Of a DNA stretch of 27,739 nucleotides, positions 1 to 27,739 are shown in pieces. The position numbers were made by a program, and so were the translations under genes. Within the stretch, counting starts at the first letter, position 1; every line of letters starts with the position of its first letter. The notes beneath the pieces are model-generated. The model was not told where the DNA came from and searched no databases. It was given only the letters and a program-made list of their open reading frames with translations. This stretch comes from a virus, in IMG/VR virus record IMGVR_UViG_3300042905_002644, positions 1-27,739 of that record; one strand, given 5' to 3'.

Positions 1-2
1 AC

Positions 3-362
3 ACCAAAGTAAGTTGGGATATTTTCACCTTTGCAGGGGCTAAAATGACCAAAGACTATGAATACCAGCTAAGGGGCTACATGGCATTAACAAAGGTAAA
101 CACCGCGCGTTTAGTGTATGTTTTAACCGACACCCCCGAAAAGATGATATTGGATGAAATCAGGCGGCAATCTTGGAGGATGGGCATGATTGAAGTACCT
201 CAAACCTTTGAGGACTTAATCAGGGTCAACATGACCTATGACAATGTACCGAAAGAAAGCAGGGTTAAGGTTTTCCAAATTGAGCGAGATTTGGAAATTG
301 AGCAGCAAATTTTTGACCGCGTGAAATTATGTAGGGAGTATTACAACACAATTAAGTTATGA
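3..362 (+). CDS. Probable PD-(D/E)XK phage nuclease, 3' end (5' partial)
   Basis: The reading frame is open from the window edge to the TGA at 360-362, so the visible 119 codons are the C-terminal part of a longer gene; the ATG at 45 is internal. The first residues read TKVSWDIFTF, followed by KDYEYQLRGYMAL. This resembles the region after the catalytic (D/E)xK strand of phage RecB/Cas4-like PD-(D/E)XK nucleases, where a Lys-Ser-Trp segment is followed by a helix with a YxxQxxGY(M) motif. Such enzymes act in phage recombination or replication. The acidic catalytic residues would lie upstream and cannot be checked. The stop overlaps the next start (TTATGA), suggesting an operon. Confidence 0.55.
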   Translation, partial: TKVSWDIFTFAGAKMTKDYEYQLRGYMALTKVNTARLVYVLTDTPEKMILDEIRRQSWRMGMIEVPQTFEDLIRVNMTYDNVPKESRVKVFQIERDLEIEQQIFDRVKLCREYYNTIKL

Positions 363-892
363 AAATCCAAAAAACCTACAAAATCAGGTCGGGCAACAAC
401 TATTCAAACCGATTCAATTTACCGCTGCCGAACCGATTGATTTACCGCCCGACCGAAATGGTGGCCAAATTAACCCTGCATGAATCCATGATTTACCGTA
501 ATGATAACGATGGATGGATGAAGTTGTGCGGGTTTAGCCGAGGTCATCATCACGATAATTCGTTTCGCTTTGTTTGGCGGTGCTGGGATGGGTGTTTAGA
601 AATTGCAGCCTATTGTTACATAAATGGATTTAGGCAAAAAAAGAATCTTTTGTGGTGCTTTACTAAAAAGATTGATTTTCCAAGCAAGGTTCTATTAAAG
701 ATTTCATTTATGTATCCGCTTGTAATTCTAACAGCGTATTCTGAAACAGAAAAAGAGCAAGCAAGTTTTAAAATTTCATACAATTTTCCGTCATTTGGCT
801 ACCTCTTAACCCCACACTTCGAGAACCCGAAAGCACCGCAAACAGGCGCACCACACGATATTTATTTACCATTAGAAATCACTATCCGATGA
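359..892 (+). CDS. Hypothetical protein, beta-rich, 177 aa
   Basis: I do not recognise a named family. The protein is rich in aromatic and beta-forming segments. It has a GFSRGHHHDNSFRF segment at about residues 58-71 and a C-terminal APHDIYLPLEI strand. Similar 'GHH..S.R..WR' and 'APHDI' signatures occur, from memory, in small phage and mobile-element proteins of Bacteroidetes, without known function. The start overlaps the nuclease stop and its own stop overlaps the next start as ATGA (889-892), so the three genes are probably co-translated. The HHHD cluster could bind metal, but that is inference only. Confidence 0.7.
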   Translation: MKIQKTYKIRSGNNYSNRFNLPLPNRLIYRPTEMVAKLTLHESMIYRNDNDGWMKLCGFSRGHHHDNSFRFVWRCWDGCLEIAAYCYINGFRQKKNLLWCFTKKIDFPSKVLLKISFMYPLVILTAYSETEKEQASFKISYNFPSFGYLLTPHFENPKAPQTGAPHDIYLPLEITIR

Positions 893-1218
893 GCGACAAA
901 CACAAAAGAACCCGCAGAACGATTGGGGCCATTGGTGCGTTTTTCATGATTAGGCAGTACCTACTTGGCAAATCGCTGGAAGATATTTCAGAGCAATTAG
1001 GGTGTAGTTATCACTACGCTACCCAAGTCGTTACCGCTTACCATGAATTGCAGAAAATAACCCCGCGTGAAATAACCGCGCCTGTCAACATTAATCCTAT
1101 GAAGTTTAGTGAAAGCGAGTTGTTGAACATTTCGTTTATGCCGGATGAGAAATTTTACCAACATACAGGCTTGGATAAAAACAATCGGTGGTGGGTAGGC
1201 AAGAGAAAAATGATTTAA
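889..1218 (+). CDS. Small helix-turn-helix protein, 109 aa
   Basis: The N-terminus is basic (KHKRTRR). Residues about 20-50 read as a three-helix unit with a recognisable HTH: LLGKSLEDISEQLGCSYHYA followed by TQVVTAY, where the second helix carries the usual buried Ile and Leu and Gly-Cys makes the turn. The rest (about 55-109) is a short tail ending in WWVGKRKMI. It is probably a DNA-binding regulator or an accessory replication protein; target unknown. It starts by ATGA overlap with the preceding gene and is the last gene of that group, because a promoter follows immediately. Confidence 0.65.
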   Translation: MSDKHKRTRRTIGAIGAFFMIRQYLLGKSLEDISEQLGCSYHYATQVVTAYHELQKITPREITAPVNINPMKFSESELLNISFMPDEKFYQHTGLDKNNRWWVGKRKMI

Positions 1219-1222
1219 TTAA

Positions 1223-1252
1223 TTTGCAATTAAATTAAATTTATTACATTTG
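1223..1252 (+). promoter_or_regulatory. Bacteroidetes-type promoter (TTTG-N18-TAnnTTTG)
   Basis: TTTG at 1223-1226 and TACATTTG at 1245-1252, 18 bp apart, match the Bacteroidetes -33/-7 consensus in an AT-rich gap. The next ATG is at 1257, four nucleotides after the -7 box, so transcription should begin at or next to the start codon. Confidence 0.75.
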
Positions 1253-1256
1253 CAGC

Positions 1257-1451
1257 ATGGCAAAGAAAACAACAACTAAAAAACAGAAGGTCGGGCCGAA
1301 ACCTAAAAACCCGATGGAAAAGAAAATCGCTGTATTTTTCATGGCGAAGGCTGGCGATATTAAACTACTTGGCGGCAAGGAAAGAGCGAAACTGCTTGTG
1401 CAAGATTTTATCGTTGAAAAGGCGAAGGAAATTAAGTTAGAAACCAATTAA
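1257..1451 (+). CDS. Lys-rich small protein, 64 aa, probably leaderless
   Basis: The N-terminal 24 residues are strongly basic (MAKKTTTKKQKVGPKPKNP...). A helical, hydrophobic second half follows with KAGDIKLLGGKERAKLLVQDFI at about 32-53. The layout resembles small phage DNA-binding or RHH-like accessory proteins with a GxKPK-type tail, but no family is certain. The start is fixed by the promoter: the -7 box ends 4 nt before this ATG, leaving no room for a ribosome binding site, so the mRNA is probably leaderless. A later Met (1314) lacks any better signal. Confidence 0.7.
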   Translation: MAKKTTTKKQKVGPKPKNPMEKKIAVFFMAKAGDIKLLGGKERAKLLVQDFIVEKAKEIKLETN

Positions 1452-1461
1452 CCCAACCAAA

Positions 1462-1674
1462 ATGAGCAAATTAAAAGTCGTTTACTACAACGAAACCAAG
1501 CGGGCAACCAAAACCAAACCAGCGCGAAAAGTTTATTGCTTTGCATTGGAAAATTCGCAGGAGGAACTAAGCGAAATTCATGAGTACACCTCAACAGGTA
1601 GTCGCAAACGTGGCCTTGATAGATTTCAGGCCGCTCGGGTAAAAATCGGAAAACAACCTTATAAATTCAAGTAA
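1462..1674 (+). CDS. Hypothetical basic protein, 70 aa
   Basis: A small, Lys/Arg-rich protein with an N-terminal beta segment (KLKVVYYNETKRATK) and a basic C-terminal half that contains GSRKRGLDRFQAARVKIG. No family recognised. It is 10 nt downstream of the previous gene and 1 nt before the next, so it probably shares the transcript that begins at 1257. The A-rich leader AACCAAA just before the ATG is typical of Bacteroidetes starts, which seldom use Shine-Dalgarno pairing. Confidence 0.65.
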   Translation: MSKLKVVYYNETKRATKTKPARKVYCFALENSQEELSEIHEYTSTGSRKRGLDRFQAARVKIGKQPYKFK

Positions 1675-1675
1675 G

Positions 1676-1933
1676 ATGAAAAACTTTAAAGCATTTTTAA
1701 CCCATTACAAACACGTTGTTTTGATATGGGCATTGTATTGGTTCTTCGCGTATCAACTCGCATGGCCAAGTAATTTTCAACAAGTTGCAGCGTATAATGA
1801 CAGCGAGGGTCATGGCTACGTTTGGGCATTTATCGCAGCGTTCTTTTGGATTGTTTGTATCGGGTTGTTTTTCTCAACCTATACCTTCAATCAATGGATG
1901 AGGTTTAAAAAATCGGAGTGGTATAAAAAGTAA
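1676..1933 (+). CDS. Small membrane protein with two TM segments, 85 aa
   Basis: Two hydrophobic helices are evident at about residues 12-32 (HVVLIWALYWFFAYQLAW) and 49-71 (GYVWAFIAAFFWIVCIGLFF), joined by a short polar loop; the C-terminus is basic (MRFKKSEWYKK). It probably sits in the host inner membrane. It is distant from the lysis cassette, so a holin role is not supported by position; an early host-interaction function is equally possible. Its stop codon TAA (1931-1933) is also the left end of hairpin element 1. Confidence 0.65.
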   Translation: MKNFKAFLTHYKHVVLIWALYWFFAYQLAWPSNFQQVAAYNDSEGHGYVWAFIAAFFWIVCIGLFFSTYTFNQWMRFKKSEWYKK

Positions 1934-1978
1934 CGGTTGAGAATATGTGTTCGTTTTAATGACACATATTCTTTGTTA
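1931..1978 (+). repeat. Hairpin element 1 with conserved 11-nt loop
   Basis: Perfect 10-bp inverted repeat GAATATGTGT (1941-1950) / ACACATATTC (1962-1971) around the loop TCGTTTTAATG (1951-1961). It is framed by TAAC (1931-1934) and GTTA (1975-1978). The same loop and frame recur at 2223-2271 with a different stem. It could be a structured RNA, a terminator, or a folded-DNA recombination site. Confidence 0.7.
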
Positions 1979-2015
1979 TATTTAGTTTTTACTTTGATTT
2001 AAAAAATAATAAAAT

Positions 2016-2219
2016 ATGAAACATAAAAAAGAATTTGCGGTGTTTAAAACAAAAACATCAACTTGGAACAATGGAACAAGAAATTTTGTAGGGGAATTAA
2101 TTAAAGATGGTTTTGAAAATATTGAAGATGCGGAAGATTTTTTGATAGAAAGATTAGACAAAATTTCTGACAAGACTGTTAGATGTTTCATATTACCTAT
2201 TTATCAAAGTAAAAATTGA
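2016..2219 (+). CDS. Hypothetical acidic/mixed-charge protein, 67 aa, inside hairpin-bounded unit
   Basis: No family recognised. The protein starts with a basic beta segment (MKHKKEFAVFKTKTST), then a helix-rich acidic stretch (ELIKDGFENIEDAEDFLIERL, residues about 27-47), and ends with a hydrophobic strand (VRCFILPIY). It lies alone between two copies of the hairpin element, with an A-rich region before its ATG. A poor promoter candidate (TATATTTA at 1977-1984) overlaps the right end of element 1. The single-gene-plus-hairpin arrangement resembles a cassette. Confidence 0.65.
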   Translation: MKHKKEFAVFKTKTSTWNNGTRNFVGELIKDGFENIEDAEDFLIERLDKISDKTVRCFILPIYQSKN

Positions 2220-2222
2220 ATA

Positions 2223-2271
2223 TAACGTTTTGCAGCTATGCGCTCGTTTTAATGGCGCATAGGTGCTGTTA
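2223..2271 (+). repeat. Hairpin element 2 with the same 11-nt loop
   Basis: Perfect 8-bp inverted repeat CTATGCGC (2236-2243) / GCGCATAG (2255-2262) around TCGTTTTAATG (2244-2254). It is framed by TAAC (2223-2226) and GTTA (2268-2271). CAG before the stem can pair with CTG after it across a 2-nt bulge. Compared with element 1 the loop is identical and the stem is changed on both sides. A T7 run follows at 2279-2285, so it could also terminate transcription. Confidence 0.7.
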
Positions 2272-2277
2272 GCTGCT
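2268..2277 (+). repeat. Left copy of 10-bp inverted repeat GTTAGCTGCT
   Basis: Exact inverted match of AGCAGCTAAC at 2782-2791, about 0.5 kb downstream. The match continues inward as GTTTT versus ATTTT, i.e. 14 of 15 bases. It overlaps the right end of hairpin element 2. The two copies bound a promoter plus two small genes. Confidence 0.6.
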
Positions 2278-2337
2278 GTTTTTTTCTCTTTGATTTTCAG
2301 CACTTTAGAAAATAATTGAAAAATATCTTTGAAATAG

Positions 2338-2369
2338 TTTGCGAAATCAAAACAAGCGTTGTATATTTG
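2338..2369 (+). promoter_or_regulatory. Bacteroidetes-type promoter (TTTG-N20-TATATTTG)
   Basis: TTTG at 2338-2341 and TATATTTG at 2362-2369, 20 bp apart, fit the -33/-7 consensus. Predicted transcription starts at about 2375, leaving a 5' leader of about 40 nt that ends in an A-rich tract before the ATG at 2414. This rules out the in-frame upstream start at 2339, which lies inside the promoter. Confidence 0.75.
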
Positions 2370-2413
2370 TACTCGATAAGCAATTAAGCGTATCACTAAA
2401 AAAAACAAAAAAA

Positions 2414-2629
2414 ATGACAAATTCAAACTTTCAAATCGGGCAAAAAGCAGTTTTTAATTATGACCGTAATTATATGACTACGGAAAGAACAAGAAACCAC
2501 GATGGCGAGGTGGTTACAATAAAAGATGCTGCTTGGGAAGCACAAGGACATACTTACATAACTGTTGAAAATGCACACAATACTATTTATCCTGTGATGA
2601 TTCAAGAATTGACCTTTTATGAAAACTAA
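2414..2629 (+). CDS. Small beta-barrel (SH3/KOW-like?) protein, 71 aa
   Basis: The start at 2414 is chosen because the promoter lies just upstream and the longer in-frame start at 2339 would be inside it; an A-rich tract precedes this ATG. The sequence reads as alternating short strands: FQIGQKAVFNYD, GEVVTIKDAAW, HTYITVENAHN, and TIYPVMIQELTF. A 'GQKAVF...G..V.I' pattern is typical of small SH3/KOW-like barrels, but this is a shape argument and not a recognised family. It overlaps the next gene by 11 bp, so the two are co-expressed. Confidence 0.65.
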   Translation: MTNSNFQIGQKAVFNYDRNYMTTERTRNHDGEVVTIKDAAWEAQGHTYITVENAHNTIYPVMIQELTFYEN

Positions 2630-2783
2630 AAAAGAAACAAGGGGAGGCACTCGGCAAGGTTCGGGTGCTAAACCTAAATACTCGGAACAAACTAAAACGG
2701 TTGCATTTCGCTGTCCAATTTCAAAAGTTGATGAACTTAAAATTATTGTCAAGTCTAAACTTTCGGAGTGGTCGGTAAAATAG
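2619..2783 (+). CDS. Short basic RHH-like DNA-binding protein, 54 aa
   Basis: ATG at 2619, TAG at 2781-2783. The protein begins MKTKKETRGGTRQGSGAKPK, matching the basic GGxRxGxGxKPK N-terminal tail of small phage and plasmid ribbon-helix-helix-type proteins. A strand (TVAFRCPI) and a helix (KVDELKIIVKSKL) follow. It overlaps the SH3-like gene by 11 bp, indicating co-translation. The stop codon falls in the right inverted repeat (TAGCAGCTAAC), so the C-terminus may have been set by the cassette boundary, and relatives could be longer. Confidence 0.6.
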   Translation: MKTKKETRGGTRQGSGAKPKYSEQTKTVAFRCPISKVDELKIIVKSKLSEWSVK

Positions 2784-2791
2784 CAGCTAAC
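2782..2791 (-). repeat. Right copy of the inverted repeat (AGCAGCTAAC on + strand)
   Basis: Reverse complement of 2268-2277. It overlaps the stop codon of the 54-aa gene by two bases. Beyond it there are only about 40 nt before the convergent late operon ends. Confidence 0.6.
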
Positions 2792-2831
2792 TCACTTATT
2801 GACGCAATTTTGTATCGTATATCCAACAAGA

Positions 2832-3404
2832 CTACCTCAACCGCCAATCCGCCCCAATAACAAACATTCGCTTAATTGGGTCAACACCAATCAAAGCCCC
2901 TGCTTTTCGGTATCTTGCCGCAATGTAGGGGCTTACCGTTTTTACTTGTTTTAGGTCAGTACCTAAAAGAACTCCTGCCGAAATTGTCAATTTTTGCTTT
3001 ACAGGCGGGTTGATGATAGTGGTGATAGTTTGGGTCGGTTTTAAAATATTGTAAGTGAAGCCGCGCGAAAAGATGCCGTTTTTGTATATTGTATCTTCTA
3101 TGGTGAGGGCTAAATTCGTATCGCGGTATTCCTGCCTTGAATAAACTTTTGTGTAGTAGGCTAAAACCACCGCCAACGAATCGATAGGCTGCGACTTTGG
3201 AGGTAAAACAATAATACTATCCACTCTAAATGTGTTCGTGTGCTGCGTGTGAAATGTTTGAGATTTGACCTTAGTGCTATCATAGATATTATTTACAATC
3301 GTTTGCGTTTCGGGTGGTGCAATGGTTGAATCTTTGCAGCCGTTCCAAATTAGCAGCCCGATAACGGCCAATAATAACGCGGTGTTGAGGTTAATTAATT
3401 TCAT
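2832..3404 (-). CDS. Membrane-anchored lysis-cassette protein, spanin-like candidate, 190 aa
   Basis: One N-terminal hydrophobic segment (about 8-22, LLAVIGLLIW) ends at Cys23 in NGC, which could be a relaxed lipobox or simply the end of a TM anchor. A Thr/Ser-rich extended region (30-75) follows, then beta-rich sequence to the C-terminus (LTISAGVLLG, ALIGVDPIKRMFVIGADWRL). As the last gene of the lysis cassette after the endolysin, it is in the usual spanin position; a periplasmic span between inner and outer membrane would fit. No coiled coil typical of Rz is obvious, so the call stays tentative. It overlaps the previous gene by 14 bp. Confidence 0.5.
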   Translation of the reverse strand: MKLINLNTALLLAVIGLLIWNGCKDSTIAPPETQTIVNNIYDSTKVKSQTFHTQHTNTFRVDSIIVLPPKSQPIDSLAVVLAYYTKVYSRQEYRDTNLALTIEDTIYKNGIFSRGFTYNILKPTQTITTIINPPVKQKLTISAGVLLGTDLKQVKTVSPYIAARYRKAGALIGVDPIKRMFVIGADWRLR

Positions 3405-3579
3405 TCCAACTTTCTTTTACTCTCGTCCATGACTTCAAAGGTACGATTAATTCGCCTGATTTGTGCTTGCTTTGGATGTACTTGAATCGAAGGTTTGTGC
3501 CTGATTTCTCGGTTATATTTTCCACAAATTCGATAATGGTCTGGTCGTAGATGTTTTGGTATTGCTTGCCTTTGGTCAT
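3391..3579 (-). CDS. Hypothetical protein in lysis cassette, 62 aa
   Basis: Small, mixed-charge protein (MTKGKQYQNIYDQTIIEFVENITE...) with a possible helix at residues 10-24, then short strands; no TM or signal peptide. Start chosen by the ATGA overlap with the upstream gene (3576-3579). Another open frame on the same strand (3401-3583) is very Arg/His-rich and lacks such a junction, so it is rejected. Function unknown. Confidence 0.55.
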   Translation of the reverse strand: MTKGKQYQNIYDQTIIEFVENITEKSGTNLRFKYIQSKHKSGELIVPLKSWTRVKESWNEIN

Positions 3580-3776
3580 TCAAAAACCCTTTTTATTCGC
3601 TGTTGGCCGATGGTTAAATCTTTATCTTTTGAATCAAAATAGATTCTAACTAAATCATACCCAATCTGCATACACTTATTATTTTTTGTTTCGCCTTTTT
3701 TATAGCAAAACTCCATTCCCGCAATGATTGGGGTTTTTACATCTGTGTAAAAATTACTTTTAGCTCCCTCTATCAT
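3576..3776 (-). CDS. Hypothetical protein, 66 aa
   Basis: Begins MIEGAKSNFYTDV at 3776, where ATGA overlaps the stop of the endolysin gene. A 5-codon-longer TTG start exists, but the ATGA junction is more convincing. The sequence contains GMEFCYKKGETKNNKCMQIG, with two Cys, and ends in a basic IGQQRIKRVFE. No family recognised. It lies between the endolysin and the spanin-like gene, so it may be part of the lysis module or simply a co-transcribed accessory gene. Confidence 0.6.
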   Translation of the reverse strand: MIEGAKSNFYTDVKTPIIAGMEFCYKKGETKNNKCMQIGYDLVRIYFDSKDKDLTIGQQRIKRVFE

Positions 3777-4222
3777 CTTAATTTTTGCCAATCCGTTAAT
3801 TGATAATGTGGCAAATCTGTTTTTGTCAAATCCATTTTGCGGTCATTGTTCCAATCCGCGCCCCATGTAACTTTTATTCCCATCTCATCAGCCACCTCCA
3901 TAACAATCTTTGAAAATGCAATAAAATTTGACCTGTTCCAATCTAAACTTTTTCCATCGGCTTTTAAAAAAGCAATATCAAAAGCAAACGATGGGTTAAA
4001 ATTGTGAGGCGATTGTCCGGCCAATGCCCATGTAACAATCGGCCCTTTTTTATTTTCGCGGCCCTGTTTGTATAGTTCGGTTTGGGCTTCGTTGTTTCGA
4101 TAGGTGCAAGTTAAAAATACATTTGCCCCTCCTAATTTTTCCCAACGCTTTTCCGCTTCAGTCCAAACCTTTGTTAAATCAGGGTGTAGGTGTTCCGTTT
4201 TCCTCGATGTTATTGCTGCCAT
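3773..4222 (-). CDS. Endolysin, M15 family L-Ala-D-Glu / D-Ala-D-Ala-type peptidase
   Basis: A 149-aa protein with the M15 zinc-peptidase pattern. SPHNFNPSFAFDIAF gives His73 and Asp82 (the HxxxxxxxxD pair, here H-x8-D), and DLPHY gives Asp136 and His139, as in the D-x2-H pair of T5-type endolysins. H73, D82 and H139 would bind Zn and D136 would be catalytic. The enzyme should cut peptidoglycan stem peptides. There is no signal peptide, consistent with holin-dependent release. It follows the holin gene with a 44-bp overlap. The length is normal for single-domain M15C phage endolysins; no wall-binding domain is visible. Confidence 0.85.
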   Translation of the reverse strand: MAAITSRKTEHLHPDLTKVWTEAEKRWEKLGGANVFLTCTYRNNEAQTELYKQGRENKKGPIVTWALAGQSPHNFNPSFAFDIAFLKADGKSLDWNRSNFIAFSKIVMEVADEMGIKVTWGADWNNDRKMDLTKTDLPHYQLTDWQKLR

Positions 4223-4445
4223 TTTTAAATTTGATTATTTGTTCAACGGTGACTATTCCTAAGCATACCAAGGCAAAGCATAACCAAGCGTACAAAGCGT
4301 TGATTTGTGCTTCCTGTGGTATTTCCTTTGCGGTAACATAAATCGCGGTCATAACTCCAACAAACGCTGAAAGTTTACGCGCTGAAAGCGAATCGGGGCT
4401 ATTGGTGTCAAATGAACCAAGTAGTTTATGCAAAAACTTTTTCAT
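4179..4445 (-). CDS. Holin-like protein, two TM segments, 88 aa
   Basis: A short soluble N-terminus is followed by two hydrophobic helices at about 22-42 (ARKLSAFVGVMTAIYVTA) and 49-71 (NALYAWLCFALVCLGIVTVEQ), then a polar tail (FKNGSNN...). The SxxKxSAF...W...GI...E arrangement is common in holins of Bacteroidetes phages, from memory. Its position directly before the M15 endolysin supports the call. It starts by ATGA overlap with the XhlA-like gene. It should form membrane lesions that release or activate the endolysin. Confidence 0.7.
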   Translation of the reverse strand: MKKFLHKLLGSFDTNSPDSLSARKLSAFVGVMTAIYVTAKEIPQEAQINALYAWLCFALVCLGIVTVEQIIKFKNGSNNIEENGTPTP

Positions 4446-4804
4446 ACAACCAATGTTTTAAAAAGCCAAAACATAAAACTACCAATGGCCCCAAGTACAA
4501 TCGTCCAAACACCGCGCTTTCCTTCCAACACCTTCTCGCGTGTTTTGATTTCGTTTACCTCTTTCTTTAGTTCGGCAACATCCTTCAAAACCTCTTTGCT
4601 TTTGAGGTCGCCAATAAACTCGTTATGCTCAAATACCATGCTAATAACACCGCGCTTGCCTGTTTCGGGGTCGTTGTGCAAATAATCTTCAAGCCTCTTT
4701 TGCGCTGATTGCACGTTGTTCACGCCCTGACGAAGGTTTTTCATATCGTGTTGAATGTCCTTTTGGCTGGTGATGATTTCGTTTAATTGCGCTTGTATTT
4801 CCAT
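4442..4804 (-). CDS. XhlA-like coiled-coil protein with C-terminal TM, 120 aa
   Basis: Start chosen at MEIQAQLNEII (4804), which leaves a short overlap with the upstream gene; the longer in-frame start at 4855 would overlap it by 73 bp. Residues about 1-95 are a long heptad-like coiled coil rich in Lys, Glu and Leu, and about 98-117 form one hydrophobic helix (VWTIVLGAIGSFMFWLFKTL). This soluble coil plus C-terminal anchor is the layout of XhlA/hemolysin-type holin-associated proteins. It is embedded in the lysis cassette between two membrane proteins, consistent with a holin partner. Confidence 0.6.
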   Translation of the reverse strand: MEIQAQLNEIITSQKDIQHDMKNLRQGVNNVQSAQKRLEDYLHNDPETGKRGVISMVFEHNEFIGDLKSKEVLKDVAELKKEVNEIKTREKVLEGKRGVWTIVLGAIGSFMFWLFKTLVV

Positions 4805-5109
4805 ACGTAAAATGAGGTCGAGAGAGTTAATATTAATGTCAGCAAGTCCTTCCATTGGTAGCTTGTTATGTCAAAGAAAAGTCGGTCGATTAAATCGGAA
4901 ACAACTATTGAAAATGCGATGTTTAGCATAAATCTCGTTTGTCCGCTTGCCCCGATGTTGCCCGCTGCGAATAGCATCGCAAAAATAGCGGTGTAGTTGA
5001 TGCCGCGCCACTTGTACCATTCTGCCATGTCATCACCCGCAATGATGTTGCACAGGTGAAAATTGGCTAAGTAGAGCGCAATGGCTGATATGAAAAGGGT
5101 TAGTTTCAA
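4783..5109 (-). CDS. Multi-pass membrane protein of lysis cassette, 108 aa
   Basis: Three or four hydrophobic segments (about 2-24, 39-54, 60-72 and 86-102) with a basic C-terminus (WKYKRN). The likely start is TTG at 5109: it overlaps the TGA of the 57-aa gene (TTGA), and the next Met (residue 28) would remove the first TM helix. A rare start codon with stop overlap suggests translational coupling and low output. It could be an antiholin or a second holin; position is the only functional evidence. Confidence 0.55.
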   Translation of the reverse strand: MKLTLFISAIALYLANFHLCNIIAGDDMAEWYKWRGINYTAIFAMLFAAGNIGASGQTRFMLNIAFSIVVSDLIDRLFFDITSYQWKDLLTLILTLSTSFYVWKYKRN

Positions 5110-5279
5110 ATTTTATCTTTTGGTTTCTCCTTAGGTTCGGGGTTAAGGATTTTCGTAACCGTGTCCTCGCATTTCGGGCAAAGTTTTGTTTCGCCATCGG
5201 TGAGCGACAAACAAGGGCATTGCGTATCAGGCTGGCATTTCAGTTCTGATGGGTCTGTGATTTGGTAAGATTCAGGCAT
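5106..5279 (-). CDS. Cys-rich zinc-ribbon-like small protein, 57 aa
   Basis: ATG at 5279, TGA at 5106-5108. The sequence holds four to five cysteines: C15, then CPC at 21-23, and CPKC at 34-37, followed by a Lys/Pro-rich charged tail (EPKEKPKDK). The C-x-C ... C-x-x-C pattern fits a small zinc-binding unit. It fills the gap between the fibre-side genes and the lysis genes, has a 10-nt spacing from the upstream gene, and its stop overlaps the TTG start of the membrane protein. Function unknown. Confidence 0.55.
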   Translation of the reverse strand: MPESYQITDPSELKCQPDTQCPCLSLTDGETKLCPKCEDTVTKILNPEPKEKPKDKI

Positions 5280-5289
5280 GGTTATTTGT

Positions 5290-5523
5290 TTAAGAATTTA
5301 AAGCAGCCATAAAGTTAGTAACTGAACCGTAAAAAACACCATTGATTGATGTCGTCGCAAGTCGAAAGAAAAAAATATTGTCACTCAATTCCAAATGCAC
5401 GCCGTTACCAAGATTTTGAAACCCTGATGGAGGAATTAATTCAAACGTGCGAACAAGTGCCTCTCCTTTAACAACAACATTCATGTTGTTAATTTTTTCA
5501 ATGTTAATTATTTCATCCTGCAT
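5290..5523 (-). CDS. Hypothetical small beta-rich protein, 77 aa
   Basis: Starts MQDEIINIEKINNMNVVVKG right after the fibre gene, 1 nt from its stop. The sequence alternates strands (LVRTFELIPPSG, VHLELSDNIFFFRLAT) with a short helix at the end (GSVTNFMAALNS). No family recognised. The position directly after the collagen-like fibre suggests a fibre-associated or virion accessory protein, but that is inference. Confidence 0.6.
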   Translation of the reverse strand: MQDEIINIEKINNMNVVVKGEALVRTFELIPPSGFQNLGNGVHLELSDNIFFFRLATTSINGVFYGSVTNFMAALNS

Positions 5524-5524
5524 T

Positions 5525-6838
5525 TTATTTTGCTTTTAATGAGTAAAATGACACAACGCTACTATCCGCGCTGCTGGTGTGCTGCAAAGCTATCATATAA
5601 AATCCTGCGTTGTTGTGATTAATTGCCAAACTGCTCAAATTATTTAATCCGCCGTAATCGGATGCCAAGTTAGTTGATGCCACAAATGCTCCCTGTGTTC
5701 CCTCGCCTGTTCCATCGCTTGTTTTTATTGGTAAATTACGAAGATGCTTGTTTGAAAGCAAAGAGGCAGCAGACGTTAATCCACTCATTAAAATCGCACC
5801 TGACAACGAATTTGTGGTGTTCCAATATAATCTAACGGTCAGTGTTCCTGCTGAACCTGTTTTAACCGCCCCGATTGATGTTTCAAGAATGTCGCCCGCG
5901 CCAAAAAAACCAGCACTTACAGGAATAAATACAACTGCGGTGTTAGCTACCGAGCCTGTATAAGGAGAAGAATTGACCGTCGATTCGAGTCGTTTGTAAT
6001 TACGGATGAGGTTGTTGACAGCCGATTCCGCCACCAATAACAAGCTATCTGTTCCAAGGGTTGCCACGTTTCCAGCGTCTGCCGATACTGCGGTCGGCCC
6101 TGCTGGGCCTGTGTTTCCCGTATCTCCCTTGTCGCCCTTGTCGCCTTGTGGTCCTTGCGCTCCAGTGGCTCCTGTTGCTCCTGTTGCTCCTTGAATACCT
6201 TGCGGTCCCTGCGGTCCTTGTGGCCCTTGCGGACCAACCGTGCCAATCACACGAACGGTTAAAATAATTTGATGGTTGTTGGCAAATCCTGTAGTGCCTG
6301 TTCCTCCTGACGATGATAGGGTTACCGGTACAACAAGATATCCATCCGGTGTATTTGGAATGGGTGCGCCAGAAACCTCCCAAATTTGAAAATTTGCAGA
6401 ATCGTTATCATCCTGAATTAACAACAGGTCGGTTTCAACAATTAATTCCAATATTAATTTAAGGTCAATTCCCTCAATCGTAAAATTGTCAATGTGCAAA
6501 TTGGCCGAATTAATCTGCGTGGCGTTATCGTATCTAATATGCCCAGATGTAGGGCTTCCGCCGACCGTTGTTTGAATTCGCCATTCACCAAGCACCCCTG
6601 CTGAATAACCATTTGCACCTGCCGGCCCTGTTTCTCCTTGTGGGCCTTCCGGCCCTTGAGGTCCTGTTGGTCCCGTTGCACCAGTTGGCCCTGTTGGCCC
6701 TGTTGGTCCCGGAGGACCGGGCGTGCCACCTCCTCCCGCGTCTGCAACCTCAACAATAATATTAGGTACAAAAGTCGAAACGGTGATGTTAATTATCTCA
6801 ACATTTTCAACAACGGTTATATTTATTTGGTCGGCCAT
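5525..6838 (-). CDS. Collagen-like tail fibre / appendage protein, 437 aa
   Basis: N-terminal beta segment (1-34) with INITVVENVEIINITV, then a Gly-rich hinge and a first Gly-X-Y block (about 38-77, mostly GPT, GPQ and GPE triplets). A globular domain follows (about 80-198), then a second Gly-X-Y block (about 200-249; GPQ, GAT, GDK triplets) and a C-terminal head domain (250-437) rich in Ser, Leu and beta strands. Collagen-like triplets in phage fibres form trimeric triple helices that space receptor-binding domains. The C-terminal domain is the probable receptor-binding part. It lies after BppU-like and fibre genes and before the lysis cassette. Confidence 0.8.
   Translation of the reverse strand: MADQINITVVENVEIINITVSTFVPNIIVEVADAGGGGTPGPPGPTGPTGPTGATGPTGPQGPEGPQGETGPAGANGYSAGVLGEWRIQTTVGGSPTSGHIRYDNATQINSANLHIDNFTIEGIDLKLILELIVETDLLLIQDDNDSANFQIWEVSGAPIPNTPDGYLVVPVTLSSSGGTGTTGFANNHQIILTVRVIGTVGPQGPQGPQGPQGIQGATGATGATGAQGPQGDKGDKGDTGNTGPAGPTAVSADAGNVATLGTDSLLLVAESAVNNLIRNYKRLESTVNSSPYTGSVANTAVVFIPVSAGFFGAGDILETSIGAVKTGSAGTLTVRLYWNTTNSLSGAILMSGLTSAASLLSNKHLRNLPIKTSDGTGEGTQGAFVASTNLASDYGGLNNLSSLAINHNNAGFYMIALQHTSSADSSVVSFYSLKAK
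6092..6241 (-). repeat. Second collagen-like Gly-X-Y repeat block
   Basis: Encodes about residues 200-249 of the fibre: consecutive GPQ, then GAT, then charged GDK triplets. The DNA is a chain of related 9-nt units, richer in GC than its surroundings, and throws open antisense frames that are not genes. Confidence 0.8.
6608..6727 (-). repeat. First collagen-like Gly-X-Y repeat block
   Basis: Encodes about residues 38-77 of the fibre (GPP, GPT, GAT, GPQ, GPE and GET triplets). It is separated from the second block by about 120 residues of globular sequence. Confidence 0.8.
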
Positions 6839-6839
6839 T

Positions 6840-7163
6840 TTAGTTTGTTGTCGACTGAATTATTCGCATTGTTCCTTCCATGTAAGTAGTAACAACACCC
6901 GACAAAGTTACCTCCATATCATAAAACCAAAGCCCCGCGTTCCAATTAATTATTTGCGCTGGTATTGTAATTTCCCCTGCTGCGCCATTGGTAACCGAAA
7001 TAGTTAAATCACGAAATTGATTTCCCGACTTACTGCCAAATCGAAATCGAATTCTAACCGTTGCTCCAACAAGGTTAATCGGTACTTGGTTTTCATCTCT
7101 AATAGTAATAACAGCGCCTCTGTAAGTGTCGCCTGTTATGTGGCTTGGAAATGTGTAAGTCAT
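6840..7163 (-). CDS. BppU-like baseplate / Ig-fold protein, 107 aa
   Basis: The chain is all-beta: GDTYRGAVITIRDENQVPINL, then ATVRIRFRFG, GEITIPAQIINW, GLWFYDMEVTLSG and GTMRIIQSTTN. The 'DxYxGxxxxIxDxxxxPIxLxGAxVRxxFR ... G.W.YD.E.t..G.v.ty..G..ri' pattern is that of the BppU N-terminal domain and related Ig-like phage proteins that attach fibres to the baseplate. It is a single-domain version, with the receptor module presumably in neighbouring genes. Only 1 nt separates its stop from the fibre start. Confidence 0.65.
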   Translation of the reverse strand: MTYTFPSHITGDTYRGAVITIRDENQVPINLVGATVRIRFRFGSKSGNQFRDLTISVTNGAAGEITIPAQIINWNAGLWFYDMEVTLSGVVTTYMEGTMRIIQSTTN

Positions 7164-7173
7164 GGCCCAGCGT

Positions 7174-7983
7174 TTATAAAGTAATTAATCTTGCAGCCCC
7201 GTAAACAATAGCCGTACCATTTCCAACGGTAGAAGTCGAAATTTGAATAATCATTTTTTCATTTTCCTTTACAATAGTTTGGTCGCCATCGTTTAATGGG
7301 TCTTGCATTACAAGATTTCCAAAATGGTTACCTGAATAGGCCGATGTTTGCGCGGCCAAAATACTGAATTGACTTCTGCCTGTTTCACTTTGCACCGAAA
7401 TATCCAAGTTGTCGTAGGCAACAGAATTGAAAGTGTATTTTAGTTCTGAATCAATAGATTTCCAAGCATATCCCGCGCCCGGTGCTGGCAGTTCTGTGAT
7501 GTCAAAATCACCGCCCGCGAGCAAGTTGGCAGCGGAAAAAGATTTTTTAAACGGAATAATATTTCCTGTCACGAATTTATCCGTTGAAAGCGTATAAATT
7601 CCTGATTCGCCTGTTGTAGTATCGGTAGCGTAGGCATAAAGCGTGCTTGTTGTTGCGCCACGAACGATTAACGAGCGCGTGGTTGCAGCGTTTGAGATTC
7701 GATAAACCTTGTTTGGAACAACCTGATTGGCTGCAACAAGCGTATCCATGAATCCCTTGGTAACGGTCTGCGAAACATAAGCCTGTGACATTTGGCCGTT
7801 GGCATCAAGTCCAACATAACCATTTGCAGCATCTTTATCGCTTAAAATGTTCGGTACTGATACTTCTAAATTTAAAAGCCTTTGTTGAACATTGTCGCCT
7901 GTAATAAACTTGATAATATTGTTGTAGATATTCGACACAATATCTGTTATCATGTCGGCTCTATTTTTTTGAACTCCGGGCAT
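7174..7983 (-). CDS. Probable tail fibre / receptor-binding protein, 269 aa
   Basis: The N-terminus (1-45) is a helical attachment-like segment (NRADMITDIVSNIYNNIIKFITG). A repeat-like linker (GYVGLDANGQMSQAYVSQ) follows, and about 80-269 is Ser/Thr-rich beta sequence ending in VGNGTAIVYGAARLITL. This short helical start with 'GYVGLDANG' spacer is typical of phage fibres in Bacteroidetes phages, from memory. It stands between the second tail paralog and the BppU-like gene. Receptor unknown. Confidence 0.55.
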   Translation of the reverse strand: MPGVQKNRADMITDIVSNIYNNIIKFITGDNVQQRLLNLEVSVPNILSDKDAANGYVGLDANGQMSQAYVSQTVTKGFMDTLVAANQVVPNKVYRISNAATTRSLIVRGATTSTLYAYATDTTTGESGIYTLSTDKFVTGNIIPFKKSFSAANLLAGGDFDITELPAPGAGYAWKSIDSELKYTFNSVAYDNLDISVQSETGRSQFSILAAQTSAYSGNHFGNLVMQDPLNDGDQTIVKENEKMIIQISTSTVGNGTAIVYGAARLITL

Positions 7984-7999
7984 TTTGTTTGGTTTTTAA

Positions 8000-8605
8000 T
8001 TATGAATCAGGAGCATCGAATGAATTATCGAAGCTATTTGAAAATGAAAAGTAAGGAGGTGGGACAAGTTGATATTCGCAATCAAACGCGGCATCAAATA
8101 CAGGGTATTCGGTCGGGAATTGGTCATCAGTCCATTTCGCGGTAAACCCCCAAACAACTTCTTGTTTAAGGTCATTAGCAATTGGCGCAATTGGAATAAT
8201 TGTAACGGGCTTTGTTGATACCCTCATAATTGTTTCGCTACAAAAAACAAGGTAGAAATTCCTGTTACCAAACAAAGCGTTCCAATGATTTCGGTTGCCT
8301 ATGTAGTTTGGTTCTTTTATTGTTGCAGAAAATTGATTTGCAATAACGGTTTCTTCCGCTGACATAAAACCGCGAACGGTTATCGGTGCGCCTCCATCGT
8401 ATTCGCCTTGCGTTTCGGGATATACAAATATTTTACCAATTGAGCGGCCAATATCCCAAACATTAATGTTTTCAATGTCGGCCAAAATATCTGCAATGAT
8501 TGATTTGTGAATGATAGCGCACTTACGAACACGCGCTAATTCAGTAACGCAAACCGTACAATCATTTTCAGGAATTTCGGAACAAGCGGATGGATAGTAG
8601 GCCAT
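8000..8605 (-). CDS. Tail protein paralog B, 201 aa, own leaderless promoter
   Basis: Clearly homologous to the gene just upstream (8652-9194). Both share MAYYPSxC, ELARVR, YPxTQGExDGG, GNRxHxN, SET, PVTIxPxxPIANDLK and KWTxxxFPxEY in the same order. Both carry N-terminal cysteines (here C-x7-C-x2-C). This copy has an extra C-terminal tail rich in Phe, Ser and Asp. Position after the neck genes suggests a tail-tube or tube-associated protein. A terminator and a TACCTTTG box precede it, and the ATG lies 4 nt after the box, so it is expressed separately and probably leaderless. Confidence 0.6.
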   Translation of the reverse strand: MAYYPSACSEIPENDCTVCVTELARVRKCAIIHKSIIADILADIENINVWDIGRSIGKIFVYPETQGEYDGGAPITVRGFMSAEETVIANQFSATIKEPNYIGNRNHWNALFGNRNFYLVFCSETIMRVSTKPVTIIPIAPIANDLKQEVVWGFTAKWTDDQFPTEYPVFDAAFDCEYQLVPPPYFSFSNSFDNSFDAPDS

Positions 8606-8609
8606 TTTT

Positions 8610-8617
8610 CAAAGGTA
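8610..8617 (-). promoter_or_regulatory. -7 promoter box TACCTTTG, 4 nt before ATG
   Basis: CAAAGGTA on the + strand reads TACCTTTG on the coding strand and matches TAnnTTTG exactly. The gap to the ATG at 8605 is AAAA. A clear -33 TTTG is not present; the corresponding position falls in the T-rich loop of the terminator. Confidence 0.65.
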
Positions 8618-8618
8618 T

Positions 8619-8645
8619 AAAAAAGGGGTGATTAAAAATCACCCC
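8619..8645 (-). terminator. Rho-independent terminator after tail paralog A
   Basis: Perfect 9-bp stem GGGGTGATT / AATCACCCC (8625-8633 and 8637-8645) with a 3-nt loop. On the - strand it is followed by TTTTTT (8624-8619). It begins 7 nt after the stop of the upstream gene and directly abuts the next promoter. Confidence 0.85.
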
Positions 8646-8651
8646 AATTAA

Positions 8652-9194
8652 TTAAGGCACATAGCACTCAAATAACCCATCTGAATAAGTGTATTCAGCA
8701 GGGAAATTTTCAGAAGTCCATTTAACCAAAACATCCCAAGTCCTTTCTGTTTTCAAATCGTTTGCGATAGGATTAGCAGGAACAATTGTTACAGGCTCAT
8801 CCGATATTGCAAGCACCGTTTCAGAACGAAACGCTACATAAAACTGATTTGATTTTTTGAGGGAGTTGTAATGGTCACGATTTCCAACATAGTCAGGGTC
8901 TTTAAATGTTAGGTTAAAGGTATAGCTATTTAGCTTCTCTTCAACATCACCATATCCCTGTCCCATGTTTGGTGAACCACCATCAAACTCGCCTTGTGTT
9001 GCCGGGTATTCAAAAATTTCGCCTGATGCAACCCCGGCATCCCACAAAGTTTTATCTTCAGGGTCAGCGTTAAGTGTTGCAAGATAGGACTGATTAATGA
9101 ATGCCACGCCACGAACACGGGCAAGTTCAACGCCACATGACCCGCAGGCATGATTTGAAATATTCTCATCACAGCCCGATGGATAATAAGCCAT
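8652..9194 (-). CDS. Tail protein paralog A, 180 aa
   Basis: Start set at MAYYPSGCDEN (9194): it matches the first residues of the paralog and leaves a 4-nt gap after the preceding gene, whereas the longer frame start at 9266 would overlap that gene by 68 bp. It carries N-terminal C-x8-C-x2-C (SGCDENISNHACGSC) before ELARVR, which may bind metal. The rest is predicted alpha/beta with conserved GGSPN, DPDYVGNRDHYN and PANPIANDLK segments. Following the tail-terminator-like gene, it is a good candidate for the major tail-tube protein. A strong terminator follows its stop. Confidence 0.6.
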   Translation of the reverse strand: MAYYPSGCDENISNHACGSCGVELARVRGVAFINQSYLATLNADPEDKTLWDAGVASGEIFEYPATQGEFDGGSPNMGQGYGDVEEKLNSYTFNLTFKDPDYVGNRDHYNSLKKSNQFYVAFRSETVLAISDEPVTIVPANPIANDLKTERTWDVLVKWTSENFPAEYTYSDGLFECYVP

Positions 9195-9198
9195 AGTA

Positions 9199-9771
9199 TT
9201 AACAGTTTTCGCAGATAACAATACACCCTCTGCGGTAGGTGGTAATAACACGGTATCGGATTGCAATCAATCCATTGTTTAGCCCAACTCTCACATTGGG
9301 CTTATTTGTTTCCCTTTCAATCACAAATCGACTATCCAACTCATGAGATATTAACTCAATTCGGCAGTCAAACAATTGTAGGCTCTCACACACTACTTTT
9401 GACAATACGCTTGGAATTGCGCCAACAAAGATGTCTTTTAGTGTTTCAAAAGAAACTTTCGTTTTTTGCTGTTGTGCAAAAATAATGAATTCTATTTCAT
9501 TAATCTCTTCAACCTTGTCGAGTTTGTCGCCAAAGTTATTTTCAACTACACCATACCCTCCCGATTGATTTCGGTGATACCATGACACCGCAAATCTATC
9601 ATCAAGCATACAATTCGTTACTTCTGACCCATTGAAAACACCTGAATAGTATTCTTTATCATCATAGTAGCGTTCGGCCAATCCAAACGCTTTTTGAGGC
9701 AATAATGAGCGAACATTGATATTTTTCAATATCAACGAATCAATCTCAAATATGATGCCTTTAAGGTTCAT
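9199..9771 (-). CDS. Probable tail-completion / tail-terminator protein, 190 aa
   Basis: Mixed alpha/beta protein with no motif I can name. The reasons for the call are position (ATGA overlap with the gp10-like gene, followed by the tail-tube candidates) and size. A C-terminal region (about 150-190) forms strands (VRVGLNNGLIAIRYRVITTY) and ends in a Cys-rich tail, CIVICENC. That C-x4-C-x2-C end is unusual for a tail terminator and may be a metal or disulfide site. Confidence 0.45.
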   Translation of the reverse strand: MNLKGIIFEIDSLILKNINVRSLLPQKAFGLAERYYDDKEYYSGVFNGSEVTNCMLDDRFAVSWYHRNQSGGYGVVENNFGDKLDKVEEINEIEFIIFAQQQKTKVSFETLKDIFVGAIPSVLSKVVCESLQLFDCRIELISHELDSRFVIERETNKPNVRVGLNNGLIAIRYRVITTYRRGCIVICENC

Positions 9772-10220
9772 TTAAACAGGATTTGAGCGGTCGCGTTTGC
9801 TGCGTTTAAAGCAATTTTTCTTTCATCCAAAGTAAGTTCATAAATCACCCCATACTTTTCTTCCATCCACTCGATTTTTTTCTCTGAATCGGGATTGTTT
9901 ACGCCAATGGTATAGCCTTTTTCAGTAGCGGCCAAAACATAGCTATTTTCTAAAGCTCGGGTAAGCGATAAAATTACATTTGGATCGGATGTTCGTGCCG
10001 GGTGTCCTTTGCCGGGCGTTTGTCTGAATTTCAAATAAGTGTTATCGTAAACACCAATTTGTGACTTATCTGACTTTTGCCCGCGTTCGTGAATCCTTTC
10101 CCGAAGTTCAGGCATTACAGCAGCAGCAGCAGCGCGTGAAACCGTTTCAGGATTTTCCAAAGCATTAAACTTGGCTAACACCGTACCAATAACAAAAGGT
10201 ATGTTGTCGGTTATTGTCAT
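9768..10220 (-). CDS. HK97 gp10-like neck / head-tail joining protein, 150 aa
   Basis: Start at MTITDNIPF (10220) chosen because of the ATGA overlap with the upstream gene; the frame extends to 10265 but that would overlap more. The N-terminal half is helical with AAAAAVMPELRERIHERG, then YDNTYLKFRQTPGKG and a C-terminal part with EEKYGVIYELT. A helix leading into R-x-H-x-x-G, a loop with R, and a late 'E.KYG.I.ELT' are features of gp10-type proteins. These complete the head-tail interface. Another overlap (ATGA) leads into the next gene. Confidence 0.6.
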   Translation of the reverse strand: MTITDNIPFVIGTVLAKFNALENPETVSRAAAAAVMPELRERIHERGQKSDKSQIGVYDNTYLKFRQTPGKGHPARTSDPNVILSLTRALENSYVLAATEKGYTIGVNNPDSEKKIEWMEEKYGVIYELTLDERKIALNAANATAQILFK

Positions 10221-11242
10221 GGAATCCTTGTGATAACGGTTGACAATGAATCGCATTCTAAACAAGCATCGCAGCTAAATTTTAGTCCTGTAATTGCGTT
10301 GTTTATTGCTTCCTCATATCTAATTGCGTAAAGGTCGAGCAATTCTCTTGCTTCCTCTTTTCGCAGCGTGGTTAAGAAATTAACACGCTCTGAAAAAAGT
10401 CTTTCGGTCATAAACTCAATACCCAATAAATACCAATAAGCCTCTGCAAATAATAAACGATTCGAGCAAACAGCGGCATCGTATTCGCATCCAACGGTTA
10501 TAACCGCCTGCAATCCTGTGATTGTGTCGCCTTGTGTTAGTGTGCCTGTTTGTAGTCCTGTTGTACTTTCAAAGCTACGCAAGTAACCGCAATTTGAATC
10601 AAAGCAATAATCCATACAACCACCCCAAAGAATGTTTAAATCATTGGTGGAATAAGAAACAGAATTTACACTTCCATCATTAAACCCAATACCCAAAACA
10701 GGGCAGGTAAACTTTTTAAGAATATCGAAAGAAGTCCATTCATCCGCCACGCACTCGGACATTGTCAAAGTCTTTGTAAACAATATCTCTTTTGTAAGAT
10801 AATTAAAAAACTTTACATCAACGCTTGTGGCTACCGTTCCTGTTCGCTTATAAAATCGGATTTTGTCGATTGAAAAAGTTTGAAAAGGCGACATCATCCA
10901 ACTATCAGTAAATGTATAAGCACCGTTTATTACAATGCCTCTAAATCTATCAGTTTGAGAAGTGTTTGTTTGTGGTAAAATATTTCCTGTATCGACCGTT
11001 CTTTTTACGCGCTTTATATCGTAGCGCGTTGACATCTTGGAAATGATTTGGTTCTTTATTCTTGCCTCTGCGCGTTCGTTGATATTTTCCCAAACACCAA
11101 GATAGTTTTTCTGTTCGGCATCGGCAACCTCGCCAAATGAGCGCAAAGAAATACCCGAAAGGCTATTCAAAGAATAGACACTTTCGGGCAATTCAGTAAC
11201 AGAACAACCTTTTAAATAAACGAGGCCTGTAAAGCAGTTCAT
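10217..11242 (-). CDS. Neck/connector-region virion protein, 341 aa
   Basis: Follows the capsid gene by 2 nt. A helical N-terminal region (about 35-70, SFGEVADAEQKNYLG... ERAEARIKNQI) is followed by a beta-rich centre (100-230) and a helical C-terminal part (260-320, with RKEEARELLDLYAIRYEEA). It has many cysteines, including CDACLEC near the end (CxxCxxC), which could bind metal. The position suggests an adaptor or head-completion function; no family was recognised with certainty. Confidence 0.5.
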   Translation of the reverse strand: MNCFTGLVYLKGCSVTELPESVYSLNSLSGISLRSFGEVADAEQKNYLGVWENINERAEARIKNQIISKMSTRYDIKRVKRTVDTGNILPQTNTSQTDRFRGIVINGAYTFTDSWMMSPFQTFSIDKIRFYKRTGTVATSVDVKFFNYLTKEILFTKTLTMSECVADEWTSFDILKKFTCPVLGIGFNDGSVNSVSYSTNDLNILWGGCMDYCFDSNCGYLRSFESTTGLQTGTLTQGDTITGLQAVITVGCEYDAAVCSNRLLFAEAYWYLLGIEFMTERLFSERVNFLTTLRKEEARELLDLYAIRYEEAINNAITGLKFSCDACLECDSLSTVITRIP

Positions 11243-11244
11243 TC

Positions 11245-12366
11245 TTAGGTGTTTGTTGCAGTGTAACGCAAAGAACCGTTATTACCTGTTAATCTGTCTG
11301 CGGCTTGGTAAGCATCAGAAGGAACTTGCCACAAAGCAAAGTTTTTCTTCATAGTCAAATTCCATCCGCGTCCCAAAGTAACCGTTTCATAACCTACGGT
11401 TGCCTCGGTAGGGCAGTTAATCGCTCTCAATTGAAAGTCGATGTTTAGCATACCAAGCATTCCATCAGTACCGGGCAAGTTCACAGGAACAGGCATATTG
11501 AAGAAATACGAATCACCTTTCATTGTGTTGATGTATTCGCGGAAGCCTTTGTACTCATCCAATTGAACAAGTCCGAAAGTACCCGGCATCAAAACTCCAA
11601 ATTGATTCGCTCCTAAAATAGAAGCCGCGTGCAAATCAAAGTAGTAATCGAAATTACCCATTGCAGCGTTGTTGTTCAATTGCGCGTATTGTGTCATTGC
11701 AGGATTCATAGCCTGTAATGCAGCGGAATTAATGTTACCTGAACCGAAGATAATAGGTCGTCCCTGTCCTTCGTTGGCAGCATAATCGGACATTATTTTT
11801 GTCCATCCCTCTGCAAAACTATTGCTTGTAGAATCATCGTTGAAGTTTACCGAAACAGCAGCGTTGTTACCCGTTACTTGGTTAACTCCCCAAACAATAC
11901 TTGAAAGCAAAGTTTGGTCAATTTTTCCTACAAATCCGTTCATAGATGCAAGTACTACCGCCAATGTTTCGCGCATAAATGCCGAAGGGGCTTTACCCAT
12001 TGCAACCGTGTCCGTTGCTTCCTTGCAATAACGTGCAACAGTATCATCATTCAAATGAATACCGAATTTAACGGTATCAACTGAATCAATGGTAATTTCA
12101 TCGTAAGCAGGAACAAGGTCGGTGTCGCAATTGTCCTCCGTTGCCATTTGAGCGGGAGTTGTGCGGGTGTAATACTTTAATCTCAAATCCTTAATGTGGC
12201 CGAAATCATCAGCCAACGAAAAGGGGTCGCCAATCAATTTTGCTTGCGCTCCTCTTTCAAGGTTAGCACGCAAAAATCCTGATGGCGTTACTTTATTTTC
12301 GGGCGCGTTTTCACCGATGACATATTTCATGTGCATCAGCATCGCAGGGCAAAAACCTAAAGCCAT
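11245..12366 (-). CDS. Major capsid protein, 373 aa
   Basis: Identified mainly by position right after the coiled-coil scaffold and by size and composition: even distribution of residues, few charges, Asn/Ala/Gly-rich (NSFAEGWTKIMSDYAANEG, NSAALQAMNPAMTQYAQLNN). A conserved-looking N-terminal DDFGHIKDLRLKYYTR (about 49-64) and C-terminal RGWNLTMKKNFALWQVPSDAY resemble major capsid proteins of Bacteroidetes phages, from memory. HK97 fold probable but not shown. No separate capsid protease is visible in the neighbourhood. Confidence 0.7.
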   Translation of the reverse strand: MALGFCPAMLMHMKYVIGENAPENKVTPSGFLRANLERGAQAKLIGDPFSLADDFGHIKDLRLKYYTRTTPAQMATEDNCDTDLVPAYDEITIDSVDTVKFGIHLNDDTVARYCKEATDTVAMGKAPSAFMRETLAVVLASMNGFVGKIDQTLLSSIVWGVNQVTGNNAAVSVNFNDDSTSNSFAEGWTKIMSDYAANEGQGRPIIFGSGNINSAALQAMNPAMTQYAQLNNNAAMGNFDYYFDLHAASILGANQFGVLMPGTFGLVQLDEYKGFREYINTMKGDSYFFNMPVPVNLPGTDGMLGMLNIDFQLRAINCPTEATVGYETVTLGRGWNLTMKKNFALWQVPSDAYQAADRLTGNNGSLRYTATNT

Positions 12367-12380
12367 TTTGTTGTGTGTTT

Positions 12381-13271
12381 TTAGTCTACCTTAGACAACG
12401 ACTCATTTAATTGTTCGAGTGCATCTAAAGAAGCCTGATTCAATTGTGGTGTGTCATTTTGTTGACCACCTGATTGACGGTGTTGACCACCATTGTTAGC
12501 AGGGGGTTGAGGCGTGCTAACTTTTAAAAACTTATTATCGGCAAGCGTTTGTTCGGTGAGAGAATCGAAACTTAGCTCTTTGCCATCTTTGCCAAAGATA
12601 AAGATATTTTCATCATCTTTACTTACAATGCGAATTTTTCCATCAATTTTTTTTGCGCGCGCATTTTTTTCAGCAAGTGATTTTTCAACCAACTGCCTTG
12701 CAACGGTTAATTCAATGTCAGGTGCAAGTGTTCCGGGCAATGGTTTTGAACGCAAGATTGAATTTACTTCTTGGTCAAAGATTTGGGTTTCGTATCGGTT
12801 TGTAACCTCGTTAACAGCATCGGCTTTTTCCTTTTCAAACCCTGCAATTTGTTGGTTAAGCGCGTTTAATTTTTGCTGATACTCGTGTAAATCTTTTCCG
12901 CTTCCAGACCTTGCCGCTTTTTCTTTTGCTTCTTTTACAACTTGTAAAGCCCTTTCAACTTTTTTATAGGTTGATTTTTCGCCTGTAATTTCTTTGATTA
13001 CAGATTCATCAATTTCATCTTCCTTTAACCATTTTTCAACATTTGTATTGAACGGGTCTAATGCCATTGCGGTAAAATGCGATTTAATCACAGGGTCATT
13101 CTTGGCTTGGTCAGTTGTGATTAACTTATTTGAAATCGTTTCAGAAATTTCATCAGGAATATCCGTATTTGAAAACTCTGATTTACTTAACAAATCAATA
13201 AACGATTTGCTGTTTGTGTCAAACCCTGCTTTATCAAGCAATGATTTAATAAATTCGCCTGCCTTTTTCAT
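12381..13271 (-). CDS. Scaffold protein, 296 aa
   Basis: Start at MKKAGEFIKSLL (13271), which makes an ATGA overlap with the 21-aa micro-ORF; the frame opens slightly earlier at 13295. The protein is highly charged and helical. It has a coiled coil at about 95-165 (KKVERALQVVKEAKEKAAR, LNALNQQIAGFEKEKADAV), then a mixed region and a low-complexity Gln/Asn/Gly/Pro linker (about 255-280). A short C-terminal helix (ASLDALEQLNESLSKV) follows, typical of the capsid-binding end of scaffolds. It directly precedes the capsid gene. It should guide procapsid assembly and leave before packaging. Confidence 0.7.
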   Translation of the reverse strand: MKKAGEFIKSLLDKAGFDTNSKSFIDLLSKSEFSNTDIPDEISETISNKLITTDQAKNDPVIKSHFTAMALDPFNTNVEKWLKEDEIDESVIKEITGEKSTYKKVERALQVVKEAKEKAARSGSGKDLHEYQQKLNALNQQIAGFEKEKADAVNEVTNRYETQIFDQEVNSILRSKPLPGTLAPDIELTVARQLVEKSLAEKNARAKKIDGKIRIVSKDDENIFIFGKDGKELSFDSLTEQTLADNKFLKVSTPQPPANNGGQHRQSGGQQNDTPQLNQASLDALEQLNESLSKVD

Positions 13272-13333
13272 ATTCTTTTGCCTCCTCCGCAGCATGGTTT
13301 AGATGGGCGCGGCATTGATGTTGTCTTAGCCAT
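13268..13333 (-). CDS. Micro-ORF, 21 aa, chained between two genes
   Basis: ATG at 13333, TGA at 13268-13270, encoding MAKTTSMPRPSKP then CCGGGKRI. It overlaps the end of the 123-aa gene by 8 bp, and its stop overlaps the scaffold start as ATGA. This double chaining fills an otherwise 54-nt gap and supports real translation, if only as a coupling leader for the scaffold. The peptide is basic with vicinal cysteines. Function unknown. Confidence 0.5.
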   Translation of the reverse strand: MAKTTSMPRPSKPCCGGGKRI

Positions 13334-13697
13334 TCTTCCCTCCTTTTTTTGGTGCTTCTGTTGGTGCTTCTGTTGGTGCAAGTCGAGCGGAAAGGGCAGC
13401 GATTAACTCTTGATTTTGCTGCATCAACATTGCAAACATATCAGATGTTTCAACCCTTTGTTTTGCCTTTGGTGGATTAATCACCATCAATGCCTCGTCA
13501 AATCCAAGTGCGGCTGCCTCTTGCATGGTCAATTCAACTTCTTCAATAAGATATTTTTCGCGCTTTTCGCGTGAAATTTTCTTACGTTTTTCGGTGTGAA
13601 AAAATTTATTGATTTTGTTGTTCGGGTGGTAATTTACATGACCGCTCGGCCTTGTAACTTTCAACACCATCATTGTTCCTTTTTCTTTATCAATCAT
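13326..13697 (-). CDS. Hypothetical basic protein of head module, 123 aa
   Basis: The N-terminal half is strongly basic (KINKFFHTEKRKKISREKREKY), then a helix (EEVELTMQEAAALGF) and Gln-rich helix (MLMQQNQELIAALSARL). It ends in a repeated APTEAPTEAPKKGGKNG tail, encoded by a short direct DNA repeat. Position between the gpF-like head gene and the scaffold suggests a head-assembly or DNA-associated role; no family is recognised. A TAACTTTG box lies 20 nt upstream of its ATG. Met10 (MVLKVTRPSG) is an alternative start. Confidence 0.6.
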   Translation of the reverse strand: MIDKEKGTMMVLKVTRPSGHVNYHPNNKINKFFHTEKRKKISREKREKYLIEEVELTMQEAAALGFDEALMVINPPKAKQRVETSDMFAMLMQQNQELIAALSARLAPTEAPTEAPKKGGKNG

Positions 13698-13717
13698 AAT
13701 GATTAGTTTGGTTTGAG

Positions 13718-13725
13718 CAAAGTTA
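13718..13725 (-). promoter_or_regulatory. -7 promoter box TAACTTTG before head genes
   Basis: CAAAGTTA on the + strand is TAACTTTG on the coding strand. It lies 8-15 nt downstream of the gpF-like gene's stop and 20 nt before the next ATG, in a short AT-rich gap. No convincing TTTG is seen at -33. It would allow extra transcription of the scaffold and capsid genes. Confidence 0.5.
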
Positions 13726-13732
13726 TAAAATT

Positions 13733-14653
13733 TTATTTTATTCTATTGCGAATATTTGCGGGCACAAGTTGTGCGGGTATTGCATAGGCTTGATGACCGC
13801 AATTATAACCGCCCCGATATTGCATGAAATTGCTTATGTTGGTATCTTCATACATTCCTTGCGGTAGTCCTGTTTTATCGTAAATCTTGCCTTTTAATTC
13901 TTTGAACTCTGCGAAATTTCCGCGAATAATTTGGGGTAATTCGCTACGATGAAAATATTTCTTTCGCTTCAATGCCTCGCAGAATGTTCGGGTATCTTTC
14001 ACGTTTGAACCCTGATACCTAAACCATTCCCAACCTAAATCAGCGGTCATTACCTCATTAACGGTCGCGCTGTATTGGTTAATGGCATCTGTTGTGATTT
14101 GCCGGGTAAACTTCTGCAATTGCCCCTCTGTTTTCACTCCATCAATTTCAGTTCCTGTGATGTAGTTTTGCAGTTCTTTGGCTAATTGCGTGTACTTGCC
14201 GCCTGTTGTTACATAGGTATTAATGATTTCGCGCAATGGATTAGTTAAATTCGCCTCCATGCCGCTATCTGTCAGCGTATCTAAAACAAGCGAAATACTT
14301 TGTTTCCTTATCGCTTCAACCACCTTAGGCGGGCTAAATTTCTTCTCTAATGCCTTGAAGTAGTTTGAATTTAATTTATCGACCTTTTCATAAAGCGCGG
14401 TGAAACTTTTCACCATTTCAAGGTAATCGGTATCTTCATAAATGATATACTCAATTTCACCTTTTAATTTAGAAAGTAAACGGATATTCTTCGCGCTGTT
14501 TACAATAGTTCCATTGGTAACGATTAAGTCCTTTTGAAACATTAAAAGTTTATTGTAAATGCGCTGCTGAATCGCGGGAATGCCCTCTTGAAAATCAATA
14601 ACACCCCTGTCGATTTCTTTTAATATCTTGTCTATTTCTTTGTCGCCTGTCAT
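13733..14653 (-). CDS. Mu gpF-like minor head protein (head morphogenesis), 306 aa
   Basis: A long helical N-terminal part is followed by the characteristic C-terminal region with YQGSNVKDTRTFCEALKRK, HRSELP and RGGYNCGHQAYAIP. The spacing of D-x-R-x-F-C followed by R-G-x-NC-x-H matches the Mu gpF/SPP1 gp7 head morphogenesis domain, with Cys and His residues probably binding metal. These proteins are present in few copies inside the capsid near the portal. It begins with an ATGA overlap with the portal gene, the normal order for portal and gpF genes. Confidence 0.8.
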   Translation of the reverse strand: MTGDKEIDKILKEIDRGVIDFQEGIPAIQQRIYNKLLMFQKDLIVTNGTIVNSAKNIRLLSKLKGEIEYIIYEDTDYLEMVKSFTALYEKVDKLNSNYFKALEKKFSPPKVVEAIRKQSISLVLDTLTDSGMEANLTNPLREIINTYVTTGGKYTQLAKELQNYITGTEIDGVKTEGQLQKFTRQITTDAINQYSATVNEVMTADLGWEWFRYQGSNVKDTRTFCEALKRKKYFHRSELPQIIRGNFAEFKELKGKIYDKTGLPQGMYEDTNISNFMQYRGGYNCGHQAYAIPAQLVPANIRNRIK

Positions 14654-16386
14654 TCTATCGGATCGGGCAATACAATATTAGTCGGGTCAATTTTGGTTTT
14701 GATTTCGGCCAACTTTTCATCAGCGTATTTCATTAAAACTGCAATCTTTTCTTTTCGGCCAAATGACTGAAAGTTTTTGTTTTCTTCGTAGGCACGTTTG
14801 ATAAAATCTTGTATGTAGGAGGAAATAATGTAATCCTGCTTTGTTGCTCCCTTATTTGAAATCCTTAATGCTTTGTCATCTTCTGACATTCCCGACATCG
14901 GGTCAAGATTATAAGCATCGGTTAAAATATTCTGCAATCGGGTGTCATTGGGGAAACGCTTTTTGATTATTTCCATTTCCATTTGAGCCAAAATAGAATC
15001 ATTCACACCGCTATCTTTAGCCGCTTTTAGTTCTTCAATAACAAATCCTGTACCCAATACATCAAACTGATTAGGTATGATATAAATAGGCAACATTTCT
15101 TTGATTTGTTCGGCTGTGTATAAATCCAAATACCTCCAATAGGCAGTTAACCGCGCTATGTTTTCCTGAATGCGGGCTAAATCAACTGCTACGCCAAAGA
15201 ACGTATTATTTGTTTCGTCCCTGTCGTATGCCTTTGATATTCCCGATGTATCTGCTGGGACTTGCTCCAAAAACTGCATATTAACAGCAGCCAACGAACG
15301 GTAACGGTGCGCGTCAATTCTTTGGCTTTGCAGTGCCGCTATTTCAGTTTGTTTTTGAACATATCCGATTGGTGGTGTTGGTGGCGCGCTTTCGCCCATG
15401 TTTGTCTTTGCCGGGCGAATCCTTACCACATCGAAAGGGCTTGATGGAATCTGCCCATTCTTACATTTTACGTTCGTACATGGTACTTTATTACCCTCCT
15501 TAACCAAATACCCTTGACCAATACAATCAGGGCATTGTTCGTCCTGATAAATCCACATTGTAGAGTTTTGGTGCATAGTGATTTCAGCGCGTAAATCGCT
15601 AAACTCAATTGTTGCAACATTCAACCAGGGTAGCATGGCCTTGAATCTGCTTTCGTATTCGCGGCCGATTGGGTACTCTTCTTCAACTATGCCGCCCAAT
15701 GTAAAAAAAGGAACTTCTGGTAAGTTAAAAATCTTTTCTTCATCAAGATAAATCGTACCTTTTGAATCCACAGACCATTTACACCACCTCTGTTTATCAA
15801 TGGAATAAAAAACATCTCTCATTCCGCGTTTTTTTTCAACGCTTCTTTCATCCATGTAAACAATTGAATTACCCTCGTAATGGTAAACAATTCGATTGCT
15901 ATTAATGATGTATGGTTTTACCTCTCTGAAATCGGTAGCATTTTCAACCTCATCAGCCCAAACAACGCAAACACCATTGGCATCAATTACATATTGTTTT
16001 AATGCAACTTGAAAAGCCCACGCCTGCAATGAACGCGATGCGGTAAACTTGGTTTCAAGATATGGTTTTAATCGCTCGGTTTCCGCTATTTTGGTAAACT
16101 GCGAATCATCGGGAAACTTCATAAAGTACCCATCTGAACGGTGGATTTTTGATAAGGAATTTAACACCCTATCGAATACCTCTGCAAATACAGGCTGATA
16201 AGTTAGCTTCCTGTAATTCTTAACAATGTCGTGTTCGTTCGGCCTGTTCTCGTCAATTAGTTTAGTCGGGTAAACTTGGTCTGAATAGTACTTGAAATTT
16301 TCATACTCGGCATCATCGGGCTTTTCGCCTTTTACCTTTTTGATTACTTCCTCCGTAATTATCGGATATTTTTTGTTCTCTTCCAC
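14650..16386 (-). CDS. Portal protein with zinc-knuckle insertion, 578 aa
   Basis: Large protein that precedes the gpF-like gene, with typical portal features: a helical N-terminal part (about 45-80), alternating alpha/beta core, and a long helical C-terminal part (about 325-480). DVVRIRPAKTN and LDLYTAEQIKEMLPIYIIPN belong to the late region. Unusual is an insertion at 285-311: CPDCIGQGY ... PCTNVKCKNGQ, i.e. C-x2-C-x14-C-x4-C with DnaJ-like Gly spacing, probably a zinc knuckle. The start is GTG at 16386, with no ATG until about residue 89. The role is the dodecameric DNA channel at the capsid vertex. Confidence 0.7.
   Translation of the reverse strand: MEENKKYPIITEEVIKKVKGEKPDDAEYENFKYYSDQVYPTKLIDENRPNEHDIVKNYRKLTYQPVFAEVFDRVLNSLSKIHRSDGYFMKFPDDSQFTKIAETERLKPYLETKFTASRSLQAWAFQVALKQYVIDANGVCVVWADEVENATDFREVKPYIINSNRIVYHYEGNSIVYMDERSVEKKRGMRDVFYSIDKQRWCKWSVDSKGTIYLDEEKIFNLPEVPFFTLGGIVEEEYPIGREYESRFKAMLPWLNVATIEFSDLRAEITMHQNSTMWIYQDEQCPDCIGQGYLVKEGNKVPCTNVKCKNGQIPSSPFDVVRIRPAKTNMGESAPPTPPIGYVQKQTEIAALQSQRIDAHRYRSLAAVNMQFLEQVPADTSGISKAYDRDETNNTFFGVAVDLARIQENIARLTAYWRYLDLYTAEQIKEMLPIYIIPNQFDVLGTGFVIEELKAAKDSGVNDSILAQMEMEIIKKRFPNDTRLQNILTDAYNLDPMSGMSEDDKALRISNKGATKQDYIISSYIQDFIKRAYEENKNFQSFGRKEKIAVLMKYADEKLAEIKTKIDPTNIVLPDPIE
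15463..15534 (-). other. Zinc-knuckle-like motif in portal (C285-C308)
   Basis: Codes for four cysteines in CxxCxGxG ... CxxxxCxxG order within the portal protein, reminiscent of a DnaJ-type Cys-rich module. The spacing suggests one zinc ion. This is a motif reading, not a structure. Confidence 0.5.
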
Positions 16387-16391
16387 TTTGA

Positions 16392-17267
16392 TTAGTATGT
16401 ATGTCGTTCAGGTAGCCAACGCTTCTTTGCTTGGCATTGGAATTTTTGACGCAAGTTCATCATTCTTGCATATAGAGAAACTAAAATATCGTAGTTGTTT
16501 TTTTGATGTTCGCCAATATTGTTACCACCGATTGAAATGCCGCAATAGGTATCTTTCAAATCTTTCAGTCGTTTTGGTGCGGCTGAATCCATCGGCCAAA
16601 AAGTAGGATGGAAATTTTCTTTGTGTGGCGCGTGTCCTGTTTGGCACATTGAAATCCATAGGGGCAATTCATCGGGTATGCAGTCTGCAAACTCGATATT
16701 CTTTACCCTAATGTTTTCAAAGTTTTCAATCCATTTTGAAAATAATTTATCGTTCGCTTCAGTTTTCTTCCACCAAATAAATTCAGAATGTACGTTCCAA
16801 ATTTTCTCATTTGTGAAACCAAACTTTTCTTTTACCTCCAATAAATTAGCCCATTGCTGCGAATCTTCTTTAATATCAGGCGAATCAAATAGGGTGAATC
16901 CGCTATTTTTCACCGTAAAATCAAGGCTTTCAATTTCTTTTAAGATGGTATTAATCATGCCGTTGTTAATCATGATAATATCAACATCAAGAAACAAGGT
17001 ATTGTCAAACGGTGTTATTTCGTTGATGTGGGCCTTTGTTTTAATGTAGCAAGTTTCACCGTTTAGTGTGTATTGATGTGGTTTTAACTCCACGAATTTA
17101 GTAAAAAACGAAAGGTAATTTTCATCAAGCCTTGATAATGTTTCGGGTGTGTGCGCTACGCAAATAGGCAATTCGCAGCCATTAGCCCGTAATGACATCG
17201 CAAGCGTTCCGGCTAATTGTCCGTAGTTTTTATGCCCTGCTGCTATTAATAAAATTCCTGTTGTCAT
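16392..17267 (-). CDS. Glycosyltransferase-like protein (GT-A, GT8-like), 291 aa
   Basis: Begins with a Rossmann-type strand (MTTGILLIAAGHKNYG) and has TLFLDVDIIMINNG at about 90-103, where Asp94-x-Asp96 is a DxD sugar-nucleotide/metal motif in the GT8 or GT-A style. WNVHSEFIWWKK and DELPLWISMCQTGHAP follow, typical of the acceptor half. No TM segment. Starts by ATGA overlap with the tail gene and ends 5 nt before the portal start. Its place inside the structural operon suggests modification of virion proteins or of the host surface late in infection. Donor and acceptor are unknown. Confidence 0.65.
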   Translation of the reverse strand: MTTGILLIAAGHKNYGQLAGTLAMSLRANGCELPICVAHTPETLSRLDENYLSFFTKFVELKPHQYTLNGETCYIKTKAHINEITPFDNTLFLDVDIIMINNGMINTILKEIESLDFTVKNSGFTLFDSPDIKEDSQQWANLLEVKEKFGFTNEKIWNVHSEFIWWKKTEANDKLFSKWIENFENIRVKNIEFADCIPDELPLWISMCQTGHAPHKENFHPTFWPMDSAAPKRLKDLKDTYCGISIGGNNIGEHQKNNYDILVSLYARMMNLRQKFQCQAKKRWLPERHTY

Positions 17268-18109
17268 TTGCAGTTAGAATTTACCTCGTTGAACGGTGTT
17301 TCGTAAACCAAAAAATCGGCAGGCCAAGCGTTTATGGGTTGCATCATGTTTGGGAATTGGTTGTTGTATTCATCCTCAAAAGTACAATTAAAAGTTTTAA
17401 TTGATGGGTTTCCAATTCTGAAATTTACCTCATCGTGTTGCAAAGCTACATTTAAAGCCCTGTGAACCTCCTCGGTCATCATGTCCGTAATGGCTTGGTA
17501 TTGCATTGATAGGCGGGCAAATAGTTTCTTGCGTGAACCATTCGACCGAACGTAAACCTTTTGATTATTTCGCACGTTTGGCGACTTGAAATAAATAGGC
17601 AGCCTTATTCGATTGTAGTTATTTTCCTGCGTATATGTTACCACAAAATAATCAAACCCAAAGGCATTTTCTTCGTTCCAATAAGATAGAACCGCAGTTC
17701 CGCAATCGTCCGATTTCTGAAAACATTGGTCTGAATTGAAGATATAAGACGACCCAGCCGCCCCGATTGCAACAATCGAAAGTGTAAAACAATCGCTCTC
17801 GTTGTAAAGGTTGCCTAAGTCACTATTGGAAAACTCAAGGTACAAGCCAACGGTGAAAGCATCAACTTGGTAAGCCTCTGAAATTACATTTGATATTTGC
17901 GTGGAAGCTCCGCCACTAATCGAAAAGAATGAGAATGTAAAGTTTTCAGCAACCTCATTAGTTCTAAAATTTATCTGAAAGGCCAAATCACCGCCATTAA
18001 CAAAAGGAAAGCAGAAATCTTTTATAATCCCGCATTCTGTGTCTGTAATGTATTCGCCTCTATTTCCAAATGTAACAAACGAGTTTTGAACATTTACGGT
18101 CGATGCCAT
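17264..18109 (-). CDS. Distal tail / tail-tip associated protein, 281 aa
   Basis: Beta-rich and rich in Phe, Asn and Ser, with many cysteines (TDTECGIIKDFC, NESDCF, DQCFQKSDDCG, SNCK at the end). It follows the 732-aa tail protein with a 16-bp overlap. The middle part has VYVRSNGSRKKLFARLS and a helix with MMTEEVHRALNVAL. I do not recognise the family; it is assigned to the tail tip by position after the tape measure and the 732-aa gene. Confidence 0.5.
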   Translation of the reverse strand: MASTVNVQNSFVTFGNRGEYITDTECGIIKDFCFPFVNGGDLAFQINFRTNEVAENFTFSFFSISGGASTQISNVISEAYQVDAFTVGLYLEFSNSDLGNLYNESDCFTLSIVAIGAAGSSYIFNSDQCFQKSDDCGTAVLSYWNEENAFGFDYFVVTYTQENNYNRIRLPIYFKSPNVRNNQKVYVRSNGSRKKLFARLSMQYQAITDMMTEEVHRALNVALQHDEVNFRIGNPSIKTFNCTFEDEYNNQFPNMMQPINAWPADFLVYETPFNEVNSNCK

Positions 18110-20292
18110 AGCAGTTTAAATTTAGCATCCCCTTCGTTGGGGTTGTGCGTAATTTGAATGATATTTCCCTGATAGGTTACGCCTCTGCATTCGAGCGTAA
18201 CAAGTCCATAAGGATTAAGTTTAATATCCTCAAATTGTTCCATGCTTAACGGTGCATTAAACACCAAAAATTGAGTTTCCCAAATCGGGGAAGTATCTGC
18301 AATATCATCAAAAACACTTGTATCAATATCCTGATTTTCGGCAATTATTTCACCCTCTAAAAAACATTGCGTATTCATTTGCCCTTCTGCAATGTAGTTC
18401 CCTTCACCGCTATTAAAGGTAAGAATTTCGCCTGATGTTGTGGGTCTTGGTGCTGCAATACTTTTGAACCATGCCAATAAATTACGAACAGGTGTTAATC
18501 TGTAATTCATTCGGGTTGCAGGGCTGTAAATATTTGCCGCGCCTGCATCAACACCACGATAAGCAACCAAAACATCATCAACTACCTCTGTGTTGATTAG
18601 GAAAGTATCGTTGTCATAACGCCAATCAGATGTACCTGTTTTGGCTTGGTTCTTTCTGCGGGTTATTTCGATTGTGTACCCGGCTGTAATCAGGTCACAA
18701 AGCAAGTCAAGTTCCTGCATTTGTGAATTAACATTTCTTCGATATTGTCGGCTCGTATTCATTTCATCCAAACCGTTATACTCTTCGGCCTCCCATTTAT
18801 TATACCCAACATTAATAACCGACCAAATCAATTCTTTTGCGGTTACGAATTTAACCTCCATCACCGACCCAATATTGACCGCTTGTGTTGACTTGTAAAA
18901 TTCGGGCAATTCCGCAATCCTTAAAACCGTTTCGTTTGAATCAAATCCCCAGCCAATATTAAAAATCTTGCGAATATTATCGAATAAAGATTCAAAATTT
19001 AGGAACATTTTTGGGCTTGATGGCTCGGTTACATTTCGGATATGAAGCCCGTTTGTCAGGTGATAATTATCGAAGCAATCAATTAAAACCGATGGTGAGG
19101 CACAATCAGCACCACCGTAAACTAATGGCAAAAATTCAAGTGTTTTATCAAGCCTATACCCGATTGCGGTTGTTTCATCGCAGGCCGAATCTAAGGCCAT
19201 TGTAAAATAGTTTTGGTCATTGCCTGCATCATAGCGGATTTCTATATCATAATCACCGCTGCCCAATCCTGAAATAAAAGGGTTGATAAAAATGTAGTAA
19301 AGCAAAACCTGTGATTCTTCGTAAAAGGGCGTATTTGAAAACGCAATATCAAAATTTACCGTATTTGTTACCCCTGTTGAAATTGCGCGTCCATCTATAC
19401 CTATACTGTTGCTGTCAATAACGGCTAAAGTCGCGGTGTTTAAATCGTACTTTGCAAATAGTAATCTGGTTGTAAGGCTTCCGTTAAATTGCGGTGTGTA
19501 CAAAAGTGAACCCTTGCATCTGTATTCAATCGTTGCATCGTTATCAACGCAATTCAGCGGATCGGGCGTGCGCTCGTAAATGCTCAAAAATTGACCATAG
19601 CCCGCGAAATCTGATAACGAAGTAAAATCAATCGGGTCAATACCCCCATTTTTTTCAACAAAATTGCAGATGATATTATTTAGCGCAAAATCCCCGATTT
19701 CGTTTATTGTCATATTAGGCAATAAAACAGGATGATACAAATACTTATCGCCCGTTAGCGCATAGTTGCCCGTGCCAACACAATCAGTTCCATCTGTATT
19801 ATACGCTTTGTTTTGCAGTAAAATATCTTGCCCCTCGATTAAAATCGTGTCCTCATCAAGTGGCGCAATCGCATCACCATTTAAATCGGTCGTTGTTTGT
19901 AGGTCAACATCTTGGCCTATGCGGTTCAAAAATATATCGGTACACTTTGAGGCAATAACATCGCACTCGATTAAGCATTCATCCGAACAAACGCGGGAAT
20001 AGGTATTGAAATCAAATTTACCTCTAAAATATTGGGTGTATGTGCCTGAATTATCGCAATCGTATTCAATCAATAACTCCATTTGACCATCAGACCCGTT
20101 CAAGTCGTATTCATCACGCAGTAATTCAAAGGCATTCCCAACGTACTGAAATCCATCGGTATCAATGTTTACAATAATTCCATGATTCACAAGATTACGA
20201 TTAACTGTTGTTTGCACACCATCCCACCCAATAGGCTCGTCAATAACCTGACTTACTCCCAATGAATCTATTATTGTGAACCTCCAAATCAT
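18094..20292 (-). CDS. Large distal tail / baseplate-hub-like protein, 732 aa
   Basis: Follows the tape measure gene with an ATGA overlap, the usual site of distal tail and tail-associated genes. The N-terminal part (MIWRFTIIDSLGVSQVIDEP, then GWDGVQTTVNRN) looks like a Dit/hub beta domain. A Cys-rich stretch (about 118-135, RVCSDECLIECDVIASKC) and many Asp/Asn/Thr-rich beta segments follow. At about 500-560 there is a helix (YRRNVNSQMQELDLLCDL). It should build the tail tip and start of the fibre or receptor complex. No lytic motif was seen. Confidence 0.55.
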   Translation of the reverse strand: MIWRFTIIDSLGVSQVIDEPIGWDGVQTTVNRNLVNHGIIVNIDTDGFQYVGNAFELLRDEYDLNGSDGQMELLIEYDCDNSGTYTQYFRGKFDFNTYSRVCSDECLIECDVIASKCTDIFLNRIGQDVDLQTTTDLNGDAIAPLDEDTILIEGQDILLQNKAYNTDGTDCVGTGNYALTGDKYLYHPVLLPNMTINEIGDFALNNIICNFVEKNGGIDPIDFTSLSDFAGYGQFLSIYERTPDPLNCVDNDATIEYRCKGSLLYTPQFNGSLTTRLLFAKYDLNTATLAVIDSNSIGIDGRAISTGVTNTVNFDIAFSNTPFYEESQVLLYYIFINPFISGLGSGDYDIEIRYDAGNDQNYFTMALDSACDETTAIGYRLDKTLEFLPLVYGGADCASPSVLIDCFDNYHLTNGLHIRNVTEPSSPKMFLNFESLFDNIRKIFNIGWGFDSNETVLRIAELPEFYKSTQAVNIGSVMEVKFVTAKELIWSVINVGYNKWEAEEYNGLDEMNTSRQYRRNVNSQMQELDLLCDLITAGYTIEITRRKNQAKTGTSDWRYDNDTFLINTEVVDDVLVAYRGVDAGAANIYSPATRMNYRLTPVRNLLAWFKSIAAPRPTTSGEILTFNSGEGNYIAEGQMNTQCFLEGEIIAENQDIDTSVFDDIADTSPIWETQFLVFNAPLSMEQFEDIKLNPYGLVTLECRGVTYQGNIIQITHNPNEGDAKFKLLWHRP

Positions 20293-22523
20293 GCCTGAAA
20301 TCTTAGCTTTTTGTTTTTGTATTCAGTTCGACCGTTTTTAGTGGTAATATATTTGATGAACCCTTTTTCATCCAAAGAAATATCAACATTTGACCTTCCG
20401 CGCTCCATTACTTGCCCTAATCTTTCGTAGTCCAGAAAGTTGGTTTTTTCAGATGATTTTGCCACAAATTCAGCGGCTATTTGATAGTTACCGTTTGATA
20501 ATGCAGACATGATATTGTTCGCTAATGTCGGGTCAACTTTCCTGTTGTGCATGGCTGACAACGCTGTGAAATAATCATTGTTCACATCAGTAGGTACAAC
20601 CCTTTCACCCATTGATAGTTTGGCCCAAATATCATCACTTGTGCCTGTGCCTTCGCCAATTAAACGCTCCACACCTTTCGCAAACTTTGGCGGGCCTTGT
20701 GCTGCGATGATTGCCACTTGCGCCCCTGCCGATATCCCTGCCGCTGCTGCCGCTGGTATGTTTGCGGGTGGTGGTATTGTTGCCAATGCTTTACTAACAG
20801 CCAATGCCACGTTAATAGATGCCTGTGCTAAATCAGCGTTGTATTGCGCCCTTGCTGCTTCTTGTTTTATTCTTCTTTCCTGTAAAGCATAACGCATATT
20901 TATTTTCAATTTTTGCGCCTCGGTTAATTCGAGGTTGTTTAATTCAGAATCCTTTTGAGCATTTAGGAAATTAAGTTCATTGTTTAGTTCCTCATTTCTT
21001 CGATTGTTATTAATATCGAACAAAGCGTTTGTAATTTGAATAGCAGCATCAATTGAAGCGTTTTTTATTGCGGTCATTAATGATTTTTGTTCTGCTGCGT
21101 CTGCATCTCTTAAATCCCTTTTCTTTTTTAAAAATTCTTCAAAATCTTCAATTTCGCTTTCGTAAAACTCATCCATTAATTCAGACTGCGACATATTAAA
21201 TTCTTCAGATGCTTTTAATTGCGCTGCATTGAATGAAGAATAGGTGTCTATTACCCTGCTATAAACATCTGTCCGCAATTCTGCTTCATAATTTAATTGC
21301 TGTTTAATTTTTTCAATATGTTTTTTATGATTATCTGCAATTTTTTTCTCTTTTTCCTCATTCTGTTTTACTTCTTTTTTATTGAATTTTTGTTTTGCTG
21401 CCAACATCTCCTTTTCATAATTAGCAATAACCAATTTTTCAGAATTTTGATAACTTAAAATTATTGCCTCTCTTTTTCTAAGATAAGCCCCATAAAATCT
21501 AATCTTTTCAGCACTATCTAATTCATTAAACGCATCATCTGCTGCCTTTAAATCATTGTTTCGCTTAGTTTGAAATTGAATAAGCAATTGTCTTTTTTTA
21601 CGCTCAATATCAAGCACCGTATTAACCTCTTCTGATAATCCTGCCTTAATTAATTGAATCCTTGTTTCAATAGCCTCTTTTGTGTCGCCTATTGAATTTA
21701 ATTTATTTTTAAAAGCCTCAATGTCATCCTCTGAATTATTTAATTCAGTAACTAAATAAGCTACCCCTGCAACAACTAAAGTTAATCCTGCTGTTGCTGT
21801 TGCGGTTGCTGCCGCAATACTTGACCCCATTACACGCGCTGATACTGCCACCGCTTTTTGCGCCCCATCCAAAACCATTGTTTTCAATGCGCTGTTTCCC
21901 GTTGCAATTGTCGCCAATTCCTGAACACCCTGAAGCAAAGCCATTGCGCCCTGAACTTTCATTAAGGTCTTTTCAAGTTCTTTGTTTTCGCTTCCAAACA
22001 ATGCAGCCGCGCCTGTTGCAACACTTATTCCTGCTGCTATACCACGAAAAGCAGTTACAACCGCATCAAGTCTTTTTGTGTCGGATGCTAAACCCTTAAC
22101 CCTTTCATTAATGTCGCCAATTGTATCTTCTAATTCAGCAGCTCGCAATGTGGCCGCCCGCAATTCCTTTGCACCCATGTCACCATTAGCGATTTCTGCT
22201 TTTAATGCCCGAAGTTCTGCCTTTAATGAAGAATATTGTTTTGTTGCCTTTGTTGCCTCGTCTGTTCCTTTTTTCAGGTCGTCTGTTGCTTTTGCTATTG
22301 CGCCACCCGCCACCGTTGCCGCCAATTGGTCAACCTCTGCATTGAGTTTGCCCATTTCGGTCGTTGACTTGTTTAATCCCTGAATAAATTCGCGCTGCTC
22401 TACGTTGATTTTCTCAAATTTTGCGGCATCTTCATCCGTTATCTTACCCATCAACTGCAACTGCTTTATTGCAGGCTGCAATCCCTCGGTGTCGGCAACG
22501 AATTTTATTATTACATTTTCCAC
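20289..22523 (-). CDS. Tail tape measure protein, 744 aa
   Basis: Layout is typical. The N-terminal part has coiled-coil segments (about 1-160), then Ala/Gly-rich hydrophobic stretches (about 165-260, AGISVATGAAALFG, SSIAAATATATAGLTLVVAGVAYLV). A long charged coiled coil follows (about 330-560, many Lys/Glu). The end is a glycine-rich region with PPKFAKGVERLIGEG, TGTSDDIWAKLSMGERVVP, a common tape-measure tail. By the usual 0.15 nm per residue, 744 aa predicts a tail of about 110 nm. It starts at GTG (22523), overlapping the TAG of the frameshift extension by one base (TAGTG). Confidence 0.85.
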   Translation of the reverse strand: MENVIIKFVADTEGLQPAIKQLQLMGKITDEDAAKFEKINVEQREFIQGLNKSTTEMGKLNAEVDQLAATVAGGAIAKATDDLKKGTDEATKATKQYSSLKAELRALKAEIANGDMGAKELRAATLRAAELEDTIGDINERVKGLASDTKRLDAVVTAFRGIAAGISVATGAAALFGSENKELEKTLMKVQGAMALLQGVQELATIATGNSALKTMVLDGAQKAVAVSARVMGSSIAAATATATAGLTLVVAGVAYLVTELNNSEDDIEAFKNKLNSIGDTKEAIETRIQLIKAGLSEEVNTVLDIERKKRQLLIQFQTKRNNDLKAADDAFNELDSAEKIRFYGAYLRKREAIILSYQNSEKLVIANYEKEMLAAKQKFNKKEVKQNEEKEKKIADNHKKHIEKIKQQLNYEAELRTDVYSRVIDTYSSFNAAQLKASEEFNMSQSELMDEFYESEIEDFEEFLKKKRDLRDADAAEQKSLMTAIKNASIDAAIQITNALFDINNNRRNEELNNELNFLNAQKDSELNNLELTEAQKLKINMRYALQERRIKQEAARAQYNADLAQASINVALAVSKALATIPPPANIPAAAAAGISAGAQVAIIAAQGPPKFAKGVERLIGEGTGTSDDIWAKLSMGERVVPTDVNNDYFTALSAMHNRKVDPTLANNIMSALSNGNYQIAAEFVAKSSEKTNFLDYERLGQVMERGRSNVDISLDEKGFIKYITTKNGRTEYKNKKLRFQA

Positions 22524-22807
22524 TAACGCGCGTTCATGTGGTTCGGTTTTGGTGGTGGTAACTTCCGCGCTTCATTAGCGAAGAAAAAGAAATCATACAA
22601 AGTTAATAATTTTAGGTCGTAATTAGCAGGCAAAAATCGCATCACAGAAAGTTTTAATCGCTCTCTTTGCTCAACTCCTTCTCTAACGTCTGCAATTCCG
22701 CTAAATTCAGTTCTATTGATTCTATTTTTTGAACTATTTCCAAATATGTCAGGGAAAACTCGCCCGATTTCTCTAAAAACGGTATCAATTTCCTTATTGG
22801 CGCGGAT
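22523..22807 (-). CDS. -1 frame extension of the tail chaperone (GT-type product)
   Basis: This frame is open from the slippery site to TAG at 22523-22525 and would add 94 residues to the first 150 of the 200-aa chaperone. The part past the chaperone's own stop (22654) encodes RLKLSVMRFLPANYDLKLLT and so on to KPNHMNAR and has no other explanation for the 131-nt gap before the tape measure. It could instead be a separate gene from an internal ATG (22837 in the same frame), but that would need an overlap of about 180 nt. Confidence 0.55.
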   Translation of the reverse strand: MRANKEIDTVFREIGRVFPDIFGNSSKNRINRTEFSGIADVREGVEQRERLKLSVMRFLPANYDLKLLTLYDFFFFANEARKLPPPKPNHMNAR

Positions 22808-23256
22808 AAAAAAAAAGCGTTGCCCGACCTTTTCCATGCCTCAATCTTCTTTTTGTTGTACTCAAAATCGTACTTTAAAAGGTTTTCCGATTTGTCAACA
22901 AAGCACACCGAAGCCACCCGGTAAATAATATCCTTGCTAATAATAAATTTCAACCTTTCCTCTAACCGGGCATTGAGTTTAACCGCCTCGTTAATGTTTA
23001 CTTTTCGCGGGTCGGAATAGATTTTCTTAACCGCTTCAACGTGCTGCAAAAGGTATTCATTAGTGACACCGTTTTGCATTTCCTGAAAGAATGTCAATGC
23101 CTCTAAACCTCGCTCAAATGGCAGATTGTTCTTATCAACAAACTCAAAGTAATCAACGCCCTCGCAATTAAACGCGAAACTTAACGCAAAATCATGCGTG
23201 GGCGGTTGTGGTTTCTGCGAAGATTTCGTGAATAGGTTTTTTATCAGTCCAAACAT
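22654..23256 (-). CDS. Tail assembly chaperone (G-type), 200 aa
   Basis: Sits just before the tape measure, the usual chaperone position. An alpha/beta N-terminal part (FALSFAFNCEGVDYFEFVD) and helical middle are followed by a charged helical end (LNLAELQTLEKELSKES). Start ATG at 23256 overlaps the upstream gene by 65 bp, a large overlap without an obvious alternative. Codons 147-150 read GCT TTT TTT TTA, a slippery run from which a -1 shift enters the longer frame. These chaperones coat the tape measure before tube polymerisation. Confidence 0.65.
   Translation of the reverse strand: MFGLIKNLFTKSSQKPQPPTHDFALSFAFNCEGVDYFEFVDKNNLPFERGLEALTFFQEMQNGVTNEYLLQHVEAVKKIYSDPRKVNINEAVKLNARLEERLKFIISKDIIYRVASVCFVDKSENLLKYDFEYNKKKIEAWKRSGNAFFLSAPIRKLIPFLEKSGEFSLTYLEIVQKIESIELNLAELQTLEKELSKESD
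22807..22813 (-). promoter_or_regulatory. Slippery heptamer T_TTT_TTA for -1 frameshifting
   Basis: The A9 run on the + strand (22808-22816) gives T9 then A on the coding strand. In the chaperone frame it contains T TTT TTA, the same heptamer as the HIV-1 gag-pol site, and also T TTT TTT. After a -1 slip the next codon is ATC at 22807-22805. No convincing stimulatory hairpin was seen downstream by eye. Confidence 0.55.
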
Positions 23257-23419
23257 GGTTTATTGTTTTTTGAAAAATTAATCTTTTTATCTCGATTTGT
23301 AATTGCTCTCCGTCCTTTTGATACTTGCGCTTTTTGGGCATTCCATTACACCCGCAGGATTCACCAACGTACATCCACCCTGAATTAATCAGGAAATCAT
23401 GCGCTACCTCAATCCCCAT
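23192..23419 (-). CDS. Small Cys-containing protein of tail module, 75 aa
   Basis: Start at MGIEVAHDF (23419), giving an 11-bp overlap with the previous gene; the open frame runs further to 23443. GWMYVGESCGCNGMPKKRKYQ at about 14-34 has a CGC motif next to a KKRKY basic patch, then IEIKRLIFQKTINHVW. This resembles small Bacteroidetes phage proteins with 'Y.G..C.C' followed by basic residues, which probably bind zinc. Function unknown. It overlaps the chaperone start by 65 bp, so one of the two starts may need adjusting. Confidence 0.55.
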   Translation of the reverse strand: MGIEVAHDFLINSGWMYVGESCGCNGMPKKRKYQKDGEQLQIEIKRLIFQKTINHVWTDKKPIHEIFAETTTAHA

Positions 23420-23717
23420 AAACGTACTTGTAAAGCGCACCAAGCGCGTAAATAACGAGCGTATTTAAGGCACAAAGACAAACCAAGTGAATAGGTATAG
23501 CCAAAGACAAATGATATACAGGCAGAGCGAACAAAAGCCCATGAATTGAAGCCATGCAGGGCGGGCAAGTAAATAAAGGTTTGTGCATCCATTCGGGCAA
23601 ATGCAATTCAAAGTAGTTTCCAAACCTGTTGAAAATACTAAAATCGTAGGTCAACAAAACGTGGACACCTATGCACCACAGGCAATTTATCAGTAGTATG
23701 TATAGGTCTATGCACAT
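23409..23717 (-). CDS. Membrane protein with CPPC motif, 102 aa
   Basis: Start ATG at 23717 preferred over the TTG two codons earlier. Hydrophobic helices at about 3-24 (LYILLINCLWCIGVHVLLT) and in the C-terminal half (HGLLFALPVYHL ... VCLCALNTLVIYALGALY). Between them stands PLFTCPPCMASIHG, a Cys-x2-Cys-x3-H-G segment similar to the TCPxCxGFWxG signature of DUF1360-like phage membrane proteins, from memory. It is odd to find a membrane protein between structural genes; possible roles include superinfection effects or tail-tip/membrane contact. Confidence 0.6.
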   Translation of the reverse strand: MCIDLYILLINCLWCIGVHVLLTYDFSIFNRFGNYFELHLPEWMHKPLFTCPPCMASIHGLLFALPVYHLSLAIPIHLVCLCALNTLVIYALGALYKYVYGD

Positions 23718-24076
23718 TCGCAAGGGTAGTTTACGCTTGTTGCCTCGGTGTCGATGTAGTCAAAATCAAAAACAAAGTCCGTGTATTCCACGTTGCAAAT
23801 CGTTACCACCACAGGGTCGCAAGCATCGGGCAAATATACATTGAACAAAACTTGCCCTATACCCTCGTTCCAAAATCCTTCTTGGTCAGCATCCTTGGTA
23901 AGCGTTATTTTTCCATCGGCATCGGTGGTATAAGTTCGCTCCAAAACTGACCCATTGGAAAAAGTGAAACTAATTGTGTAATCGGTTTCAGCAGTTAGGC
24001 CCAAGTTCAACACGATTGAACCAATGCAGCCCGCTATTTTTTGAGTGTATGCGCTCCCGCAGTTAATTAATGACAT
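23708..24076 (-). CDS. Hypothetical beta-rich, Cys-containing protein, 122 aa
   Basis: The chain is mostly beta: YTISFTFSNGSVLERTYTTDADGKITLTKD, VLFNVYLPDACDPVVVTI and FVFDFDY. Cysteines occur near both ends (NCGSAY, AGCIGS and the C-terminal PCECA). It resembles a small Ig-like or tail-decorating domain; no family recognised. A possible TACTTTTG box lies 19 nt upstream at 24096-24103, but inside the preceding coding sequence, so it may be chance. Its end overlaps the next gene. Confidence 0.55.
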   Translation of the reverse strand: MSLINCGSAYTQKIAGCIGSIVLNLGLTAETDYTISFTFSNGSVLERTYTTDADGKITLTKDADQEGFWNEGIGQVLFNVYLPDACDPVVVTICNVEYTDFVFDFDYIDTEATSVNYPCECA

Positions 24077-24079
24077 TGG

Positions 24080-24625
24080 TTACCTCTTTATTCCCCAAAA
24101 GTACAAATCTTGCGGCCAATCTTTACGCTGAAAGAAAAAATATTGCGAAAAAACCTCATCAATATCGACCGCTTCGCGAATATCTTTCTCGGTTAAATTC
24201 TTGTAATAATCAGACCATTCACCCTCTAACAATGGCGCGTCCTGCGGTGATGTCCTGCGTGTTCCGTGTTCGGGTCTGCCTGTTGTGGCGCAAGTAAATA
24301 GGAATAAACCGCCACTTCTTAATAGCTTGTGGCAAATATTTTGCAACGATTCTTCATAAAACATATCATGTTCAAAGCATTCCGTTGAAATTATCGTATC
24401 GAATTGCTCGTTTTTAATCTCAAATCGGTGTGCCGGGCAAACAATATCAACATTCTTACCATCTGCTACATCAATGCCGACATATTTCGCGCCCGTGTCG
24501 AATAGGTCGCGGTTGCTGCCATTAATATCAAGGCTGCCAATGTCTAAGACCCTAACCTCCTTAAAGTATTCAGGATAGATTTCTTTTACTTGTTCGCAAA
24601 ATTGTCGTTGCTCAAAGTGTGCCAT
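24080..24625 (-). CDS. SAM-dependent methyltransferase, class I, 181 aa
   Basis: Start at MAHFEQRQF (24625), giving a 14-bp overlap with the glycosyltransferase; the frame opens further upstream inside that gene. Motif I reads VRVLDIGSLDINGS (about 24-37), the acidic end of the next strand is YVGIDV (Asp52), and FDTIISTECFEHD is the post-motif-II region (75-87), followed by LLRSGGLFLFTCAT. This is the Methyltransf_11-like Rossmann fold. It lacks the (D/N)PPY motif of adenine-N6 DNA methyltransferases, so a small-molecule or sugar substrate is more likely. It is paired with the glycosyltransferase. Confidence 0.75.
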   Translation of the reverse strand: MAHFEQRQFCEQVKEIYPEYFKEVRVLDIGSLDINGSNRDLFDTGAKYVGIDVADGKNVDIVCPAHRFEIKNEQFDTIISTECFEHDMFYEESLQNICHKLLRSGGLFLFTCATTGRPEHGTRRTSPQDAPLLEGEWSDYYKNLTEKDIREAVDIDEVFSQYFFFQRKDWPQDLYFWGIKR

Positions 24626-25229
24626 TTCGTTTGTATTTGGTTTTAAATAATTGAATGTCTTTTTCGCATTGAATGTAAAAATCGCCCGTGCTGCATGATG
24701 TTGACATTTCGGTTTCAACCATCAAATCATTCATTTGAGCGGGCTGCATTTCCTGAAATAACCAATCATCACCGCAGGCAATCAATAAATCTTCGGGAAT
24801 CGGCTTGTAAAGTTCTTTCCTGAATAGTAGCAAACAGCCCCACCCATGCGGGCGGGTGTCAATAACAGAAGTTCGGGCGAATCTTTGTTCCTGCTTTTTT
24901 AGCTGGTAGTTATCCCATGATTGACCTACAATGCAATAACCTACGTTGACCGAAAAGGCAATGTTAGGGTCGAAATTTATATCATCGTTGCAAAGAGCGA
25001 CAAGTTCGGTTTTGGCTAATTCAACTCCTTTATTCCATGAAGGATTAACGAAAAGGTTGTCATCCGTGTCAATGTGAATAATCTTTGAGTGTGTTAATAA
25101 TGAAAGTTGGCTTTTAGCGTTGTGAATCAAAATAATTTTGTCAACTAATTCACAGCCGATTAAATCCATTAATAATTTCGGTGTTCGATGTGATAGCCCT
25201 AATGTTGGAATAACAACCGTGTATTTCAT
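24612..25229 (-). CDS. Glycosyltransferase family 2-like (GT-A), 205 aa
   Basis: MKYTVVIPTLGL is the start of a GT-A Rossmann fold, NPSWNKGVELAKTELVALCNDDINFD (in two parts, 62-70 and 71-87) contains the GT2 helix and the acidic NDD metal motif at 81-83, and GWGCLLLFRKELY and CGDDWLF resemble the acceptor/ED region. It is short, so a minimal catalytic domain. It begins 4 nt after a TAACTTTG box that overlaps the terL stop, giving it a separate, probably leaderless, transcript. It likely acts with the overlapping methyltransferase on a glycan of the virion or the host surface. Confidence 0.7.
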   Translation of the reverse strand: MKYTVVIPTLGLSHRTPKLLMDLIGCELVDKIILIHNAKSQLSLLTHSKIIHIDTDDNLFVNPSWNKGVELAKTELVALCNDDINFDPNIAFSVNVGYCIVGQSWDNYQLKKQEQRFARTSVIDTRPHGWGCLLLFRKELYKPIPEDLLIACGDDWLFQEMQPAQMNDLMVETEMSTSCSTGDFYIQCEKDIQLFKTKYKRNGTL

Positions 25230-25233
25230 GGGT

Positions 25234-25241
25234 CAAAGTTA
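25234..25241 (-). promoter_or_regulatory. -7 promoter box TAACTTTG, 4 nt before ATG of GT gene
   Basis: CAAAGTTA on the + strand. It overlaps the terL TAA stop (25239-25241); the gap to the ATG at 25229 is ACCC. No clear TTTG at -33, though the region upstream is AT-rich. Confidence 0.6.
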
Positions 25242-26546
25242 ATTAATTATTGTAAAATTAGATAAAAAAGTATTTGCCGCATATCGGGCGCAATCCAATA
25301 AGTCTAATTGTTGTGCTGGGTCGTTCCTGTCCTGCTTTTTTAGACTTCCATCGGCCCGCAAGGTAGCGTTTTCAAGGTCAAATTTTAATCCAAGTGTTTT
25401 ATTTCGCAGCATCTTGAAATCACCGCGCGAAAGGATTGAGTTAAACAATACCCGGTTCTTTTCCAATGGTGGGTTAATTGTTGGTACTAATAATTGATTT
25501 CGGCCTAATCTTAATTCCTTTTGAATTATTTTGTAATATGTTTGGTTATCCTTCACCATTGCAGACCCACTATTACCTGAAGCGTCACCTGTAACCAAAA
25601 ACACTTTGTTCGGGTAGTGAGCATTGATATACTCGCACATCTGATAAATATCGCTATTTGGTAGCTTTATGGCATCGTAAATATGAAGCGAATTAATCCC
25701 ATTTGATTGAAAAATAATGCAGGACATTGGGTTTTTATTGAAGTCGAACGATATGCAAATTTCCCTGTTTGGGTTAAACTCCATCTCATTTACACAATGC
25801 TTATTTTCATCAAAAGCATAGGCCCATCGGCTTCCATCGTGGTCAAAATTAGTCCAATCACCTAAAATGAACTGCCTTTTGTACCTTTCATCTAATTGCT
25901 CCCATCCTTCTTTTTGCTCATTGGTAACAAAGGCATTATCATCAGGATAGGCTAATTGATAGTAGTATTTTGGCGGTAAATTATTTTCTAAAAACGGAAC
26001 GTGAACTTTGTTTTTAATCCATTTTTGGGTCGGGTTGAACGTGGCTAATGAAATCGGGTTCGGCATTTTATCTACGTACCACGAACCTAATCGACTATTG
26101 CCTATGTTCCAAAGTTTTTCGCTTAGTTCTTCGATTTGTTCGTAAAATATTCCATTGGTTTCAAGTCCTAAAAAGCTATTTAATTCAGGGTCATGGCTTA
26201 TGTTTTCGCCCATGAAAAATATCTTTGAATCGCTTGTTTTGTGGTATAGGTAGTAGTTTGATTTATCCCTGCTCCATTTCCAATTAGTCATCCCATCCAC
26301 AATTTTCGCAAACGTCGGGATGGTGGTTTTTTGAAGTGCCGGGAAATCGGATCGGATAACGTGCCACCGGGTGTTAGGGAAATTCTTTGCTAATGTTAAT
26401 TGTAAGGCAGCACAAACAAAGGTCTTACCGCCACGAATTGCGCCTCCATAAAAAAAGTACCTGTAAGCATTTTGACCGTGTATTGCCTCCAATGCCTTGC
26501 AGTAAAACTCCCATTGTTTTGGGTTTTTTTGAAAATCAACAATCAT
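25239..26546 (-). CDS. terL: Terminase large subunit (packaging ATPase/nuclease), 435 aa
   Basis: Walker A GGAIRGGKT at about 34-42 and a Walker B-type strand GIFYEQIEE at 132-140 form the ATPase. The nuclease half has ISFDFNKNP (Asp268), VTGDASG (Asp321) and a late DLLDCARYA (Asp418 region) as the expected RNase H-like acidic residues. It drives DNA translocation into the prohead and cuts concatemers. The start overlaps the terS stop (ATGA), and the length is normal for terL. In the window this is the clearest homology call. Confidence 0.9.
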   Translation of the reverse strand: MIVDFQKNPKQWEFYCKALEAIHGQNAYRYFFYGGAIRGGKTFVCAALQLTLAKNFPNTRWHVIRSDFPALQKTTIPTFAKIVDGMTNWKWSRDKSNYYLYHKTSDSKIFFMGENISHDPELNSFLGLETNGIFYEQIEELSEKLWNIGNSRLGSWYVDKMPNPISLATFNPTQKWIKNKVHVPFLENNLPPKYYYQLAYPDDNAFVTNEQKEGWEQLDERYKRQFILGDWTNFDHDGSRWAYAFDENKHCVNEMEFNPNREICISFDFNKNPMSCIIFQSNGINSLHIYDAIKLPNSDIYQMCEYINAHYPNKVFLVTGDASGNSGSAMVKDNQTYYKIIQKELRLGRNQLLVPTINPPLEKNRVLFNSILSRGDFKMLRNKTLGLKFDLENATLRADGSLKKQDRNDPAQQLDLLDCARYAANTFLSNFTIIN

Positions 26547-26992
26547 TCAAGGTTAATTTCCTTTCCATCAGGTGTTTTGATGGTTGTTGGGGCTTTGTTG
26601 ATAGATTCGCCATTTGTGGTAAGGTCTAATCTTTCACCGTATTTCTTAGGCGAAAGTTTCGACATCAGCCATTTGCGGGCATCTACCCTAAGTCGGGAGC
26701 GATTAATAAATTCTGAATTTTGAACCACATTTCCGCCCTCTGTTATTTTCGCGTCACCGCTTGAATCATCGGCTATTTCGATAATTTGTTCGGCCATAAA
26801 ATCCATTTGCTGCTCCTTCGCGCGCGCGTACTTGGCGGCATTTTCGGGTGTTTTTTCTTTCCATTCCCTAAAATACCGCCTTGAAACATCAAATTCTTTG
26901 CAAATTAAAGTCAGTCCATCCGATGAAGTTGCAATCCTTTCGCAAATCTCATCAAATATCTTCTCCGTTAATTTTGGCTGCTCTTTTGCCAT
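26543..26992 (-). CDS. terS: Terminase small subunit, 149 aa
   Basis: Residues about 10-50 are an HTH domain (LTLICKEFDVSRRYFREW at 27-44), then a helical oligomerisation region (AAKYARAKEQQMDFMAEQII) and SRLRVDARKWLMSKLSPKKYG, which is a typical TerS segment. The tail is Thr/Lys-rich. It directly precedes terL with an ATGA overlap, the usual order. It should recognise the packaging site and feed DNA to TerL. Confidence 0.85.
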   Translation of the reverse strand: MAKEQPKLTEKIFDEICERIATSSDGLTLICKEFDVSRRYFREWKEKTPENAAKYARAKEQQMDFMAEQIIEIADDSSGDAKITEGGNVVQNSEFINRSRLRVDARKWLMSKLSPKKYGERLDLTTNGESINKAPTTIKTPDGKEINLE

Positions 26993-27250
26993 TTACCTAC
27001 ATTTCATTTCACAAGTCCCAATCGTTATTCCGTTGGCGTTAATATCATTTATTGAGTAACTTCCCGCCTTTTCATATTCTTTCATTTCCTTTCGCGTTCC
27101 TTTGAAACTTGAAAACCATTGATAGTTTACCTTCGCTTCCTCCCCGGTTAGTTTACTTACTTGGGTTGTTTTGAGCGTTTGTGTGCATTCGTATTCCTTT
27201 ACACAGGAACAAAACAAGCTGATTAGTATGATTGTGATTAGTGTTTTCAT
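26993..27250 (-). CDS. Small lipoprotein with own promoter, 85 aa
   Basis: Signal peptide with hydrophobic core (MKTLITIILISLF) and a lipid-attachment Cys at about residue 16 (CSC). The mature part is polar with four cysteines in all after the signal (YECTQ, TCEMKCR), perhaps two disulfides, and a WFSSFKG segment. It ends right next to terS. A TAACTTTG box stands 4 nt before the ATG, so it is probably expressed from a leaderless mRNA. Small phage lipoproteins sometimes block superinfection; this is only a hypothesis. Confidence 0.65.
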   Translation of the reverse strand: MKTLITIILISLFCSCVKEYECTQTLKTTQVSKLTGEEAKVNYQWFSSFKGTRKEMKEYEKAGSYSINDINANGITIGTCEMKCR

Positions 27251-27254
27251 CCCA

Positions 27255-27262
27255 CAAAGTTA
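27255..27262 (-). promoter_or_regulatory. -7 promoter box TAACTTTG, 4 nt before ATG of lipoprotein
   Basis: CAAAGTTA on the + strand; gap TGGG to the ATG at 27250. The upstream intergenic region (27263-27287) is AT-rich; a -33 TTTG is not clear. Confidence 0.65.
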
Positions 27263-27287
27263 CAAATTTTTCATTAAATTAAATTTA

Positions 27288-27560
27288 TCAGCATCCTTTC
27301 GGGTAGTGTTCGGGTATTTCGGTGGGAGGCGGGGTTCGCTTAATAAATGGAACATTAACCGTTGGAGGGCTGGTTGTTTCGTCAAATTTAACGCTTTCGG
27401 CCCATTTCTTCCATTGCTCCAATTCTTCGGGTGAGATTGGGTCTTGTTCTTCCTCTGCAAGCATGGCCTTAACAATTTCGACAATTTCCTGCATTTCAGT
27501 TTGAATTGGCAGGATTCCAAGTTCATCCGCAAGGTAGTTATGTAGTTTTTGGTAGTTCAT
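27288..27560 (-). CDS. Hypothetical acidic protein, 90 aa
   Basis: Start at MNYQKLHNYL (27560) chosen because CAAAGG directly precedes it; the frame continues to a TTG at 27623 but that part looks like leader. The N-terminal half is helical and acidic (VEIVKAMLAEEEQDPISPEELEQW), the C-terminal half is Pro-rich (PPTVNVPFIKRTPPPTEIPEHYP). No family recognised. It may be an early-late junction gene; the distance to the lipoprotein promoter is about 25 nt. Confidence 0.55.
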   Translation of the reverse strand: MNYQKLHNYLADELGILPIQTEMQEIVEIVKAMLAEEEQDPISPEELEQWKKWAESVKFDETTSPPTVNVPFIKRTPPPTEIPEHYPKGC

Positions 27561-27625
27561 CCTTTGATTTTTGTTTGTTGTATTGGCGATATAAAGTAGC
27601 GTGTAGCCATGAGTTATAACCAATG

Positions 27626-27739
27626 CTATGCGACACGTACATCAACAACAATTGCGGTTTTAGTATGGTAAACAACAAATCTATATTCAGTTTGTGTTCC
27701 TTTCTTAATCCACAAAGCACAGTTATAAATACCTTCTTT
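27626..27739 (-). CDS. C-terminal fragment of unknown gene (5' partial)
   Basis: Open from the window edge for 37 codons to TAG (27626-27628). It reads KEGIYNCALWIKKGTQTEYR and on to TAIVVDVRVA, an alternating strand pattern with normal amino-acid use, unlike the neighbouring shadow frames. The start is outside the window, so no family can be given. Confidence 0.45.
   Translation of the reverse strand, partial: KEGIYNCALWIKKGTQTEYRFVVYHTKTAIVVDVRVA

Follow-up and report, generated by a model that had tools for sequence, protein, structure and literature searches.

AttC-like hairpins between small genes of a virus record and their place in integron-like arrays of phages

Introduction

Integrons are bacterial gene-capture platforms run by the integrase IntI. 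The locus described here raises the question of why two hairpins with the same 11-nt loop (TCGTTTTAATG) but different stems should lie on either side of a small gene in a virus, and whether they are folded recombination sites of mobile cassettes, structured RNAs or terminators. The window, i.e., the whole stretch of DNA analysed, is the 27.7-kb virus record IMGVR_UViG_3300042905_002644, and this contig is a fragment. In our judgment, with a probability of roughly 0.85, the hairpins are attC-like sites of mobile cassettes, two of which form a recombinase-less, CALIN-like array in the window, the mechanism itself being inferred.

The two hairpins and the two cassettes

Both hairpins, as originally read from the letters, were recovered by a covariance model at exactly 1931-1978 and 2223-2271 (48 and 49 nt, respectively). 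The features of the locus are as follows.

1931-1978, + strand: hairpin 1 (attC-like), TAACGGTTGAGAATATGTGT-TCGTTTTAATG-ACACATATTCTTTGTTA; covariance-model match of 67.6 bits
1975-1998, + strand: left end of gene unit A, GTTA-TATT-TAGT..., complementary to 2203-2226
2016-2219, + strand: cassette A gene, ORF of 67 aa
2203-2226, + strand: right end of gene unit A, ...ATTG-AATA-TAAC
2223-2271, + strand: hairpin 2 (attC-like), TAACGTTTTGCAGCTATGCGC-TCGTTTTAATG-GCGCATAGGTGCTGTTA; covariance-model match of 62.7 bits
2268-2282, + strand: left end of gene unit B, GTTAGCTGCTGTTTT
2414-2629, + strand: cassette B gene 1, ORF of 71 aa, unknown
2619-2783, + strand: cassette B gene 2, 54 aa, unknown, with homologues in L065 and G001
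2777-2791, + strand: AAAATAGCAGCTAAC, closing gene unit B on the right and bounding the insert there

The gene at 1676-1933 ends in a stop codon that overlaps the TAAC of hairpin 1, and the core of hairpin 2 reads GTTAGCT. Folding as single-stranded DNA, compared with shuffles, gave z scores of -4.15 (hairpin 1) and -3.37 (hairpin 2). With at most one mismatch, the 11-nt loop occurs at four places in the window against 1.6 expected; taken alone, it is poor evidence within one window, and it is the family that decides.

The earlier note had the hairpins bracketing a single small gene, which proved too narrow, since a second gene unit follows hairpin 2 and ends at the TAAC of 2788-2791. The window holds two cassettes, A (1931 to ~2224) and B (2223 to ~2789). 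The ends of gene unit A (24 nt) are 92% complementary and those of gene unit B (2268-2282 vs. 2777-2791) 93%. Family scans assigned the 67-aa protein of cassette A to no Pfam or PHROGs family, and no recombinase was recognised among the ORFs of the 27.7-kb window when the ORF list was read by eye. Consequently, the CALIN criterion (at least two attC sites, no nearby integrase) is met by the window, with the reservation that it is a contig fragment.

As a separate observation, TCGGAGTGGT occurs at 1912-1922 and 2762-2772, near both outer ends of the insert, which may be chance.

A hairpin family with one loop and many stems

The hairpins belong to a family with the layout TAACG, a bulge of 3-4 nt, stem, TCGTTTTAATG, stem and TGTTA. 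A pattern scan of viral and genomic loci yielded at least 83 distinct stems with an identical 11-nt loop, and most of the matches listed in viral contigs had stems of 6-13 bp round it. When 45 of the stems were aligned, the named pairs formed in 95% of cases (71% in shuffles), and each of the 11 pairs of the inner stem varied on both arms. Because membership of this set required a stem of 6 bp or more adjoining the loop, pairing close to the loop is in part a product of that choice, which did not touch the four outer helix pairs (columns 11-14); in the array-first search, pattern matches with fewer than ~6 stem pairs were counted as chance or degenerate. The proposal that the stems are compensated while the loop is kept is thus borne out by changes on both arms round an identical loop in that set of distinct stems. 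Furthermore, a covariance-model search, a step that the earlier note had suggested for Bacteroidetes genomes, added family members in the same contigs and on the same strand, some of them longer (~80-90 nt). Exact copies of hairpin 1 were found in L271, L275 and L095, with a recombinase present in the first two, and an exact copy of hairpin 2 in L112.

The family is sparse in bacteria, with elements in nine of 296 sampled Bacteroidota genomes and scattered, mostly single copies in other bacterial genomes. A BLAST search with a 51-nt hairpin query matched giant-phage records and nothing in plasmids; a 400-nt region searched against named phages gave only chance-level matches, bar one short giant-phage match. 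A full-text search with the loop sequence found no paper on such hairpins. A large terminase was detected in 15 of 39 array or recombinase records, several of which span 195-362 kb, and the phage status of the others rests on the IMG/VR classification; arrays were also present in two records titled as uncultured phages, 462 and 635 kb long. Given the bacterial matches and the host of Polaribacter phage P12002L, Bacteroidota hosts are assumed, and for the giant phages this is an inference.

Arrays of single genes and a proposed empty slot

Arrays of single genes separated by such hairpins, which the earlier note had proposed to look for, do occur in other phage contigs, co-oriented and with one short gene per hairpin; in G002, a row of short same-strand genes has a hairpin after each. 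A generic finder sorted the elements into length classes of 48, ~88 and ~125 nt, mixed within arrays. In long elements the arms stop 20-21 nt past TAAC and are followed by AGT/AGG paired with ATT/CTT, a pairing that goes through a G.T wobble in 205 of 250, and short elements carry TCGTTTTAATG exactly where the long-element arms continue. Gene units take the form GTTA-N4-(C)AGT...gene...ATT(G)-N4'-TAAC, with all four inner nucleotides of their ends complementary in 57% of 328 units (3.4% in a swapped-end control), and empty units (GTTA-N5-TCGTTTTAATG-N5'-TAAC) exist. From this matching of positions and from the empty units we infer that the conserved loop seems to stand for a vacant slot, which a longer stem or a gene can otherwise occupy.

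Genes lie in the sense orientation in 232 cassette units and antisense in 21. Few of 72 cassette proteins have a known family, those recognised being DNA methyltransferases, a restriction-alleviation protein and acetyltransferases; gene functions are inferred.

Two observations stand on their own. At 18117-17890 (- strand) of L224 and 500-702 of L229, a whole small gene replaces TCGTTTTAATG between intact stem arms. By eye only, stretches resembling a tRNA T-arm (GGTTCGATTCC) were seen at 2205-2332 and 2596-2723 of L241 and at ~12930-12810 (- strand) of L224.

Cassette boundaries

Cassettes shared between unrelated contexts extend from the TAAC of the upstream hairpin to the next TAAC in 13 comparisons (~7-8 independent), and none spans GTTA to GTTA. 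These ends indicate that the mobile unit is a hairpin with its downstream gene, exchanged within TAAC, and such an exchange fits the attI-like site described below. Against this, nine comparisons retain the downstream hairpin as well. Read on the other strand, the layout is the classical one (integrase, attI, G|TT, cassette, attC), but with genes pointing toward attI.

The classical unit, a gene with its downstream hairpin, had been assumed at first and was ruled out by the ends of the shared cassettes.

Both cassettes of the window were found elsewhere with sharp TAAC ends. Cassette A recurs in L229 at 88% nucleotide identity, from the TGTTA at 1974 of the window to the TAAC at ~2226, and is flanked there on either side by other hairpins; since neither matches those of the window, the hairpins themselves can swap or diverge. 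Its gene was also found in L230/L231 at 91% nucleotide identity, without cassette or hairpins. Cassette B recurs in L065 together with hairpin 2, where homology begins at 2223 and runs to 2793 and the 71-aa gene is swapped for an unrelated one. The 54-aa protein has 90-92% amino acid identity in L065 and G001 (L027, L225, L254), and homology between the window and G001, a 122-kb contig carrying the recombinase, ends at 2791. Three protein queries with flanking genes found no empty site in relatives of the window phage.

In L230/L231 a block (TTTGGATATATGAAATATTTTTCTTATCTTTAAATATAAAATAAAAAGGTTATG and variants) is repeated upstream of several genes, probably as a phage promoter family.

A recombinase and an attI-like site at the end of the arrays

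Among 25 array-first records, six encode a tyrosine recombinase (PF00589), exactly one each, and it lies at the downstream end of the array in the array records with mapped positions. The six enzymes have an invariant, full R-H-R-H-Y catalytic set and are 60-67% identical to the first of them. Searching from the recombinase, 167 relatives were found in viral contigs. At the best 80 of these 167 loci, 152 of 153 covariance-model matches lie on the recombinase strand, and the generic finder placed 308 elements on that strand vs. 20 on the opposite one, with 257 upstream of the recombinase vs. 15 downstream at 60 of the 80 loci; the other 20 show no upstream element with this finder. The linkage is observed, and the catalytic role of the enzyme is inferred from it.

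Moreover, the TAAC of the last unit is followed by a conserved TATTATATATA, so that an attI-like TAAC-TATTATATATA precedes the recombinase gene, at 55-77 nt before its start. The strict form occurs within 110 nt of the recombinase start at 45 of 77 loci, where 0.05 would be expected, and it meets the criterion of an attI beside the integrase.

IntI carries an extra region thought necessary for handling folded single-stranded sites. The array recombinase scored 151-161 bits against TIGR02249, the integron integrase model, with a cut-off of 265; its alignment to VchIntIA (2a3v) breaks, and between KG..DR and HxLRH a set of 34 phage recombinases has 53-54 aa, compared with 62-71 in Xer and 100 in IntI. 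Its nearest profile is XerA-type (NF040815, PDB 4a8e). In the tree, the phage recombinases stand apart from IntI and Xer with full support, their clade (including one bacterial row) having 100/99 and the IntI clade 100/100, and long branches leave the exact placement unsure. Among named phages no close relative was found, the best matches, mostly integrases of Polaribacter and Cellulophaga phages, being 36-43% identical.

In three bacterial loci (L376, L332 and L341), related recombinases lie beside chromosomal arrays in the opposite orientation to that of the phages, and in L376 and L332, read by eye, gene orientation looks classical.

Interpretation and alternative explanations

Taken together, the hairpins seem to work like the sites of an integron-like system, one found widely among phages, including several giant ones. 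Under the proposed mechanism, which rests on inference regarding both single-strand folding and recombination in vivo, the recombinase encoded at the end of larger arrays in other phages would bind the site folded as single-stranded DNA. Strand exchange would then occur within the TAAC core, on the bottom strand at G|TTA, with the attI-like TAAC-TATTATATATA beside the recombinase gene, or another TAAC, as partner. By such exchange at TAAC cassettes would be gained, lost and swapped, so that phages could trade small genes, putatively including those for DNA methyltransferases and a restriction-alleviation protein. Of the readings offered in the earlier note, a cassette with attC-like folded-DNA sites is supported by loop conservation, arrays of short genes, and gain and loss exactly at TAAC; what would have refuted it, a loop not conserved elsewhere or no tie to gene gain or loss, did not come about, both being present.

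The same note had also offered a conserved structured RNA or a paired terminator family, and the hairpins do lie just past stop codons, among 205 long elements 189 fold better on the sense strand, and the one terminator-like site of a pattern scan overlaps the 3' half of hairpin 2. Such sites are, however, not commoner than in shuffles (1 vs. 0.7), no described Rfam family was matched by the window hairpins, and an RNA role leaves unexplained the complementary ends, the recombinase linkage, the attI-like site and the TAAC ends of homology, so that we regard it as very improbable as the main function, although a side role as terminators is possible. Hairpins with a conserved loop together with short genes are typical of Y1 (IS200/IS605 or REP-type) elements, and the hairpins could be the ends of such an element that drops small genes. 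Nevertheless, the enzyme linked to the arrays has the complete R-H-R-H-Y set of a tyrosine recombinase, and each hairpin goes with a TAAC-ended cassette rather than with a left/right pair of element ends; hardly any weight is left for this explanation.

A closer rival is that these are classical attC sites whose movement depends on true IntI enzymes in Bacteroidota hosts, with the phage recombinase beside the arrays only by coincidence. A true IntI (above the TIGR02249 cut-off) was found in 84 of 296 sampled Bacteroidota genomes. In addition, recombination by IntI1 has been reported for one attC of P12002L, which carries family elements (Qi et al., 2023; PMC9892861). Against this, no such element was found near 14 true IntI loci, 12 of them with only ~1.3 kb of flank, and the one-strand, one-side linkage and the attI-like site go with the non-IntI recombinase, making this rival unlikely. 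As a matter of its own, the share of Bacteroidota genomes with a true IntI was above our expectation for the phylum.

Comparison with integrons, CALINs and Xer recombinases

As in classical integrons, mostly single-gene cassettes are arrayed with one hairpin site per cassette, cassette ends are complementary (R box), the core is G|TT, hairpin length is variable, and an attI-like site adjoins a tyrosine recombinase gene, the start codon of which is turned toward that site. The attC criterion (junction hairpin, complementary ends, G|TT core) is therefore met. Unlike in classical integrons, the GTTRRRY / RYYYAAC consensus is not kept, the phage elements have a conserved loop and a conserved G.T wobble with no free terminal structure, and genes run toward attI and the recombinase in 232 of 253 units, so no common Pc would be expected (promoters are unmapped). 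The mismatch between GTTA and GTTRRRY pointed out in the earlier note is real, and the following bases vary freely, but it does not exclude an attC-like site, since the G|TT core is kept and P12002L, for which a working attC has been reported, holds family elements.

Qi et al. (2023; PMC9892861), in the parts available to us, described phage-borne CALINs, among them that of P12002L, which has two methyltransferase genes, and showed recombination of P12002L_attC2 with attI1 via IntI1, the other strand giving no recombinants; this bears only indirectly on recombination of a folded single strand in the present family. We found family elements around the methyltransferase genes of that phage, one with an identical loop (60.8 bits), and the stretches of its record KR136259 that are candidates for attC2 are 30008-30056, 38035-38090 and 38879-38936; the link to a working attC is that of the same phage, and identity of attC2 with a family element was not established base by base in the available portions of that paper. 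The array of the window likewise lacks a recombinase, as do those phage CALINs; a dedicated recombinase of this type, an attI-like site, a conserved loop and giant-phage arrays are not described in those portions. No papers on the array recombinase, the attI-like site or giant-phage arrays were found, preprints and most subscription journals being outside the scope of the search.

The phage recombinase differs from IntI in lacking the ~45-residue IntI region and in forming a separate clade, so neither IntI criterion (extra region, membership of the IntI clade) is met; in view of the low TIGR02249 score, the broken VchIntIA alignment, the short spacing and the separate clade, we do not file the system as an IntI integron. 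In phages, a recombinase without the IntI region is accompanied by long cassette arrays and a dedicated attI. Should these arrays be its substrate, it would represent a simpler route to hairpin-site recombination, would bear on the origin of integrons from Xer-type enzymes, and would explain how phages rapidly swap small counter-defence genes. We lean, with little more than even confidence, toward a second integron lineage, phage-borne with bacterial relatives, having an Xer-like recombinase that lacks the IntI-specific region, a separate attI, attC sites with a constant loop and genes in reversed orientation, of separate origin or branching before the IntI insertion, and forming a gene-trading network among Bacteroidota phages, giants included. 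With respect to XerA, XerC and XerD, the array recombinase is nearest to the XerA type by profile, but differs from all three in its linkage to hairpin arrays and to an attI-like site.
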